Of a stretch of DNA of 64,000 nt, positions 1 to 64,000 are shown piece after piece. Position 1 is the stretch's first letter; the number at the start of each line of letters is the position of its first letter. The notes under the pieces are model-generated. The model was not told the origin of the DNA. It saw only the letters and a list, made by a program, of their open reading frames with translations, and did no database searches. The stretch spans positions 248,001-312,000 of the forward strand of contig NZ_VSMB01000002.1 in NCBI RefSeq assembly GCF_009805705.1. Direction: 5' to 3'. The DNA is from Ruania rhizosphaerae (lineage in GTDB: Bacteria > Actinomycetota > Actinomycetes > Actinomycetales > Beutenbergiaceae). The position numbers and the translations under genes were made by a program.

Positions 1-723
1 AGCGAAACGGCCGAACTCGTTCGCCAAGGCGATGTTGACATCGCGGTACGTGGTCTCGGCGAGCTTGGCCATCTCGGCCGCCTCGGCGCTACCGAGGTCC
101 CAGACGCCGTTGGCGCGCTCGAGGTCGGGGCGGTCGTCGAAGGTGAGTACCGCCTCGTAGAACTCCCGGGCACGTGCCGCACCCGCCTCGGAGAGCCCGC
201 CGATGAGCTTGGGGTACTTGCGCAGGTCAGCGAACACGCGACCGGTCAGCACCCGTTCCGGGGAGAACACCAGATGGAAACCCTCCCCCTCTCGAAGTCC
301 GGAGATCTCCTCAATCATCGGCTTCCAGCGACTGCGGGTGGTCCCCACGGGCAGCGTGGTCTCGTAGGAGACCAGCGTGCCCGGAGTGAGGTGCTCGGCC
401 AGCGACCGAGTCGCCGAGTCCATCCAACCGAAGTCCGGCTCCCAGGTGGCGTCATCGACGAACAACGGAACCACCACCACCACGGCATCGCTACCGGGAA
501 CCGCGTCGCCGTAATCGCTCGTGGCACGAAGCCTGCCCGCCGGGACCAGTTCGGCCAGCCGCTCAGCGAGCTCAGCCTCACCTGGGAACGGTTCAGTACC
601 CGCGTTGACAAGGTCGACCACGCGTTCGGAGATGTCGACACCCACCACATCGTGCCCAGCAGCTGCGAACTGGACAGCAAGCGGGAGGCCAATCTTTCCG
701 AGGCCGACGACGGTGATCTGCAT
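1..723 (-). CDS. Nucleotide-sugar 6-dehydrogenase (UDP-GlcNAc/UDP-ManNAc dehydrogenase type), 3' end cut by window edge
   Basis: The first 241 codons of a UDP-sugar dehydrogenase are present; the family usually has about 420-440 residues, so the C-terminal UDP-binding domain lies outside the window. The ATG at 723 opens MQITVVGLGKIGLPLAVQFA, a Rossmann NAD site of the form GxGxxGLPLA. Near the cut edge EMAKLAETTYRDVNIALANE matches the central helix of WecC/WbpA-type enzymes. These oxidise C6 of a UDP-N-acetylhexosamine to the uronic acid with NAD+. The catalytic cysteine cannot be checked. It is the first gene of a divergent glycopolymer locus and would supply step one of the pathway completed by the epimerase at 3141 and the operon at 25628-28364. 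Exact substrate (GlcNAc or ManNAc) is inference. Confidence 0.9.
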   Translation of the reverse strand, partial: MQITVVGLGKIGLPLAVQFAAAGHDVVGVDISERVVDLVNAGTEPFPGEAELAERLAELVPAGRLRATSDYGDAVPGSDAVVVVVPLFVDDATWEPDFGWMDSATRSLAEHLTPGTLVSYETTLPVGTTRSRWKPMIEEISGLREGEGFHLVFSPERVLTGRVFADLRKYPKLIGGLSEAGAARAREFYEAVLTFDDRPDLERANGVWDLGSAEAAEMAKLAETTYRDVNIALANEFGRFA

Positions 724-804
724 AGCTCTCCTTGCACGCGCTGTCTGGCGAGTGGGTCGGCCCGCCGAGTTGATCACGATAGTAGCCAGTAGCTCGCCGA
801 CGAG

Positions 805-1923
805 TCAGCGCGCCAGCAGCGATGCCCCCATCACCCGCACCGGCGCCTCCCGCGCCAGCACCTGCGCCAAGTCACGGGTGAGCACCGTCCGGAGCCGTCC
901 GTGCTTACGCCTGGCAACAGCCAGCGCCAGCATCCGGTTGGTTGCCGAGTCTGCGTCCAGGATGGCATCGAGCAGGTCGCGATCGGCGAGCGAGAGCACT
1001 GACTCCGCGCCCGGTGCTGCGCGCAGCAACCTGGTCGCGGCCTTCGCGAGCGAGGCCCGCTCCTTCGCGGTCCAGAAGTCGGGATCCTGCCGGTTCCACA
1101 CTGCTCCGAAGAGGTGGATGCGCAGGTATTTCACCACCGCGGAGCGGCGCTGCTCGAGGGTCAGCCGCTCGAACCAGCTCGCCTTGACGATCGTGCGCAG
1201 GAACCGCAGCTCGACGGCGATCGGTCGCGGCGCGTACGTCACCCGGTCTTGGGCGTCCTCGCCGATCACGTAGGCCGGACCGGAGCGGTCGTAGGCGATC
1301 GTGCCCTGGAACCACAGCCGGGTCACGAACCCCACGTCTCCCCCGACCGGGGCTCCCTCCTCGAGCCGCAACCCGAGGCGTTCGATCGCCTCCTTCGAGA
1401 CGATCCCCAGTGGCGCGCTGCGGTAGCAGAGCCGGTCCGCCACGCCGTCGAGGTTCTTGCGCCGCAACGGTCTCGTGGGCGGTGTCGGCACGATCAGCCG
1501 GTCGTCGCCGCGCTCCAGCCGGGTGATCACGGCATCGGCACCCGTGCGTTTGGCTAGCCAGTACCAGGAGGAGACCGCTCCTGGGGAGAGGACGTCGTCG
1601 GAGCCCATGATCGAGACGAACTCACCGGTCGCGGCGGCGATACCCGCGTTGAACGGCCCGGACGCGCTCCGGTGAGCATCCTTGTGCTCGAGGAAGACCA
1701 CCTGCTCCCGATGCGCTTGGTCCAGCAGCGGGCGGATCTCGCCGGCGGAGATGTTGTGGCAGACGACCGTCAGCCGGGTCCCCTCCCCGTTGTGGTCGAG
1801 TACCGAGCGCACGGCGCGGGCGATGGGGCGCTGCGTGGAGTGGACCGCGATGACGACGTCCACGCCGGGTTTGATCGGATCCGGCGGTTCGTGTTGCGGC
1901 GGAGGTTCCTCAGCGGAGGGCAC
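805..1923 (-). CDS. Family 2 (GT-A) glycosyltransferase
   Basis: A 372-residue cytoplasmic glycosyltransferase. After a Pro-rich leader the GT-A core starts at VDVVIAVHSTQRPIARAVRS (about residue 20). The nucleotide-sugar metal site is the variant SIMGSDDVLSPGAV (about residue 108), where family 2 normally has a DxD. The C-terminal half carries an Arg-rich helical part that may bind the membrane face. The start is GTG at 1923, overlapping by 14 bp the end of the upstream glycosyltransferase gene (stop at 1910), so the two are translationally coupled. The role is transfer of a sugar or polyol-phosphate during glycopolymer assembly; donor and acceptor cannot be read from the sequence. Confidence 0.85.
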   Translation of the reverse strand: MPSAEEPPPQHEPPDPIKPGVDVVIAVHSTQRPIARAVRSVLDHNGEGTRLTVVCHNISAGEIRPLLDQAHREQVVFLEHKDAHRSASGPFNAGIAAATGEFVSIMGSDDVLSPGAVSSWYWLAKRTGADAVITRLERGDDRLIVPTPPTRPLRRKNLDGVADRLCYRSAPLGIVSKEAIERLGLRLEEGAPVGGDVGFVTRLWFQGTIAYDRSGPAYVIGEDAQDRVTYAPRPIAVELRFLRTIVKASWFERLTLEQRRSAVVKYLRIHLFGAVWNRQDPDFWTAKERASLAKAATRLLRAAPGAESVLSLADRDLLDAILDADSATNRMLALAVARRKHGRLRTVLTRDLAQVLAREAPVRVMGASLLAR

Positions 1924-3013
1924 GCTGGTAGGCCTCGAGGTAACCGTCGGTGACCTGGTCGGCGGAGAACCGATCGGCCACGGTGGCAGCCACGTCGCTG
2001 GCGTTCAGGTGCAGTGTCCGGTGCTCGACGTCGATCACGGCGTCAGCGTACGCGCCGGCGTCCTGCTCGTGCACGAGCGACCCGACCCGCGCGTCGATGT
2101 ACTCCCCCTGCCCACCGGTGGCCCCGACCACGACGGGCCGGCCCTCGACCAGCGCCTCGGCCGCGGAGACGCAGAAGTTGTCCGCCCGGGTGGGCAGGAA
2201 GAACAGGTCGGCGTCGGCGAGGGCTGAACGGACGCCGTCGGAATCCTGAGACCCAGGCAACCGGACCAGGTGCTCGACGCCGCGCTTGCTCGCCCGGCGG
2301 GCCACCTTCTCGCGCAGCGGGCCGTCGCCGACCCAGGTCAGGCGGGCCGGGTGGCCGCGCCGCTGCAGTTCGGCCACGGTGTCCACCGCGAGCAGCGGGT
2401 CTTTGCGCTCCACCAGGCCCCCGACGGCGACCAGTCGGGTGGGCGTGCGCGGTCGCATTGGCCTTGACTCAAGGTGGGCAGGTGAGGGCACGATGCACGG
2501 CACCACCGTGGTGGACTTGGTGCCCCGGCGAGCCCGGATCGGGGTGGCGAGGTAGTCGCAGACGGCCGTGACGACGTCGGGGCGCCGGATCAGCGGCCAC
2601 AGCAGCGGCAACGCAGCCCGCCACAGCAGCGGCAGCGTGCCCGGGGTGGTCAGGCCCGACCAGTGCTCGGTGTGCACCCACGGTGCCTTCGGGCGCCACC
2701 ACGCCAACGGCAGCAGGGCCGGGAAAGCCATGGTGTGCACGACGTCAGCACCCGCGACGGCGGAGCGCAGCGCCCGCCCCGCCTGCAGGACCGACAACGG
2801 CGAGCGGGGGTTCATGGGGATGCGACGCACACGGATACCCTCATGCTCGACGGAAGTTGCGCCGTCGTGCTGGGCCTCGGGGATGAGGTGCACCACCTCG
2901 ACCCGGGCGACCTCCGGACGCGCGGCCAGGGCGGCCACGTCCCGGGCGACGAACGTGCCCATGGTGGGGGCGCCGTCGGTGGGGAACCAGGGGGTGACGG
3001 CGAGAACCTTCAT
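1910..3013 (-). CDS. Family 4 (GT-B) glycosyltransferase
   Basis: A 367-residue retaining GT-B enzyme. The N-terminal domain begins MKVLAVTPWFPTDGAPTMGT with the glycine-rich acceptor loop. The C-terminal donor domain has the E-x7-E region in DNFCVSAAEALVEGRPVV (about residues 285-300) that holds the nucleotide sugar. An open frame continues upstream to 3244, but the ATG at 3013 is chosen because GGGGAGAGCAGGC precedes it and family homology starts there. It is the first gene of a minus-strand pair with the GT2 at 805-1923 and is transcribed divergently from wecB (3141). It probably adds one sugar to a lipid-linked glycan; the specificity is unknown. Confidence 0.88.
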   Translation of the reverse strand: MKVLAVTPWFPTDGAPTMGTFVARDVAALAARPEVARVEVVHLIPEAQHDGATSVEHEGIRVRRIPMNPRSPLSVLQAGRALRSAVAGADVVHTMAFPALLPLAWWRPKAPWVHTEHWSGLTTPGTLPLLWRAALPLLWPLIRRPDVVTAVCDYLATPIRARRGTKSTTVVPCIVPSPAHLESRPMRPRTPTRLVAVGGLVERKDPLLAVDTVAELQRRGHPARLTWVGDGPLREKVARRASKRGVEHLVRLPGSQDSDGVRSALADADLFFLPTRADNFCVSAAEALVEGRPVVVGATGGQGEYIDARVGSLVHEQDAGAYADAVIDVEHRTLHLNASDVAATVADRFSADQVTDGYLEAYQRALR

Positions 3014-3140
3014 GCCTGCTCTCCCCTGCCGATCGCCACCTGTTGTCTGCGCACCTGTCGAGTATGGCGTAGCCCGTCGTTGCGGTTCGACCTGGCCGGG
3101 GTGACGGCGACCACACGGCTTCGCGTGCCAGACTCGCCAT
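3014..3140. promoter_or_regulatory. Divergent promoter region between glycosyltransferase operon and wecB
   Basis: This is the 127-bp gap between two head-to-head genes, the GT4 start at 3013 and the wecB GTG at 3141, so it must hold both promoters. I do not see a convincing -35/-10 pair or operator in it. The wecB GTG has no strong Shine-Dalgarno just upstream. Confidence 0.4.
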
Positions 3141-4223
3141 GTGCGCATCGTGAGTGTGGTCGGGGCCAGGCCCCAGTTCGTCAAGCTCGCCCCCGTGGCT
3201 TCCGCGTGCCGGGCGGCCGGGGTGGAGCACGTGATCGTGCACACGGGGCAGCACTACGACGCGCTGCTCTCGGACGTGTTCTTCAGTGCGCTGCACATCC
3301 CGGAACCGGACGTGCAGCTGGGCATCGGCTCAGGTAGCCACGGGGGGCAGACCGGGGCGATGCTCGCGGCCCTGGAGCCGGTGCTGCGGGCGCAGGATCC
3401 GGACTGGGTGCTGGTGTACGGGGACACGAACTCGACGCTCGCCGCGGCGCTGGCGGCGGTGAAGCTGCACCTGCCGGTGGCGCACCTAGAGGCTGGGCTG
3501 CGCTCGTTCAACCGCCGCATGCCCGAGGAGCACAACCGGGTGCTGACCGACCATGCCGCCGATCTGCTGCTGGCGCCGACACAGGTGGCCGCCTCACATC
3601 TGGCGCGCGAGGGGTTGGCCGAGCGGACCGTGGTGGTCGGGGACGTGATGACGGATGTGGTGCATCAGGTGGCCGGGGCGGTCTCTGGTTCGGATGTGCT
3701 GGATCGTCTCGGGGTGAGCGCGGGCGAGTTCAGCGTGGCGACGCTACACCGGGCTGAGAACACCGACGACGCTGGGCGGTTGGCGGCGATCGTGGAGGGG
3801 CTGGCTGCCGTGGATCATCCCGTGCTGCTGCTGGCGCATCCGCGGTTGCGGGCGAAAGCTGACGAGCACGGGGTGGCGCTGAGATCTGGTGGTGTCCGGG
3901 TGCTCGACCCGCTCGGCTACCCGGATCTGGTGGCACTCGTCTCGCAGGCGCGCGGGGTGATCACCGACTCCGGTGGGCTGCAGAAGGAGGCCTTCGAGTT
4001 GCGGGTGCCGTGCACGACGGTGCGGACGGAGACCGAGTGGGTGGAAACGGTGGAGCTGGGGTGGAATGTGCTCGTCGGTCCCGGGGAGATTGCGACGGCC
4101 GCGACGCGGGCGCGGCCGGAGGAGACCGATGCAGCGCCGTATGGGGATGGGCATGCGGCTCAGAGGGTGGTGGGGGTGCTGGCAACGCCGATGCCAATCT
4201 GGCTTGACTTCCACGGGCAGTGA
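3141..4223 (+). CDS. wecB: UDP-N-acetylglucosamine 2-epimerase (non-hydrolysing)
   Basis: A 360-residue cytosolic epimerase interconverting UDP-GlcNAc-type and UDP-ManNAc-type sugars by anti-elimination/syn-addition of UDP. It starts at GTG with MRIVSVVGARPQFVKLAPV, the family signature. Further motifs are HTGQHYD (about 34), VYGDTNSTLA (about 92), HLEAGLRSFNRRMPEEHNR (about 114) and DSGGLQKEAF (about 275). The length is normal; the last dozen residues after VVGVLA look random and may be a replaced tail. In the diacetamido-mannuronate route it would be the WbpI step. Its 3' third plus downstream DNA is repeated in direct orientation at 14623-14960, flanking the RHS block. Confidence 0.93.
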   Translation: MRIVSVVGARPQFVKLAPVASACRAAGVEHVIVHTGQHYDALLSDVFFSALHIPEPDVQLGIGSGSHGGQTGAMLAALEPVLRAQDPDWVLVYGDTNSTLAAALAAVKLHLPVAHLEAGLRSFNRRMPEEHNRVLTDHAADLLLAPTQVAASHLAREGLAERTVVVGDVMTDVVHQVAGAVSGSDVLDRLGVSAGEFSVATLHRAENTDDAGRLAAIVEGLAAVDHPVLLLAHPRLRAKADEHGVALRSGGVRVLDPLGYPDLVALVSQARGVITDSGGLQKEAFELRVPCTTVRTETEWVETVELGWNVLVGPGEIATAATRARPEETDAAPYGDGHAAQRVVGVLATPMPIWLDFHGQ

Positions 4224-4321
4224 TGGCGGTGGGAGGGTTTGTGCTGGTCAGGGGTTTACGTGAGTCGGTTTCGGGGCTAACTGCGTACACGTCAGCAACT
4301 GCACTCTGGACCGCGTCGGCG
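3981..4321 (+). repeat. Direct repeat, left copy (wecB 3' end plus downstream DNA)
   Basis: About 341 bp covering the last third of wecB and about 100 bp beyond its stop. It is repeated in the same orientation, imperfectly, at 14623-14960. Both copies share the peptide FELRVPCTTVRTETEW and, past the stop, CTGCGTACACCTCAGCAACT-like DNA (CTGCGTACACGTCAGCAACT here). The pair brackets the RHS/lipoprotein/LamG block. Confidence 0.85.
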
Positions 4322-4442
4322 ACGGTGCTGACCTCGGTGGGTGAACCTCGACTGCATGTGCGAATCACACAATCCCCTGGTTCAAGTCAACCGTTCGCGG
4401 CGCAGATCCCATGCCTCGAACTTGCTGTCAGACAGCGAGCCG

Positions 4443-4970
4443 TCAACGCCTTCGACATTCCAGTTCTGGAGGGCGATATCCCTCGACCTCATCAGTCTCC
4501 CAATTCTCATCTACATACAGAGTCCACCCCGGATCTGGAAGCTCTTCAACGACTAGAGAACCCCATGCAGGACCCCAACCTTCCTCGGCTACGAACACAC
4601 GAAACGGAAGATCACCTTCAGTTATTTCATGCGCTCCGGCGCGGCGTTCGTACCCCGCTTCCTCGAGGTCAAATAGAGGCACCTCCCACCACCCCGAAAC
4701 CTCGGTGGCATCCATTGAGTACCGCACTATCCGGTCGGTTTGAAAGTTGTCGTCCCCCTCCGAATAGAAGGTTATCTCTTCCGGTCGAGTATCGGAGCAA
4801 CTTTCGTGCATGATCCAAGGGGAGCCGTCGACATCGACATAGATTCCAATGTTGCCAGTGTTGGGAAAGTCAGACCCGAAGGGAATTCGCTCACATCCGG
4901 AAATTGCGATCGCGACCAAGGAGATGGACGCGGTCGCCTTAAAGATCTGAGCGCAGTCAATAGCAATCAT
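4443..4970 (-). CDS. Small acidic lipoprotein, candidate immunity protein for the RHS toxin
   Basis: A 175-residue protein of no family I recognise. The ATG at 4970 is chosen because GGAGGG sits 8 nt upstream and it gives a clean lipoprotein signal: a hydrophobic stretch ending in the lipobox A-I-S-G-C with Cys26. The mature part is acidic and rich in Trp/Tyr/Glu (for example SGWWEVPLFDLEEAGY and DPGWTLYVDENWETDEVEGY), suggesting a compact beta-rich domain outside the membrane. It overlaps the RHS gene's stop by 14 bp (4957-4970), so it is co-translated directly after the toxin tip. The base composition is clearly less GC-rich than the flanks, like the toxin tip. The immunity role is inferred from position, size and localisation only. 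Confidence 0.6.
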   Translation of the reverse strand: MIAIDCAQIFKATASISLVAIAISGCERIPFGSDFPNTGNIGIYVDVDGSPWIMHESCSDTRPEEITFYSEGDDNFQTDRIVRYSMDATEVSGWWEVPLFDLEEAGYERRAGAHEITEGDLPFRVFVAEEGWGPAWGSLVVEELPDPGWTLYVDENWETDEVEGYRPPELECRRR

Positions 4971-7900
4971 GGTATCCGCCCTCCGCATAGTCGGCCAACC
5001 CTTCATAGATGCCGCAACCCGGATTTCCACGGGTAGCAGCCGCGATAAGAGAATCTACACCATAAAGGATCGCGAATCCTGGCCCATGGACGGCCCACTG
5101 GGTACTGTGTCGCGCCTCGTGGCGCGCAACCTGATCAGTCAGGGGTTCATTGTTCCGAATCCACACGACGTTTCCTATAGTCATCGCAGGATTGTTTGTT
5201 GGGATGGGGGCATTGTAGCAATAATGCTGCCCAAAGCGGGAATCAAATTCGCAGTCTGCGCCGCCAATCTCTGCCCACTCCAAGCCCATCCGAGTCGTTC
5301 CATTGTAGTGGTTCGCAATACCAGATAGTCGACTCATGTACGCAGTGTCTTGCATAAGGTCCCACCAAAGTTGCGGCACGCCGGAGACGATATCCCAGGT
5401 AGATATTTCAGGACCTCCGATCTGGCATGTCATTCCCGGGCACCCGCCTGCGTGGGTGAAGGCGCTGGCGATGGCAGGCGAGCTGCTGCTACCACCCGTG
5501 GAGGCAGAGCCTGCCCGGTTGCTGGAGCCAGCGCCGCTTGACTCCCCGGATGTAGTTGGAGTCGTACTAGGAGTTGATCCACCGCCCGAGCTTGTCCCCC
5601 CGGGCTTGGCCGGATACTTCTTGTCGGCACCCGGCTTGATCTTGTGGTTTGCTCCCTTTCCTGCCTTCGGTCCGGCCTCAAGGAAACCGTCGGAACTGTT
5701 GATTCGCGAGGAATTGTTTGTCCAGTCCGGAATCATCCTCCCACCGGTCGCAATGAGCCCTGTGGGGTCGGAGAGTGTTGTGGGGTTTGCGTTGGCGTAG
5801 GTGTAAGGGTTCCACTGGTGGGGGTTGGTGGTGTCGATGATGGGGTCGGGGCTGATGAACTGACCGATGGTGGGGTCGTAGTAGCGGGCTCCGATGTGGG
5901 TCAGGCCAGTGGTGTCGGTGGGCTTGTTGAGGAAGCCGTGGTCGTCGACCCAGACCGGTTGTGGTCCACGAGGGTTGCCGTAGGGGTCGAAGTAGCGGCG
6001 GGTGAGGTCGTTGGTGGTATTGGCGATCGTGATGGTCGCGGTGTGGTGGTGATCGGCGATGGTGGTGTCGAGGTCACCGTTGAATGCTGAAGAACTGGTG
6101 CGCGCGGCTACCTGTTGACCGTTGAAGGAGTAGTACCGGGTCGCGGTGATCGTGCCGGCGTCGAGTGCAAGTTCTTGCCCACCGGGCAGGTAGACGGTGG
6201 TCTCGCCGTCCTGGTGACGGACCAGGCGTTGCCCTTCGGGGGTGTAGATGTAGTCGTCGGTGCTGGTGCCCTGGGTCAGGGTTTCCAGGCGCCCCTCCGG
6301 GTCCCAGGTCAGGGTTTGCTGGGCCTGGCTGGGGAGATCACGGGTGAGAGTGTTTCCGGCGTCGTCGTAGGTGAACTCACTGGTCGTGGTCGTGTTTGGG
6401 CCGGTGGTGGTGGTTTCGGTGAGGGTGTGGGCTTGGTTGGTGCCCGCAGTGGGGCGGTCGTATGTGGTGGTGATGTCGCCGCTGGCGCGGTGGTCGGTGA
6501 GGCTGGTGCGGTTGCCGGCGTCGTCGTGGGTGTAGGTGTGCCAGTAGGGGGCCGGTCCGCCGAGCCCGGTGGCAGTGCGCGTGGCGGAACAGTCGCCGTT
6601 ATCGGGAGTCCAGGCGTGGTGGAGGCGGGCCTGGTTATAGGTGAAGCACTGGGTATCGCCGGCGGCGTCGTCGTCGATGCCGAGGAGGTTTCCTGCGTCG
6701 TCGTAGGTGTAGGTGATGTCCAGGTCGTAGGAGGTGGCGCCCTCGCGTTGCAACCAGCTCTGGTCGGGCCGGCGGGTGCCGTACTGGTAGGAGTAGTTGA
6801 TGAGGTTGGCGTGGGAAGCTCCGACGTCCATGATCAGCGGTTCGCCGTAGACGGAGTAGTCGGTGCCGGAGACGTAGACGCCCCATCCGAATCCGCCTGC
6901 AGTCCACTCGGGCATGCCGCGGTTGTCGTAGTAGGTCGTGACCGTCTCTGAGCGCAACCCACCGGCGGCGGGATAGGTCGTGGTCTTGGGTTGCCCGTCG
7001 AGGGTGTAGGTGTAGCTGGTGGTGTAGTCCCCGGCGAGGGCACCTTCGGCGGTGGGGAGGGTGAGGGTGTGGCCGAGGGGACGGTAGCCGTCGTCGTAAC
7101 CGGTGATGGTGGTGGTGTAGTCGGCGCCATCGTGATGGCGAGTGGATGAGGTGAGTTGTCCGGCGTCGAGGGTGTCCCAGTCCCAGGTCGAGCGCAGCGT
7201 TCCGGTGGCGTTGTTCTCGCGTAGCTCGGTCCGCCGTCCGAGGTGGTCGTACGTGGTGTGCAGGGTTTCCCCGCGGGCGTCTGTGGTCGTGAGGCGTTGG
7301 TCGGCAGCGTCGTAGGTATGGGTGCTGGTACCAGTGTCAGGGTCTGTCTGGCTGGTCAGGCGTCCACGTAGGTCGTAGTCCCAGGTCCAGGTGTTGCCGT
7401 CGGCGTCGGTCATGGCGGTGCGTTGCCCGGCCGGGTCGTAGTCGTAGGTGACCGCGTCATAGGAGCCGGTCGGGGTGGCGCCTTCGTAGGTGCGCAGCTC
7501 GATGAGCTGACCGAAGACATCGGAGATCTCGGTGGTGGGAACACCGCCGTCTGGGGGTGTGGTGGTGGCCCGGTCCCCGCCGTAGGCGATGCTGGTGCGC
7601 CATTGTTCGTCTTCACCGATCTCGGTAATCGCCGCGGTCTGACGGCCGGCGCCGTCGTAGGCGTAGCTGGTCCGCAGCGGCACCGCTGCGACAGGCTCGA
7701 TCACAGTGGTAGCCGGGCTACCGGACGTATACCAGGGGGCGTTGGCGTAGGAGACCAGACCGCGGGAGTCATATACGGTCCCTGCCACGATGCGCCCAGG
7801 GGTGTCCCGGTCGGCTGTGGGCGACTGCGTCTGCCGCTCACGCAGCAACCCGTCGTAGAGGGTGATGGTATCGAGGTAGGTGCCGTCGTGGATGAGCCGG

Positions 7901-10900
7901 GACGTGGTGACCGTGTTCGTTCCCGTGGCCGAGACCGAGTACTCGTACTCCACGTGGGGGGTATCGGTGCCTTGGACCCGGCCGGGTCGCCAGACGTCGG
8001 TCAGGCGACCGATCGCGTCGTAGGTGCCGGTGGTGACCTTCCCATTCGGGTCCACGACCTGCGTCTGGGAGCCCCAAGCGGGGTCGAGCGCGGTGGTGGT
8101 GGTGTGCGCGGTCAACGGCCCGGCGCCGTCGGGATCGGGGCTGGTGACCGTCATCTGCGTCGCCAGACCACCGGAGGTGGGGGTGTAGCTGGTGGTGGTG
8201 GTCCTCCCGAGCGCGTCGGTGACCGCGGTCAGGCGCCCCGTCGCGTCATGGGCAGCCTCTGTGACCGTCTCATAGGTCGGGGTCCCGCTGGAGTACCCAG
8301 TCAGGCGCTCCTCGACTGTGACCAGCCCCTGCGTAGGCGCGGTGCCGTAGCTGCCGCCGTCATACAGGGTGCGGGTGTCACTGAGGACATCCGCTGGTCG
8401 GGACGGGGTCTGCGCGCAGGCCACCGAGACGGTCTCCTGCCGCTTGTGGGTGGCCACGATGTGGGCGCTGGTGTTGCGCACGTACTCGGTGCGGGTGCAC
8501 CGCTCGTCGCCGCTGATAGCGAGATCGCCGCGGTCATCGACCTTGATGGGCATGCCGTAGGCATCGTAGGTAGTGATGGTGCGGCTGGTGCGTTCACCAC
8601 CGGGCAGTGCGGGCGCATCCACCCAGGCATCGACAGTCCCGATAGCGGCGTACCGGGCGGTGCGACCATCGGCCCCGGTCGCGGTGGGGGCGGACTGCCA
8701 GGGCGTGTTGGTGGTGGCCGTGATCGCCGCCGCCCCGTCATAGCTGGTCTCGGTGCGCACGATCCCGGCGTAGTGCGGGTGATCGGTGACTCCGTCTACG
8801 CTGACGGTTCGGGTTCCCCCGGATGGGGAGGACCGGTCGCCGTGCATGCCGCGGAAGAACTCATACACGGTACGTATCGGGGTGGTTTGTGACGGGTCAC
8901 CGACGGAGACCTCAACCTCGGCGTATCCGCGGAAGTCCCGCCACGTGCGGTACTCCGGATCGACCAGGTCGTTGTCGGTGTAGTGCCACGCGGCACCACC
9001 TTGATAGTCGTAGTTGGTCACGATCGCGTGCGAAGTGCCATCGCCCGGGTGATCGACCGTGCTGGAGACCAGGTACTTGTGGAAGTACTCCTCGATCGGG
9101 CCGATCGAACCTTCCGGGTCCCAGGTCACCGGGAAGCAGCGGCGTGTGTTCGTGTGCGCATTGGAGGGCAGGTCACCGGCGGTGCAGTCGATCGGCGTGT
9201 AGTTGACCGATGTGGTCGCTCCGGTCTCGGTGGTGATCGAGGAGATCCGGTACCGGTTCATCGGCGGGCCGTTATCACCCAACTCGTCAACTCGGTTGGG
9301 CATCTGCACCCCGGCGAAGGTGACTGGCGGCATCTGCACCTGCGGTGAGTCCGCGCGACCGGTGTGCTGGACCTGTTCCAACCACAGATGCCTCGAGGTG
9401 GCATCGCCCGGGTCAGGGAAAGAGTGCGTCAGCTCCCACTGGTCAACGCTGCGGTAGGAACCGCCCTCGAGCACGCTCGTCGTGACCTCGACGAGGCGCT
9501 TGCGTGTGAAGAACACCGGCGAGAGCACATCTGGGCAGGAGGTGGTCGAGGTGCAGATCAAGTCATACGGCACATCGGGCCAGTGCTCAGCGTTCGCTGA
9601 CGTCAATTGCGAGGGCGCGCAGGTGATCGACCCCGACGGGAGGCACCGCTCTGCAACATCGAAACTGACCCGCGCTGGAGCGGTGGAGGTCTCCTGCCCT
9701 TCACGCTGCGCGTAGTCAATCCTGGACAAGTAGCCGCCACGGTCATAGGCGACGCTTTCGCTATCCAAGTTGAGCCCATACCTGTTGGTCTCGCGCTGAT
9801 AAAAATACGTCATCGAGTTGCCGGTGGTATCGACCACGTAGTCGAGGTTCCACCGCCACACCTGCTCACACCAAGAGTCAGCGAACACCGAGTCGTAGCA
9901 CGGCTCTCCCGGGTGGTTGCCGAACACCGGCACCGTCCACGCAGAACGCAACGGCGTGGTATCGGTGGCTGAACGTTGGTCGCGCCCGAAGAAGTACTGT
10001 GTGCCATCGGTCGCCGTGACTCGCCAGTACTCCCCGTCCTGCCCATCGTTCCAAGCACCAGTCAAGCGCTCGATTCGCATACCGTTGTCATGCCGGGGCT
10101 GCCATTGACCGGAGGTCTCGTCCAGGATCAGCTCATAGGCTTGACCGTCCAGCTGCAAGGTGGCGTTCTGCGTCCCCCAGCACAAATCACCCGTGGTGAG
10201 GGAAGCGTTGTTCGCCGACCCATCGGTATCGTCCACGCACGGCACGTAGCTGCGTTCGATGAACCCCGAGGACATCCCCCAGCCCTCACCGATCCACGAG
10301 GCCTGGTTGTTGGTATCAGCGACCCGCCCGTCGACCGAACCCGACGAATACCCCAGCCCCAGCTGCGGTGCCGGATAGGACCCGGCCGGCGGAGTCCGGA
10401 AGGGGTAGGACCAAGTGAAGTTGCCCGTCCTGGCTGACACGTCCCACGTCGCCGACGGAGCCAACGGAGATGCTGACCAGTCACCACCCGGCCCGCTCTC
10501 AGCGGCCATCAGAGCGAACGTGCCCGCCTCGGCCGAATCGAAGGTGGCCGAGACGACCTGCTGCTCCTGATCGTTGACCGAAGACACTGGCGCTGTGCCT
10601 GTATCCCTGGCCCCGGTTGCCGGTCCCGGTCCTCGGGAGGCGCACTCGCCGTCGGCGTCCAGATCACAGCCGGGCACCGGCACCAACTGCAAACGGCTAG
10701 CCCAGTCTCCACCGAAGGCGTCCGCGTACGCGGAGTAGTCGACACTTACCTGGACCGGCACGTCGAGCTCGGCGGCTGACTCAACCTCAAACAGCACCCC
10801 GTCGACACCCGCCGCGGCAGCGGCACTCGCGTCTGCGACGGTGACCTGCACTTGCGGCGCACCCGGTCCACGCGAACCGGCAGCCGAGTCAACCTGCACC

Positions 10901-11232
10901 GTCACTGGACCCGCCTCGACCCGCCCAGCACCGAGCCTGGCGCGTTCGTGGGCCTGCTCAGGCAACTCCACACGGCGTGCGCGTTCAGCCGGGGGCCAGT
11001 CTGGTACCGGCTGCTCAACTGCAACAGGTTCGGCCGCGATCAGGTCCTCACGCTCGCGATCGGGCCACAGACTCTGCCCGTGCTCCCGGCGTTCCTGCGC
11101 ACTCCACGACGCCCGCTCCTCATCCGAGGGAACATCCGGCTGGGCTCCAGCGGGCGTGACATTCCCGACGACCAGCAGCGCCCCCACCAGCACGCCAACA
11201 CCCAGAATCCGACCTGAACGCGGAATAGACAT
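4957..11232 (-). CDS. Secreted RHS/YD-repeat polymorphic toxin with zincin-like (HExxHxxQ) C-terminal domain
   Basis: A 2,091-residue protein of the actinobacterial WapA/RHS kind. The signal peptide is residues 1-30 (cleavage after TPAGA). An N-terminal region with an FTWSYPFRTPPAG segment typical of secreted RHS proteins leads into many YD repeats (YDAIGRLTD, YDLRGRLTS, YDAADQRL and so on, about residues 950-1700). The RHS core end GARYYDPTIGQFISPDPI is followed by the junction DPTGL at residue 1826. The 265-residue tail begins with a Ser/Gly/Thr linker, then a Cys-containing domain with HEARHSTQW at 2038-2046 and EGLAD at 2077, the pattern of an HExxHxxQ metallopeptidase with a distal Glu ligand. 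ATG at 11232 has AGGGGGCAGGG just upstream. The tail DNA is less GC-rich than the core. Known for the family: the RHS core encloses and delivers a variable tip toxin. Inferred: this tip is a zinc peptidase. Confidence 0.85.
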   Translation of the reverse strand: MSIPRSGRILGVGVLVGALLVVGNVTPAGAQPDVPSDEERASWSAQERREHGQSLWPDREREDLIAAEPVAVEQPVPDWPPAERARRVELPEQAHERARLGAGRVEAGPVTVQVDSAAGSRGPGAPQVQVTVADASAAAAAGVDGVLFEVESAAELDVPVQVSVDYSAYADAFGGDWASRLQLVPVPGCDLDADGECASRGPGPATGARDTGTAPVSSVNDQEQQVVSATFDSAEAGTFALMAAESGPGGDWSASPLAPSATWDVSARTGNFTWSYPFRTPPAGSYPAPQLGLGYSSGSVDGRVADTNNQASWIGEGWGMSSGFIERSYVPCVDDTDGSANNASLTTGDLCWGTQNATLQLDGQAYELILDETSGQWQPRHDNGMRIERLTGAWNDGQDGEYWRVTATDGTQYFFGRDQRSATDTTPLRSAWTVPVFGNHPGEPCYDSVFADSWCEQVWRWNLDYVVDTTGNSMTYFYQRETNRYGLNLDSESVAYDRGGYLSRIDYAQREGQETSTAPARVSFDVAERCLPSGSITCAPSQLTSANAEHWPDVPYDLICTSTTSCPDVLSPVFFTRKRLVEVTTSVLEGGSYRSVDQWELTHSFPDPGDATSRHLWLEQVQHTGRADSPQVQMPPVTFAGVQMPNRVDELGDNGPPMNRYRISSITTETGATTSVNYTPIDCTAGDLPSNAHTNTRRCFPVTWDPEGSIGPIEEYFHKYLVSSTVDHPGDGTSHAIVTNYDYQGGAAWHYTDNDLVDPEYRTWRDFRGYAEVEVSVGDPSQTTPIRTVYEFFRGMHGDRSSPSGGTRTVSVDGVTDHPHYAGIVRTETSYDGAAAITATTNTPWQSAPTATGADGRTARYAAIGTVDAWVDAPALPGGERTSRTITTYDAYGMPIKVDDRGDLAISGDERCTRTEYVRNTSAHIVATHKRQETVSVACAQTPSRPADVLSDTRTLYDGGSYGTAPTQGLVTVEERLTGYSSGTPTYETVTEAAHDATGRLTAVTDALGRTTTTSYTPTSGGLATQMTVTSPDPDGAGPLTAHTTTTALDPAWGSQTQVVDPNGKVTTGTYDAIGRLTDVWRPGRVQGTDTPHVEYEYSVSATGTNTVTTSRLIHDGTYLDTITLYDGLLRERQTQSPTADRDTPGRIVAGTVYDSRGLVSYANAPWYTSGSPATTVIEPVAAVPLRTSYAYDGAGRQTAAITEIGEDEQWRTSIAYGGDRATTTPPDGGVPTTEISDVFGQLIELRTYEGATPTGSYDAVTYDYDPAGQRTAMTDADGNTWTWDYDLRGRLTSQTDPDTGTSTHTYDAADQRLTTTDARGETLHTTYDHLGRRTELRENNATGTLRSTWDWDTLDAGQLTSSTRHHDGADYTTTITGYDDGYRPLGHTLTLPTAEGALAGDYTTSYTYTLDGQPKTTTYPAAGGLRSETVTTYYDNRGMPEWTAGGFGWGVYVSGTDYSVYGEPLIMDVGASHANLINYSYQYGTRRPDQSWLQREGATSYDLDITYTYDDAGNLLGIDDDAAGDTQCFTYNQARLHHAWTPDNGDCSATRTATGLGGPAPYWHTYTHDDAGNRTSLTDHRASGDITTTYDRPTAGTNQAHTLTETTTTGPNTTTTSEFTYDDAGNTLTRDLPSQAQQTLTWDPEGRLETLTQGTSTDDYIYTPEGQRLVRHQDGETTVYLPGGQELALDAGTITATRYYSFNGQQVAARTSSSAFNGDLDTTIADHHHTATITIANTTNDLTRRYFDPYGNPRGPQPVWVDDHGFLNKPTDTTGLTHIGARYYDPTIGQFISPDPIIDTTNPHQWNPYTYANANPTTLSDPTGLIATGGRMIPDWTNNSSRINSSDGFLEAGPKAGKGANHKIKPGADKKYPAKPGGTSSGGGSTPSTTPTTSGESSGAGSSNRAGSASTGGSSSSPAIASAFTHAGGCPGMTCQIGGPEISTWDIVSGVPQLWWDLMQDTAYMSRLSGIANHYNGTTRMGLEWAEIGGADCEFDSRFGQHYCYNAPIPTNNPAMTIGNVVWIRNNEPLTDQVARHEARHSTQWAVHGPGFAILYGVDSLIAAATRGNPGCGIYEGLADYAEGGYHDCY

Positions 11233-11526
11233 CCCTGCCCCCTACCTAGTCGTGTGCTACCCCCTTCACACCGACCACCCCAGTCCCTCAGAAGGGCGAG
11301 ATACACCCGCCACCCCCTTGGCACCTGCATCAGCGGCGGGCCGCTCGGCATCAAGTGCGCCACAAGTTATCGCAAAGAACCCCTTGCGCGGAACCCCCAA
11401 TTGCCAACAGAATCTCCACCACGACACAACCGGAGACGAGCTACGCCAGGCTCTACCATCCCGGCACGGCGACCCCACCACAGGGCCGTCACAGGGGGCT
11501 CGCCACAATCCACAAGGGGGAACCAC
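11233..11526. promoter_or_regulatory. Divergent intergenic region between the RHS gene and the LamG protein gene
   Basis: This 294-bp gap separates two head-to-head secreted-protein genes and must contain both promoters. Each start codon has a strong purine-rich ribosome site (AGGGGGCAGGG before 11232 on the minus strand, AAGGGGGAACCAC before 11527 on the plus strand). I see no clear sigma-type boxes or operator. Confidence 0.4.
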
Positions 11527-14415
11527 GTGCACCGCTCAGCACGCTCAGCCACTGCACTCACCGCTGCCACGGCCCTGGTCCTGACCAGCCTGACGCTCGC
11601 CGCACCAGCCAGCGCTGACGACGCACAGGACCCCACCTGTGAAGCCACCAACAACGTCAGCGACGCGACGGCACGGGCATCATCGTGTGGCGAGGAGATC
11701 GAGGTCCTCACCGAACGCACCGCGTACGCGACCACCTACGCCACCCCGCAAGGAACCTTCCGCACCGAACACTCCAACTCGCCCGTACGCACGAATCTGC
11801 GCGGCGACTGGGAACCGATCGACCCCACCCTCATCGACACCGCTGACGGCATCACCGTTCAAGCGCCGCTGGTCGAAATGGTCTTCTCCGACGGAACACC
11901 AGGCCAGCCCCTGGCATCGATCGCCTCAGCCGGTCACACGCTCGAAATGGACGCACCACTTCCCCTGACCCGGCCCCGCATCGATGGACGAACCATCACC
12001 TACCCCGACGTCCTCGATGATGTCGACCTGATCCTCTCAGTCCATCCCGACGGCACTGGATTCGCCGAAGTTCTACGCGTGCACACGCCCGAAGCAGCGC
12101 GCAGCCCGCAACTGCGGACCCTCGACTTTCCCCTCACCACCACCCCAGGCCTGACCACCACCCCCACCAGCGAGGACGGCAGCGACGGCGAAGACAGCGC
12201 CCCGATCGGTGCCGGGTTCACCGCCACCAACGATGCAGGGGAGGAGATCTTCACCTCCCCCGCCCCGATCATGTGGGACTCCGGATCCACCACCACGCTC
12301 GTGCCCGCCACCAGCGACACCGGCGAGAGATCTGGCGACGAGCCAGCCCGGGCCACCGCCGTGCAGGACCCCACCACCCCCGGCGAAGGTGATGCGGTCG
12401 CTCCCATGGCCAGCGAGCTCACACCGGAGGCGGTGACGATCACCCCGGACCAGGACATGGTCAACAATCCTGACACCATCTGGCCGATCCACATCGACCC
12501 CTCGATCTCCGCCACCGGCCCACAACGAACCGTCGTCATGTCCGCCTGGCCCACCCACACCGGCGAATACGGCTTCACCGGCGACGCCGGCGTCGGCTAC
12601 TGCTCCACCGCCTACGCGGCCTCATGCACCTCCAGCAGCAAGCACCGCATCCTCTACCGCTTTCGCGGCATGAGTACCGTCGGCAGCCTCGACGCCGAGG
12701 ACATTATCGACGCCGAATTCCGTGTCTATGGCACGCATTCCTGGTCCTGCACCGCCACCAATGTCGAACTGTGGCGAACAGGCCCACTGTCTTCCTCGAC
12801 GAGTTGGAGCAATCAACCCGGATGGTGGGAACGTCAACAGACCATGGCCCTCGCTCACAAATCCTCCTGCGGAAACCAACGCTGGATCGAATGGGACGCC
12901 ACGGAAGCAGCCGAGTACACCGCCGCGAACAACTACAGCACGGTCAACTTCGGCCTGCGCGCCTCCAACGAGACCTCCATGCCCAGCTCCTGGCACCGCT
13001 ACCGCTACGACGCCAAGTTCTCGGTCGAGTACTCACGCCCACCCACCGCCGCTACCGCCATGTCCACCAGCCCTGCCACCACCTGCTCCACGACCAACCC
13101 GGCACCAATCCGCGACACCACCCCCACGTTGCGCTGGCGAGTGGCCGACCCCGACGGCGGCAACGTACGCGGCAACATGGACCTCTACCGCATCAGCGAC
13201 AACACGCGGGTTTGGAACCCGAGCCTGCCCACCCAATCCAGCGGCAGCCAGTTCACCGTCACTGTCCCCTCCCACCGCAACCTCGCCAACGGCCACACCT
13301 ACGAATGGCGAGCCGGAGGCATCGACGTCACCACCGGACGCTACGGCCCCACCACCCGATGCCGATTCACCATCGACACCACCAACCCCGCCGCACCAGA
13401 GGTGGCACCACACACGGCCACCATGCCCGCCACCTACCCCGAAGACACCGTGTCCGGAGCAGTTGGACTCGAAGGCCGTTTCCTCGTCAACAACGCCGGC
13501 AACGACATCGACTACTTCCGCTATTCCTTCGACTCCGACGCACTTAACCAAACCGTTGACGCCTGGTCCGACACCGCAGCCAGCATCTACTACACGCCCA
13601 CCACACCCGGCTCCCACAGACTCCTCGTCCAAGCCGTCGACCACGCCGGCAACACCGGCCCCGTGACCACCTACCGATTCAGCGTCCAATTCCCCGGAAC
13701 CGCCGCCCACTGGAAACTTGACGACGCCACCGGCACCACCGGCACTGACGAGATCGGCCCCAACGACCTCACCATCTCCACCTCCACCACCTGGACAACC
13801 GGCCCCTTCGCCGACCTCGCCGGAGACCCCAACGACACCGCCCTCGGATTCGACGCCACCAGCGACACCGCGCACACCGCGGGGCCAGTCCTCGACACCA
13901 GCCAGAGCTACACCGTCATGGCCTACGTCAATCCGAACTCCCTTGGAAGCAGCCCGCAAACAGCAGTTAGCCAAGACGGGCAAGACGTCAGCGCATTCCA
14001 ACTCGGCTACATCCCACCCGCACACTGCGACGGCGTCAACGACGGGTGCTGGCACATGCAAATCCGCACGATCGACGACGGCGGCAGCACGTACCTCACC
14101 CGCCCAACAACCCCCATACCCTCAACCGCGGAAGGCAACTGGATACACCTGACCGGCATCGTTGACACCACCAACGACACCGTCAGCCTCTACACCTGCG
14201 ACCCCACCGGCACAGCAGAACCCATCCTCGCCGCCACCGAGACCATCACCACCCCCCTCACCTGGACCGCCGGCGGCCCAACCCAACTCGGCCGCGGCAT
14301 GGCAGCAAGCAACCACTCCAACCACTGGAACGGCACCATCGACGAAGTCCGCCTCTACGACAACGTCATCCCCATCACCACCATCCGCGACGCATGCCGC
14401 GGCATGATCTCCTGA
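11527..14415 (+). CDS. Secreted DNRLRE/LamG-domain protein, partner of the RHS gene
   Basis: A 962-residue exported protein. An open frame extends upstream to 11254, but the GTG at 11527 is chosen because AAGGGGGAACCAC precedes it and it starts a classic signal peptide cleaved after PASA (residue 30). Then come an N-terminal domain typical of actinobacterial RHS proteins (ITYPDVLDDVDLILSVHPDG, about 157), a DNRLRE-like beta domain (about 341-500, with ILYRFRG and a Cys pair), two Ig/Fn3-like domains (about 506-618 and 621-720) and a LamG/concanavalin-like domain (about 725-958, from AAHWKLDDATGTTGTDEIG). In many actinobacteria these modules lie in the same polypeptide as the RHS repeats; here they are a separate, divergent gene. 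Likely roles are surface adhesion or assembly with the RHS protein (inference). Confidence 0.8.
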   Translation: MHRSARSATALTAATALVLTSLTLAAPASADDAQDPTCEATNNVSDATARASSCGEEIEVLTERTAYATTYATPQGTFRTEHSNSPVRTNLRGDWEPIDPTLIDTADGITVQAPLVEMVFSDGTPGQPLASIASAGHTLEMDAPLPLTRPRIDGRTITYPDVLDDVDLILSVHPDGTGFAEVLRVHTPEAARSPQLRTLDFPLTTTPGLTTTPTSEDGSDGEDSAPIGAGFTATNDAGEEIFTSPAPIMWDSGSTTTLVPATSDTGERSGDEPARATAVQDPTTPGEGDAVAPMASELTPEAVTITPDQDMVNNPDTIWPIHIDPSISATGPQRTVVMSAWPTHTGEYGFTGDAGVGYCSTAYAASCTSSSKHRILYRFRGMSTVGSLDAEDIIDAEFRVYGTHSWSCTATNVELWRTGPLSSSTSWSNQPGWWERQQTMALAHKSSCGNQRWIEWDATEAAEYTAANNYSTVNFGLRASNETSMPSSWHRYRYDAKFSVEYSRPPTAATAMSTSPATTCSTTNPAPIRDTTPTLRWRVADPDGGNVRGNMDLYRISDNTRVWNPSLPTQSSGSQFTVTVPSHRNLANGHTYEWRAGGIDVTTGRYGPTTRCRFTIDTTNPAAPEVAPHTATMPATYPEDTVSGAVGLEGRFLVNNAGNDIDYFRYSFDSDALNQTVDAWSDTAASIYYTPTTPGSHRLLVQAVDHAGNTGPVTTYRFSVQFPGTAAHWKLDDATGTTGTDEIGPNDLTISTSTTWTTGPFADLAGDPNDTALGFDATSDTAHTAGPVLDTSQSYTVMAYVNPNSLGSSPQTAVSQDGQDVSAFQLGYIPPAHCDGVNDGCWHMQIRTIDDGGSTYLTRPTTPIPSTAEGNWIHLTGIVDTTNDTVSLYTCDPTGTAEPILAATETITTPLTWTAGGPTQLGRGMAASNHSNHWNGTIDEVRLYDNVIPITTIRDACRGMIS

Positions 14416-14582
14416 GGCCAGAGCGCCACGACCACGACCACGACTAGCGCAAACCCCGGCACCAAGCACCCTTCGCGCCAGTGCTTGCGGGGCAGCCTTC
14501 CGGGGTCACGCCGTGTAGGACACGCCGTCCGGCACCCAGTGAGGGACGCCGTCCTGAGACCCTCGATCCCCTCTCAAGACTG

Positions 14583-14622
14583 CGCTCGCCGCACCAGGGC
14601 GGCCATCTCTGAGATGGGGCCA
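14583..14622 (-). pseudogene. Fragment of a GT4 glycosyltransferase gene
   Basis: About 40 bp resembling codons near the end of the glycosyltransferase at 16378-17502. The shared run GCACCAGGGCGGCCATCTC encodes EMAALVR on the minus strand, and the following GGGGCCCA-like DNA also matches. It abuts the wecB fragment at 14623, so two gene ends from this locus have been joined here. Confidence 0.55.
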
Positions 14623-14835
14623 CAGAGAGAGGTCTTCGAGCTGCGGGTGCCGTGCACCACGGTGCGGACGGAGACCGAATGGGTGAAGACAGTGGAGCCG
14701 GGGTGGAATGTGCTGGTCGGTCCCGGGGAGATCGCGGCGGCCGCGACGCGGGCGCCGCCGGAGGAATCCAACGCGGCGCCGTATGGGGATGGGCGTGCAG
14801 CTCAGCGGGTAGTGGAGGCGCTGGCAACGAAGTGA
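14623..14835 (+). pseudogene. wecB: wecB 3'-end fragment
   Basis: An open stretch of 71 codons to the TGA, corresponding to the last fifth of the epimerase at 3141-4223 (QREVFELRVPCTTVRTETEW ... AAQRVVEALATK). It has no start codon of its own and lacks the catalytic two thirds. It differs from the intact gene at many positions, so it is either an old duplication or the end of a different wecB allele. Its C-terminus (EALATK, then stop) looks more typical than that of the intact copy. Confidence 0.8.
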
Positions 14836-14960
14836 TAACCTCGCCTGACTTCCACGGGTAGCGATGGCTATGGGAGTTCGCGCTGGTCAGGGCGCTGCGT
14901 GAGTCGGATTCGGGGCTCCCTGCGTACACCTCAGCAACTGCCCTCCGCACGATGTCGGCG
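14623..14960 (+). repeat. Direct repeat, right copy (wecB 3' end plus downstream DNA)
   Basis: The partner of 3981-4321, same orientation. The similarity continues past the stop codon into non-coding DNA up to about the GTCGGCG at 14954-14960. The two copies flank about 10.3 kb holding the lipoprotein, RHS and LamG genes. Confidence 0.85.
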
Positions 14961-15255
14961 TCGACCGGCCGCGGCCGCGGCAACTCGCGCTTCCCTGCGC
15001 CGGAGGTGACGTCACTCATCCCTGGCGACGCGACCTCGCCTCGAAACTCGGCGCCAGAGGCCGAACACCACACCGATTCCGGACCACGGAGGGCGGCTTA
15101 CGTGTCGCACTGGTACCGATCCTCAATGACGACCTGAAGCACAGCGCGAGGTAGTTCCGCCCGATCGGCTCACGCCGACATGACCTCCAAGTATCGACCC
15201 TACGGTCCACGTTGAGTCAGCGCCAGGAACGGTCGTCGGCCCCGGGATTAGGGCT
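14961..15255. other. Intergenic DNA without recognisable gene
   Basis: Several open frames cross this stretch but none has a ribosome site or family resemblance. It joins the right direct repeat to the broken Rpn gene. Confidence 0.5.
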
Positions 15256-15780
15256 TCAATGGAAGATGTCCTCGAGGGTGGTAGCGGTGAGGATGCGGTC
15301 GGTCCAGGTGTCGAGCTCGTCGGTGGGGGCGTGCTGGATGCGGTCCTGGTGGTGTTCGGGTAGGGGGCCGAACTTCTGGGTGAGCAGGCGCGCGAGTGTC
15401 TCGGCTTGCGATTGGCGTCGGCCTTGTTGCACGCCTTGTTGGAGGCCTTCGCCCCGGCCTCGTTGGATGTACTGCTCGGCGGTGCTGGTCATGTAGGCCT
15501 CCCGTGCGGTGGGTCCGAGGCGGGTGAACAACGCTTCGTAGTCTTCTGGTGGTGCGTCCCCGACCAGGAGGACGTATCTCATGATAAGTCCGAACAGGCT
15601 CTCCTCGCCGGAATCATGGGGATCGCTGCGGTTGATGACGGCTGCCAGGTCGTCCGCGAACACGGCCAGGTCCACGTCCGGGTGAAGGCTGCTGGTGATG
15701 GTCTTGAGCACCACCAGCGTCAGCCGGGCCTCCGCAGTCAACGGCTGCGCCCGCAACTCGTTGATGTCAATCGCGGCGAG
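15256..15780 (-). repeat. Inverted repeat, left copy (Rpn gene C-terminal half)
   Basis: About 520 bp nearly identical, in opposite orientation, to 21101-21634. It encodes INELRAQPLTAEARLTLVVL through LARLLTQKFGPLPEHHQDRI. The main difference is a short Gln-rich stretch (LQQGVQQGRRQSQ here, LQQGRAEVQER in the other copy). Confidence 0.9.
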
Positions 15781-16113
15781 GTCTTCGAGGAGGAACTCCA
15801 ACCGGGGCAGATACGGGGCCATCGCTGCGGCAGTGCCTGGTTCGAGGTCGAGGATGTCGGTCAGGCTGGTCGGCGCCGACCACGGCCGGTCAGGGTGGGC
15901 CGGGTTGTGATGAACCACCACCGGGAGAACTGCCGGTAGCCGGGTCGCATCGGGGTGCTGGTCAAGGTGACGACGCCAGATCCGGACCGTGTACTCCATC
16001 AACCGGAACGCCATGAGCGGGTCGGGGCTCGACTGGTGTGCGATCAGGGGCCCGTCGGCGCGAGGGTCTTCCGCGAGTGGCCGCTCAGGGTGGTCAGCGT
16101 GATCATTGGGCAT
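15256..16113 (-). pseudogene. Rpn-family (YhgA-like) recombination-promoting nuclease, internally deleted
   Basis: A 285-codon frame of the Rpn/PF04754 family, PD-(D/E)XK nucleases that promote recA-independent recombination. The core LIAHQSSPDPLMAFRLMEY (about residue 24) and TRLPAVLPVVVHHNP (about 55) is clear. The family's first 60-80 residues, with the first catalytic Asp, are missing between MPNDHADHP and the core, and the usual EHQSSPD motif reads AHQSSPD, losing a catalytic Glu. A longer frame to 16233 exists, but the ATG at 16113 gives the family-like MPN start. It is probably inactive. A second, more truncated copy lies inverted at 21101. Confidence 0.75.
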
Positions 16114-16353
16114 CCACACGCCGGAGGAACCAGCACCCTTCAGCCGCTGAACGAGTACTGGGGGGGTGCATCGACATATCCCCGCGCGACGCGTACGTGC
16201 GCGAGAGCCGGGCCGGGCTGCTGATACGGGCATCCGCGCGGGTCTACGCGGTTGGCCACGGTCACCACTTGACCACCCGCAACCGCCTAACCCGAGCCCG
16301 GGTCGAAAGATCGGCCCCTGGAGGCGGGTTCGGTGCCCGGCGGGAATGCGCAG

Positions 16354-16371
16354 GGACGGGCCAGTCCGTCC
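16354..16371 (-). terminator. Short hairpin after the glycosyltransferase/ABC operon
   Basis: GGACGG and CCGTCC arms around a 6-nt loop, 7 bp past the stop of the minus-strand gene at 16378. It has no T-run. Confidence 0.4.
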
Positions 16372-16377
16372 GCGCGG

Positions 16378-17502
16378 TCAGACTGGGCCAGTCCCCCGCT
16401 CCAGCGCCCGCACCGCGTCCACCCATCCGCCCGACCGGCGCTCCGCGGCCACCTGCGGCGCCAGCGCGTGCGAGGCCGCCTTCCACTCGGCCACCCGCTG
16501 CGGATCGAGACCGTCCAGCACCCGGGCGAGGGACGCCGTCGTGAAATCCTCGGTGACCTCCCCCAGGCCGTGCTCGCGCACCAGGGCGGCCATCTCCGGC
16601 GAGGGGCCCACGATGATGCCGAGCCGTGCCTGCACGAAGTCGAAGAACTTGTTCGGCAGCGTCCACCGGTAGTTGAACGTCAGCGGCGGCAGCACGAACA
16701 CGCCGATGTCGTAGGCCGTCAGGGCCGGCACCAGCTCGGCATAGAGCACCGGATTCAGCACCCGTACACGCACCCCATCCGCCCTCTCCTTCAATTCCGC
16801 CAGATACGCCGGGTCGTTCGGCATCAGATACAGATCCAGCGTCACGTCCGTGCTGGTCGCCGCGACCGCGTCGATCATCAGCTCCAGCGTGCGATTGCGC
16901 CGCGCGTTGCCCGAGTGCACCAGCCGGATTGGCGCTCCCACCGGACCGGGCTCGGCGTCATGGAAGGCCGTGGCGTTCTCCACCACATCCACCTCGATAC
17001 CGAACTCGCGCCGATACTCCGCCGCCAGCCCCTGCCCCACCGTGGTCACCGACGCCGCCCGCGCCACGAACCTGCGTACGATCCACCGGTAGTACGGCGC
17101 CACGAACAGCCGCCACCGCCACGACTCCTCGTTCTCCCGCGGAGCGTACTCGTGCAGATCCGCGTGCACCCCGCGCCGCGGCTGGAGCCCGAACGCCAGC
17201 GGCACGGTGTCGGCGTCGTTGGCCACCACCACGTCCGCCTCACCCACCGGGAGCGTCGCACGCAGATGCGCGATGACGGCGTTCCTCGCCTGCACGCGGG
17301 AGTACCGGCGCAGGATGAGGCTCAGGCGGTCCTTGTGCCAGGCCACCAGCTCCGCGGGGATCTCATAGTGAGCCACCGCCTCGGCCGGGGCCGGCCCGTA
17401 ACCGACCGTGGTCACCTCATGCTCGGCCGCCAGCACCCGCACCTGCTTGAGCACGCGCGCATCCTCGGTGATAGTCGAGAACGAGAGCACCCAGACCTTC
17501 AC
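16378..17502 (-). CDS. Family 4 glycosyltransferase
   Basis: A 374-residue GT-B enzyme. It opens MKVWVLSFSTITEDARVLKQ, the DARVLK signature of one subgroup. HADLHEYAPRENEES (about residue 130) lies in the acceptor domain, and the donor domain ends with LPNKFFDFVQARLGIIVGPS (about 290-310). It is the last gene of a minus-strand trio. Its start overlaps the stop of the upstream glycosyltransferase by 4 bp (ATGA), so the trio is one operon with the ABC transporter. It likely acts on a lipid-linked oligosaccharide on the cytoplasmic face; the sugar specificity is unknown. Confidence 0.85.
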   Translation of the reverse strand: MKVWVLSFSTITEDARVLKQVRVLAAEHEVTTVGYGPAPAEAVAHYEIPAELVAWHKDRLSLILRRYSRVQARNAVIAHLRATLPVGEADVVVANDADTVPLAFGLQPRRGVHADLHEYAPRENEESWRWRLFVAPYYRWIVRRFVARAASVTTVGQGLAAEYRREFGIEVDVVENATAFHDAEPGPVGAPIRLVHSGNARRNRTLELMIDAVAATSTDVTLDLYLMPNDPAYLAELKERADGVRVRVLNPVLYAELVPALTAYDIGVFVLPPLTFNYRWTLPNKFFDFVQARLGIIVGPSPEMAALVREHGLGEVTEDFTTASLARVLDGLDPQRVAEWKAASHALAPQVAAERRSGGWVDAVRALERGTGPV

Positions 17503-18974
17503 GTCCGGACTCCAGCGAGCACCCGCTCGTACTCGCCCAGCAGCACGCGTGCTTCACCCTCCCAGGTGAGCTCGCGCGCCGCCGCCTGCGCGGCCTCGCG
17601 GAACGGCTCCGGATCGGCCAGCACCCGCTCGATCGCCGCGGCCAGATCCTCGGCACCCCCGGTCACGCTGAACACCGCCCCCACCCCGTACTCCGTCACC
17701 ACAGTCTTGGTGTCGGGCAGGTCAGCGGCCACGATCGGCAGCCCCGCGTGGATGGACTCGAACAGCTTGTTCGGCAGCGAGAACTCATAGCTCAGGCAGG
17801 TGGGGCGCACGTACACCACCGACACGTCCGCATCCGCGAGCGCTGTGGCCACCTCGTGCGAGGCCACCGCTCCCACCAGGTGCACTCGGTCGCTCACGCC
17901 CGCATCCGCTGCCCGACGGCGCACCACGGCCAGGTAGTCCTCCTCGCCATAGCCCAGCAGCACCAGGTGCACGTGGGCCGGTAGGTGCGCCAGGGCGTCG
18001 ATCGTCTCCTCGATGCCGCGGCTGGTCGTGATACGCCCGCCGTAGGCGATCACCTGGTCGGTGGCGGCCAGGCCGGCGCGTTCGCGCAGCACCCCGGTCG
18101 CCGGGTCGGGCACGGGGGCCGCGGGCGGGATGTTGCGGACCAGCTGGGGGCGGCGGGGTAGACGGTAGGTGCGGTGCAGCCAGCCGGCGATGCTCGGGGA
18201 GACAGTGAGCACCGCAGCGGCCCGGCGGATGCCGAGGCGTTCGAGCAGGTGTTCCACGTGCGGGGCCACCGGCCGGGGGCGGACGTTGCGCCTGCGCCAC
18301 AGCTCGTGGGCGTCGTAGACGATCGCGGCGCCGGTGTGCCGGGCGATGCGCATGGCCGGGGCGAGGGTGTTGCCGTCGTTGGCGTGGATGACATCCGGGT
18401 GGAAGGCGACGCCGTCCGAGATCGCGGCCCGCCAGTAGATCGCCAGGCTGACGGTGCGGTAGGTGCGCAGCCACAGATCCAACAGCACGCCGACGGGCTT
18501 CGCGGCGACGGCCGGTGCCGGAGTCCCGGTCGGTTCAGTGGGAGGGGATGTGGGGTGCGTTGATGTGGAGGTGGCCAGTTCCTCGGCCCCCGCGACCCGC
18601 CGCAGCCGGGCCAGCACCCACCGGTAGGCGTCAGCCAGCCACGGTGCCGAGCGCGCCAGCTGGAACTCCGGCAGCCGCACGATCTGCACCCCGTTCGGGA
18701 GCGTCTCACTGCCCTCGGAGTAGCCGGCCCGCTCCCGCGCGACGGCGAGGATCCGCACCTCGCAGCCGGCTGCGCGCAGCGTGGCGGCGGTCTTCAGCAC
18801 CCGGGTGTCGGCATGGGCGTCGTTGTAGACGAGGATCGCCACCCGTGGGGTGTGCCCGTCCTTGGTCCGCAACTGTGCCTCTCGCAAGGCCTCATCGATA
18901 GCGCCTTCGATCTGGCCGGGGTCGGAGTCGCCGTCGGGGATCTGCTCGGGCGGGACGGTCTCGGGATCGGTCAC
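17499..18974 (-). CDS. Family 4 glycosyltransferase
   Basis: A 491-residue GT-B enzyme related to its neighbour at 16378. After a ~45-residue acidic leader comes RVAILVYNDAHADTRVLKTA. VIHANDGNTLAPAMRIARH and YDAHELWRRRN (about 210-250) form the acceptor side; FSLPNKLFESIHAGLPIVAA (about 400-420) is the donor-site region. A Ser/Thr/Pro stretch near residue 150 looks like a flexible loop. It overlaps both neighbours by 4 bp (17499-17502 and 18971-18974), placing it between the flippase-like ABC protein and the second GT4. Confidence 0.87.
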   Translation of the reverse strand: MTDPETVPPEQIPDGDSDPGQIEGAIDEALREAQLRTKDGHTPRVAILVYNDAHADTRVLKTAATLRAAGCEVRILAVARERAGYSEGSETLPNGVQIVRLPEFQLARSAPWLADAYRWVLARLRRVAGAEELATSTSTHPTSPPTEPTGTPAPAVAAKPVGVLLDLWLRTYRTVSLAIYWRAAISDGVAFHPDVIHANDGNTLAPAMRIARHTGAAIVYDAHELWRRRNVRPRPVAPHVEHLLERLGIRRAAAVLTVSPSIAGWLHRTYRLPRRPQLVRNIPPAAPVPDPATGVLRERAGLAATDQVIAYGGRITTSRGIEETIDALAHLPAHVHLVLLGYGEEDYLAVVRRRAADAGVSDRVHLVGAVASHEVATALADADVSVVYVRPTCLSYEFSLPNKLFESIHAGLPIVAADLPDTKTVVTEYGVGAVFSVTGGAEDLAAAIERVLADPEPFREAAQAAARELTWEGEARVLLGEYERVLAGVRT

Positions 18975-20893
18975 GCTGGTCCGTTCTCGTTGCTGGACTC
19001 GTCGGCACTGAGCTGATCATCACTGGGTTCATCGACACCGGGCTCATCGACGCTCGGCTCGTCAACACCGGGCTCGTCACTGGGCCCGTCCACGAGCCCG
19101 GCCAGGGCCGCCTGCTGGGCGAAGTCGGGTTCGGCGGCCACGACCTGCTGGAAGGTGCCGTGCGCCACCAGCTCGCCATCACGCATGAAGCACACCGTGT
19201 CGCTGTGACGGATCGTGGCCAAGCGGTGCGCCACCACCACGATCGTCACCTCGCCGGCCAGGTCGTTGATCGCGGTGGTCACGGCCGCCTCGGTGGAGGT
19301 GTCCAGCGCGGAGGTGGCCTCATCCATCACCAGCACCAGCGGGTCGGTGTACAGCGCCCGGGCGATCCCCAGCCGCTGGCGCTGCCCACCCGAGAGGGCC
19401 AGGCCCCGCTCCCCCACCCGGGCGTGAATGCCGCCCTCACGAGCCTCGATCACGTCCAGCAGCTGCGCCCGCTCCAGCGCACGACGCACCCGGGCCTCAT
19501 CCACCTGGCCGGCATCCCACGTCAGCGCCACGTTCTGCGCCACCGTGGAGTCGAACAAGGACACCTCTTGTGGCACGTAGCCCACCCGGGAACGCCAGTC
19601 GGCGAGCACCTCAGTCATCGGCACGTCCCCCACCAGCAGGCGGCCAGACGTCGGCTGCAGCAGTCCCAGCAGCAGGTCCACCAGGGTCGACTTGCCCGAA
19701 CCGGAGGCGCCCACCAGCGCGAGCGAACGCCCGAACGGCAGGTCGAAGGACACCTCGTGCACGGCGTCGACGTCACTGCCGGGATAGCGGAAGGAGACGT
19801 CCCGGACGGCGAGCGAGCGGGCGCCGTCGGGAATCCTCCGGCCATCGGCCGGGGGTGCGCCCTCGCGCCGAGTGGCAGCCGCCCGGATCTCGGTGAGCAC
19901 CTGCTGGGCGAACGGCATCGAGGCGCCCGTCTGGGCCATGATCGACTGGAACCTCGTGAGGGAGGGCACGATCCGGAAGCCGGCGACGGCGAACAGCGCC
20001 ACCGCACTGAGGGCGCCTTGCACGGCCGCGTCAGTTCCGCCGTCGGCGTTCTGCAGGTAGCCCACGCCGGCACCCAGGGCGAGGCCACCGATGAGGCCAG
20101 CCTCGAGGACATAGCGGGGGACGACGCCGAGGAAGGACATGTTCGCGCGGGCGCGGGAGGAGATGAGGCGCTCGGCGCGCACCACCTCCGCCACCTCCGG
20201 GCCCTTGCCACGCAAGGTGATCTCCTTCAGCGAGTGCACCATCTCACTGACCAGGCGCACCGAGCGGGTGGAGTGCTCCCGGTTGCGGCGTCCCGCAGCG
20301 ACGGCCTTGCGCAACACCCACAGGTACAGCACCGCGCCGATGAGGCCGAAGTAGGCGATCGCCACCAGCGCCATCACCGGCTGGGCGACCAAGAGCACGC
20401 CGAGCACTGCGACGAAGGTGACCAACTCGCCGGAGAGCATCGCGGCCGGGATGAGCACCCCGGTCACGGTGGTGGCCACGCCGACGTCGGTGGCGCGCAC
20501 GAGGTCGGTGGAGTTGCGGCCGAGGCGGTCGGTCCAGGGGGCGTCGAAGAAGGAGTCGAGCAGCTGGGCACCGAGCTCCTGCTCGAACCGGGCGAAGCGG
20601 CGGGTGGCCAGCCACTGCAGAGTGATCGCCAGCACGCTCTTGGTCACGATCAGCACCCCAACCGCGCCGATCAGCCACGGCAGCTGGTCGTTGGCGAGGG
20701 TGAGGCCGACCACCGGGATGGTGATATCGGTACCGGAGAGCAGCGGGGTGAGGGTGAGGGCGAGCAGACCGAGCGCGGCGACGTCCAGGATCGCCAGGGC
20801 CGAGGAGGCGATCGCGAAGGCGATGATGAAGCGGGTGCTGCCCGCGGGAAGCACAGCGAGCAGCTCGCGCACGGTACGCCACAGCACACCCAT
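18971..20893 (-). CDS. ABC exporter with fused membrane and ATPase domains, PglK-like flippase candidate
   Basis: A 640-residue half-transporter. About six membrane helices (residues 20-330) include VVPRYVLEAGLIGGL and FRIVPSLTRFQ, resembling PglK-type lipid-linked oligosaccharide flippases. The ATPase part has Walker A GASGSGKST (about 400), signature LSGGQRQRLG (about 500) and Walker B LVLVMDEATSALD (about 521). GGGAGGTGATC precedes the ATG at 20893. The last 35 residues are an acidic tandem DEPGVDEPSVDEPG-type tail, unusual for the family and coded by a short DNA repeat. It is the first gene of an operon with two GT4s, which fits flipping of a lipid-linked glycan; substrate and direction are inference. 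Confidence 0.88.
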   Translation of the reverse strand: MGVLWRTVRELLAVLPAGSTRFIIAFAIASSALAILDVAALGLLALTLTPLLSGTDITIPVVGLTLANDQLPWLIGAVGVLIVTKSVLAITLQWLATRRFARFEQELGAQLLDSFFDAPWTDRLGRNSTDLVRATDVGVATTVTGVLIPAAMLSGELVTFVAVLGVLLVAQPVMALVAIAYFGLIGAVLYLWVLRKAVAAGRRNREHSTRSVRLVSEMVHSLKEITLRGKGPEVAEVVRAERLISSRARANMSFLGVVPRYVLEAGLIGGLALGAGVGYLQNADGGTDAAVQGALSAVALFAVAGFRIVPSLTRFQSIMAQTGASMPFAQQVLTEIRAAATRREGAPPADGRRIPDGARSLAVRDVSFRYPGSDVDAVHEVSFDLPFGRSLALVGASGSGKSTLVDLLLGLLQPTSGRLLVGDVPMTEVLADWRSRVGYVPQEVSLFDSTVAQNVALTWDAGQVDEARVRRALERAQLLDVIEAREGGIHARVGERGLALSGGQRQRLGIARALYTDPLVLVMDEATSALDTSTEAAVTTAINDLAGEVTIVVVAHRLATIRHSDTVCFMRDGELVAHGTFQQVVAAEPDFAQQAALAGLVDGPSDEPGVDEPSVDEPGVDEPSDDQLSADESSNENGPA

Positions 20894-21100
20894 CGCTGAT
20901 CACCTCCCTCTCGCCGGACTGGGGTCGAGCCTAATCGGGTTGGCGGGTTCGGGGCGTGCAGGTACCGCATCCACCGCCGGGCGAGCACCGGACGGCGATC
21001 TCCGGTGCCCAGTGCTGGTGACGGCCCGTTCCCGGGCCGATCTTTCGACCCCTTCTCGGGTTTGACCCGGAGTTTCGGGCCCCTGGAGCACGGCGGCCTC

Positions 21101-21634
21101 GACATCAACGAGTTGCGGGCACAGCCGATCAACGAGCTGCGGGCGCAACCGTTGACTGCGGAGGCCCGGCTGACTCTGGTGGTACTCAAGACCATCACCA
21201 GCAGCCTTCACCCGGACGTGGACCTGGCCGCGTTCACTGACGACCTGGCAGCCGTCATCAACCGCAGCGATCCCCATGATTCCGGCGAGGAGAGCCTGTT
21301 CGGACTTATCATGAGATACGTCCTCCTGGTCGGGGACGCACCACCAGAAGACTACGAAGCGTTGTTCACCCGCCTCGGACCCACCGCACGGGAGGCCTAC
21401 ATGACCAGCACCGCCGAGCAGTACATCCAACGAGGCCGGGGCGAAGGCCTCCAACAAGGCCGGGCCGAAGTTCAGGAACGGACCCGAGCAATGCTCACCC
21501 GCCTGCTCACCCAGAAGTTCGGCCCCCTCCCCGAACACCACCAGGACCGCATCCAGCACGCCACCACCGACGACCTTGACACCTGGACCGACCGCATCCT
21601 CACCGCCGCCACCCTTGAGGACGTCTTCCGCTAA
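21101..21634 (+). pseudogene. Rpn-family nuclease gene, C-terminal half only
   Basis: An open stretch of about 178 codons nearly identical to the C-terminal half of the Rpn gene at 15256-16113, in the opposite orientation. The whole PD-(D/E)XK core is gone, so it cannot be an active nuclease. The left end carries a 24-bp tandem duplication (peptide INELRAQPINELRAQP) at about 21104-21151, absent in the other copy. It serves as the right inverted repeat around the glycosyltransferase/ABC operon. Confidence 0.8.
21101..21634 (+). repeat. Inverted repeat, right copy (Rpn gene C-terminal half)
   Basis: The partner of 15256-15780. The two arms face each other across about 5.3 kb containing the GT4-GT4-ABC operon, a geometry that permits inversion by homologous recombination. 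Confidence 0.9.
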
Positions 21635-21728
21635 CCGGCGGCGAGCACATCCCGGCACGTTCCGGTTCCCCGTACGTCGCGGCGCCACAGCCTGTCTACG
21701 ATGTGCTGACGGCCGGACGGAGGGTGGC

Positions 21729-22142
21729 ATGGGACACGAGCAGGACAAGCAGCACATGCAGATCGGCGCGGTGGCTGAGCGCACCGGATTGTCCCTGCGC
21801 ACTATCCGGTACTACGAAGAAGTAGGACTGGTCACTCCATCGGCCCGGACCAGCGGCGGCTTCCGGCTCTACACCGAGGCCGACGTGGCCCGGCTCCGGG
21901 TGGCGATGGGGATGAAGCCGCTCGGGTTCAGCCTCGAGGAGATGCGCGAACTGATGGAGGCCAGGGACGCCGTCGGGGATCAGAGCCTGGCCGACGGCGA
22001 GCGTGCGGCGGCCCGCGAACGGCTCGCCTCCTTCCAGGCCGATGCGGAACAGCGGTGCGCGACGATGCGCCGCCGGCTGACCAATGCCGAGGCGTTCGCG
22101 CAGACGCTGCAGGCCGAGCTGGACGCAACCGGACCGGCCTGA
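21729..22142 (+). CDS. MerR-family transcriptional regulator
   Basis: A 137-residue DNA-binding protein. MQIGAVAERTGLSLRTIRYY (residues 11-30) is the MerR winged helix-turn-helix, followed by GFRLYTEADVARLRVAMGMK and a long dimerisation helix (about 85-125). There are no conserved metal-binding cysteines in the effector region, so it is not an obvious metal sensor. ATG at 21729 has GGAGGG a few bases upstream. It precedes the SulP gene by 237 bp on the same strand and may regulate it; that link is positional only. Confidence 0.88.
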   Translation: MGHEQDKQHMQIGAVAERTGLSLRTIRYYEEVGLVTPSARTSGGFRLYTEADVARLRVAMGMKPLGFSLEEMRELMEARDAVGDQSLADGERAAARERLASFQADAEQRCATMRRRLTNAEAFAQTLQAELDATGPA

Positions 22143-22379
22143 TGGCAGCGGGCCCGAGCACCGTCGGGCCACGAATCCGTCCGGAACCCGAGACAGAGAT
22201 GCAACTCTCCCCCAACGTGAGGGTATGCTGCGGTGCGGCGCGAGCGGATGCCCTCTGCCCGCCAGTCCCCGCCCAGACCTAGTTTCGTACGCAGCGTCGC
22301 GTGCACCGTACCTGTCCGAGGTACTGGCGCACGCCGGTGCCACGGGGCCATGCCCCGCGACCCCCTGAAGGAATGCTGC

Positions 22380-23933
<1,554 letters not shown>

Positions 23934-23975
23934 GCTGGGCTGAGTCGTTCCCGGTCACACTGTTCCGCGCGGCGC

Positions 23976-24053
23976 GCTGACCGGGGCGACACGGATGCGT
24001 GGACTGCGGCACGATGCTGCCGCAGTCCACGCATCCGTGTCGGCTCGGTCAGC
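23976..24053. terminator. Very long bidirectional hairpin between convergent genes
   Basis: A perfect 25-bp stem (23987-24011 with 24018-24042) around the 6-nt loop CGATGC. It extends to about 38-40 bp with two mismatches. It sits between the SulP stop (23933) and the glycosyltransferase stop (24049) and overlaps the latter's last codons. There is no T-tract. Its core ATGCTGCCGCAG recurs in hairpins at 44755-44827 and 63240-63310. Confidence 0.85.
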
Positions 24054-25578
24054 CCTTCGAGGTCACGGTGCTCAACACGGCATCGGCCGCCCGCTCCCCC
24101 ACCGCTGCCAGCGATCTGTGCTCCCGCACCCACGCCACCAGGCGGGCACGTTCGGGGTCTCGAGCGGCATCCGCGACCGCACCGTCGGCGGCGCGCAGGG
24201 CAGCGATCATCGCCTCGGCCACCTCGCGAGCATCGTGATCGGTGACCCACCCCAGGCGCTCACCCTCCACCAGCCGCGCCGCGGGGCTCTCGACCGGTCC
24301 GGCGAAGACCACCGGAGTCCCGCACGCGAGCGCCGCGAACATCTTCGTCGGCATCGCGAAGTCGTACCCGATCCCCGGGCGCAGGCTCACCAGCGCCGCA
24401 TTCGCCCGCCGCTGCCACTCCGCTGACTCGGCGGCACTGACCGGGTCGTGCAGCGTCACGGCCCCGTCGGGGAGCCCGGCGGCCAGCATGCTCAGCCGAT
24501 CCCACGAGCTGCCCTGCCCGAGGAACACCACCTGCGCATCCGGGAACTCCTCCAGCACGCGGGGCATCGCTTCGGCGAACACGTCCGCCCCCTGCCACTC
24601 CGATGCCGTCCCCGCGTAGAGCAGGAACGGGCTGCCGGGGATCTCGGATGCCCGTTGGAATCCCCTTTCGCCATGGGAATCCCGCTCCGGGTAGCCGGAA
24701 GTGGATTCGGATGACGCAACGGGATTCGAATGCGTGGGGTGGGCGGACAGGGTTGCGTCGGCGGAGGGGGTGGCACCGGCGGGCGGACTGGCGTCGGTGG
24801 GCAGGGTGGCACCGGCGGGCGGACTGGCGTCGGTGGGCAGGGTGGCATCGGTGGGGAGGGTGGCGTCGGCGGGCGGACCGGCATCGGCAGGCGACGCCTC
24901 CCCCGGCGTGAACACGTCCGTATCCACGCCATTGCCCACCGTCACCACCTGCCGGGCACCCAGCTCGCGCACCCGTTCGGTGACCCCCTCGTTCACCGAC
25001 AGCACCACCGCCGCCCCGCGCAGCACCCACGACTCCAGCGCCCTTACCAGGCGCACCACCACATCCGGCGCACCGGTCGAGGCGGACGCATCGGACCACA
25101 CATCCGCCGCGTAGTACACATACGAACGCCCCTGCAGCCCCGCGATCACCCGCACCATCGCCCCGGTGGTCGGCGGCGGCTCCACCACGTACACATCCGG
25201 CCGCGATCCGCGCAGCAGCCGCCACAGCAGCGGCACATCGAAGCTCAGGTACGGCAGATACCCGCGCACGTAGCCCGAAGGATCGCGCAGTACCGGCGCC
25301 CGCCGCACCCGGGCCGGGATCGCCGGGGCGGCTCCGGTGCCACCACGCCCACCCGGCGCACCACCACCCTCCGCCGGACGTACCAAACCGAGCGAGCCTG
25401 CGCCGTCGGGGGCCTCGGCGGTGACCACCTCCACCCGCGCACCCGCACCGGCGAGGGCGCGCACCAGGGCACCGAGGCGGAACGTGGCCGCGGAGGGTTC
25501 GGGGGCGAAGATCCGCGAGACCAGGGTGACGCGAGGCCTGCCCGGACGACGCCCCGTCCGGCGCTCCACGCCCGTCAC
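24049..25578 (-). CDS. Family 4 glycosyltransferase interrupted by a repetitive low-complexity insert
   Basis: A 509-residue GT-B enzyme with recognisable ends: VTLVSRIFAPEPSAATFRLG (about residue 17), VYVVEPPPTTGAMVRVIAG (about 125), VGNGVDTDVFTPGE (about 215) and then, after a gap, FLLYAGTASEWQGADVFAEA (about 318) and VVFAGPVESPAARLVEGERLG near the end. Between the two halves lies an ~85-residue insert (about 228-312) of Pro/Ala/Thr repeats (ATLPTDASPPAG units) and a charged segment. It falls in the linker before the donor domain, so both domains can still fold. The start is GTG at 25578, 49 bp after the oxidoreductase gene, probably the last gene of the 28364-24049 operon. Confidence 0.83.
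   Translation of the reverse strand: MTGVERRTGRRPGRPRVTLVSRIFAPEPSAATFRLGALVRALAGAGARVEVVTAEAPDGAGSLGLVRPAEGGGAPGGRGGTGAAPAIPARVRRAPVLRDPSGYVRGYLPYLSFDVPLLWRLLRGSRPDVYVVEPPPTTGAMVRVIAGLQGRSYVYYAADVWSDASASTGAPDVVVRLVRALESWVLRGAAVVLSVNEGVTERVRELGARQVVTVGNGVDTDVFTPGEASPADAGPPADATLPTDATLPTDASPPAGATLPTDASPPAGATPSADATLSAHPTHSNPVASSESTSGYPERDSHGERGFQRASEIPGSPFLLYAGTASEWQGADVFAEAMPRVLEEFPDAQVVFLGQGSSWDRLSMLAAGLPDGAVTLHDPVSAAESAEWQRRANAALVSLRPGIGYDFAMPTKMFAALACGTPVVFAGPVESPAARLVEGERLGWVTDHDAREVAEAMIAALRAADGAVADAARDPERARLVAWVREHRSLAAVGERAADAVLSTVTSKG
24769..24892. repeat. 36-bp minisatellite inside a glycosyltransferase gene
   Basis: Two perfect 36-bp copies (24769-24804 and 24805-24840) followed by degenerate copies to about 24892. 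The unit is a multiple of three, so copy-number change keeps the reading frame. Confidence 0.85.
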
Positions 25579-25627
25579 CGCAGGCTCACACGAGCACAGC
25601 CGGCACCACCAGCGCCAGGGACCGCCC

Positions 25628-26614
25628 TCACAGCTGCACCGTCTCCCCCGTCCGGGCGGAGGTGAGCACCGCCTCGGCCACGGCCACCGTGTTCAGCCCC
25701 TGCGCCATCGTCACCACATCGGCCGGCTTGCCGAGCACCGCATCCCGGAACGCCTCGTGCTCGGTGCGCAACGGTTCCGGCTTGTCGATCGCGTACCGGA
25801 TCACGTCCCCCTCGGAGACGCCGCGGAACTGCGCCACATCGGCCCAGGTGGTCGCCACCAGCCCGTTCGCGTGGAAGGTGAGATCGGCGAGCAGCGTGTC
25901 CGCCACGAACGCACCCTTCTCCCCCGTCACCACGGTGACGCGTTCCTTCATCGGCGAGAGCCAGTTCACCAGATGGTTTGTCACCAGGCCGCCGCTGAGC
26001 ATCCCGGTCACCGCCACCAGATCCTCGTGCTCACGCCCGGACTTGAACGCCGTGCGCGCGGAGACGGACCGGTACTCCTGCTGCGCGACCCAGGCAGTGA
26101 GGTCGATATCGTGCGTGCCCAGATCCTTGACCACACCGACGTCGGCGATCCGCGCGGGGAACGGCCCCTGACGGCGGGTGGCGATCTGGTAGACGTCCCC
26201 CAGCTCGCCAGTCTCCAGTCGCGCGCGCAGTGACTGTAGCGCCGGGTTGTACCGCTCGATGTGCCCGACCGCGCCCACCAGCCCCGCGGACTCGAAGGCC
26301 TCCGCCAGCCGGCGCGCCCCGGCGGTGTCGGTAGCGAGCGGCTTCTCGATCAGCGCATGCACACCGGCCTCGGCCAGGGCCAGCCCGGTCTCGGTGTGGA
26401 AGCGGGTGGGCACGGCCACCATCGCGTAATCGATACCCGCCTCGATCAGGGCATGCACATCCGGCAGGACGGGCAGGTCACCGGCCACCCCATGCGGGTC
26501 GCCGCCCGGGTCGGCCACGGCCACCAGGTCCACGCCGTCCAACTGACGCAGCACCCGCGCGTGGTGGCGCCCCATCATGCCCAGGCCGATCAGGCCCGCT
26601 CGCAGGTTCGTCAT
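25628..26614 (-). CDS. Gfo/Idh/MocA-family sugar-nucleotide oxidoreductase (WbpB-like)
   Basis: A 328-residue NAD(P)-dependent oxidoreductase. The N-terminal Rossmann motif is LIGLGMMGRHHARVLRQL (residues 8-25), then VAVPTRFHTETGLALAEAG, the conserved EKPLA (about 90, catalytic-region Lys) and VVKDLGTHDIDL (about 170). An open frame runs further upstream to 26803, but ATG at 26614 overlaps the aminotransferase stop by 4 bp and gives the family start. In the diacetamido-mannuronate pathway WbpB oxidises C3 of UDP-GlcNAcA to the 3-keto sugar used by the next enzyme. This role is inferred from the operon with WbpD/E-like genes. Confidence 0.85.
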   Translation of the reverse strand: MTNLRAGLIGLGMMGRHHARVLRQLDGVDLVAVADPGGDPHGVAGDLPVLPDVHALIEAGIDYAMVAVPTRFHTETGLALAEAGVHALIEKPLATDTAGARRLAEAFESAGLVGAVGHIERYNPALQSLRARLETGELGDVYQIATRRQGPFPARIADVGVVKDLGTHDIDLTAWVAQQEYRSVSARTAFKSGREHEDLVAVTGMLSGGLVTNHLVNWLSPMKERVTVVTGEKGAFVADTLLADLTFHANGLVATTWADVAQFRGVSEGDVIRYAIDKPEPLRTEHEAFRDAVLGKPADVVTMAQGLNTVAVAEAVLTSARTGETVQL

Positions 26615-27726
26615 GCCCCACCCCCGACGGCGCTGGTGACGCCGGCGACGATCCGCTCCAGATCCGCATCGGTCAGGCTGGGATGCACCGGCAGCGAGAT
26701 CACCTCGCGGGCCGCGCGTTCGGTGACCGGCAGGTCCAGATCCGGCTCGTACGGCGCCAGCGACGGCAGCCGGTGGTTCGGGATCGGGTAGTAGACCCCG
26801 CACCCCACGCCCTGCTCACGTAGGCGATTCACGACGCCGTCCCTCGCCTCGGCGGAGGCACCGTCCAGCCGGATCGTGTACTGGTGGTAGACGTGCGTGG
26901 CGCCGGGCTTGACGGTGGGCGTCACCACCCCGGGGATACTGGCGAGTCCCTCGGTCAGGGCAGCGGCGTTCGCCTGCCGGGTGGCGGTCCAGTCGGCGAG
27001 CTGGGCCAGCTGGACCCGCCCGATGGCGGCGTGCACATCGGTCATCCGGGCGTTGAAGCCGACCAGCTCGTTCTCGTACGGGCGATCCATCCCCTGGGTG
27101 CGCAACAGCCGCAGCGTGCGGGCGATCTCCTCGGTGGCCACCGAGACCATGCCGCCCTCACCGGAGGTCATGTTCTTGGTCGGGTAGAGCGAGAACATCG
27201 CGAAATCGCCGAAGGTACCCACCGGGTCCCCGTGCAGCGTCGCGCCGTGCGCCTGGGCAGCGTCCTCGAACACACGCAGCCCGTGGGAGTCCGCGACCGC
27301 CTGCAAGCCGGCCATATCGGCCGGGTGACCGTACAGGTGCACCGGCATGATCGCCGTCGTGCGTTCGGTGACGGCGGCGGCGACCGAGGCGGGGTCGAGG
27401 CAGAAGGTGTCGAGATCGATGTCGGCGAAGACGGGCGTGGCGCCGGCCAGGGCCACGGAGTTCCCGGTGGCGGCGAAGGTGAAGGACGGCACGATCACCT
27501 CATCGCCCGGACCGATGCCGGCGGCGAGGAGCCCCAGGTGCAGACCGGAGGTGCCGGAGTTCACGGCCACGCAGGCGCGGCCGCCGAGCAGGGCGTCGGA
27601 GAACTCCTGCTCGAAGGTGGCCACCTCCGGGCCCTGGGCGAGCATGCCCGACCGGAGCACCCGGTCGACGGCGGCGCGTTCGGCCTCACCGATGATCGGC
27701 TTGGCGGCGGGGATGGGCTCCGTCAC
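26611..27726 (-). CDS. DegT/DnrJ/EryC1/StrS sugar aminotransferase (WbpE-like)
   Basis: A 371-residue PLP enzyme that transfers an amino group to a keto-sugar nucleotide. AVNSGTSGLHLGLLAAGIGP (about 54) binds the cofactor phosphate. VHLYGHPADM (about 125) and FEDAAQAHGA (about 150, Asp for the pyridine nitrogen) follow. SLYPTKNMTSGEGGM (about 180) carries the PLP-linking Lys. VGFNARMTDVHAAIG (about 220) is the family substrate loop. The enzyme overlaps both neighbours by 4 bp (26611-26614 and 27723-27726), so acetyltransferase, aminotransferase and oxidoreductase are one tightly coupled operon. Confidence 0.9.
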   Translation of the reverse strand: MTEPIPAAKPIIGEAERAAVDRVLRSGMLAQGPEVATFEQEFSDALLGGRACVAVNSGTSGLHLGLLAAGIGPGDEVIVPSFTFAATGNSVALAGATPVFADIDLDTFCLDPASVAAAVTERTTAIMPVHLYGHPADMAGLQAVADSHGLRVFEDAAQAHGATLHGDPVGTFGDFAMFSLYPTKNMTSGEGGMVSVATEEIARTLRLLRTQGMDRPYENELVGFNARMTDVHAAIGRVQLAQLADWTATRQANAAALTEGLASIPGVVTPTVKPGATHVYHQYTIRLDGASAEARDGVVNRLREQGVGCGVYYPIPNHRLPSLAPYEPDLDLPVTERAAREVISLPVHPSLTDADLERIVAGVTSAVGGGA

Positions 27727-28364
27727 TGAGAATCTCCTCGGCTGGCGGCATGGTCGTGGCTTGCTGGTGAGCGTCGTTCACGAAGGCGAGCTGCGCCGTC
27801 GTGGGTGTACTCCTCATACTCTGCGCCGGTGCGCGGGCACGTCCAGACGCCCGGAGCGGACTCCATGAGCGGGACCCCGGCGCGGCCGACCCAGCGGATC
27901 CGGCGGGCCGGCACCCCGGCCACGAGGGCGAAGTCGGGGACGTCGGTGGTCACCACGGCACCGGCGGCGACGGTGGCCCAGCGGCCCACGGTGACCGGGG
28001 CGATGCACACGGCGCGAGCGCCGATCGAGCAGCCCTCACGGAGCGTGACGCCCACGGGCTCCCAGTCGGCACCGGACTTGCGGGTGCCGTCGGGGTTGAT
28101 GGCGCGGGGGTATTCGTCGTTGGTGAGCACGGCTGCGGGGCCGATGAAGACGCCGTTCTCCAGGTGCGCTGGTTCGTACACGAGCGCATGGTTCTGCACC
28201 TTGCAGTTCGCGCCGAGGCGCACACCGGTGCCGATGTAGGCGCCGCGGCCGATGATGCAGCCCGGTCCGAGCACCGCGTTCTCGCGCACCTGCGCAAGCT
28301 GCCAGATGCTCGTGCCCTCGCCGACCTCGGCGCTGGGATCCACCTCGGCGGTGTCGACGATCAT
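27723..28364 (-). CDS. Left-handed beta-helix sugar N-acetyltransferase (WbpD/WlbB-like)
   Basis: A 213-residue acetyl-CoA-dependent acyltransferase made of hexapeptide repeats (VLGPGCIIGRGAYIGTGVRL, about residues 30-50). The family loop GVFIGPAAVLTNDEYPRAIN (about 75) includes the TND...PR signature of 3-acetamido-sugar acetyltransferases. VTVGRWATVAAGAVVTTDVP and GVPARRIRWV close the helix, and WTCPRTGAEYE is a C-terminal cap. ATG at 28364 is chosen over the longer frame to 28535 because the family starts at IVDTAEVDPSAEVGEGTSIW. It is the first gene of the operon and supplies the acetylation that completes a 2,3-diacetamido sugar. Confidence 0.9.
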   Translation of the reverse strand: MIVDTAEVDPSAEVGEGTSIWQLAQVRENAVLGPGCIIGRGAYIGTGVRLGANCKVQNHALVYEPAHLENGVFIGPAAVLTNDEYPRAINPDGTRKSGADWEPVGVTLREGCSIGARAVCIAPVTVGRWATVAAGAVVTTDVPDFALVAGVPARRIRWVGRAGVPLMESAPGVWTCPRTGAEYEEYTHDGAARLRERRSPASHDHAASRGDSQ

Positions 28365-28494
28365 GCCTCGCACACTACTTGGTGGAGGGCTCCTCGCCCA
28401 CGACCTGTGCCTTCCAGCCTGAGGGCAGCATGCGCGGGCAACATCACGAGGGCGGGCAGCTTCATCCAGCGCCGGCACCGACGAGGCGGGACGA

Positions 28495-28542
28495 TTGTGG
28501 TGTGGATCCGATGCAAGGGGGCGAACCGGATCCACTCCACAA
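28495..28542 (-). terminator. Hairpin after the toxin-antitoxin operon
   Basis: A 16-bp stem with one mismatch (28495-28510 with 28527-28542, arms TTGTGGTGTGGATCCG and CGGATCCACTCCACAA), 24 bp past the antitoxin stop. Confidence 0.7.
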
Positions 28543-28566
28543 CGGGCGGGCAGGCGTCGCCCCTTG

Positions 28567-28830
28567 TCACAGTGCGTCGATGAGGTCGCGCATCAATTGT
28601 GAGGGAGTGGTGTGCCGCTTCTGTGCTACCTCGTCCAACTTCGCTCGACGAGCGGCATCGAGGCGGAGAGTGAACGGGCGAGCCTGCGCACCCACGCTGA
28701 TGGGCCGTCCAGGCACCGAACGACCCAGATGCTTGCCGGTGTAGCCCTGCTCCGACTCAGCCTCCGCGGCCCACCGCTCGAGGTCCTCATCCGTGAATGG
28801 GACGCCGTTCACATCGGTGTACTTACTCAT
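28567..28830 (-). CDS. Ribbon-helix-helix type antitoxin
   Basis: An 87-residue protein. The C-terminal part RPFTLRLDAARRAKLDEVAQ followed by RHTTPSQLMRDLID (about residues 52-86) has the strand-helix-helix pattern of CopG/Arc-type DNA-binding domains. The N-terminal 45 residues (DEDLERWAAEAESEQGYTG) are acidic and would cover the toxin. It starts 4 bp after the toxin stop, so the order is toxin first, antitoxin second, less common but known for several RHH-linked modules. It presumably represses the operon by binding the palindrome at 29111-29140. Confidence 0.8.
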   Translation of the reverse strand: MSKYTDVNGVPFTDEDLERWAAEAESEQGYTGKHLGRSVPGRPISVGAQARPFTLRLDAARRAKLDEVAQKRHTTPSQLMRDLIDAL

Positions 28831-28834
28831 CGCT

Positions 28835-29104
28835 CTACCTCCTCAATCCGACCTCGATCAGAACCTTCCTGGTCGCGGGCATGGCGTGAAAGACCAGCCA
28901 GCCGTCAGGTTCACGTTCCACTGCGATGTGCTCCAACAGCCGCCCGCTGGGATCAGTCCCCACACCGACCCACTGCACCGGATACGTCTCACGCGCTCGT
29001 GATCGCAGAGTTCCCTCGAACGCCGCGATCACGTCCTTGGTCGTCACCTCGGGATGTCGAGTGGTGACCGTCGGATGCACTCGTACGCGCACCAGCACTC
29101 CCAT
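28835..29104 (-). CDS. Small toxin of a type II toxin-antitoxin pair (BrnT/DUF4258-like fold suspected)
   Basis: An 89-residue basic protein beginning MGVLVRVRVHPTVTTRHPEV. The pattern VTTKDVIAAFEGTLRSR, then WVGVGTDPSGRLLEHIAVE and DGWLVFHAMPATRKVLIEVG resembles small RelE/BrnT-like actinobacterial toxins that carry GxxxSGRLLE and HAMPAR-type motifs and pair with RHH antitoxins. Such toxins are usually mRNA-cleaving, but the activity here is inferred. ATG at 29104 lies 6 nt inside the operator palindrome's edge and has no Shine-Dalgarno. An in-frame GTG within the operator could give a slightly longer product, so translation may be leaderless. Confidence 0.72.
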   Translation of the reverse strand: MGVLVRVRVHPTVTTRHPEVTTKDVIAAFEGTLRSRARETYPVQWVGVGTDPSGRLLEHIAVEREPDGWLVFHAMPATRKVLIEVGLRR

Positions 29105-29110
29105 CGACTT

Positions 29111-29140
29111 GTTTCGTACCACACAAATGTAGTACGAAAC
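29111..29140. promoter_or_regulatory. Palindromic operator of the toxin-antitoxin operon
   Basis: A 30-bp inverted repeat with perfect outer arms GTTTCGTAC/GTACGAAAC; inner ACA/TGT pairs extend it to 13-bp arms with one mismatch around a 4-nt centre. It lies immediately upstream of the toxin start, as expected for autoregulation by an RHH antitoxin. Confidence 0.75.
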
Positions 29141-29213
29141 GTGCCTCAGATCCAGGTGGCGGCTGCGAACACGGGTGCACGATGCCGATGGCGGCACCTG
29201 CCAGAATGTCGCC

Positions 29214-29888
29214 ATGCCCACCCACGACGACACCTGGCTCGTGGTGCCGCTGTACAACGAGGCCCGCGTGGTGGGTGAGGTGATCGCCGGGGCACTGCCC
29301 ACGTTCGGTCACATCGTCTGCGTCGACGACGGCTCGACCGATTCCTCCGCCGCGGTGGCCGAGGCCGCCGGTGCCACCGTGATCCGGCACGCCACGAACC
29401 TGGGGCAGGGTGCGGCGCTGCAGACGGGGATCGACTTCGTCCTCACCCAGACAGGCGCGCGGTACCTGGTGACCTTCGACGCGGACGGGCAGCATCAGGT
29501 CAGCGACGCCGCCGACATGGTGCGCCGTGCCCGCGAGGAGGACCTCGCAGTGGTGTTCGGCTCCCGGTTCCTCGACAACCGGACCAAGGCCGGGCTGCTG
29601 AAGCGGATCGTGCTCAAGACGGCCGTGTGGGTGACCAATCAGTCGACCGGGCTGCGGCTGACCGATGCGCACAACGGCCTGCGGGTGATCCGCCGGGACG
29701 CCGCCGAGGGCGTGCAGCTGCGCCAGGATCGGATGGCACACGCCTCCGAGATCGTGCTGCAGCTGGGCCGCACCCGGCTACCGTGGGCCGAGCACCCGGT
29801 GCACGTGCTCTACACCGACTACTCCAAGGGCAAAGGCCAGTCCTTGTGGAACTCGGTGAACATCCTGGTGGAGCTGATGTTCAAGTGA
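29214..29888 (+). CDS. Family 2 glycosyltransferase (dolichyl/polyprenyl-phosphate sugar synthase type)
   Basis: A 224-residue GT-A enzyme. TWLVVPLYNEARVVGEVIAG is the N-terminal nucleotide site, VDDGSTDSS (about residue 37) the first Asp cluster and VTFDADGQHQVSDAADMV (about 84) the DxD metal site. LTDAHNGLRVIRRDA (about 155) matches the acceptor region of DPM/DPG synthases. There are no clear membrane helices. ATG at 29214 is preferred over the longer frame. It overlaps the DUF2304 gene by 4 bp (GTGA), a pairing typical of operons that make polyprenyl-phosphate-linked sugars for wall polymers. Confidence 0.9.
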   Translation: MPTHDDTWLVVPLYNEARVVGEVIAGALPTFGHIVCVDDGSTDSSAAVAEAAGATVIRHATNLGQGAALQTGIDFVLTQTGARYLVTFDADGQHQVSDAADMVRRAREEDLAVVFGSRFLDNRTKAGLLKRIVLKTAVWVTNQSTGLRLTDAHNGLRVIRRDAAEGVQLRQDRMAHASEIVLQLGRTRLPWAEHPVHVLYTDYSKGKGQSLWNSVNILVELMFK

Positions 29889-30418
29889 CGGACCAGATCT
29901 GGATCCAGCTGCTGCTGCTGATCGGCGTGGCAGTGGTGACGGTGCTGCTCACGCGCTCCACCGCCGACGCCCGGCACCAGGCGATCCGCCGAGTGCTGCT
30001 CGCGGCATTCGTGGTGGTCACCGCGAGCGCGATCCTGTACCCGACGTGGTTGTCGCAGCTGGCGGCGCTCGTCGGAGTCGGCCGTGGCACAGACCTGCTG
30101 CTGTACGGCCTGGTGATCGCGTTCCTCTCCTTCATCGCCACCAGCTATCGGCGGATGAAGCAGCAGGACCGGCGCATCACTGAGCTCACCCGCACCATCG
30201 CGCTGACGCAGGTGCGTCAGGAGCAGGCTGGGCTGCCGACGTCGGCCTCCCAAGGAGGGCATTCCACCGGCACCGACGACGCCGGTGCGGCTGACGATGC
30301 CACGACGGGCGGCCGCCAGACCAGGGGCGCGGCTGACCACGGCGAAGTAGGCGGCGGGATCGAGCGTCCCGACCCGGCGCAGCCCCCAGGCCCCGATCAG
30401 GAACCTGACCGCCCGTGA
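29885..30418 (+). CDS. DUF2304 membrane protein
   Basis: A 177-residue protein. Three predicted helices (about 7-22, 37-55, 70-88: ILYPTWLSQLAALVGVGRGT, LLLYGLVIAFLSFIA) are followed by RRMKQQDRRITELTRTIALT and a disordered Gly/Asp-rich tail. This is the DUF2304 pattern, a small membrane partner usually found beside polyprenyl-phosphate glycosyltransferases. Start GTG at 29885 and the next gene's GTG at 30415 both overlap by 4 bp, so the three genes are translated as one operon. Confidence 0.88.
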   Translation: MTDQIWIQLLLLIGVAVVTVLLTRSTADARHQAIRRVLLAAFVVVTASAILYPTWLSQLAALVGVGRGTDLLLYGLVIAFLSFIATSYRRMKQQDRRITELTRTIALTQVRQEQAGLPTSASQGGHSTGTDDAGAADDATTGGRQTRGAADHGEVGGGIERPDPAQPPGPDQEPDRP

Positions 30419-32358
30419 TCACCGTGCTGACCGTGCTGTGGTCACTGGCAGCATTCACCTTCGGCGCGCTGCTGCTGTACGTGCCCGGAACGCTGACGCT
30501 GCGGCTGGTGGGGGTACGAGGACTGTCACTGTTCGCAGCCGCACCCGCCGTGACATTCGCGATCTACGGGGTCGCGGCGATCGCGGCCAGCGCTCTCGGG
30601 CTGCGGTGGGGGTTACTCGCCGCCGCCGGAGGCACGATCGCCGCGATCGGGGCCGCGCTCGGCATGCGAGCGCTGAACGCGATTCAACCCCGCACCGATA
30701 CGCCACAACCCGGCGGGATCGGGGTGAAGGTGTGGGCGGCGATGCTGGCCGGGGTGCTGCTCACGCTGATCCCCGTGTGGGTAGGCGCCGGGGCGCCGCA
30801 GCACGTGCTGCAACGTTGGGACGCGGTCTTTCACCTGGGGGCACTGCGCCTGATCGAGGAATCCGGGTCTGCCTCCTCCCTGACCCTCGGCGCCCTCTCC
30901 TACGGGTCCGGCGAGGCCGCCGTCTACCCGGCCGCCTGGCACGCCTTCGCCGCGCTCATCCCCGCATCCGCCCCGACGGCGGTACTCACCCTCTGCGCCT
31001 CCCTCACCTCCGCCCTGCCGTGGGTGGTCGGCGTGGTCGCCCTGGTGCGCGAACTCGCCCCGGGGAGCCGGCCAGCGATGGCGGGGGTCGCCGTCGCCGC
31101 CGGGCTGGTGACGGCCTCCCCCACGACACTCTGGGTGGGGTGGGGGCATGTGCCGAACGCAGCCGCCCTCGCGATGGTGCCCGGCGTACTGGCTCTAGCG
31201 CTGCGCTGGCTGGTGCGGGACCGTCCGCGCTCCACGAACGCGATCGCGGGCGCCGTGGTGGTGCTGCTCATCGCGGCCGCCGGACTGGGCCTGACCCATC
31301 CGAACGCGACGCTCGCGCTGGCGGCGCTGCTGCTGCCCGCCGGGGTGTGGGTGCTCGGGCGAGGCGTACGGCACTGGTGGGGTCAGGGACGGCGAGGGGT
31401 CGCCGTCGGGGTTCCTGCGGGTGTCGCCGTGGTGACCACCGGGCTGGTGGCGGGGCTGCGTCACTCCCCGCTGGCGGCGATGGTGACCGGCTATGAGGGG
31501 CTCGGGGCGGATCCGGCGGGTGTGGCGCTGGCCGAGGTGGTCACGGGGTGGTACGACCTGTGGGCGCACCCGGTCACGGCGGCGTTGATGATCGGGGCGC
31601 CCGTGGGTGCGTGGCTGCTACGGCGGCGGCCGTGGGTGGCCGGGATGCTGCTGGTGGTGTGGGCGCTGTACCTGGACGCGGCGCTCGGCGGGCCGGTGGG
31701 GATCTCCGGGCTCTGGTACACGAGCACGGCGCGGCTGAGCGTGGTGGCGGCGATGGTGACCGTGCCGCTCGGGGTGGTGGCGCTGCTCGCCGGGGCGGGG
31801 TTGGTGCGGCGGCTGGTGGACCGGCCCGGGCACCTTGCGTTGCGGCTCGCGGCTGCGACGGTAGCGGTCGGGTTGGTGGGAACGATGGTGGTGACCTCCT
31901 CGGTGCACACGGCCGGGCGCACCGCCGATGTGTATGGCCTCACGCCGGGTGACCATCCGCGGTTCGTGACCGCCGAGGAACTCACGATGCAGGAGGAGGC
32001 AGGAGCCCGGCTCGGGGGCGGCGCGGTGCTGGGGAACCCATTCTCGGGGGCGCCGCTGCTGTACTCGATGTACGGGGTGGAGGTGGTGTTCCCGGTGGCA
32101 GGGCAAGTACTGACCGACGAGCAGGAGGCCGTGCTGGCCGGGTTCGCCGAGATCGCCGAGGGCGGGGCGTGGGGCGACGCCGCGGACTCAGGCCTGTGCG
32201 ACGCGCTGGACGGGCTCGGGGTGGAGTACCTGTACCAAGACAGCGAGCCGTACCAGGTCGCTCACCGCTACGAGGTGCTCGACGAGGTGGAGGTGCCTGG
32301 TTCGCAGGTGATCGCCGAGGGCGGGACGGCGCGGATCGTGGAGTTGCCGGGGTGCTGA
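30415..32358 (+). CDS. DUF6541-type polytopic membrane protein, probable glycosyltransferase-C or polymer-assembly factor
   Basis: A 647-residue membrane protein with about 12-14 hydrophobic helices (residues 1-500), starting MITVLTVLWSLAAFTFGALL. The extracytoplasmic loop HVLQRWDAVFHLGALRLIEE carries WDAVFH near residue 140, the acidic first-loop position used by GT-C enzymes. A soluble C-terminal domain of about 130 residues follows. It resembles the actinobacterial DUF6541 family. The GTG start at 30415 overlaps the DUF2304 stop. The operon context suggests it uses the lipid-linked sugar made by the GT2 outside the membrane; this is inference. Confidence 0.78.
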   Translation: MITVLTVLWSLAAFTFGALLLYVPGTLTLRLVGVRGLSLFAAAPAVTFAIYGVAAIAASALGLRWGLLAAAGGTIAAIGAALGMRALNAIQPRTDTPQPGGIGVKVWAAMLAGVLLTLIPVWVGAGAPQHVLQRWDAVFHLGALRLIEESGSASSLTLGALSYGSGEAAVYPAAWHAFAALIPASAPTAVLTLCASLTSALPWVVGVVALVRELAPGSRPAMAGVAVAAGLVTASPTTLWVGWGHVPNAAALAMVPGVLALALRWLVRDRPRSTNAIAGAVVVLLIAAAGLGLTHPNATLALAALLLPAGVWVLGRGVRHWWGQGRRGVAVGVPAGVAVVTTGLVAGLRHSPLAAMVTGYEGLGADPAGVALAEVVTGWYDLWAHPVTAALMIGAPVGAWLLRRRPWVAGMLLVVWALYLDAALGGPVGISGLWYTSTARLSVVAAMVTVPLGVVALLAGAGLVRRLVDRPGHLALRLAAATVAVGLVGTMVVTSSVHTAGRTADVYGLTPGDHPRFVTAEELTMQEEAGARLGGGAVLGNPFSGAPLLYSMYGVEVVFPVAGQVLTDEQEAVLAGFAEIAEGGAWGDAADSGLCDALDGLGVEYLYQDSEPYQVAHRYEVLDEVEVPGSQVIAEGGTARIVELPGC

Positions 32359-32442
32359 GCCTCTCCAGGGGACGAGTCGCCGACCCTTGATTGGGTTCAT
32401 AGGTCGAAAAGTCGGGCCCGTGGAGAGGTATCGCGGGCGGGC

Positions 32443-32508
32443 CGATCGCAGACTTCTCATTCGAGCGATCGCAAAGTTGTCAATGGGTCAATCGCAAAGT
32501 TGTCATCG
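32443..32508. repeat. Three ~20-bp direct repeats at the broken end of an ATPase gene
   Basis: Copies at about 32443, 32467 and 32490 share [AG]ATCGCAAAGTTGTCA (the first is diverged: GATCGCAGACTTCTCA), spaced about 23-24 bp. The ATPase fragment starts directly after the third copy, so this may be a former mobile-element end. Confidence 0.65.
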
Positions 32509-32510
32509 AG

Positions 32511-33490
32511 TTGTTGTTTGCAGGGCAGTTCATCCTCACCGGCTCGGCTGTGCCGCCAGACGACGTCACGCGCCATAGCGGAGCGGGACGCTTTCGCCGG
32601 GTCACCATGCGACCGATGACGCTCAGCGAGTCAGGTGAGAGCACCAAGTCGGCCTCGCTGGCGGCACTCCTGGAGGGTGAGGCACCGACAGGGATCAACG
32701 GACCAAGCGTGCCCGAGTACGCCGAACTCATTGTCCGTGGCGGATGGCCCGCGTTGTGCGGCCACCCGCTACCGATGCGAACGACTACCTCACGTCCTAC
32801 CTGGAGGACATCGCGCTTGTCGATCTTCCACAGATGGACGTTCGCGCCGATCCCGTACGGATGAGCGCACTGATCCGGTCCATCGCACGCAATGTTGCCA
32901 CCGAGACCAGCGTCGCCAAACTCGCTCGGGAGGCCGGGATCGGTGAGGAGACCGCTGGACTGTCCCATGCGACGGCGCGCCGATACCTGGATGCCCTTGC
33001 GCGTGTGTTCGTTCTCGAGGAACAGCGCGCGTGGGCCACGCATCTACGATCCAAAGTCCGGCTCCGCACCCACCCGAAGTGGCATTTCGTCGACCCTTCC
33101 CTGGCAGCGACGGCGCTCAATGCGAGTCCGGCCCGGCTCTTGAACGATCCGAACACACTGGGACTGTTGTTCGAGTCGATGGCTATCCGGGATCTGCGCG
33201 TCTACGCCGATCAGATCCGGGCTTCCGTCTACCACTATCGAGACGAGACGGGGCTTGAGGTCGACGCGATTGCCGAGCGGCAGGACGGCACCTGGGCAGC
33301 GTTCGAGGTCAAGCTCGGAGGTAGCCGGCACATCGACGCCGCAGCGAAGAACCTCCTCCAGCTCGCCGCGAAGGTCTCCGACCAGCGGCGCCACGAACTC
33401 ACCTCGCTCAACGTGGTCACCGCGGGCCAGATCAGCCATAGACGCGACGACGGCGTCAATGTGGTCGCGCTAGGTCACCTGACGTCGTGA
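32511..33490 (+). pseudogene. AAA ATPase with DUF4143 domain, 5'-truncated and frameshifted
   Basis: The frame from 32511 encodes FAGQFILTGSAVPPDDVTRH, GAGRFRRVTMRPMTLSESG and ELIVRGGWPAL, the middle of the ATPase domain. After about 32755 the homology moves to another frame, which continues RPPATDANDYLTSYLEDIAL, ATARRYLDALARVFVLEEQ, GLLFESMAIRDLRVYADQI, GLEVDAIAERQDGTWAAFEV to the stop at 33490. The Walker A region is missing. Intact members have about 400-450 residues and a PD-(D/E)XK-like DUF4143 end. With both a missing 5' end and an indel at about 32750-32760, it is a pseudogene. Confidence 0.85.
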
Positions 33491-33624
33491 GTTCGCCAGT
33501 GATCGCGCGCCGCTCAGACCCGATGCACCACCCGCCGGATTCGGCCTGGAGCCGCTGACGTTCACACGTCTGCACACAATCTCCCCAGTTCGCTCGCTCC
33601 ACGTTCGCCCTTCTGGAGCCGGGA

Positions 33625-34824
33625 GTGCTTACGATCGAGGGGATGTCGACTACTGAGACCCGAGCCGCCCGGGGGCCGCGGCACAGCAGACGGGCGCCCG
33701 GCACGCACCGGGCGCTGCGCGTCGTGCTGGTGGCGGCTCTATTCATGGTGACGTTCACCGGCACCGGTGCCGCACTCGCCTACCAGTCGCTGCAGGGAGG
33801 GGTCGAGCGGCACGACATCGACGACATCCTGGGCACCGACCGGCCCTCGACCGATTCCGGCGACGGCGACTCCGAGACGCAGAACCCCGACGACGCGCTC
33901 GACGGACAGGCCATCAACATCTTGGTGATGGGGACCGACTCGCGAGAAGGCGAGGACAATCAAGCCGTCGGCGGCGGGAACGTTCAAGGGATGCGCTCGG
34001 ACACAACGCTTCTGATTCACGTGTCAGCGGACCGTTCCCGCGTGGATGTTGTCTCCATCCCCCGCGATCTACTAGTGACAATTCCGAGTTGCCCCCTTCC
34101 GGACGGCGGCTCCACCTACGAGCAGTACGACGCGATGTTTAACGCTGCTTTCGCCATGGGCGGGAGGACTGTCGGCGTGGAGTACCGAGCCGCCTGCACT
34201 TGGCGCACGGTCGAGGCGATGTCGGATATTGCAATCGACGACTTCGTGGTGGTGGACATGGCAGGATTCAGGGACATGGTCGACGCAATCGGCGGGGTAG
34301 ACATGTGCTTCGAGCAGGACATGTACTCCGAGCAGGCCAACCTCGACATCACCGCCGGCTGCCATACCCTCGACGGCGAAACGGCCCTGGCCGTGGCCCG
34401 GGCGCGCAAAGGCGTCGGCCTCGGGGACGGCTCCGACATCGGCCGCATCGACCGCCAGCAAGAACTGCTCACCAACATGGTCGAGCAGGTCCTCGATCGC
34501 AACATGATGACAGACGCCGGGGAACTGTTCCAGTTCCTCCGGGCAGCCACCTCCTCACTGACCACGAGCGATCAGATTGGCGACCTCACCACCATGGCAG
34601 GACTGGCGTACTCATTGCGCGGGATCCAGCGCGACGAGGTCAATTTCGCCACCATGCCCTTCGACTGGGCTGGCGACCGCGTGCGCCCCAACTACCTCTC
34701 CGAGGAGCTGTGGGCCTCTATCCGGGCCGATGAGCCCATGGCGCTGCCGCCCGACCCTGACGCCACCGACGAGGCGACTGGTGCATCTACTGAGGTTGCT
34801 GAAGGCAGCGAGGACGTAGGATGA
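33625..34824 (+). CDS. LytR-CpsA-Psr (LCP) family glycopolymer ligase
   Basis: A 399-residue membrane-anchored protein. A signal-anchor helix (about residues 30-55: LRVVLVAALFMVTFTGTGAA) precedes the LCP domain: INILVMGTDSREGE (about 98), MRSDTTLLIHVSADRS (about 120), DVVSIPRDLLV (about 143), DFVVVDMAGFRDMVDAIGGV (about 205) and GETALAVARARKG ... DIGRIDRQQ (about 252), with the catalytic-site Arg and Asp residues. LCP enzymes move lipid-linked glycopolymers onto peptidoglycan. GTG at 33625 has GGAG 6 nt upstream; an ATG six codons later is the alternative. Its C-terminal half is duplicated at 37174-37745. Confidence 0.88.
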   Translation: MLTIEGMSTTETRAARGPRHSRRAPGTHRALRVVLVAALFMVTFTGTGAALAYQSLQGGVERHDIDDILGTDRPSTDSGDGDSETQNPDDALDGQAINILVMGTDSREGEDNQAVGGGNVQGMRSDTTLLIHVSADRSRVDVVSIPRDLLVTIPSCPLPDGGSTYEQYDAMFNAAFAMGGRTVGVEYRAACTWRTVEAMSDIAIDDFVVVDMAGFRDMVDAIGGVDMCFEQDMYSEQANLDITAGCHTLDGETALAVARARKGVGLGDGSDIGRIDRQQELLTNMVEQVLDRNMMTDAGELFQFLRAATSSLTTSDQIGDLTTMAGLAYSLRGIQRDEVNFATMPFDWAGDRVRPNYLSEELWASIRADEPMALPPDPDATDEATGASTEVAEGSEDVG

Positions 34825-34951
34825 CCATCGGCCCCTGATTCGGCCAACGAGCCAGCACGTGCGAAAGCACCGGTACGTCACCGACGTGTATGGCTGGGGG
34901 TCGCGGGCGCCTGTACCTTGCGGCGCACCTCCCCATGTCGACGAAGACTAT

Positions 34952-35863
34952 CTGGTGACTCATGTCAAGATGCGCGCATAGTTGGGGGCGTTGACTCATC
35001 AGCGGATGCGCGCGTGGGACAGGCTTGATGACGGCACCGGCATTGCTGGTGGTCCGGGCCAGCAGTTGGGTGGTGAGGGCCCGACTCCCGAGTTGCCGGG
35101 CCGGGACCGGGTCAAGATGATCTCGCGTCGCTGGCACCAGTCGAGCAGGTGGTGGTTGATGAACTCGCTGCCGTTGTCGCTGTCGATCCCGAGGACCGGG
35201 AAGGGCATGACGAGCGTGATCTCCTCCAGTGCAGTGATGACCCATTTGCGGGCCTTGTTGCGCACTGATCGGTTCTGGCGTCCACCCGCTGGCGATGTCG
35301 GTGACGGTGACGGTGTAGGCGTGCTCCCCGACCACGTTGCCGCCCTCGTGGCCGACCAGGTCGGTCTCGACGAATCCCGGCACGGCGTCGTCCCACTGCG
35401 CCCAGGTACGGTTCGCCGATCTGGTCCTTGAGCAGCGACCGGGCTTGGAGTGCGAACGGCCCCGCAGCGTCAGTTTCGCGCGGTCGGCGGCCAGGCGGCG
35501 GTCCATCGTCGCCGGTGACATTGCGACCAGCGCGGTGATCGTCGCATCGTCATACGCGGTGCCCGCGGCGCGCGCGCACGCACCACCCGCGGCCGCAACG
35601 CACCCATGAGCGCCTTACGGGCGTGGCTACGGTGCCAGCCCTTGACCAGGCACAATTCATCCAGCATCACGCCCTTACCCGATCGAGTCGCCCGCGCATA
35701 CCGCGTCACGATCGTCTTCGCCCGCAGCCTGCCGCTGGCCCATCGTCAGTCCCATCCTCAGGGCCTACCGGTAACCGAAGTGCCGGCCCGGCAGGCGGGC
35801 TCTACGCGCACTCCCAGATGAGTCAACGAGCCCCTCTACGCGCGCACTTTAGATGAGTCAACT
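34952..35863. mobile_element. Degraded insertion sequence with doubled inverted ends
   Basis: Each end carries two tandem copies of a motif TGACTCAT(C)-N6/7-TGCGCGC. The left copies start at 34956 and 34992. The right copies, in inverse orientation, are at 35801-35826 and 35834-35861 (TCTACGCGC ... GATGAGTCAA). Inside is a fragmentary minus-strand transposase. At about 0.9 kb it is shorter than an intact element of this DDE type, with internal deletion and frameshifts. Confidence 0.75.
35090..35709 (-). pseudogene. DDE integrase-type transposase remnant
   Basis: Pieces in three frames assemble into one protein: MTRYARATRSGKGVMLDELC and GWHRSHARKAL (N-terminus, about 35709-35560); AMSPATMDRRLAADRA (about 35525); TWAQWDDAVPGFVETDLVGH (first catalytic Asp, about 35390); and, after a +1 shift near 35280, FPVLGIDSDNGSEFINHHLL with the second Asp (about 35190). 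Similarity stops after TRSRPGNS, before the expected catalytic Glu. There are at least three frame changes, an internal deletion and a lost C-terminus, so it is inactive. Confidence 0.85.
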
Positions 35864-36029
35864 CAGACTGTGGTGTTATCGCCACCCACCGTGCTAACGT
35901 CGTCATCGTAGCCAATTGCTGGGGTGGGGGTGAGGAATCGAACCTAGTTACACTAGATTTGGTGCGCACTTTTGTCATGAACGACGACTATTCTGCATGA
36001 GATGCGATGCGACGAATTGAGGTTCTCCA

Positions 36030-36551
36030 ATGACCAGCAGCAAGACAAATTCACGAGCTATTCTTGCCCGAGCGATGGGGGCATTCTTCCTGGGCGTTTT
36101 GATGGTTGGCATTAGCTCCACGGGAGCAATGGCCGGCTCTGCAACCAGTGATGCGGAAGAGCAGGCGGCGACTACTGCCGCGTTGCCCGGGTGTGACACA
36201 GTGGTCGGCTTACCCTTGCTATCCAACAGTTCAATCAAAGGATACTTCGGCTGGGAGACTGCCGTGTTCGCTGACGACGAGACGTGGCAATGTTACAACT
36301 ACTATGGTCAGCCCTACGTTCCGTACGCCAGCGCAATAATGAACATTCAACGAACACTCAACCAGTGCTACGGCGAGAACCTCGTGGTTGACGGCGATTT
36401 CGGGTCGCTCACTCGGGCAGCCGTTATTCGGATGCAGCAGACTGAGGGATTGATCGCAGACGGATACTATGGCCCACAAAGTCAGCAGTGGTCGAAACAC
36501 CGCGCAACCAACGGTAGTTGCTACTATGGGACCGCCTTCGATCTCAGCTGA
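36030..36551 (+). CDS. Secreted peptidoglycan-binding (PG_binding_1) protein
   Basis: A 173-residue exported protein. The signal peptide is residues 1-35 (MGAFFLGVLMVGISSTGAMA, cleavage after AMA). The C-terminal half has one PG_binding_1 domain: IMNIQRTLNQCYGENLVVDG, DFGSLTRAAVIRMQQTEGLI and DGYYGPQSQQW. Four Cys in the mature part may form disulfides. There is no catalytic domain. GAGG lies 7 nt before the ATG. Codon use is less GC-rich than the neighbours, and the gene lies between an IS remnant and a broken LCP copy, suggesting acquisition. It probably docks on the wall near the LCP-attached polymer. Confidence 0.85.
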   Translation: MTSSKTNSRAILARAMGAFFLGVLMVGISSTGAMAGSATSDAEEQAATTAALPGCDTVVGLPLLSNSSIKGYFGWETAVFADDETWQCYNYYGQPYVPYASAIMNIQRTLNQCYGENLVVDGDFGSLTRAAVIRMQQTEGLIADGYYGPQSQQWSKHRATNGSCYYGTAFDLS

Positions 36552-36560
36552 TCGAAGGCG
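36533..36560 (+). terminator. Hairpin across the stop codon of the peptidoglycan-binding gene
   Basis: An 11-bp perfect stem CGCCTTCGATC/GATCGAAGGCG around loop TCAGCT; the stop codon lies in it. Confidence 0.6.
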
Positions 36561-36563
36561 ACT

Positions 36564-36624
36564 GGCGGCGAGGCGGCAAATGATGGGCTGGTACGTACAT
36601 AGCTCCGGATGCCGCCTCGCCACC
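36564..36624 (+). terminator. Second hairpin after the peptidoglycan-binding gene
   Basis: A 15-bp stem with one mismatch (36564-36578 with 36610-36624, GGCGGCGAGGCGGCA/TGCCGCCTCGCCACC), just after the first hairpin. Confidence 0.65.
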
Positions 36625-37173
36625 CACCCTTTCGAAGACCGTTCGACTGACGGTAGTGCGCAGGTCTCGTCGGCCCGTTGGCTGGATGTTGGCGCCTGTT
36701 GCGGCTCACTACCTCGCGCTTCCGCAGCCAGCTCTCGCGAGCACCACAACTGCTGCTATCAGGGTCAGACTGACCGACTGTCACTTGTGGATGACTGAGA
36801 CGCACGAGCACACACGCGCGTGCGTTCTCATCAAGCCTGAATGCGCTACAGGGGCCGACATTGAGTCCGTTCCACAACACTGCCATTCTTTCACGATACA
36901 GCTGGCGCTACGGCACTTCTGGGGGATCGGACCCTAGGACCTCTCCAAAAGGTGATGCAGCCCATTCGAATACCAACGACTCCGGTTCGTGGACGACATA
37001 TGACGTGGGATCAAATCGTACGTTGATGACCGAAGCCGAATTCGACTCGAAGGATGATAGTACCGCACGGGCGGAAGACGGTAGCCAGCCTGATCCGAGT
37101 TTTTGAGGTGACTGGCGATCTCGAATAAGCAACCGCCTGCACAGTACGAACCTTCGAAACTATGACTGGTACC
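36625..37173. other. Less GC-rich intergenic DNA, no gene recognised
   Basis: Short frames exist on both strands but have neither ribosome sites nor family resemblance. Composition resembles the peptidoglycan-binding gene rather than the core, so this is probably decayed acquired DNA. Confidence 0.5.
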
Positions 37174-37745
37174 TCGATTTACGACATCGTCATCACCGAT
37201 GATGGGCTTCAAGGACACGGTCGACCATCGGCGGGGTGGACATGTGCTTCGAGAACGACATGTCCTCCGTGCAGGCCAACCTCGACGTCACCGCCGGCTG
37301 CCACACCCTCGACGGTGAAGCCGCCCTGGCCGTCGCGCGGGCCAGGAAGGGCCCCGGCCTCGGGGATGGTTCGGACATCGGCCGCATCGACCGCCAGCAG
37401 GAGTTGCTGACGAATATGGTCGAGCAGGTGCTCGAGCGCAACGTCATGACCGACTTCGGTGAACTGTTCCAGTTCCTGCGAGCCGCCACATCCTCGTTGA
37501 TCACCGGCGACAGGATCGGCGATCTCACCACGATGGCCGGCCTCGCGTACTCGCTACGCGAGATCGACCAGGGCGACGTGACCTTCGTGACCATGCCCTA
37601 CGACTGGGCCGGCGCCCGCGTCCACCCCAACGACCTCTCAGAGGACCTCTGGGACTCAATCCGCGCCGACGAACCCATGGCCCTGCCACCCGAGCCGGAG
37701 CAGAGCGGAAGTCCGCCCGAGACCACGCCAGGCGCAGGCACGTGA
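37174..37745 (+). pseudogene. LCP ligase gene fragment (C-terminal half, frameshifted)
   Basis: From 37236 an open frame encodes MDMCFENDMSSVQANLDVTA through LPPEPEQSGSPPETTPGAGT, closely matching the second half of the LCP protein at 33625. Upstream, the pieces YDIVITD, MGFKDTVD and IGGVDMCFE lie in different frames, showing indels near 37201 and 37229. The anchor helix and the first half of the domain are absent. This looks like a partial duplication of the upstream gene, or what remains of a second gene after deletion. Confidence 0.85.
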
Positions 37746-37932
37746 GCCGGCAGGGCGACCACCGCCCGTGCACACCGCACCGAACCCCACGGACGGGTGA
37801 CTCTCCCACACAGCGAGGGGGCGCCGTCGTGGGCAGGATGGGGACCACCCGCGCGCCCTGGGCGCCATACCCAGACCAGCCCGCTACCCTCGTGCTGCCG
37901 CGGGACGGGAACGATCGAGGAGCTGAGCGAGC

Positions 37933-39300
37933 ATGACGGACGACCCGTTCGCCGACGAACCGCGGCGCGCGCCCGGGCGTCGCCCCCGCAGCGGCGGGAA
38001 GAGCCGGGCTCGGGAAGGTGGTTCGGCGCGCCCGATCTCCGGGGATCAGGGCACGTCGTCCGAACCCCGCCAGGCCCCGCCACGCAAGCCTGCGTCTCCC
38101 GCCGGAGCCCCAGCGCAGCGGCAGGTGCGCCGCACCTCCGCGCGTCCGCCCAGCTTCTCGCCCGGTGGCAAGCCCGCCGACGGCGCAGCCCAGCCGCCCG
38201 TCGACCGCACCCGGGCCATGCCCGTGAGTGAGGCGCCGCCTGCCCGTCCGGTGCGTCATGCCCCGGCCGTCACGCCGGAACGGCACGCGCCCCCGCCCAG
38301 CGGGCCTGGTGGTCCTGGCGGCTCAGGTGGTTCCGGTGGGCCGACCGGACCTTCCCGACGGCGTCGCGTGCGCCGCCGTCGCATCCTCACCGTCGTAGCG
38401 CTACTGCTGGTGCTGGCACTCGCATGGCCGATCGGGCTGCTCGTGTGGGCGAACTCCCAGATCAACCACGTGGCAGCCACGAACGACGACCTCAGCACCG
38501 ACGGGACGACCTACCTGCTCGCCGGCTCGGACTCACGAGAGGATTCCGGTCTGACCGGTGACACCACCGGGGGTGAGCGCACCGACACGATCATCCTGCT
38601 CACCGCGCCACCCAGCGGCACGGCGTCCCTGATCTCCATCCCCCGCGACACCTTCGTGGACATCCCCGGATACGGGCCGAACAAGATCAACGCCGCCTAC
38701 GCCTACGGCGGCCCCGGGCTGCTCGTGGACTCGGTGCAGACGCTGACCGGTATCGAGGTGGACCACTACGTCGAGATCGGCATGGGCGGGGTGGCCGACG
38801 TGGTCGACGCGGTCGGTGGTGTCGAGCTCTGCCTGGACTACGACGTCGACGATCCCGATTCCGACCTGGTGTGGGAGGCCGGCTGCCACATGGCCGACGG
38901 TGACACCGCGCTGGCGTTCGCGCGGATGCGCAAGGCCGACCCGCTCGGCGACATCGGCCGCACGCAGCGCCAGCAGCAGGTGATCAGCGCCGTCTCCGAC
39001 GCCGTAGTCGATCCCTCCCTGGTGTTCCGTCCCGGCGAGCAGGTGCGGCTCATCGGCGCCGGGCTCGGGGCGCTGCAGGTCTCGGAGGGAACCGGCATCA
39101 TCGACCTGGGGCAGATGGCCCTCGCGTTCCGCAATGCCACCGGCCCCGACGGCGTTCGCGGCACTCCGCCGGTGGCGAACCTCGACTACCGGCCCGGTGG
39201 GGTGGGGTCCACGGTGCTGCTCGATCCGGACCTCGCGCCGGCGTTCTTCGAGGCGGTCGCCGATGGCACGGTCACCGAGGGCGATCTGCAGGAATACTGA
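37933..39300 (+). CDS. LytR-CpsA-Psr (LCP) family glycopolymer ligase
   Basis: A 455-residue protein with a long disordered Pro/Arg/Gly-rich cytoplasmic leader (1-148), a membrane anchor (about 150-175: ILTVVALLLVLALAWPIGLL) and an extracytoplasmic LCP domain: TYLLAGSDSREDSG (about 194), RTDTIILLTAPPSG (about 215), LISIPRDTFVDIPGYG (about 233), KINAAYAYGGPGLLVDSVQT and ALAFARMRKADPLGDIGRTQ (about 330). It has the residues that bind the pyrophosphate-linked substrate. It is a different subfamily from the gene at 33625 and is probably the housekeeping copy. AGGAG is upstream of the ATG. Confidence 0.9.
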   Translation: MTDDPFADEPRRAPGRRPRSGGKSRAREGGSARPISGDQGTSSEPRQAPPRKPASPAGAPAQRQVRRTSARPPSFSPGGKPADGAAQPPVDRTRAMPVSEAPPARPVRHAPAVTPERHAPPPSGPGGPGGSGGSGGPTGPSRRRRVRRRRILTVVALLLVLALAWPIGLLVWANSQINHVAATNDDLSTDGTTYLLAGSDSREDSGLTGDTTGGERTDTIILLTAPPSGTASLISIPRDTFVDIPGYGPNKINAAYAYGGPGLLVDSVQTLTGIEVDHYVEIGMGGVADVVDAVGGVELCLDYDVDDPDSDLVWEAGCHMADGDTALAFARMRKADPLGDIGRTQRQQQVISAVSDAVVDPSLVFRPGEQVRLIGAGLGALQVSEGTGIIDLGQMALAFRNATGPDGVRGTPPVANLDYRPGGVGSTVLLDPDLAPAFFEAVADGTVTEGDLQEY

Positions 39301-39407
39301 GCCCGGGCGCACTCGATCCCCTCCGGCGATCCCCTGCGCCGACCCTCGCGTTTGAATCCCGTCGCGGTAGCCGGAATGAGACCCAGGCACGTCAGCGTTC
39401 CCCTCCT

Positions 39408-39836
39408 ATGAGCATCCACACCCAGCACGCCAACGAGCCGGCCACGATCGAACGGCTCCTACGTACGCCCGGCCGGTGGGCCGTCGTCGGGCTGTCCGCC
39501 AACCGCACGCGCACGGCGTACAGCATCGCCTCCTACGTGCAGGGCCTGGGCCACGAGATCGTTCCCGTGCACCCGAAGGCGGAGACCGTGCACGGGGCTA
39601 CCGGCTACGCCACGCTGGCCGACGTGCCGGGCGAGATCGACGTCGTCGACATCTTCGTCAACTCCGACCTGGCCGGTGCCGTGGTGGACGAGGCGATCGC
39701 CCGCGGAGCGAAGGCGGTCTGGATGCAACTCGGCGTCATCGACGAGGAGGCCGCCGCCCGGGCGCGCGAGGCCGGGCTGGACGTGGTCATGGACACCTGC
39801 CCCGCGATCGAGGGCCCGCGTCTCGGCCTCACCTGA
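39408..39836 (+). CDS. CoA-binding (YccU-like) Rossmann protein
   Basis: A 142-residue CoA_binding domain protein over its full length: WAVVGLSANRTRTAYSIASY (about residues 24-43), EIVPVHPKAETVHGATGYAT, VDVVDIFVNSDLAGAVVDEA, AVWMQLGVIDEEAAARAREA and MDTCPAIEGPRL with the conserved DxCP near the end. It matches the stand-alone form of the succinyl-CoA-ligase alpha N-domain; the cellular role is unknown. ATG at 39408 lacks a clear Shine-Dalgarno. It is monocistronic and converges on the AIM24 gene. Confidence 0.88.
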   Translation: MSIHTQHANEPATIERLLRTPGRWAVVGLSANRTRTAYSIASYVQGLGHEIVPVHPKAETVHGATGYATLADVPGEIDVVDIFVNSDLAGAVVDEAIARGAKAVWMQLGVIDEEAAARAREAGLDVVMDTCPAIEGPRLGLT

Positions 39837-39844
39837 CCCCACCT

Positions 39845-39966
39845 GAAATTGCTCGTCGATCTGGCTCCTTCGTCGATCTGGCTCCCCCGGCAGGAATCGC
39901 TCGTCGATCTGGCTCCCCCCACGAAATTGCTCGTCGATCTGGTCGACCAGATCGACGAGCAATTTC
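39845..39966. terminator. Palindromic repeat cluster between convergent genes
   Basis: A perfect 44-bp palindrome at 39923-39966 (20-bp arms GAAATTGCTCGTCGATCTGG and its complement, centre TCGA). It is preceded by three partial copies of the left arm followed by GCTCC(C) at about 39845, 39870 and 39894. It fills the gap between the CoA-binding gene and the AIM24 gene and can terminate both. Confidence 0.8.
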
Positions 39967-39991
39967 TGGGACGGGGCGAGCAGGCGAGGCG

Positions 39992-41011
39992 CTAGAAGCG
40001 GTTGTCCCCGCCCAGCAGGTTGCCGAAGCCGCCGAGCACGGAGCCCTCACCGCGGTCCCGGCCGCCGGTCTGCGGTGCGGCGGCGAGCATCCGGCCCGCC
40101 ATGCGCGAGAACGGCAGCGACTGCAGCCACACCTTGCCCGGACCGGTCAGCGTCGCCAGGAACACGCCCTCGCCGCCGAAGAACATCGACTTCACGCCAC
40201 CGACCGGACGCACGTCCATGTCCACAGTGTCGTGGTAGGCCATGACGCAGCCGGTGTCGACATCGATGCGCTCGCCCGCACCCAGTTCCCGCTCGACCAT
40301 CGTGCCGCCGCCGTGGACGAACACCCAGCCGTCGCCCTCGAGCTTCTGCATGATGAAACCCTCGCCACCGAACAGGCCAGTCATCACCTTGCGCTGGAAG
40401 TGGATGCCCACGGACACTCCGCGCGCACCGGCGAGGAAGCTGTCCTTCTGGCAGATGAGCCGGCCGCCGTGGTCGGAGAGTTTGATCGGCAGCACGGTGC
40501 CAGGGAATGGAGCCGCGAACGAGACGTGCGCCTTTCCCTGACCCTCGTGGGTGAACATGGTGGTGAACAGTGACTCCCCGGTGACGACGCGCTTTCCGGC
40601 CGAGAGCACCTTGTCCATGAATCCGCCGCCGGCTCCCTCGGCCGCGGACCCGTCGCCGAAGACGGTGTCCATCCGCACGGAGGCATCCTTCATCATGAGG
40701 GCACCGGCCTCGGCGATCGCCGTCTCGCCCGGGTCGAGCTCGATCTCGACGAACTGCATGTCCTCACCGAGGATGCGGAAGTCGATCTCGTCCGAGCGGC
40801 GAAGCCCTGGGGCAGAACTCGAGTTCGGGGCCGGCGGCGGTGGCGGCGTCGCTGCGGCACCCAGCTCCGGCACCGAGTGAATCGGCAACCACTCCGCGAA
40901 CCCGTCCCGCCACACGTGACCGTTCGGGTTGGAGGCCGCCTGCGCACGCGCCTGCTCGTCCTCGAACGGCCCGGTGCGCTCCCCCTGGTAGCTGAAGTAC
41001 CACTGACTCAT
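39992..41011 (-). CDS. GYF_2 plus AIM24-family protein
   Basis: A 339-residue cytosolic protein. The N-terminal GYF_2 domain is WYFSYQGERTGPFEDEQARA ... VWRDGFAEWLPIHSVPEL (about residues 4-50), then a Pro linker. The AIM24/TIGR00266 beta domain (about 70-310) has VEIELDPGETAIAEAGALMM, GGGFMDKVLSAGKRVVTGES, PGTVLPIKLSDHGGRLICQK and GVKSMFFGGEGVFLATLTGP. ATG at 41011 is chosen because GGAGGG precedes it and the GYF domain begins there, though an open frame runs to 41200. Function of the family is not established. Confidence 0.88.
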   Translation of the reverse strand: MSQWYFSYQGERTGPFEDEQARAQAASNPNGHVWRDGFAEWLPIHSVPELGAAATPPPPPAPNSSSAPGLRRSDEIDFRILGEDMQFVEIELDPGETAIAEAGALMMKDASVRMDTVFGDGSAAEGAGGGFMDKVLSAGKRVVTGESLFTTMFTHEGQGKAHVSFAAPFPGTVLPIKLSDHGGRLICQKDSFLAGARGVSVGIHFQRKVMTGLFGGEGFIMQKLEGDGWVFVHGGGTMVERELGAGERIDVDTGCVMAYHDTVDMDVRPVGGVKSMFFGGEGVFLATLTGPGKVWLQSLPFSRMAGRMLAAAPQTGGRDRGEGSVLGGFGNLLGGDNRF

Positions 41012-41088
41012 CGATACCCTCCTGATCGGTCTGCGGCGCCCGCGTCGAGCGCTCCGCGCGAAGCCTATCGATACCGGCAACCACATCC

Positions 41089-41146
41089 CCCGGGGTGACC
41101 TTGCCGTCGATGATCGGCCAGGCGTCGACGGCAAGGTCACCCCGGG
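41089..41146 (-). terminator. Perfect 22-bp-stem hairpin after the acyltransferase gene
   Basis: Arms 41089-41110 and 41125-41146 (CCCGGGGTGACCTTGCCG... and its complement), loop 14 nt. It lies past the stop of the minus-strand acyltransferase (41222) and before the AIM24 start. Confidence 0.8.
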
Positions 41147-41221
41147 TGATGCCGCCGCCGGTCTGAACGTGGCAGGGCCCGGCCAGGCGGCCCCAACCAC
41201 AGCACCTGAGCGGCCCCACCT

Positions 41222-42322
41222 TCACGCCCGCCGCGCCGGCCTCTCCCCCAGCAGCCGCAGCACCCCGCGCTTGATCCGCGGCCCCACCGGCCGCTCCACG
41301 AACCGGTGCACCAGCCATGCGAGCAGCAACGACAATGCCGTGGCTGCCACCACGCTGACCACCGGGCCCACCGTCTCCCGCAGCCCCGCGATGGCCCACC
41401 ACCCCCAATACTGGTGCAGCAGGTACACCGGATAGGTCAGCACTCCGACCGTGGTCAGCCAGCGCCAGTCCACCCGTGCTGCCGCCGTCAGTGAGATCAG
41501 CCCGACCGCCAGGAAGCACCCCACCACCAGCGATCCCAGCACCCACGGATCCAGGGCATAGGGCGTGTTCTGCTCCACCTGATCGCTGAGTCCCGGCACC
41601 GTGTGCCACACCGCGAGCGCCACATTCCCCAGCAGCACCAGCCAGCGCCACGGTGTGTGACCACGCGAGTAGAGCAGGTACAGCACCATCCCGCCGGCGA
41701 AGAACGGCGCATGCCGGTAGATCAGCCAGTCCCACAACCACGGCATCCCGGACTCGGCGCAGCCCCACGCGACGAGCGGCCACAGCGCCGCCAACCACAT
41801 CACCCGCCGGGTCGTGACTCCCAGGGCCACGAGCAGCCCCATGATCAGGTAGAACTTCAGCTCCACCCACAGTGTCCAGTAGACCCCGTCCACGTGCGGC
41901 ACCTCGAACGCGGCCTGCCACATGGTCAGGTTCACAGCCACCTGCCCCAGACTCGGGGCACGACCCGGATTCCACATCAGGATCAGCAACGCACTCGTGG
42001 CGAGCACCGCCGTCCAGTACGCCGGGTACAGGCGAGAGATGCGGGAGGCGACGAAGTAGCGCCAACCCCGGCCCTCCGCCGTCATGAGGATCACGAACCC
42101 ACTGATCACGAAGAACAGGTACGGCGCGAGCGCCCCGTATCCGAACCACACGCCCACGCGAGCAGTGGCGGCCTCCACCGGCTCACCCCAGACGGGCCCC
42201 TCCACCTGGTCGAATGCGGCGTAGTGATACCCCAGCACAGCCACCGCCGCGAAGAAGCGCAGGCCGTCCAGCAGACGCAATCGCCCACGCGGAACCGCCG
42301 CCATCCCCTGCTGCTCACTCAC
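41222..42322 (-). CDS. Membrane acyltransferase, family 3 (OafA-like)
   Basis: A 366-residue integral membrane protein with about 10 helices. RLRLLDGLRFFAAVAVLGYH (about residue 12) carries the family's first-helix His, and YLFFVISGFVILMTAEGRGW (about 65) with RISRLYPAYWTAV (about 85) is the acyl-donor site region. HVDGVYWTLWVELKFYLIMG (about 130) has the conserved WxLxxE-like Glu. Such enzymes O-acetylate surface glycans. GTG at 42322 is preferred (AGGGTG upstream); ATG at 42304 is possible. It is divergent from the small lipoprotein gene, 49 bp apart. Confidence 0.88.
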   Translation of the reverse strand: MSEQQGMAAVPRGRLRLLDGLRFFAAVAVLGYHYAAFDQVEGPVWGEPVEAATARVGVWFGYGALAPYLFFVISGFVILMTAEGRGWRYFVASRISRLYPAYWTAVLATSALLILMWNPGRAPSLGQVAVNLTMWQAAFEVPHVDGVYWTLWVELKFYLIMGLLVALGVTTRRVMWLAALWPLVAWGCAESGMPWLWDWLIYRHAPFFAGGMVLYLLYSRGHTPWRWLVLLGNVALAVWHTVPGLSDQVEQNTPYALDPWVLGSLVVGCFLAVGLISLTAAARVDWRWLTTVGVLTYPVYLLHQYWGWWAIAGLRETVGPVVSVVAATALSLLLAWLVHRFVERPVGPRIKRGVLRLLGERPARRA

Positions 42323-42371
42323 GCGCGGCACCCTAGCCGGACCACCTGGGAACGCGACGTATCCTGAGCAG

Positions 42372-42791
42372 ATGACGGCACGCATCCGACTCTTCCTCGT
42401 GGCTCTCGTTGCGCTGGCGCTCCCGATCTCGGGTTGCCAGTTCATCGAGGAGCAGGCAGGTGACGTCGTCGAGCATGCCATCGAGGAGGCCGTCGAGGGG
42501 CTCGACCTCACCGACGGCCTGCCGGAGACCTTCCCCGCGAGCGTGCCTGTGGTCGACGGCCAGACCCGCGGAGCCACTCGCACGACTGCCGACGGGAGCG
42601 AGTGGGTGGCCCTGGTAGCGGCCGAGGATCAGGGCAGCGCCGCGCAGGAGGCGATCACGGAGGCAGGGTTCGAGGAGCAGCACGCTGTCTCCACCCAGTC
42701 CGGGGTGCTGGCCGAGTACTCCGACGACGACCATCACGTCACGCTGATCGCCTCCGCCACGCAGGTGGTGTACGTGGTGCGGGAGGCCTGA
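42372..42791 (+). CDS. Small lipoprotein of unknown function
   Basis: A 139-residue protein with a lipoprotein signal, LFLVALVALALPISGC (lipobox I-S-G-C, Cys at about 22). A negatively charged amphipathic stretch (FIEEQAGDVVEHAIEEAVEG) follows, then a small domain of about 85 residues (PVVDGQTRGATRTTADGSEW ... VYVVREA). I recognise no family. No Shine-Dalgarno is evident at the ATG. It has no operon partners. Confidence 0.75.
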   Translation: MTARIRLFLVALVALALPISGCQFIEEQAGDVVEHAIEEAVEGLDLTDGLPETFPASVPVVDGQTRGATRTTADGSEWVALVAAEDQGSAAQEAITEAGFEEQHAVSTQSGVLAEYSDDDHHVTLIASATQVVYVVREA

Positions 42792-42830
42792 GCACGTTCG
42801 GGAGGCCTGTTACCGGGCCGGGCCAGCGCG

Positions 42831-42878
42831 CGGAGCACGCTGTCGCCGTCGACCCGGAGCACACTGTCGCCGTCGACC
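42831..42878. repeat. 24-bp tandem duplication
   Basis: Two copies, 42831-42854 and 42855-42878, differing at one base (CGGAGCAC[GA]CTGTCGCCG...). It is non-coding. Confidence 0.85.
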
Positions 42879-42907
42879 CAGTCCAGAACTGACAGCGCTC
42901 AGCGGCG

Positions 42908-42927
42908 CCGTGCCACTACAGGCACGG
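42908..42927. terminator. Short hairpin between lipoprotein gene and purE
   Basis: A 7-bp stem CCGTGCC/GGCACGG around ACTACA, between convergent stops. Confidence 0.5.
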
Positions 42928-42968
42928 ATCCGTCCCCAACCGTCTTTTGTGTCCGGCGGCTGCCGCCC

Positions 42969-43496
42969 TCAGGTGCCGAAACCGGTGCGGTGCGTGCGGG
43001 AAGCACGCAGCTTGGCGCCCTTCGCCTGTGCCGTCTCTCGCAACCCCTGCTGGAACTGACCCATCTTCTCCCGGAGCCGGGCTGCGCCGTCATCGGCTCC
43101 TGCGCCGAGGATGCGGGCGGCCAGCAGGCCGGCATTGCGGGCGCCGCCTACCGAGACAGTGGCGACCGGCACTCCTGCGGGCATCTGCACGATCGAGAGT
43201 AGCGAATCCATCCCATCCAGGTGCCGCAACGGCACCGGCACCCCGATCACCGGCAGCGGCGTGACCGCGGCCAGCATGCCCGGCAGATGCGCGGCACCCC
43301 CGGCGCCGGCGATGATCACCCGCAGCCCGCGTTCGGCAGCCTGCTCACCGTAGGAGATCATCTCCTGCGGCATCCGATGCGCGGAGACGACATCCACCTC
43401 CACCTCGACGTCGAACTCGGCGAGCGCCTCCACCGCGTCAGACATCACCGGCCAATCCGAGTCCGAGCCCATCACCACACCGACGATCGCGCTCAT
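42969..43496 (-). CDS. purE: N5-carboxyaminoimidazole ribonucleotide mutase
   Basis: A 175-residue PurE class [21 protein letters not shown] (about residue 6) is the nucleotide site, [20 protein letters not shown] (about 37) holds the catalytic His, and [20 protein letters not shown] and [20 protein letters not shown] follow. It converts N5-CAIR to CAIR in de novo purine synthesis. It starts 1 bp after the purK stop. The C-terminus has a ~12-residue basic extension. Confidence 0.96.
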
Positions 43497-43497
43497 G

Positions 43498-44631
43498 TCA
43501 ACGTCCTCCCAGCAGCGCTGCTGCCTCTCGGGCCCGACGGCGCACCGTGGGCAGGTCCGTCCCGGTCACCGTGACGTGGCCGAGCTTGCGTCCGGGGCGC
43601 ACCGACTTGCCGTACAGGTGCACCTTGGCCTCGGGGTACTCGGCCATCAGGCGGGGGTAGGCGCTCGACGGGTCCTCGAGATCGGAGCCGAGCAGGTTCA
43701 CCATGACGGCCACTTCGGCAGTCATGGCGGTCTCCCCCAATGGCAGGTCGAGCACCGCGCGCAGGTGCTGCTCGAACTGGCTCGTCACCGCGGCGTCGAT
43801 GGTGAAATGACCGCTGTTGTGGGGGCGCATCGCCAGCTCGTTGACGAGGATCACGCCGTCGGAGGCTTCGAACATCTCCACCGCCAGCACGCCGGTGACA
43901 CCAAGCCCCTCGGCGATCTTCTCAGCGACGTCGACGGCGTCCTGGGCGACGTGGTCCGGGATGTCGGGCGCGGGAGCGACCACCTCGGCGCACACACCAC
44001 CGGTCTGGATCGTCTCGACCACCGGCCAGGAGCGCATCTCACCGGTGGGGCGACGGGCGACGAGCACGGCAAGCTCGCGGCGGAACTCCACGCGCTCCTC
44101 GAGCAGCACCTCACCGCGCGGGTGATCGAACCAGGTGGCAACCCGTTCGGCATCGTCGGATGAGTCGAGCACCTGCACACCCTTGCCGTCGTAGCCACCG
44201 ACGGGGGTCTTGGCCACCAGGGGCCAGCGCACAGCGTCCTGCTCGCGCAGCTCAGCCACCGAGGAGACGGCGGTCCACCGCGGGCATGGCACTCCCAGCT
44301 CGGTCATCCGGCGGCGCATGATGATCTTGTCCTGGGCGTGGCGCAGGGCCTCGGGGCCGGGCTGGACGTTCACCCCACGGGAGATGAGGTCGGCCAGCAC
44401 CGGCTGTGGGACGTGTTCGTGCTCGAACGTAAGCACGTCGGCACCCTCGACGATCTGCGCCACTGCAGCAGCATCATCGGCGCGCCCGACTTGGGAGTAT
44501 GGGACGACCTGCGCGGTGGCACCATCATCAGCCTCCACCAGCGCCTGGAGCCGAATCTGCAGCGCCCCGGCGGGCTCGGCCATCATTCGGGCGAGCTGTC
44601 CGCCCCCTACCACGGCTACGACTGGTCCCAT
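43498..44631 (-). CDS. purK: N5-carboxyaminoimidazole ribonucleotide synthase
   Basis: A 377-residue ATP-grasp enzyme making N5-CAIR from AIR, bicarbonate and [23 protein letters not shown] opens the N-domain. ATP-grasp motifs include [18 protein letters not shown] (about 148), [40 protein letters not shown] and [20 protein letters not shown] (about 270-290). It is the first gene of the purK-purE operon. Confidence 0.96.
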
Positions 44632-44754
44632 GGGGGCTCAGCCTACCGACTCGGGCGGCTCACCCAGCGACGCAGAGCTCACGTGCGGCTCCCCGCTGCA
44701 CCGGCCGGTTGGCTGCGGTGGCGTTCACAGCGCGCGCCGGCGCGGGGCGTCCTT

Positions 44755-44827
44755 GACCGGAGCGACATGGATGCGTCGTCTGCGGCAGCATCGCACCGCA
44801 GGACGCCGAAGCCGCGTCGTTCCGGTC
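44755..44827. repeat. Imperfect hairpin element in the purK-gtrA divergent gap
   Basis: Arms GACCGGAGCGAC and GTCGTTCCGGTC with further imperfect pairing toward the centre CTGCGGCAGCATCGCACCGC. It shares the core ATGCTGCCGCAG with 23976-24053 and 63240-63310. It lies between divergent starts, so terminator function is not expected. Confidence 0.65.
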
Positions 44828-44864
44828 ATCCGTTCGGGGTGGACCGGGCGGTTATCCTGGCTGG

Positions 44865-45425
44865 ATGGGCGCCATGAACTCACCCGATGGCGTCTCCGCT
44901 CGCGCCCGGACGGCCCAGAAGGCCCTGACGTGGCGCCGGCTGCGTACCTGGATCGGGGAGCTGTTCCGATTCGGGACCGTCGGGCTCATCGCCTTCGTGG
45001 TCGACACCGGGCTGATGAACCTCCTGCGGTTCGGACCGGGCGAGATCCTCGCGCACAAGCCACTCACCGCCAAAGTGATCTCGGTCAGCGTGGCCGTGCT
45101 GGTCGCATGGTTGGGCAACCGGTACTGGGCCTTCGCCGCCAAGCGCAGCGAGGAAACCCCGGCAGCACGCAGCAAGGAGCTCGTGCAGTTCGCGGTGGTC
45201 AACGTGATCGGGATGGCGATCGCCGTCGGCTGCCTGGCGGTCTCGCACTACCTGCTGGGCTTCACCTCACCCCTCGCGGACAACATCTCGGCCAACGGGG
45301 TCGGCCTGGTGCTGGGCACCGCGTTCCGCTATGTCGCCTACCGGTACTGGGTGTTCACGGGATCGTCGGCGGCCAGCAGGAGCGCGGCGGAGCGGGGACG
45401 TGCGCGTAGCGTCGTGCGCCAGTAG
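44865..45425 (+). CDS. GtrA-family membrane protein
   Basis: A 186-residue protein with four helices: LFRFGTVGLIAFVVDTGLMN (about residues 34-53), VISVSVAVLVAWLGNRYWAF (about 72-91), FAVVNVIGMAIAVGCLAVSH and NGVGLVLGTAFRYVAYRYWV. The RYWAF and YRYWVF motifs are typical of GtrA proteins, which help move or use polyprenyl-phosphate sugars. It is monocistronic next to purK, an arrangement I recall from other actinobacteria. Confidence 0.9.
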   Translation: MGAMNSPDGVSARARTAQKALTWRRLRTWIGELFRFGTVGLIAFVVDTGLMNLLRFGPGEILAHKPLTAKVISVSVAVLVAWLGNRYWAFAAKRSEETPAARSKELVQFAVVNVIGMAIAVGCLAVSHYLLGFTSPLADNISANGVGLVLGTAFRYVAYRYWVFTGSSAASRSAAERGRARSVVRQ

Positions 45426-45426
45426 C

Positions 45427-45510
45427 GCGTTCGAATCCCAGTACGGCATCGGAATCCCGGTGTAGGGAGGCGCATCGGGATTCGAGCACCGCACCGGGAT
45501 TCCAATACGC
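45427..45510. terminator. Long imperfect palindrome between convergent gtrA and histidine kinase genes
   Basis: GCGTTCGAATCCC ... GGAATCCCGGTG pairs with CATCGGGATTCGA ... GGGATTCCAATACGC. Related GAATCCCG-containing palindromes occur at 24660-24735, inside a glycosyltransferase gene, and near 39345-39380. Confidence 0.65.
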
Positions 45511-45590
45511 CGGTGGCCGGTGCGCGGGTGCTGCGGACGGTGGCGGCCGATGCCCGGACAGCGCGTGGAGCAGTGCGGGACGAGAACCGA

Positions 45591-46898
45591 TCAGCGACGC
45601 CTGCGCCGGCGCCCCACCACCACCAGCGACCCGGGCGGCAGGACCTTGTCCGGGTCCAGTCGTTTCGGCACGGCGTTGAGGAAGATCGCGAACACCGGGG
45701 GGCGGCGCTGGGCCAGCTCGAGCCGGCCTCCGTCGGCAGTGACGAGGTCGCGCGCGAGCCCGAGTCCGAGCCCGGTGCCCTTGCCGGAGGTGACGTGCCG
45801 TTCGAAGATCCGCGGTGCGAGGTCGTCGGCCACGCCGGGTCCCTCGTCGGCAACCTCGATCACCACTCCCGTGTCGGCACCCGACTTCGAGGGCCGCACC
45901 CGCACCGAGGTGGTGCCCTCGCCGTACTTGAGGGAGTTCTCCAGCAGCGTCGCCAGCACCTGCGCCAGCGCACCCGGGGTCGCCAGCACCGAGATGTCCT
46001 TGGCGTCACCGAATTCAAGGGTCCGACCGACTCGGGCGTAGGTGGGCACCCATTCGTCACGCTGCTGGTCGAAGACCTCGTCCAGGTGCAGCGCCTCGGT
46101 GGTGCCGCCGTCAGCCTTTCGGGAGGCTTTCAGCAGGTCGCCGACCACATGGACCAGCCGTTCCACCTGCTCCAGGGAGATGCGCGCCTCCTCCCTGACC
46201 TCCTCGTCGTCGCTGAGTAGTTGGATCTCCTCCAACCGCATCGACAGCGCCGTCAACGGGGTGCGCAGCTGGTGGGAGACGTTCGCGGCGAACTGACGCT
46301 CGGCAGCGATCCGGCCAGCCAACCGGTCCGAGGTCCGCGCCAGCTCAGCGGCGACGAGATCGATCTCCTCCACCCCAGACGGTTCCAGGCGCGGCCGGAC
46401 CTGCCCGGAACCGATCTGCTCGGCACTGGCGGCCAGGTAGATCAGCGGTGCCGCCAGCCGCCGGGCCAGGCGCAACGCCACCATGGCTGCCCCCGCGAAG
46501 GCCAGCACACTCAGTCCGGTGACGAGGAACACGACCTGCGCTCCCCGCCAGAACAGCAAGGACCCACTGACCTCCAAGACGACCAGCGCACCCGAGGGTG
46601 AGGTGCTGGAGGCGGCGAACGTCTCGTCCGAGGGCCCCACGTCCGGACCGGCGATGACCACTTCGCCGTTGGGCATCTCGATCGTGATCCGGGCAGGGGT
46701 GCCCGAGTCCTCGTCCACCCACCGGTCCAGGTAGTCCTGGTCCACCGGCGCGTTCAGCCCGATGCGTCCCTCGACCGATCGCGTCACCGACTCGGTCCGC
46801 ACCTGCAGATTCTGACGGATGCTCTCCTGCTCCTTGAGCGCCCCGAAAATCCCCATCGGAAGTCCGAGGAACATGACGGCGACGGTCACAGCCGCCAT
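45591..46898 (-). CDS. Sensor histidine kinase (OmpR-class partner)
   Basis: A 435-residue kinase. TM1 is about 3-20, an extracytoplasmic sensor about 22-112, TM2 about 121-141, HAMP about 143-195. The dimerisation domain has FAANVSHQLRTPLTAL with phospho-acceptor His209. The ATPase part has N-box LLENSLKYGEG (about 305) and G-boxes VADEGPGVADDL and GKGTGLGLGLARDLV. No N-terminal basic residues precede TM1 with the ATG at 46898. An in-frame CTG at 46925, just after the regulator's stop, would add LRRRVLTVA, which looks more natural. The C-terminus ends in a run of six Arg. Confidence 0.9.
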   Translation of the reverse strand: MAAVTVAVMFLGLPMGIFGALKEQESIRQNLQVRTESVTRSVEGRIGLNAPVDQDYLDRWVDEDSGTPARITIEMPNGEVVIAGPDVGPSDETFAASSTSPSGALVVLEVSGSLLFWRGAQVVFLVTGLSVLAFAGAAMVALRLARRLAAPLIYLAASAEQIGSGQVRPRLEPSGVEEIDLVAAELARTSDRLAGRIAAERQFAANVSHQLRTPLTALSMRLEEIQLLSDDEEVREEARISLEQVERLVHVVGDLLKASRKADGGTTEALHLDEVFDQQRDEWVPTYARVGRTLEFGDAKDISVLATPGALAQVLATLLENSLKYGEGTTSVRVRPSKSGADTGVVIEVADEGPGVADDLAPRIFERHVTSGKGTGLGLGLARDLVTADGGRLELAQRRPPVFAIFLNAVPKRLDPDKVLPPGSLVVVGRRRRRR

Positions 46899-46926
46899 CG
46901 CGACCGTCAGGACGCGTCGGCGCAGG

Positions 46927-47610
46927 TCAGCTCACCCCGTCCTCAAACCGGAATCCCATGCCACGGATGGTGGAGATGTAGCGGGGCGCGTTCGCATCGT
47001 CGCCGAGCTTGCGGCGCAGCCACGAGACGTGCATGTCGAGGGTCTTGGTCGACCCGTTGGGATCGGAGGCCCACACCTCCCGCATCAGCGTGTCCCGCGA
47101 GACGACCGAACCGGCCTCACGCACCAGCACCCGCAGCAGCTCGAACTCCTTGGCCGTCAGCTGCAGCTCGCGCTCACCCTGGAACGCGCGGTGGGCGGCC
47201 GCATCCACCCGGACGTCCTGGGCGCCGATCTCCTCCGACTCCACCCCGTCCGCTCCCGCGCGCCGCAGCAGCGCCCGCACCCGTGCGAGCAGTTCAGCCA
47301 GCCGGAACGGCTTGGTCACGTAGTCGTCGGCGCCGGCGTCGAGCCCGACCACCAGGTCGACCTCGTCGGCGCGCGCGGTCAGGACCAGGATCGGGGTGGT
47401 CATTCCCTGGTTCCGGATCCACCGGGCCACGTCGAGGCCATCCATGTCGGGCAGGCCCAGATCGAGGACGAACAGGTCCGCGTGGCTGGCTTCATCGATC
47501 GCCCCACGGCCCGTGCCGTGCACCGACACGTCATACCCCTCACGCGTCAGCGCCCGGGCCAGCGGCTCGGCAATGGCCGGGTCATCTTCTGCTAATAGAA
47601 CTCGGGTCAC
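46927..47610 (-). CDS. OmpR/PhoB-family response regulator
   Basis: A 227-residue regulator. The receiver has acidic AEDD (7-10), phospho-Asp50 in LFVLDLGLPDMDG, T78 in VLTARADE and Lys100 in YVTKPFRLAELLARV. The winged helix (about 130-225) includes LTAKEFELLRVLVREAGSVV, LMREVWASDPNGSTKTLDMH and RYISTIRGMGFRFE. It is the first gene of the two-component operon; the kinase starts within 30 bp of its stop. Confidence 0.95.
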   Translation of the reverse strand: MTRVLLAEDDPAIAEPLARALTREGYDVSVHGTGRGAIDEASHADLFVLDLGLPDMDGLDVARWIRNQGMTTPILVLTARADEVDLVVGLDAGADDYVTKPFRLAELLARVRALLRRAGADGVESEEIGAQDVRVDAAAHRAFQGERELQLTAKEFELLRVLVREAGSVVSRDTLMREVWASDPNGSTKTLDMHVSWLRRKLGDDANAPRYISTIRGMGFRFEDGVS

Positions 47611-47722
47611 AGTGCCATGCTAATGCCATGGCCTGCCCGTCGTGCCAGATCGACCCGGCCGACTTCTCCCTTTCGCCAGGTCAGAGGCCGCCCCGGAGGG
47701 CGGACCAGAACTCACCGGTCGT

Positions 47723-48751
47723 TCACTCCCGACGGCGCACGAGGACCGGGTGCACCTCTCCGAGTCCCGGAACGGCGCGGCCGGCCAAGGGTTCCAGCAC
47801 CACGCCCTGGGCGGTGGAGTCACCTTCCAGCAATGCCGCAGAGACGTCGTCCATCAGGACGCAGCCCGGATCGGCGATATCGGTCAGCCGAGAGGCGAGA
47901 TTCACCACCGGTCCGAAGATGTCACCCGAGCGTGACAGGACGCGCCCCCACACCACCGACCCGCGCACCGGCAGGTCCCGTTCGGCCATCGCACCCACCA
48001 GCCCCGTCGCGGTGCGCACACCGGTGAGCAGGTCGTCGGCCACGAACAACACCGCATCACCGATGGTCTTGACCACCCGCCCGCCGTGCTGCGCGACGAC
48101 ATCACGCGCCACGGTCTCGAAGTCCTGGACCAGTGTCGTCAACGCGGCCCGGTCCATATCGGCCGCACGCGTGGTGTAGGAGACGATATCGATGAAACCG
48201 ACAGCCCGTTCCAGCGGAAGCTGCCCCGGATCGGGCGCCTCGTTGCCGAGCAGCGCGACGTCCTTGTCGATCCGCCCGAGCAGCGCCACGAGCTGGCGCC
48301 GCCAGGCGTAGTCGAGCTGGTCGCGCAGCATCGGACTCAGTTCGACCAGCCGGTCCAGCACCACCAGCCGAGCACTGACGTCGTCCAGGGAGTAGCGCAC
48401 GGTGGCGTCCTGCACGAGCGCCTCGACCTGCCACAGCACGAGCCTGTCCATGGAGTGCCCGAGCGCACGCACGAGGTCCTGCGCTGTGGTCAGGCTCATC
48501 CCGCCCTCGGTGACGACGTCCACGAGGTCGCGCAATGCGGTCACGTCGGCGTCGGTGAACGGGTGCGCGTCAGCGGGCACGTCGGCGAACCCGAGGGCAC
48601 GCCAGTAGTTGTGCACGAGGTGCTGGGGTACTTCGGCGGCCGCGGCGAACTCCGCCACAGTCATCGTTCCGGGCCCACCGAGCAAGCGTTCCTCGTGACG
48701 ACGGAGGGTCGACGGCGCGGCCTCGGGGCTCGGGTCGGTCTCCTCGTTCAC
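47723..48751 (-). CDS. Class III adenylate cyclase with N-terminal regulatory domain (Rv1264-like)
   Basis: A 342-residue cytosolic cyclase. The N-terminal ~160 residues match the all-helical regulatory domain of Rv1264-type enzymes (MTVAEFAAAAEVPQHLVHNY, FTDADVTALRDLVDVV). The catalytic domain (about 175-340) has AVGFIDIVSYTTRAADMDR (first metal Asp), VVKTIGDAVLFVADD (second metal Asp) and GPVVNLASRLTDIADPG (Asn/Arg transition-state site). It makes cAMP from ATP. In mycobacteria this domain pair responds to pH; here that is inference. Confidence 0.9.
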   Translation of the reverse strand: MNEETDPSPEAAPSTLRRHEERLLGGPGTMTVAEFAAAAEVPQHLVHNYWRALGFADVPADAHPFTDADVTALRDLVDVVTEGGMSLTTAQDLVRALGHSMDRLVLWQVEALVQDATVRYSLDDVSARLVVLDRLVELSPMLRDQLDYAWRRQLVALLGRIDKDVALLGNEAPDPGQLPLERAVGFIDIVSYTTRAADMDRAALTTLVQDFETVARDVVAQHGGRVVKTIGDAVLFVADDLLTGVRTATGLVGAMAERDLPVRGSVVWGRVLSRSGDIFGPVVNLASRLTDIADPGCVLMDDVSAALLEGDSTAQGVVLEPLAGRAVPGLGEVHPVLVRRRE

Positions 48752-48787
48752 ACCGCCGAGGGTAGCCGGTCGGGCTGGAGTTCAGCT

Positions 48788-48801
48788 GGGACCTGAGTCC
48801 C
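48788..48801 (-). terminator. Short hairpin after the GntR gene
   Basis: GGGAC/GTCCC around CTGA, with flanking GCTG/CAGC pairing across a one-base bulge, just past the GntR stop at 48809. Confidence 0.4.
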
Positions 48802-48808
48802 GCAGCGC

Positions 48809-49474
48809 TCAGGAGCCGGCCAGCTTCTCCTGCAGGCGCTGCACGGCGTCGTCCAGGTGATGGCTGATGACGGCGTCCATCGCCTCGGGTGTTCCGGTGC
48901 GGATGGTCTCGCGCCACTCCTCGTGCTCGCGTACCTGTTCGGCCAGATCCGGATAGGTGGTCTGCAGCTCGCCGAGGCAGATCCGGGTCTCGACCAGCAG
49001 GGTGCGCATCGCCCGGGCCAGCCTCGGGCTGTCCGCGGCGTCGACGAACACCTCGTGGAAGATCTGGTCGGCGTTGGACACGGCGGTGGCGTCCCCGCGA
49101 TCAGCAGCACGGGCCATCGTCTGCAGCGGGCGACCCAGAGCCCGCCATGCCGCGTCCCGGTCACCGGCGAGGATCAACCGGCCGGCTCCGCGTTCGATCG
49201 CGGCCCTGGTGCGGTACACGTCCACCATGTCGGTCAGGGTCAGCTCGGGTACGAAGATCCCGCGATGGCGGACGCTGTGCGCGATCCCCTCGGAGACCAG
49301 TCGCTGCAACGCCTCTCGCACGGGTCCGCGGGAGACCTCGAAGCGGGTCGCGATCTCGGCCTCGCCGAGCTGCTCGCCCGGGGCGAGGGTGCCGGCGAGG
49401 ATCGCCGATCGCAGCTGTTCGGCGATCAGCTCGGCGGTCGACATCCGGTGCGCAGGTGAGGGTTCAGGGAGCAT
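48809..49474 (-). CDS. GntR-family regulator, FCD subfamily
   Basis: A 221-residue repressor. The winged helix (about residues 11-75) has LIAEQLRSAILAGTLAPGEQ, LGEAEIATRFEVSRGPVREA and LQRLVSEGIAHSVRHRGIFV. The FCD effector domain (about 85-215) has YRTRAAIERGAG, NADQIFHEVFVDAADSPRLA and the metal/ligand His residues near HHLDDAVQRL. ATG at 49474 is chosen for GAGG 5 nt upstream. FCD regulators bind ATTGT-nn-ACAAT-like palindromes; two such sites lie at 51123-51134 and 55530-55541, so it probably controls the whole island in response to a carboxylic acid. Confidence 0.9.
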   Translation of the reverse strand: MLPEPSPAHRMSTAELIAEQLRSAILAGTLAPGEQLGEAEIATRFEVSRGPVREALQRLVSEGIAHSVRHRGIFVPELTLTDMVDVYRTRAAIERGAGRLILAGDRDAAWRALGRPLQTMARAADRGDATAVSNADQIFHEVFVDAADSPRLARAMRTLLVETRICLGELQTTYPDLAEQVREHEEWRETIRTGTPEAMDAVISHHLDDAVQRLQEKLAGS

Positions 49475-49527
49475 GGTCACCTCGGCCGGCGTCGTCCCGG
49501 CGGCCAGTGGTCGAGCCCGGGCAGCGC

Positions 49528-50247
49528 TCACGCAGCATGGTCGCCTCCGAAGAGCGCCCCGAGCGCCGGGTGCTGAGCCCGCTGGCCCACCAGTCGCAGC
49601 CCTTCCCATACCGTCACTTGGTTCGCGGTGAGCACCGGTTTACCCAACCGTTCCTCCAGCATCGGCAACTCACGCAGGGTGTGCATCGCGGTGTCCGGGA
49701 TCAGCAATGCCTCGGCGTCGGGGTGGTCGTTCACCTCGGCGAGTGCGAGCACCCGCTCACCGCTCAAGCGCCCCACCTCGGCAGCCGTGTCGATCCCGGC
49801 GCTGCTGGTGCTGACCACCTCAACCCCGGCAGAGGCGAGGAAATCGACGAACAGGGACGCGACGTCGTCGGGGTAGCTGGCCGCCACGGCCACCTTCCTC
49901 ACGCCCAGGGCGTGGCAGGCGTGGGTGAAGGCGAAGCTGGTGCTGGAGGCGGGGACGCCCGCTGCCTCGGCGAGCTGACGGACCTGGTGAGCTGCGCCGT
50001 CGGGGCGGTAGACGAAGCTGCCGGAGGTGCAGGCCCACACCACGGCCTGCGGGTGATCGGCCGCGAGTTGGTGGGCGCCGGCGGCCAGCCGCTGCGGGCT
50101 GCCCAGGTCGAGCAGTTCGGGGACGGCGTGCAGGTCGGTGCCGTAGATGTGGGTCACGGCCAGGTGTACCCCGAGCAGCCCGGCGGCGTAGGGGTAGTCG
50201 TCCTCGGCGGCATGGTCGGGGTAGATGAACCCGATGGTGGTGGTCAT
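49528..50247 (-). CDS. Maleate isomerase/Asp-Glu racemase-superfamily protein lacking the second Cys
   Basis: A 239-residue protein of the maleate isomerase/arylmalonate decarboxylase fold. TIGFIYPDHAAEDDYPYAAG opens it, VVWACTSGSFVY (about residue 72) has the first catalytic Cys, and KPVLTANQVTVWEGLRLVG (about 205) the family C-end. At the second Cys position it reads LLIPDTAMHTL, with no Cys, unlike its neighbour at 50244. It may therefore catalyse a related reaction or bind substrate. ATG at 50247 overlaps the upstream paralogue's stop by 4 bp. Confidence 0.8.
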   Translation of the reverse strand: MTTTIGFIYPDHAAEDDYPYAAGLLGVHLAVTHIYGTDLHAVPELLDLGSPQRLAAGAHQLAADHPQAVVWACTSGSFVYRPDGAAHQVRQLAEAAGVPASSTSFAFTHACHALGVRKVAVAASYPDDVASLFVDFLASAGVEVVSTSSAGIDTAAEVGRLSGERVLALAEVNDHPDAEALLIPDTAMHTLRELPMLEERLGKPVLTANQVTVWEGLRLVGQRAQHPALGALFGGDHAA

Positions 50248-51083
50248 GGGCGGGGTTCCTGTACGGGTGGTGCCATGTGGTCGGGGCGAGGGACATCCTC
50301 GGGTGAGAGGCCGTCGTCGGGGGTCGTGTTTTCTGGTGAAGGCGCGAAGACGGAGCTGAGCCATTGCCCTGGCCCCATCATCGGCAGTCCCATCCGGGCC
50401 AGGCAGGCCCAGATGGTCAGCTGGTTCGCGGTGAGCACGGGCTTGCCGAGGCGCCGTTCCAGCGGGTCGATCACATCGTAGGTGGGCAGGTTGGTGCAGG
50501 AGACGAACACTGCCTGCGACTCGGGCGCATCGGCGGCCATGATCCGCTCGGCCACCGTGCGGTAGTTGACCTTCCAGATCCCGCCACCCAGGCCCAGGTG
50601 GTTGGAGCGGATGACGTCCACACCGAGCTCGGCCAGGTAGGCGTGCAGTCGCAGAGTGAGGGGCTCGTCGTAGGGGGTGATGACGCTGATCCGGCTCAGG
50701 TCCAGCGCCCGGATCGCCTCGGCTAGTGCGCCGGAGGTGGTGAGCGCGGCGGGAGCACCCGCCTCCAGGATCGCCTCGACCAGGCTGCGCTCGTAGCCGA
50801 GGCCGTGGATGAAGCTGCCGGAGTTGCACAGGTAGGCCACGACTTCGGGCTCGGTGCCCAGTACGTCCTGGGTGGCGCGCCGCAGGTGAGTGCGATCGGA
50901 GACCCGCTCGGCCATCTCCAGGCTCACCGGGACCGGCTCGAACGGGGTGCGCGCCAGGTGCAGGCTCACCTCGAGCGGGCACCACCGCCACAGTTCCCGT
51001 TCCAGCGCCAGGTCGAACGGCGCGATGATCCCGATGCCACGTTGAGCCAGCGGTCCTTCGAACTCCGCGCCGTCCAGTTCCAA
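50244..51083 (-). CDS. Maleate isomerase-like Asp/Glu racemase-superfamily enzyme
   Basis: A 279-residue protein. Both catalytic Cys are present: YLCNSGSFIHG (about residue 93) and AVFVSCTNLPTYD (about 193). RISVITPYDEPLTLRLHAYL and LGVDVIRSNHLGLGG lie between, and KPVLTANQLTIWACLARMG follows. The last 35 residues are an extra Pro-rich tail. Known members isomerise maleate to fumarate or decarboxylate/racemise related dicarboxylates through a Cys-derived intermediate. It is the first gene of the 51083-48809 operon, with the paralogue and the GntR gene downstream. Confidence 0.83.
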   Translation of the reverse strand: MELDGAEFEGPLAQRGIGIIAPFDLALERELWRWCPLEVSLHLARTPFEPVPVSLEMAERVSDRTHLRRATQDVLGTEPEVVAYLCNSGSFIHGLGYERSLVEAILEAGAPAALTTSGALAEAIRALDLSRISVITPYDEPLTLRLHAYLAELGVDVIRSNHLGLGGGIWKVNYRTVAERIMAADAPESQAVFVSCTNLPTYDVIDPLERRLGKPVLTANQLTIWACLARMGLPMMGPGQWLSSVFAPSPENTTPDDGLSPEDVPRPDHMAPPVQEPRP

Positions 51084-51122
51084 TACCGGCCTCCCGAGAA
51101 CACGAACCCACGCCGGATTCGG

Positions 51123-51160
51123 ATTGTTGACAATAGTACGACCCGCTCATACGTTGTCAA
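51123..51160. promoter_or_regulatory. Overlapping divergent promoters with GntR-type operator
   Basis: On the plus strand TTGACA (51127-51132), a 17-bp spacer and TACGTT (51150-51155) put the transcript start at or next to the GTG at 51162. On the minus strand TTGACA (complement of 51155-51160), a 16-bp spacer and TACTAT (complement of 51133-51138) serve the 51083 gene. The palindrome ATTGTTGACAAT at 51123-51134 overlaps the plus -35 and minus -10 boxes, so bound repressor would shut both. Confidence 0.75.
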
Positions 51161-51161
51161 T

Positions 51162-52142
51162 GTGTCTGAGCCAGCCCGCGTCCTCGTCCTGCACGAGGGA
51201 TCCCAGCCCCGCTCCCCCGGCCTGGATACGGTCTCCGGCCTGGCCGACGTCTCCTTCGCCGACGAGGCCCACCTCGCCGATGCCCTGCCCGGGGCGGAGG
51301 TGCTGTACCTGCACCATTTCCTCAGCCATGCGCTCCGCGGGGCCTGGCCGGCGGCCGATGCGCTGCGGTGGGTGCACGTGGCAGCCGCGGGCGTGGACCC
51401 GGTGCTCTTCGAGGACCTGATCGCCAGCGACGTGAGGGTGACCAACTCACGCGGCGTGTTCGACGACGCGATCGCCGAGTATGTGCTCGGGCAGATCATC
51501 TCCGGCGCCAAGGGGTTCCGGCACTCGTGGGACGCCCAGCGTGAGCACCGGTGGCAGCATCGCGAGTCCGACCGGGTGGCCGGGCAGCGCGTGCTGGTGG
51601 TGGGCACCGGTGCCATCGGGCGCTCCATCGCGCGACTGCTGCGCGCGGTGGGGATCGAGGTGCGCGGGGCCGGGCGGCGCGTGATCACCGACGATCCGGA
51701 CTTCGGGCACGTCACCGACGATCTGCTCGGCGCCCTGCCCGAGTTCGACTGGGTGGTGGCCGTGGCACCGCTGACCGAGAGCACCCGCGGGATGTTCGAC
51801 GCGCAGGCGTTCGCCGCGATGGGCGAGCATGCGCGGCTGATCAACGTCGGCCGCGGGGAGCTGGTCCGCACCGGTGACCTGGTGCGCGCCCTGGAGGAGG
51901 GCGCCATCGCCGGGGCAGTCCTCGATGTGACCGACCCCGAGCCGCTACCCGCCGACCATCCACTGTGGAGCCTGCCTGGCGTGAGCATCAGCGCCCACCA
52001 GTCTGGAGACGTGCGAGGCTGGCGGGACGAGCTCGACGCCCTGTTCGCCGACAACCTCGGCAGGTGGCAGCGGGGGGAAGAGTTGCGCAACGTCGTCGAT
52101 ACCGAGCTCGGTTACGTGCCCACCACGAGGAGCCAGACGTGA
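51162..52142 (+). CDS. D-isomer-specific 2-hydroxyacid dehydrogenase
   Basis: A 326-residue NAD(P)-dependent dehydrogenase. The catalytic half has VHVAAAGVDPVLFEDLIASD and VTNSRGVFDDAIAEYVLGQI. The NAD domain has QRVLVVGTGAIGRSIARLLR (GxGxxG, about residue 145). INVGRGELVRTGDL holds the catalytic Arg (about 230), AVLDVTDPEPLPADHPLW the Glu (about 260) and SAHQSGD the His. The GTG at 51162 starts about 7 nt after a -10 box, so the mRNA may be leaderless. Its stop overlaps the amidase GTG by 4 bp. It reduces or oxidises a 2-keto/2-hydroxy acid in the island's pathway. Confidence 0.9.
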   Translation: MSEPARVLVLHEGSQPRSPGLDTVSGLADVSFADEAHLADALPGAEVLYLHHFLSHALRGAWPAADALRWVHVAAAGVDPVLFEDLIASDVRVTNSRGVFDDAIAEYVLGQIISGAKGFRHSWDAQREHRWQHRESDRVAGQRVLVVGTGAIGRSIARLLRAVGIEVRGAGRRVITDDPDFGHVTDDLLGALPEFDWVVAVAPLTESTRGMFDAQAFAAMGEHARLINVGRGELVRTGDLVRALEEGAIAGAVLDVTDPEPLPADHPLWSLPGVSISAHQSGDVRGWRDELDALFADNLGRWQRGEELRNVVDTELGYVPTTRSQT

Positions 52143-53509
52143 ACCCGAACGAGATGACCGCCGTCGAGCTGGTGACCGCCTACGGCAGCGGCACCCTCAG
52201 CCCGGTGGAGGCCACCGAGGCGTGCCTGGAAGCGATCGAGGCACGCAACGACCAGCTGAACGCATACTGCCTGGTCGATGCCGAGAACGCCCTGGCGCAA
52301 GCGCGCGAGTCCGAGCAGCGGTGGCACTCCGGCCATGTGCAGGGGCTCCTCGACGGCGTCCCGATCTCCATCAAGGACATCTTCCTCACGAAGGGGTGGC
52401 CCACGCTGCGCGGGTCGGCCGCCGTCTCACCGGACCAGCCGTGGGAGGTCGACTCCCCCGTGGCCGCACGGTTGCGGGAGGACGGCATGGTCTTCCTCGG
52501 CAAGACCACCACGCCCGAGTTGGCGTGGAAGGCCACTACCGACTCCCCCGCGTTCGGCATCACGCGCAACCCGGTGGACCCGGCGTTGACCGCAGGAGGA
52601 TCGTCCGGCGGCTCAGCCGCGGCCGTGGCGGCGGGCATGGGGCCGGTCTCCGTGGGGACCGACGGCGGAGGTTCCGTCCGCATCCCAGCCTCGTTCTGCG
52701 GGATCGTGGCCCTCAAACCCACGCATGGGCGGATTCCGCTGTACCCGGCAAGTCCGTTCGGGCCGTTGGCGCACGCGGGACCGATGACCCGCACCGTGGA
52801 CGACGCTGCGCTGTTAATGGACATCCTGGTGCTTCCTGATCACCGCGACCCGACCGCGCTCGCTCCGCCACGGTCGACGTATCGCGGTGAGGTGAACCGG
52901 GACGTGGCCGGGCTCGGGGTGGCGTACTCGAAGGACCTCGGATTCGCGCAGGTGGATCCCGAGGTGGCGGCCGTGGTGGACCGGGCCGTGCAAGCACTCG
53001 CCGGCGCAGGGCTGGTGGTGACCGAGGCCGACCCGGACATCGAGGACCCGATCGAGGCCTTCGAGTTGCTGTGGGCGGCAGGCGCGGCGACGCTGCTGAA
53101 CACCATGCCCGGAGCGCGGGAGGGTATCGACCCGGGACTGGGGAAGGTCTGGGACGCGGGCCTCGACGCCACCGCGGTGCAGTTCCTGCAGGCGCGGGCA
53201 GTGGCGGCCGAGCTGGGGATCCGGATGGGCGCCTTCCACCGCACCCACAACGTGCTGATCACCCCCACCATGCCCATCGCGGCGTTCGAGGCCGGGCACA
53301 ACGTTCCCCCGGGTAGCGACCTGACCAGCTGGCCGCAATGGACGCCGTTCACGTACCCGTTCAACATGACTCAGCAACCGGCGATCTCCATCCCGTGCGG
53401 GACGACGTCGGCCGGGCTGCCGGTGGGACTCCAGATCGTCGGACCGCGCCACTCCGATGATCTGGTGCTCGCAGTGGCGAGATTCGCGGAGCGGGTGCTG
53501 GCGGGCTGA
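52139..53509 (+). CDS. Amidase signature family amidohydrolase
   Basis: A 456-residue amidase. The Ser-cisSer-Lys triad is visible: Lys in VPISIKDIF (about residue 80), TAGGSSGGSAAAVAAGMGPV with cis-Ser (about 155) and VGTDGGGSVRIPASFCG with nucleophile Ser (about 180). PTMPIAAFEAGH and AISIPCGTTSAGLPVGLQIV close the fold. GTG at 52139 follows GAGGAGCCAGAC and overlaps the dehydrogenase stop. Amidases of this type hydrolyse linear or cyclic-derived carboxamides; with maleate-isomerase-like neighbours, a maleamate-like or N-acyl substrate is conceivable but unproven. Confidence 0.92.
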   Translation: MNPNEMTAVELVTAYGSGTLSPVEATEACLEAIEARNDQLNAYCLVDAENALAQARESEQRWHSGHVQGLLDGVPISIKDIFLTKGWPTLRGSAAVSPDQPWEVDSPVAARLREDGMVFLGKTTTPELAWKATTDSPAFGITRNPVDPALTAGGSSGGSAAAVAAGMGPVSVGTDGGGSVRIPASFCGIVALKPTHGRIPLYPASPFGPLAHAGPMTRTVDDAALLMDILVLPDHRDPTALAPPRSTYRGEVNRDVAGLGVAYSKDLGFAQVDPEVAAVVDRAVQALAGAGLVVTEADPDIEDPIEAFELLWAAGAATLLNTMPGAREGIDPGLGKVWDAGLDATAVQFLQARAVAAELGIRMGAFHRTHNVLITPTMPIAAFEAGHNVPPGSDLTSWPQWTPFTYPFNMTQQPAISIPCGTTSAGLPVGLQIVGPRHSDDLVLAVARFAERVLAG

Positions 53510-53565
53510 GCGCCAGCCCACCCAGGGCTAACCGGCCCATAACGCCGAGCCACCCCACCCAGAGC

Positions 53566-53624
53566 GCCGAACGCTGAGTTGTTCGGCGTTGATGCGCTCG
53601 ACGCCGAACAACTCAGCGTTCGGC
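53566..53624. terminator. Perfect 24-bp-stem hairpin between convergent genes
   Basis: Arms 53566-53589 and 53601-53624 (GCCGAACGCTGAGTTGTTCG... and its complement), 11-nt loop, between the amidase stop and the DUF3830 stop. Confidence 0.85.
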
Positions 53625-53626
53625 AC

Positions 53627-54121
53627 TCACTCCCGGGCGAAGCTGAGACTCTCGCCCTCGACCCCGCGCAACCATAGGTCGTTACAGGCGGCGGCGATCT
53701 CCTCCAGGCCGTCGGTGATGGTGGCGAAGACGTTGCCGGGCACCCACCCCATGTCGCCGTTGATGAGCAGGTTGTTGCGACCGTAGAAGATGGCGAGGTC
53801 GGTGGCCCCCTGCTCGGCGTGCGCGGCGGACCCGGTCTCGTACCCATAGGCGGGGTTGCCGATCTCCCAGGGTTCGAAGTCGAAGAGGCAGACGTCCCCG
53901 GGAATCGGGGTGACGGTCGGGTTCTCCCGGTGCGGAGCCGCCGTCAGACGAGGGACGAGCGTGTACACCTCGTTGCGGGCGTACTTGGCGTGCAGTGCTG
54001 CACCGGATTGCGGCAGCGCCTCCCACACGGCAGCGCACGAGCCGGGCGCTTCGTCCTCGAGGAGCCGCGCGCGGCAGGTGACCCCGCGGGAGTCGAGGGT
54101 GATGGTGATGTAGCGAGCCAT
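53627..54121 (-). CDS. DUF3830 (cyclophilin-like) protein
   Basis: A 164-residue protein matching DUF3830: RYITITLDSRGVTCRARLLE, CAAVWEALPQSGAALHAKYA, NEVYTLVP, PGDVCLFDFEPWEIG, DLAIFYGRNNLLINGDMGWV and PGNVFATITDGLEEIAAACN. The fold is the cyclophilin-like beta barrel, also seen in small allophanate- or hydantoin-linked proteins. In my recollection it co-occurs with amidases and Asp/Glu racemase-like genes, as here. The biochemical role is unknown. A hairpin separates it from the upstream aminotransferase gene. Confidence 0.82.
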   Translation of the reverse strand: MARYITITLDSRGVTCRARLLEDEAPGSCAAVWEALPQSGAALHAKYARNEVYTLVPRLTAAPHRENPTVTPIPGDVCLFDFEPWEIGNPAYGYETGSAAHAEQGATDLAIFYGRNNLLINGDMGWVPGNVFATITDGLEEIAAACNDLWLRGVEGESLSFARE

Positions 54122-54159
54122 GGCGATTCCTTCGCAGTCAGCCGGATCGGACGCTGGAC

Positions 54160-54226
54160 GAAATCGACGGTCATACTGCCACAGCGTGGCTATAGGGCCC
54201 TCGTTGGCAGTATGTCCGTCGATTTC
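54160..54226 (-). terminator. 22-bp-stem hairpin after the aminotransferase gene
   Basis: Arms 54160-54181 and 54205-54226 (GAAATCGACGGTCATACTGC... and its complement), one mismatch, 23-nt loop, just past the stop at 54239. Confidence 0.8.
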
Positions 54227-54238
54227 ATCCTCGTAGAG

Positions 54239-55486
54239 CTACACGGCGGCGAGCACCTCGCGCCAGATGGCCAGCGCGTCCTCCACCTGCTCGGCGGTGA
54301 CCACCAGCGGCGGGATCATCCGCACCACGTTCATGTGCGCCCCGCAGGTGAGCAGCAGCAGCCCCTTCTCGGCCGCGAGCTTCTGCGCCGCCGACGCACG
54401 CGCGGTGTCAGGCTTGCCATCGGTGGTGAACTCCGAGCCGACCAGCAGGCCGAGCCCACGCACATCCCCGACGGCGGAGGTCGCCGCCGCGCGTGCACCC
54501 TGCAGCAACTGGGTGCCCCGCTCGGCCGCATTGCCCACGAGGTTCTCGTTCTCGATCACTTCCAACGTGGCCACCGCGGCGGCACAGGCCACGGCATTAC
54601 CACCGTAGGTGCCACCCTGGGAGCCCGGCCACGCCTTGGCCATCAGCTCCCGCGACGCCGCGATCCCCGAGATCGGGAAGCCACTCGCCAGTCCCTTCGC
54701 CATGGTGATCACGTCCGGGACCACGTCGAAGTGCTGGTGACCGAAGTACTTCCCAGTACGTCCGAAGCCGGTCTGGATCTCATCCATCACCAGCAGGATG
54801 CCGTGCTCGTCGGCCCGCTCGCGCAGCCCGGCGAAGAACCGGGTGTTGCCGGGGATGTAGCCCCCCTCGCCGAGCACCGGCTCCACGATGAACGCTGCCG
54901 TCTCGGCCGGCGAGGTGAGCGTAGCGAAGATGTAGTCCAGCTCCTGCAGGGCGAAATCGGTGGCCTCCTCCTCGCTCCAGCCGTACCGGTAGGCGGTCGG
55001 GAAGGGAGCGACGTGCACGCCACCCATGAGCGGGGAGATTCCGGCGGAGAACCGGGTGCCCGAGGTGGTCATGGTGGCGGTGGCCACGGTCCGGCCATGG
55101 AAGCCGCCGTGGAAGACGATCACGTTCGGCCGGCCGGTGGCCTGACGCGCCAGCCGGAGCGAGGCCTCGACCGCTTCGCTGCCGGAGTTTGCGTAGAAGA
55201 CCGAGTCCAGCCCCTCCGGCAGCACGGTCCCGAGCTTCTCGGTGAGCGCGAGCATCGGCTTATGCATCACGGTCGTGTACTGGCCGTGGATGAGCGAGCC
55301 GACTTGCGCCTGCGCGGCGGCGACCACGTGCGGGTGGCAGTGGCCGGTGCTGGTGACGCCGATCCCGGCGGTGAAGTCGAGGAAGCGGCGGCCGTCGGTG
55401 TCGTAGAGGTAGGAGCCCTCGCCGTGGTCGACGAGCACCGGGGTGGCCTGCTTGAGCAGGGGGGAAAGCTGGGTCTGGTGAGTCAC
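54239..55486 (-). CDS. Class III omega-aminotransferase (GABA/acetylornithine type)
   Basis: A 415-residue PLP enzyme. YLYDTDGRRFLDFTAGIGVT and GHCHPHVVAAAQAQ at the N-terminus, FYANSGSEAVEASLRLARQA (about residue 98, phosphate site), FHGGFHGRTVATATMTTSG (about 130), LLVMDEIQTGFGRTGKYFGH (about 232, Asp for the pyridine nitrogen), DVITMAKGLASGFPISGIAA (about 260, PLP Lys) and GGTYGGNAVACAAAVATLEV. It removes an amino group from an omega-amino acid to give a semialdehyde, the substrate class of the dehydrogenase encoded divergently at 55617. Confidence 0.93.
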   Translation of the reverse strand: MTHQTQLSPLLKQATPVLVDHGEGSYLYDTDGRRFLDFTAGIGVTSTGHCHPHVVAAAQAQVGSLIHGQYTTVMHKPMLALTEKLGTVLPEGLDSVFYANSGSEAVEASLRLARQATGRPNVIVFHGGFHGRTVATATMTTSGTRFSAGISPLMGGVHVAPFPTAYRYGWSEEEATDFALQELDYIFATLTSPAETAAFIVEPVLGEGGYIPGNTRFFAGLRERADEHGILLVMDEIQTGFGRTGKYFGHQHFDVVPDVITMAKGLASGFPISGIAASRELMAKAWPGSQGGTYGGNAVACAAAVATLEVIENENLVGNAAERGTQLLQGARAAATSAVGDVRGLGLLVGSEFTTDGKPDTARASAAQKLAAEKGLLLLTCGAHMNVVRMIPPLVVTAEQVEDALAIWREVLAAV

Positions 55487-55529
55487 AGGTCCTCCTCGGG
55501 GCGGTCGAGCACCCGATCGGCATTGTCGG

Positions 55530-55541
55530 ATTGTCTACAAT
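55530..55541. promoter_or_regulatory. GntR/FCD-type operator in the aminotransferase-dehydrogenase divergent gap
   Basis: ATTGTCTACAAT lies within GGATTGTCTACAATTGAT, matching GGATTGTTGACAATAGTA at 51121-51138 in 14 of 18 positions. It is 44 bp from the minus-strand start at 55486; the other site is 40 bp from its minus-strand start. Confidence 0.75.
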
Positions 55542-55616
55542 TGATAGCATCTGTGAGTCAGGATTCCTACCCCTCGGACCGAACGAGTCCGACGACGCCG
55601 ATCGAGAGCCGCAGCG

Positions 55617-57065
55617 ATGACACCCACCGAAGCGATCGCCTCCGTCCCCACCGACCTGTTCATCGCCGGCTCCTGGCGCACCGCCGGGCGCACCATGGCG
55701 GTGGAGAACCCCGCCACCGGGGAGGTGCTCACCCAGGTGGCCGACGCCGATCCGGACGAAGCGATGGCTGCGCTGGACGCCGCAGCCGCGGCGCAGGCGG
55801 ACTGGGCGCGCACCCCGGCCCGCGCCCGCAGCGAGATCCTCTACCGGGCGTTCGAACTGCTGCACGCCGAGGTCGACCGGCTCGCACTGATCATGACGCT
55901 GGAGATGGGCAAGCCGCTCGCCGAGTCGAAGGGGGAGATCGCCTACGCCGCTGAGTTCTTCCGCTGGTTCGCCGAGGAGGCGGTGCGCATCGACGGCGGG
56001 CACATGCGCGCTCCTGCCGGCGGCGCTCGCTTCCTCGTCAGCAAGCAGCCGGTGGGTCCGTGCGTGCTGATCACACCGTGGAACTTCCCGATGGCGATGG
56101 GCACGCGCAAGATCGGCCCGGCGATCGCGGCCGGCTGCACAAGCGTGATCAAGCCGGCCGAGGCCACGCCGCTCAGCACGCTCGCGCTCGCCGAGATCCT
56201 GCAGCGAGCCGGACTGCCCGACGGCGTGGTGAACGTCGTCACCACCTCCCGGGCGGACGATGCGATGAGCCCGCTGATCCTCGACCCGCGCTCGCGCAAG
56301 CTCTCCTTCACGGGATCGACCGGTGTGGGCAAGCACCTGCTGCAGTTGGCAGCGCAGACGGTGATGCGCACCTCCATGGAGCTCGGCGGAAATGCTCCGC
56401 TGATCGTCTTCGACGACGCCGACATGGACACCGCCGTGGCAGGAACGATCGCCGCGAAGCTGCGCAACATCGGTCAGGCGTGCACGGCCGCCAACCGGAT
56501 CTTCGTGCACGCCTCGGTGGCGGAGGAGTTCACCCGGCGCATCACCGAGGAGATGGCCTCGCGTCAGATGGGCTCCGGGCTGGAGGAAGGGGTGACGATC
56601 GGCCCCCTCATCGACGATAAGGCCGTCGAGAAGGTCAGCGGTCTCGTACGATCAGCCGCCGACGGCGGAGCTCGGGTCCTGCTCGGAGGCGTCCCCGAGC
56701 CGGGGCCGGGTCACTTCTTCCCGGCCACCGTCGTCACGGACGTCCCGGAGGGGTCCGAGCTGGGCAGCACCGAGATCTTCGGACCTGTCGCCGCGATCAG
56801 CACGTTCACTGACGAGGACGACGTCATCGCGCGTGCGAACAACACCCCTCACGGGCTGGTCTCCTACGTGTTCACCGAGTCGCTGCGACGTGGGCTGCGG
56901 GTCTGCGATGCGTTGGAGACCGGCATGGTCGGTCTCAACCAGGGTGTGGTATCCAATCCGGCTGCCCCGTTCGGCGGGATGAAGGAGTCCGGGCTGGGCC
57001 GCGAGGGTGGACTCACGGGGATCGAGGAGTTCCTGGACACCAAGTACATCGGAATCGCCGACTGA
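55617..57065 (+). CDS. NAD(P)-dependent succinate-semialdehyde-type aldehyde dehydrogenase
   Basis: A 482-residue aldehyde dehydrogenase. LITPWNFPMAMGTRKIGPAI (about residue 148) is the cofactor site and VIKPAEATPLSTLALAE follows. LSFTGSTGVGKHLLQLAAQT (about 225) is the NAD loop. MELGGNAPLIVFDDADMD (about 252) has the general-base Glu and IGQACTAANRIFVH (about 285) the nucleophile Cys. PFGGMKESGLGREGGLTGIE is the C-end. The order of similarity is closest to succinate-semialdehyde dehydrogenases (GabD), fitting the neighbouring omega-aminotransferase. ATG at 55617. Confidence 0.93.
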   Translation: MTPTEAIASVPTDLFIAGSWRTAGRTMAVENPATGEVLTQVADADPDEAMAALDAAAAAQADWARTPARARSEILYRAFELLHAEVDRLALIMTLEMGKPLAESKGEIAYAAEFFRWFAEEAVRIDGGHMRAPAGGARFLVSKQPVGPCVLITPWNFPMAMGTRKIGPAIAAGCTSVIKPAEATPLSTLALAEILQRAGLPDGVVNVVTTSRADDAMSPLILDPRSRKLSFTGSTGVGKHLLQLAAQTVMRTSMELGGNAPLIVFDDADMDTAVAGTIAAKLRNIGQACTAANRIFVHASVAEEFTRRITEEMASRQMGSGLEEGVTIGPLIDDKAVEKVSGLVRSAADGGARVLLGGVPEPGPGHFFPATVVTDVPEGSELGSTEIFGPVAAISTFTDEDDVIARANNTPHGLVSYVFTESLRRGLRVCDALETGMVGLNQGVVSNPAAPFGGMKESGLGREGGLTGIEEFLDTKYIGIAD

Positions 57066-57167
57066 TCTGTCGACTATCTCACCCGGCGCCTGGCCGGCAG
57101 GCGCCCGGGGTACGGGTGTGTTTACGGTAGGAGTGCACCACTTCCGATGTGAAGAAGGAGCACCATC

Positions 57168-57716
57168 ATGGCTGACCTGACCGGCAAGACCGTCGCCTTC
57201 CTGCTCACCGACGGATACGAGGACAGCGAACTGACCAGCCCGTGGCAGGCGGTCACCCGCGCAGGGGCGAAGGCTGTGCTCGTGTCGCCCCGAGCGGGGC
57301 GGGTCGGCGGGAAGAAGGGACACTCACAAGCCGTGGACGTCCCCGTGGCCGAGGCGGACGTCTCCGCCTATGACGCGCTGATGCTGCCCGGCGGCACCGC
57401 CAACGCCGACGCGCTGAGGATGAACGGCGATGCCGTGGCCTTCACCCGGAGCTTCTTCACCGAGCACAAGCCGGTCGGCGTGATCTGTCATGGCGCCTGG
57501 ATCCTGGCCGATGCCGATGTGCTCTCGGGACGCACCCTCACCTCGTTCCCGAGCCTGCGCACCGACCTGCGCAACGCCGGTGCCACCTGGGTGGACGAGG
57601 AGGTCGTCGTCGACGAGGGCCTGGTCTCAAGCAGGACACCTGCAGACCTGCCGGCATTCAACGACACGTTCGTCGAGGAGGTCATGGAGGGCAAGCACGC
57701 GGGTCAGACGGGCTGA
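57168..57716 (+). CDS. DJ-1/PfpI-family protein
   Basis: A 182-residue class I glutamine amidotransferase-like protein. AFLLTDGYEDSELTSPWQAV (about residue 10) holds the conserved Glu, DALMLPGGTANADALRMNGD follows and VGVICHGAWILADADVLSGR (about 103) has the nucleophile-elbow Cys-His. SSRTPADLPAFNDTFVEEV is the typical end. Members are glyoxalase-like or chaperone/peptidase-like stress proteins. AAGGAG is upstream of the ATG. It is monocistronic. Confidence 0.92.
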   Translation: MADLTGKTVAFLLTDGYEDSELTSPWQAVTRAGAKAVLVSPRAGRVGGKKGHSQAVDVPVAEADVSAYDALMLPGGTANADALRMNGDAVAFTRSFFTEHKPVGVICHGAWILADADVLSGRTLTSFPSLRTDLRNAGATWVDEEVVVDEGLVSSRTPADLPAFNDTFVEEVMEGKHAGQTG

Positions 57717-57751
57717 CGCCTCTGCCCAGATCCGGCGCACTCCCAACCCCG

Positions 57752-57806
57752 TCTCACGTGCGGGGAGCTCCGTGCCACCGTGCGGGGAGCTCCGTGCCAC
57801 GTGAGA
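57752..57806. terminator. Hairpin with internal tandem repeat between convergent genes
   Basis: Outer arms TCTCACGTG/CACGTGAGA enclose two copies of GTGCGGGGAGCTCCGTGCCA-type DNA, each containing the palindrome GGAGCTCC. It lies between the DJ-1/PfpI and birA stops. Confidence 0.7.
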
Positions 57807-57893
57807 GCCCCGGGTCACGTGCGGGAGCCGGCGGCGAGGCGAGCGCCATGTCGCTCGCGCTCATGCGTCGCTCATGCTGGACCCGGACATCAC

Positions 57894-58679
57894 TCACGCT
57901 GGGCGTACGTGAGCCACATCCCCGGCGTGCACCACACTCTCCTCACTGCCGGTACGCACACGCAACGCACCGTCGCCGGCCAGATCGACAGCTTCACCCT
58001 CGATCACCTCACCCCCGGGCAGGGTGACCCGCACGTGGGTACCGAGGGTGAGGCAGGCCGGCGCCACGATCGACGTCGGGTCCTCGCCTGCTTCCCACGC
58101 CGCGATCAAGTCCGAGAGACGGCTGTGGATGGCCCGCGCCAGGTCCTCTGGTGTGGTCCGCACGCCGAGCTCGGCGACCGAACCTGCCCATGGCACGGGC
58201 AACTCGTCACCGTCCAGGTTGATCCCGATCCCGACCACCACCCCCGACCGATCCGGCAGGATCTCGGCAAGCAGACCGCCAACCTTGCGCAGGCACCCCC
58301 ATTCGGGGAGCACCTCGGTACCGCCGAGGTGAACGACGTCGTTGGGCCACTTCAGACCGCAGGCCACCTCGTGCGGGGGAGCTGCGCCGTCGGGCTGGAG
58401 CTCGTGCAAGGCCTGGACCACGGCGACCCCCGCCAGCAGCGGCAGCCAACCCCAGCGTTCGGTGGGCACAGCCGGGCGAAGCAGGACGGAGAAGGTCAGG
58501 GCCGCGTGGGCATCGGTCGTCCATGCGCGCCCTGCACGCCCGCGGCCGGACACCTGCCGGCGGGCGAGCAGAACCGACCGGTCGGGCCAGTCGTCCGGAT
58601 CGGCGGCCACGCGGGCCAAGAGCTCGGTACTGGTCGAGCCGACCTCGTCGAGGCTCTCCCATCGGGGCTGGACGTGCAT
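57894..58679 (-). CDS. birA: Biotin-[acetyl-CoA-carboxylase] ligase (class I, no HTH)
   Basis: A 261-residue biotin protein ligase. VGSTSTELLARV opens the catalytic domain, ARRQVSGRGRAGRAWTTDAH (about residue 40) is the biotinyl-AMP loop, ACGLKWPNDVVHLGG (about 106) the catalytic Lys and KVGGLLAEILPDRSGVVVGI the base of the pocket. The C-terminal SH3-like domain ends at AGDVAHVRP. No N-terminal helix-turn-helix, so it is not a repressor. Located near accD-accE, whose holo-enzyme needs a biotinylated alpha subunit. Confidence 0.94.
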   Translation of the reverse strand: MHVQPRWESLDEVGSTSTELLARVAADPDDWPDRSVLLARRQVSGRGRAGRAWTTDAHAALTFSVLLRPAVPTERWGWLPLLAGVAVVQALHELQPDGAAPPHEVACGLKWPNDVVHLGGTEVLPEWGCLRKVGGLLAEILPDRSGVVVGIGINLDGDELPVPWAGSVAELGVRTTPEDLARAIHSRLSDLIAAWEAGEDPTSIVAPACLTLGTHVRVTLPGGEVIEGEAVDLAGDGALRVRTGSEESVVHAGDVAHVRPA

Positions 58680-58740
58680 GCACCCAGACTGCCACCAGCC
58701 CTGCTCGCCCGCTCGCCGGTCTCACGGCTGCACCAGGCCC

Positions 58741-58797
58741 CCAGGGGCCGATTATTCGACCCCTGAACGCTCCAGGGGGCGAACAATCGGCCCCTGG
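58741..58797 (-). terminator. 25-bp-stem hairpin after the NAD(P)-binding protein gene
   Basis: Arms 58741-58765 and 58773-58797 with two mismatches (CCAGGGGCCGATTATTCGAC...), 7-nt loop. The core GGGCCGAT-n-TTCGACCC recurs near 16306, 21036 and 32400. Confidence 0.75.
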
Positions 58798-58839
58798 GAG
58801 CGGTGCGCGGCAGATGGGCGGGGCGAGCTACTCGCTAGT

Positions 58840-59466
58840 TCAGGCCGCGACGGACACGACCTTGCGCACCGCCGTCTGGTCCACCAGCAGATCGCAGAGC
58901 GCCACGGCAAGATCGCTGCGCCGGATCGAGTAGCGCCACCGCACGTTGCCGTCGCGCCGCTGGTGATAGGACCCGCGCGCCGTACCGTCGCGCAACATCG
59001 GTGGCCGCACGATGGTCCAGGCGAGGCCGGCCTCCCGCACGAGTCGCTCGGTCTCAGCGAACGCCGCGTTCTCCTCCCGCAGCACCCGAGCGAGGATCGG
59101 CTTGGCGAGGTACCGGCCGAGCGGGTCGTCGCCGTCCACGAGCCATCCGCTCGCGGAGACGACCACGCATCGGTGAACGCCAGCACTGGCGGCTGCGTGG
59201 AGCACCGCCTCGGTGATCGCCGACTGCACCTGGACGTCCTCGCCCTTGACCGGGCCCACACACGAGATGACGGCCTCCACGCCGGCGAATGCGGCCGCGA
59301 GCGCCTCTGCGTCGCGCCCGTCCGTAACCGCCACCTGATCCGGTCGCAGATCACCGAGACGTTCGCGGTCACGCACGACGGCGGTCACGCGATGCCCTCG
59401 TTCCTGCGCCTCGCGCACCACTTCCGTTCCCGTGCGACCACTGGCTCCGACGACGGCGACTCTCAT
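58840..59466 (-). CDS. NAD(P)H-binding atypical SDR protein
   Basis: A 208-residue NmrA/SDR_a5-like protein. MRVAVVGASGRTGTEVVREA has the GxxGxxG site; VISCVGPVKGED, VHRCVVVSASGWLVDGDDPL and AETERLVREAGLAWTIVRPP (about 150) follow. It lacks a canonical YxxxK. It is divergent from a TetR gene, with an operator between them at 59479-59504, so it is probably the regulator's target. Substrate unknown; quinone or redox sensing is a common role. Confidence 0.88.
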   Translation of the reverse strand: MRVAVVGASGRTGTEVVREAQERGHRVTAVVRDRERLGDLRPDQVAVTDGRDAEALAAAFAGVEAVISCVGPVKGEDVQVQSAITEAVLHAAASAGVHRCVVVSASGWLVDGDDPLGRYLAKPILARVLREENAAFAETERLVREAGLAWTIVRPPMLRDGTARGSYHQRRDGNVRWRYSIRRSDLAVALCDLLVDQTAVRKVVSVAA

Positions 59467-59478
59467 TGTGCCCTCCTT

Positions 59479-59504
59479 GGGGTTAGTAAGTATTCACTCA
59501 CCCC
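59479..59504. promoter_or_regulatory. TetR-type operator between divergent genes
   Basis: A 26-bp near-palindrome with ends GGGGT and ACCCC and centre AGTAAGTATTCACT. It lies between the SDR start (59466) and the TetR start (59553). Confidence 0.7.
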
Positions 59505-59552
59505 TAGACTGGGGCGACGCACAGCGGAAGTCAAGAGTGAGGAGCGGCACCC

Positions 59553-60116
59553 ATGAGCGCACGAGATCGGATCCTCGATGCAGCCGCGACCGTGCTGCGC
59601 GAACAGGGCATCGCTCACGCCACCACCAAAGAGATCGCCCGCGCCGCGGGGTGCTCCGAGGCCCTGCTCTACAAGCACTTCGCCGGCAAGCACGAACTGT
59701 TCCTCGGGGTCCTGTCCGAGCGCTCGCCGCGACTGGCTCGGCCCGACGAGCTCGTCGGCACACGCACAGTGCCGGAGAACCTGGCGACGCTCGTGGCCAG
59801 GCTCATGGAGTTCTACGTCCAGTCCTTCCCGATGTCGGCGTCGATCCTCGGCGCACCCGAGCTGCTCGCAGCGCATCGCCAAGGCCTGCGTCGTCTCGGT
59901 GCGGGCCCCGCTGCCCCGGCCCATCAGGTGCAGTCCTACCTCGACGCCGAGGCAGCACTGGGGCGCGTGGGTCCCGATGCCGACACCACCGCCATGGCGC
60001 GCACTCTCACCGGCGCTGCACTCTTCGAGGCCTTTCTCGCGGTGTACGAGGGCCGGGACGAGGTGCCGGACACCGCCGAGCACGCCCGGGCGGCGGTGGC
60101 ATCCATCCGGCTCTGA
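59553..60116 (+). CDS. TetR-family regulator
   Basis: A 187-residue repressor. The N-terminal HTH is RDRILDAAATVLREQGIAHA and TTKEIARAAGCSEALLYKHF followed by AGKHELFLGVL (residues 4-55). The ligand domain is all-helical without a known signature. GAGGAG is upstream of the ATG. It is likely autoregulated and represses the divergent SDR gene through 59479-59504. Confidence 0.92.
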   Translation: MSARDRILDAAATVLREQGIAHATTKEIARAAGCSEALLYKHFAGKHELFLGVLSERSPRLARPDELVGTRTVPENLATLVARLMEFYVQSFPMSASILGAPELLAAHRQGLRRLGAGPAAPAHQVQSYLDAEAALGRVGPDADTTAMARTLTGAALFEAFLAVYEGRDEVPDTAEHARAAVASIRL

Positions 60117-60210
60117 TGGATCCGGGTTGTGTATCCCCTACAAATCTGACACGCCCACGCGGGACCCTGGCGTCACCCACTTGGCGACGAGGCACAACTA
60201 GAGTGCTGGG

Positions 60211-61809
60211 GTGAGCACATCCGAGACTTCCGTCGACACGTCCACCACGGCCGGCAAACTCGCCGACCTGGACCGCCGCCGGGCCGAGGGCCCGCAGCGC
60301 CTGGCCGAGATCGCCGTCGAGAAGCAGGGCGCCCGCGGGAAGAAGTCCGCGCGCGACCGCATCGACGCCCTGCTGGACGAGGACAGCTTCACCGAGCTGG
60401 ACGCCTTCGCCACCCACCGCTCCACCAACTTCGGCCTCGAGGCGAAGAAGATCTCCGGTGACGGCGTGGTGGTTGGCTACGGCACGATCGACGGACGACA
60501 GGTGTGCGTGTACGCCCAGGACTTCACCGTCTTCGGGGGATCGCTCGGTGAGGTGCACGGCGAGAAGATCACCAAGGTGATGGACCTGGCGATGCGCACC
60601 GGCGTGCCGCTGATCGGCATCAGCGACGGTGGCGGCGCCCGCATCCAGGAAGGCGTGGCAGCACTGACGCAGTTCGCCGAGATCTTCCGCCGCAACGTGG
60701 CCGCCTCCGGGGTGATCCCACAGATCTCCCTGATCCTCGGGCCGAGCGCCGGTGGTGCGGTGTACTCCCCCGCGCTCACCGACTTCATCATCATGGCCGA
60801 CCAGACCTCCAACATGTTCATCACCGGCCCGGACGTGATCCGCTCGGTGACGGGCGAAGACGTCGGCTTCGAGGAACTGGGCGGGGGGCGCACCCACAAC
60901 GAGCGTTCCGGCGTGGCGCACTACCTGGCCGCGGACGAGGACGACGCCTTCGACTACGCCAAGGCACTCCTGCACTACCTGCCCACGAACAACCTCACCG
61001 ACCCCGAGACCTTCGACGCACCGGCCGACCTCGAACCCACCGAGGAGGACGAGGCACTCGACACCCTCGTCCCGGACTCGGACAACCAGCCCTACGACAT
61101 GCACACCGTCATCGAGACCGTGCTCGACGACGGCGAGTTCCTCGAGGTGCAGGCACTCTTCGCGAAGAACGTGGTGGTCGGATTCGGGCACGTCGAAGGC
61201 CACCCGGTGGGTGTGGTGGCCAACCAGCCGCTCGCGATGGCAGGCACGCTGGACATCGCCGCCGCCGAGAAGGCGGCCCGGTTCGTGCGCACCTGCGACG
61301 CCTTCAACATCCCAGTGCTGACGTTCGTGGACGTGCCCGGCTTCCTGCCCGGCACCGACCAGGAGTGGAACGGCATCATCCGCCGCGGCGCCAAGCTGAT
61401 CTACGCCTACGCCGAGGCCACCGTGCCACTCATCACCGTGATCACCCGCAAGGCCTATGGCGGTGCCTATATCGTGATGGCATCCAAGCAGCTCGGCGCC
61501 GACCTGAACCTCGCCTGGCCAACCGCACAGATCGCCGTCATGGGGGCCAGCGGGGCGGTGAACATCCTGCAGCGGCGCACGCTCAAGGAGGTCGCCGAGA
61601 ACGGTGGCGACGTCGAGGCCGAGCGCACCCGCCTGATCGACGAGTACACCGATGCCATCGTCAACCCGTGGGACGCTGCCCAACGAGGGTACGTCGATGG
61701 CGTCATCCGCCCCTCGGAGACGCGCGCGCAGATCGTCAAGGGGCTGCGGGCGCTGCGCACCAAGCGGGCGTCGCTGCCGGTGAAGAAGCACGGGAACATC
61801 CCGCTATGA
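60211..61809 (+). CDS. accD: Acyl-CoA carboxylase carboxyltransferase (beta) subunit
   Basis: A 532-residue carboxyltransferase of the AccD/PccB type that moves CO2 from biotin to acetyl- or propionyl-CoA. [40 protein letters not shown] and [20 protein letters not shown] lie in the N-half. [19 protein letters not shown] and [40 protein letters not shown] and [20 protein letters not shown] give the two oxyanion/CoA sites. The start is GTG at 60211. The stop overlaps the epsilon gene ATG by 3 bp. Confidence 0.95.
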
Positions 61810-62081
61810 CCGGGCAGAACGGACGGAGCAACGGCAACGGTCACTACGCCGGGATCGGGGAGATTCCCTCAGACCTGGTGCGCGTGATCAAGGGCGATCC
61901 GGACGAGGCCGAGCTCGCGGCACTGGTCGCCGGGATCGTGGCAGCCCGGGCGGCAGCCGCCGCGCACGAGGAGATCGACGACGGCGCCCACACCTCGCTG
62001 TGGAGCGACCGGGCCCATCAGCTCGGCCACCCGGCCCGCCCGGGGCGTGGCTCGTGGCGCTGGAGCGCCCTGCCTCGCTGA
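61806..62081 (+). CDS. accE: Acyl-CoA carboxylase epsilon subunit
   Basis: A 91-residue actinobacterial epsilon subunit: after a Gly/Asn-rich start come [20 protein letters not shown] and [14 protein letters not shown]. The C-terminal W...[14 protein letters not shown] is the family hallmark. ATG at 61806 overlaps the accD stop. It stabilises the alpha-beta complex. It lies 170 bp before a convergent gene. Confidence 0.9.
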
Positions 62082-62100
62082 CCCGCCGCCGACCCACACC

Positions 62101-62233
62101 GGTAGGCGCCACCCGTCGTCGCACTCACGCCGCTACACCGACAACAACTGGCACCCACCGACACCCGCCACCCCGGTAGGCGCCATCAATCGTCGCGACA
62201 ACTCCGCGATACCGACGACGCCTGGCACCTACC
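62101..62233. terminator. Two tandem homologous hairpins between convergent genes
   Basis: Two ~60-bp copies, 62101-62159 and 62175-62233. Each begins GGTAGGCGCCA and ends TGGCACC[CT]ACC, with inner GTCGTCG/CGACGAC-like pairing. The second is the better stem. They fill the gap between accE and the isomerase stop. Confidence 0.75.
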
Positions 62234-62251
62234 CAGCAGGCATCTACCGGC

Positions 62252-63124
62252 TCAGAACATCTCGGCGAACCCGAGTTCGACGAGCCGCTCGCGGGACATG
62301 GTCAGCGAGTCGAACGGGTCCCGGCCGTAGGTGGCGTCCTGCTCGATGAGCAGATGCGCCGCACCGGCATCGATTCCTGCCCGCACGATCGCTGCCCAGT
62401 CGAGTGTCCCCTGCCCGACCTCGGCGAACTGCACGGGCTGTGTGAGGTGCTGTTGCACAGCCGAACGGTCACCGTCTGCGAGCGCCTCGAACGCCTCGGC
62501 CGGGGGAAGGCTCACCCGGAAGTCCTTCAGGTGCACCAGGTCGACCGACCCCGCGAGCCGCTCGAGCGTGCGAACGGGGTCGTGCCCGCCGCGCTGCACC
62601 CAATAGACGTCGACCTCGAGCCACAGGTTCGGTGCCTCGGTGCGGATGGTCTCCAGCACCTCCCGGTGACCGAGCCGAGCGAACTCGATGTGGTGGTTGT
62701 GGTAGGACAGCCGGATGCCGTCATCGGCGAGCCGGCGGGCCATCTCGTCGGCGTCGCGGCAGAAGCTGAGGAGTGCCTGCTCATCACGCAACGCAGGAAA
62801 CGGCATCATCCCGATCCGGATCCGTTCGCATCCGAGGCGCCGGGCTGAGGCCACGAGGTGGTCGTAGTCGCTCAGCAGGGACGGGTTGGCACCGCCGCCG
62901 GCCTCCATGGTGCCCGACAGCGCCGCATAGCTCAGGCCGAGCTCGTCCCGACCGCGGGCGAAACTGTCCAGGTTCTCGCTGGTGAGCGGCACCTGGGAGA
63001 CCTCGATGTTCGGCAGCCCGATCTCGCTGAGCCGTTGCAACACCGCAGGCAAGCCGAGCTCGTCCACCTCCTGCCGCACGGTCATGAGCTGAACGCCGAT
63101 CCTGGCTGGAGTGTGAGCAGTCAT
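62252..63124 (-). CDS. Sugar phosphate isomerase/epimerase (AP_endonuc_2 TIM barrel)
   Basis: A 290-residue xylose-isomerase-like barrel protein. RIGVQLMTVRQEVDELGLPA opens it, IGLPNIEVSQVPL follows, ADDGIRLSYHNHHIEFAR (about residue 140) holds metal-site residues and NLWLEVDVYWVQRGGHDP (about 165) the Asp. VDLVHLKDF and QFAEVGQGTLDW with Glu (about 230) close the metal site. Substrate unknown; this class often acts on inositols or keto-sugars. It is divergent from the DUF885 gene. Confidence 0.88.
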   Translation of the reverse strand: MTAHTPARIGVQLMTVRQEVDELGLPAVLQRLSEIGLPNIEVSQVPLTSENLDSFARGRDELGLSYAALSGTMEAGGGANPSLLSDYDHLVASARRLGCERIRIGMMPFPALRDEQALLSFCRDADEMARRLADDGIRLSYHNHHIEFARLGHREVLETIRTEAPNLWLEVDVYWVQRGGHDPVRTLERLAGSVDLVHLKDFRVSLPPAEAFEALADGDRSAVQQHLTQPVQFAEVGQGTLDWAAIVRAGIDAGAAHLLIEQDATYGRDPFDSLTMSRERLVELGFAEMF

Positions 63125-63239
63125 ACGCCCATCTCTACCGGTGGCGAGGTACTGGGGGAAGTGGTTGCCCTCTGTTGCCGACGGCCGAGCACCACCGCCC
63201 CCGCTTCACCACCGGCCCAGCCACCGCACTGACCGCACT

Positions 63240-63310
63240 GACCGGATCGACACAGGCGTGTGAGCTCCCGCACCATGCTGCCGCAGACCGACGTATTCCG
63301 GTCGATCCGG
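63240..63310. repeat. Imperfect hairpin element in a divergent gap
   Basis: Perfect outer arms CCGGATCGAC (63242-63251) and GTCGATCCGG (63301-63310), with centre CGCACCATGCTGCCGCAG shared with the hairpin at 23976-24053. It lies between two divergent starts. Confidence 0.6.
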
Positions 63311-63337
63311 CCAGCGTCCGACCGGTAGCGTGCCCGC

Positions 63338-64000
63338 ATGACCGGCACCCCCGCCCCCGAGTCCCACCCAGACACCGCGGCCCACCCAGGCACCGCGGCC
63401 CGCCCGCGCACCGCGACCGACGATGTCGCCGACGCCTACGTCCGCACGCTCGCCGACCTCAGTCCGATGTTCGCCACCGAGGCCGGCCTCCCCGGCCGCG
63501 AGGACGCTCTCGACGACCACTCCCCCGAAGGCCTCGCCGCATTCACCCAGGCTGCACGCGAGACGCTCACTGCCCTGGACGCAGCCACCCCCGCTGACGA
63601 GGTGGACCGGGTGACCCAGCACGCGATGCGGGAGCGGCTGGGACTGGAGATCGAGCTGGCCGAAGCGGGTGAGGACTTCGCGGACCTGAACGTGATCGCC
63701 TCCCCGGTGCAGACGATCCGCGAGGTCTTCGACCTCATGCCCACCGACTCCGCCGAGGCGTGGGCAACGATCGCCGCCCGGATGCAGGCGGTGCCAGGCG
63801 CGATCGACGGCTATGTGGAGTCCCTTCGCCACGGCGCTTCCCAGGGCCGGGTGGCTGCGATCCGCCAGGTGGAAGCGTGTATCACCGAGGCCGACGGGCT
63901 CGCCGGGGCGGAGGGGTTCTGGCAACAGCTGGCCGACGGCGCACGCATCGATGGCCAAGCACCTCCCGATGAGGTCGTGGCCGCCCTGGCGCAAGGAGCC
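63338..64000 (+). CDS. DUF885-family protein, 3' end cut by window edge
   Basis: The first 221 codons of a DUF885 protein, usually about 550 residues: DDVADAYVRTLADLSPMFAT (about residue 28) and LGLEIELAEAGEDFADLNVI then ASPVQTIREVFDLMPTDSAE (about 100-140) match the N-terminal helical part. The HExxH-like metal site of the family lies beyond the window. The N-terminus has an unusual His/Thr/Ala-Pro repeat (SHPDTAAHPGTAARPRTATD). Members are putative metallo-carboxypeptidases. ATG at 63338. Confidence 0.85.
   Translation, partial: MTGTPAPESHPDTAAHPGTAARPRTATDDVADAYVRTLADLSPMFATEAGLPGREDALDDHSPEGLAAFTQAARETLTALDAATPADEVDRVTQHAMRERLGLEIELAEAGEDFADLNVIASPVQTIREVFDLMPTDSAEAWATIAARMQAVPGAIDGYVESLRHGASQGRVAAIRQVEACITEADGLAGAEGFWQQLADGARIDGQAPPDEVVAALAQGA

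What the first reader, a model, noticed from the sequence alone, without database searches (positions are those of the whole stretch)
4443..11232. RHS toxin with a zincin-like HExxHxxQ tip and an overlapping lipoprotein as candidate immunity
The RHS core ends at DPTGL (residue 1826) and is followed by a Ser/Gly linker and a ~170-residue domain carrying HEARHSTQW and a downstream EGLAD. The next gene overlaps by 14 bp, encodes a lipidated acidic protein and shares the tip's lower GC. A peptidase toxin neutralised by an outward-facing lipoprotein would act on the envelope rather than on DNA or RNA, the usual RHS target. Seen: motifs, overlap, lipobox, composition. Family knowledge: RHS tips are swapped toxin modules next to immunity genes. 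Inference: peptidase activity and immunity.
Basis: partly seen in the sequence, partly recalled or inferred. Interest (0 to 1): 0.85.

Follow-up and report, generated by a model that had tools for sequence, protein, structure and literature searches.

The report
Secreted metalloprotease-like toxin with lipoprotein immunity
An actinobacterium carries a large secreted toxin whose end looks like a zinc-dependent protease, and the next gene makes a surface lipoprotein that probably shields the producer from it; the same pairing turns up in several relatives, so it is probably a recurring weapon-and-shield kit.

Summary
In detail: a 2091-residue RHS protein with a Sec-like signal ends at DPTGL(1826), a linker and a lower-GC tip with HEARHSTQW(2038) and E2077, overlapped 14 bp by a 175-residue lipobox protein. 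The tip belongs to a large actinobacterial HExxHxxQ...E domain family without a Pfam entry, distantly related to PF13699 eCIS_core (the 'PVC-metallopeptidase'). Most homologues are small proteins; one is in this genome. Six other RHS genes and one contig-edge tip carry the domain. Six of the eight tips (window included) have a lipoprotein gene next door, against 5 of 56 other RHS genes (p 1.5e-4; 4 of 6, p 2.9e-3, without window and near-copies). RHS tips carry Cys pairs absent from the small homologues and lack their hydrophobic helix, fitting action outside the cytoplasm. A 68%-identical RHS core elsewhere bears a different tip and neighbour, so tips are swapped. Best reading: an exported zincin-like toxin with lipoprotein immunity, a Gram-positive counterpart of the T6SS Tpe-Tpi pairs. 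Unproven: zinc, proteolysis, target, immunity. The window's own lipoprotein has no detectable homologue, and no PDB fold match was significant.

The parts
4957..11232 (-). RHS polymorphic toxin gene, 2091 aa
   Evidence: ORF; RHS_repeat, SpvB, Rhs_assc_core
11143..11232 (-). Sec-type signal peptide (about residues 1-30, ...TPAGA-Q)
   Evidence: read from the sequence; no predictor was run
9688..10431 (-). SpvB domain, residues 268-515
   Evidence: Pfam PF03534 E 3.6e-9
5755..5988 (-). RHS-associated core end, residues 1749-1826 (DPTGL)
   Evidence: NCBIfam TIGR03696 E 1.8e-17
5473..5754 (-). linker, residues 1827-1920, Ser/Gly-rich towards its end
   Evidence: sequence
4960..5472 (-). toxin tip, residues 1921-2091
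   Evidence: AF2 mean pLDDT 82.7 for 171 residues, first 24 below 50
4960..5313 (-). conserved zincin-like domain, residues 1974-2091
   Evidence: aligns with small homologues
5095..5121 (-). HEARHSTQW, putative Zn-binding helix, residues 2038-2046
   Evidence: invariant HExxHxxQ; helix 113-129 of the model
4990..5004 (-). EGLAD, putative third Zn ligand E2077
   Evidence: invariant E; helix 155-159 of the model
4979..4984 (-). GGAGGG, ribosome-binding-site-like, before ATG 4970
   Evidence: sequence
4443..4970 (-). candidate immunity lipoprotein, 175 aa, overlaps the RHS stop by 14 bp
4893..4970 (-). type II signal peptide and lipobox, Cys26
   Evidence: regexes; no predictor was run
11254..14415 (+). 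divergent secreted DNRLRE/LamG protein beside the RHS gene (true start probably further in)
3975..4187 (.). left direct repeat (wecB 3' end)
14617..14829 (.). right direct repeat, 87% identical to the left one

Best explanation
A Sec-exported RHS shell carries a C-terminal zincin-like metallopeptidase toxin of the wider HExxHxxQ...E (PVC-metallopeptidase / eCIS_core-like) superfamily. Outside the cell the disulfide-stabilised tip acts on a protein at the surface or membrane face of competing bacteria, and the producer is protected by the lipoprotein encoded immediately downstream, which sits on the outer face of its own membrane and binds the tip. Shown: gene structure, tip family, recurrence of the tip-lipoprotein pairing, tip swapping on a near-identical core, Cys layouts, predicted fold. 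Inferred: export, disulfides, zinc binding, proteolysis, extracytoplasmic target, binding by the lipoprotein, antibacterial role.
For: Conserved ligands. Family link to eCIS_core. Six further RHS genes and one contig-edge tip with this domain. Lipoprotein downstream of 6 of 8 such tips against 5 of 56 other RHS genes, Fisher p 1.5e-4; without the window and with near-copies L240/L241 counted once, 4 of 6, p 2.9e-3. Lipoprotein profile in 130 genomes: 10 copies in 9 genomes; five are the query sequences or a near-copy, all tip-linked by construction; of the other five, three lie beside decayed tips. Cys layout (lipid Cys, Cys 24-32 later, Cys at the C-terminal end) in 7 of 7 lipoproteins beside zincin tips, the window's included (several are homologous to each other, so not independent), and 0 of 5 control ones. 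One Cys pair in 9 of 9 rows of A5 and a second, by eye, in 7 of 9; in 46 small homologues these four columns hold C in 1, 0, 0 and 0. Stretch of mean hydropathy 1.6 or more between the ligands in 38 of 46 small homologues, 0 of 9 in A5. G011: 68% identical core with a different tip and a different overlapping neighbour. Precedents in passages: VgrG2b/Tpe-Tpi (PMC6899460), TslA-TilA (PMC10730906), PVC-metallopeptidase as an RHS C-terminal toxin (PMC3482391).
Against: The window lipoprotein has no significant similarity to the other lipoproteins (pairwise z at most 1.9; hhalign of the mature part 15.3 against shuffles 11.8, s.d. 2.2, 4 of 60 shuffles as high) and no other relative was found. L251 has a zincin-type tip without a lipoprotein; L243 has a protein with one hydrophobic segment instead. 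L320, a different HExxHxxQ RHS tip, has a downstream ORF without a lipobox. Two of five independent lipoprotein copies stand without a tip, and one of them, L373, lacks the C-terminal Cys. The PDB fold search gave no match at E up to 0.001, and the tip reaches no Pfam or NCBIfam cut-off. Small homologues also contain Cys elsewhere (median 2). No activity data.
Confidence: 0.67

Rival explanations
1. The tip is a zincin-like domain used for processing (releasing part of the RHS protein or cutting its partner), not a toxin; the lipoprotein is an anchor or chaperone.
For: PMC3482391 passages: most PVC-metallopeptidases are thought to be releasing peptidases.
Against: The same passages take C-terminal copies after RHS repeats as likely toxins; here it is the last domain with nothing behind it to release. 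A near-identical core carries another tip. Decayed tips left beside lipoprotein genes fit toxin-immunity turnover better.
Confidence: 0.13
2. The tip is a toxin, but the lipoprotein is not its immunity: it is an accessory or unrelated gene, and immunity lies elsewhere or is not needed (target in distant organisms).
For: The window lipoprotein has no detectable homologue; L251 has no lipoprotein.
Against: Recurrence 6 of 8 against 5 of 56; Cys layout 7 of 7 against 0 of 5; overlap with the RHS stop.
Confidence: 0.14
3. The tip is a catalytically dead or binding-only module (adhesin or decoy).
For: No activity shown; no significant PDB fold match.
Against: All putative ligands invariant in 35 of 35 and 9 of 9 rows.
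Confidence: 0.06

Closest known systems
VgrG2b C-ter / PA0261 and Tpe1-Tpi1 (T6SS metallopeptidase effector-immunity pairs; PMC6899460, passages seen)
   Same: C-terminal HExxH metallopeptidase with a third Glu ligand, homologues often annotated DUF4157, small immunity ORF directly downstream, toxic when sent to the periplasm and not in the cytoplasm, immunity proteins exposed outside the cytoplasm and predicted lipoproteins in Enterobacteriaceae.
   Different: T6SS delivery in Gram-negatives; our tip profile finds no such chain in the PDB sequences and it is not among the 50 fold matches shown; ours is an RHS protein with a Sec-like signal in an actinobacterium, with Cys pairs in tip and lipoprotein.
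PVC-metallopeptidase / eCIS_core (PF13699, DUF4157) domains (PMC3482391 and PMC11297309, passages seen)
   Same: HExxHxxQ-E signature; occasional C-terminal toxin position after RHS repeats (Pedosphaera, PMC3482391).
   Different: The tip itself does not reach Pfam detection; here a distinct, unnamed actinobacterial branch; the usual copy is N-terminal on eCIS cargo.
TslA-TilA (T7SS lipase toxin with lipoprotein immunity; PMC10730906, passages seen)
   Same: Gram-positive exported toxin neutralised by an extracellular lipoprotein.
   Different: Lipase, T7SS, different gene order and domain arrangement.
Imm65 with Tox-JAB-1 (PMC3482391, passage)
   Same: Lipoprotein immunity in polymorphic toxins; described there as the only apparent lipoprotein in that collection.
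   Different: Bacteroidetes, paired with JAB-1 tips.

Membership tests
RHS polymorphic toxin system | RHS repeats and Rhs-associated core followed by a variable C-terminal tip | tested here: met
   different tip on a 68% identical core
RHS polymorphic toxin system | small gene directly downstream of the tip | tested here: met
   14 bp overlap
RHS polymorphic toxin system | downstream gene confers immunity | not testable with these tools
   only comparative support
PVC-metallopeptidase / eCIS_core (PF13699) | HExxHxxQ ... E signature | tested here: met
PVC-metallopeptidase / eCIS_core (PF13699) | profile match above the Pfam cut-off by the tip itself | tested here: not met
   no PF13699 match at E up to 1; relatives: 11 of 47 at E up to 0.01
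PVC-metallopeptidase / eCIS_core (PF13699) | homology at profile level | tested here: met
   hhalign probability 89.8% (A2), 88.1% (A4), 75.0% (A5); covers strand and HExxHxxQ, not the third ligand (18 of 20 loci used)
PVC-metallopeptidase / eCIS_core (PF13699) | association with an eCIS locus | not tested
   the window was not scanned for eCIS genes; an eCIS_core gene lies on another contig
Tpe-Tpi (VgrG2b C-ter/PA0261) | exported or lipidated immunity protein next to the tip | tested here: met
   lipobox by pattern
Tpe-Tpi (VgrG2b C-ter/PA0261) | detectable sequence or fold match to VgrG2b C-ter | tested here: not met
   profile against PDB sequences: two unrelated chains only; not among the 50 of 75 PDB fold matches shown
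Tpe-Tpi (VgrG2b C-ter/PA0261) | delivery by a T6SS | not tested
   the RHS protein starts with a Sec-like signal; no T6SS search was run
Tox-MPTase1-5 | Pfam match | tested here: not met
   tip: none at E up to 1
zincin fold | HExxH on a helix behind a beta-sheet and the third ligand on a following helix | tested here: inconclusive
   element order fits, but no PDB match at E up to 0.001; BFVD: one match at 7e-5, unnamed, and a DUF4157 protein at rank 46, E 2.0

The most novel reading that the evidence does not exclude
A resident, widespread, membrane-associated actinobacterial zincin (single copy in this genome, family present in about a third of sampled order and class genomes) has been turned into an extracellular weapon at least twice: RHS toxins captured it independently, lost its hydrophobic helix, gained disulfides, and both times it travels with an exported Cys-bridged lipoprotein that blocks it. 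Toxin and resident enzyme may share an envelope substrate.
Probability: 0.3. Interest if true: 0.8.

Novelty: new variant of a known kind. Interest (0 to 1): 0.62.

Why it matters
It defines a testable toxin-immunity family in Gram-positive bacteria whose probable target lies outside the cytoplasm, and it gives a first functional lead for a large unnamed zincin-like family present in roughly a third of the actinobacterial genomes sampled by profile. Lipoprotein immunity was exceptional in the 2012 survey of polymorphic toxins (PMC3482391, passage). Two separate recruitments of such a domain by RHS proteins, each beside exported lipoproteins, would make an envelope target of Gram-positive RHS toxins directly testable.

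Tried and rejected
A direct scan of genome contigs with the tip alone found no relative. Plasmid tblastn with the tip and with the lipoprotein: no match. PDB sequence searches with the tip, the tip profile and the lipoprotein profile gave nothing usable. PHROGs: nothing usable. Sub-threshold family matches were set aside: DUF6444 0.084 in the linker, NlpE 0.088 for the lipoprotein. Homology of the window lipoprotein to the Streptosporangiaceae lipoproteins was tested twice and not shown (hhalign with the signal peptide left in gave 22.6, E 0.008, not counted because the signal alone can do that); I claim only a shared Cys layout and position. The single-sequence model of the lipoprotein is useless (pLDDT 36). 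Co-folding was not available. The hydrophobic segment of the L243 neighbour is only a hydropathy count. My first lipoprotein rule (longest downstream frame) missed L239; with any frame allowed it is found, and the control count stays 5 of 56 because one search flagged no control in another frame. The 60 control genes were taken from the list roughly in order of E-value among frames of 2,040 residues or more, leaving out three known zincin-tip genes, several at contig edges and genome G663; 3 of the 60 were cut by contig ends and L320 was set apart as a zincin-like tip, leaving 56. Two of 20 eCIS_core loci were dropped for lack of a central motif. MAFFT misaligned L244 in A8, so A9 left it and L241 out.

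I lowered the main confidence from 0.70 to 0.67 for the first point and raised the rivals by 0.01 each.

Paper searches listed no title on an actinobacterial RHS zincin tip with a lipoprotein; listings were capped (20 of 22, 12 of 65 and 15 of 40) and only listings and passages were seen, so this is not proof of absence.
Full report
What is there. The RHS gene 4957-11232(-) encodes 2091 residues with a Sec-like N-terminus (read by eye), SpvB and RHS repeats and an RHS-associated core at 1749-1826. After DPTGL comes a linker, Ser/Gly-rich towards its end, and a tip with HEARHSTQW at 2038 and EGLAD at 2077. GC falls from 66.0% in the rest of the gene to 57.5% in linker plus tip and 53.8% in the next gene. 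That gene, 4443-4970(-), overlaps the RHS stop by 14 bp, has a GGAGG 9 nt before its ATG, and encodes a 175-residue acidic protein with a lipobox at Cys26.

What the tip is. It reaches no Pfam or NCBIfam cut-off. A tip search of the 24 genomes of the family found, in 12 of them and including this genome, a small protein with the same domain, 34-38% identical in the alignment. The tip alone matches in 52 of 394 class genomes; a profile finds the domain in 94 of 297 genomes of the order and 88 of 296 of the class. The best 80 named loci all lie in stop-to-stop frames of at most 462 residues, so are taken as stand-alone proteins. H2038, E2039, H2042, Q2045 and E2077 are invariant in 35 of 35, 47 of 47 and 9 of 9 rows of three overlapping alignments (the 47-row set was gathered partly by motif patterns). 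Eleven of 47 members match PF13699 eCIS_core at E up to 0.01, and profile-profile comparison with 18 eCIS_core sequences gives 89.8% probability for A2, 88.1% for A4 and 75.0% for A5, over the strand and HExxHxxQ but not the third ligand. The AlphaFold2 model has mean pLDDT 82.7, with HExxH on helix 113-129 after four strands and E on helix 155-159. Foldseek against the PDB gave nothing with E at or below 0.001 (best 0.045; further down, at E 2 to 5, known zincins such as PPEP-1 and LTA4 hydrolase). The viral library gave one match at 7e-5, unnamed, and a DUF4157 protein at rank 46 with E 2.0, rmsd 2.3 over 68 columns. So a zincin-like fold is likely but not demonstrated.

Other RHS genes with this tip. 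The class search and a search of 110 genomes of the family of G428 gave six RHS-size frames besides the window: L239, L240, L241, L242 and L251, L252. Three of the six carry an Rhs_assc_core match (L239, L240, L242); the RHS core of the other three was read by eye. One more tip lies at a contig edge, its upstream part missing (L243), and one is broken (L244). Family f35 is taken as Streptosporangiaceae because small homologues of G428 and G494 are identical to those of named Microbispora and Planomonospora records. Downstream genes: lipoprotein for the window, L239, L240, L241, L242 and L252; a protein with one hydrophobic segment for L243; a phosphoesterase-like ORF, by eye, for L251. L244 also has a lipoprotein but is left out of the count because the tip is broken.

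Control. Sixty RHS genes of the same family were fetched without regard to tip, known zincin tips left out. Three were cut; one (L320) has another HExxHxxQ tip and a downstream ORF without a lipobox. Of the other 56, five have a downstream lipoprotein. Six of 8 against 5 of 56 gives Fisher p 1.5e-4. Without the window, whose lipoprotein raised the question, and with the near-copies L240/L241 counted once, it is 4 of 6, p 2.9e-3.

The lipoproteins. Those of L239, L242 and L252 are plainly homologous (z 39-45); L240 links to L242 and L252 (z about 5) and to L244 (z 8.3), while other cross pairs are weaker (L239-L240 2.4, L239-L244 1.5, L242-L244 -0.2). The window lipoprotein is not significantly similar to any (z at most 1.9). 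It shares length (175 against 164-176) and a layout of exactly two further Cys, one 24-32 residues after the lipid Cys and one at the C-terminal end, as in 7 of 7 lipoproteins beside zincin tips and 0 of 5 control ones. This layout was noticed after the fact, and several of the seven are relatives of each other. A profile of four of these lipoproteins found 10 copies in 9 of 130 Streptosporangiaceae genomes. Five are the queries or a near-copy, tip-linked by construction. Of the other five, three lie beside remnants of zincin tips (L369, profile E 1.4e-4; L372, 0.0066; L371, by eye only) and two have none (L370, L373). L373 also lacks the C-terminal Cys. The window lipoprotein itself has no relative in 24 family or 394 class genomes.

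Where it acts. RHS tips and three secreted-looking relatives carry a Cys pair (window C1994/C2005) in 9 of 9 rows and, by eye, a second (window C2073/C2090) in 7 of 9. In small homologues the first pair's columns hold C in 1 of 46 and 0 of 46, the second pair's in 0 of 46 and 0 of 45; the small proteins have a median of 2 Cys elsewhere, the tip 6 in all. In 38 of 46 small proteins a stretch between the ligands is hydrophobic enough for a membrane helix; in 0 of 9 rows of A5. This fits a membrane-linked resident enzyme and an exported, disulfide-bonded toxin form. That the small proteins lack signal peptides was judged by eye.

Origin. A tree of 40 domain sequences puts the RHS tips in two places: the window with L240 and L241 beside the small proteins (96/78, not starred; the branch holding both groups 99/96), and L239, L242, L243, L251, L252 elsewhere (100/99). 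Two changes are the least that starred branches force. Tip swapping is direct: G011 has a 68% identical RHS core, a different tip and a different overlapping neighbour. None of the three same-genus genomes in that search has a core relative. The window's RHS/LamG pair lies between 213-bp direct repeats of a wecB 3' end, 87% identical, as expected of an acquired island.

Against known systems. The 2012 survey of polymorphic toxins describes PVC-metallopeptidases with an HExxHxxQ-E signature, sometimes as C-terminal toxins behind RHS repeats, and calls Imm65 the only apparent lipoprotein in its collection of immunity proteins (PMC3482391, passages). VgrG2b C-ter is a gluzincin, with homologues often annotated DUF4157, toxic in the periplasm and not in the cytoplasm, with immunity proteins that are predicted lipoproteins in Enterobacteriaceae (PMC6899460, passages). 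TslA is neutralised by the lipoprotein TilA in a Gram-positive (PMC10730906, passages). The function of DUF4157 in eCIS cargo is called elusive, and for one effector toxicity did not depend on its metalloprotease motif (PMC11297309, passages), a caution for our reading. The window's pair probably works like these; it is not filed as a Tpe-Tpi or Pfam eCIS_core member because the direct matches failed.

Verdict. Exported zincin-like toxin with lipoprotein immunity, 0.67. Novel in combination and families, not in principle: a new variant of a known kind.

Noticed in passing
window 3975-4187 and 14617-14829: 213-bp direct repeats (87%) of a wecB 3' end bracket the RHS gene and its divergent DNRLRE/LamG neighbour; looks like an island boundary.
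   Followed up: partly
G000:C41:104934-105317 (L002): Resident single-copy small protein with the same HExxHxxQ...E domain, no Pfam match above cut-off; the domain occurs in 94 of 297 order and 88 of 296 class genomes.
   Followed up: partly
L246 (G000:C11) 4378-6516 and 6600-8582: eCIS_core protein next to an AAA ATPase with a WHD domain in the same genome: possible eCIS locus.
   Followed up: no
L320 (G671:C139): Different HExxHxxQ RHS tip (sub-threshold eCIS_core 0.0015 and Tox-MPTase2 0.0031) with a downstream ORF without a lipobox.
   Followed up: no
L329 and L353: Two similar Cys-bearing RHS tips, both followed by lipoproteins, with no Pfam match above cut-off: another candidate lipoprotein-immunity class.
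   Followed up: no
L322, L343 and L340: RHS tips with DUF6973 (L322, L343) and Ntox44 (L340), each followed by a lipoprotein.
   Followed up: no
G663: Genome with 27 Rhs_assc_core matches, many in short frames in a few clusters: looks like arrays of orphan tips.
   Followed up: no
window 15256-16233(-): YhgA-like transposase (PF04754) with DUF4351 beside the right end of the island.
   Followed up: no
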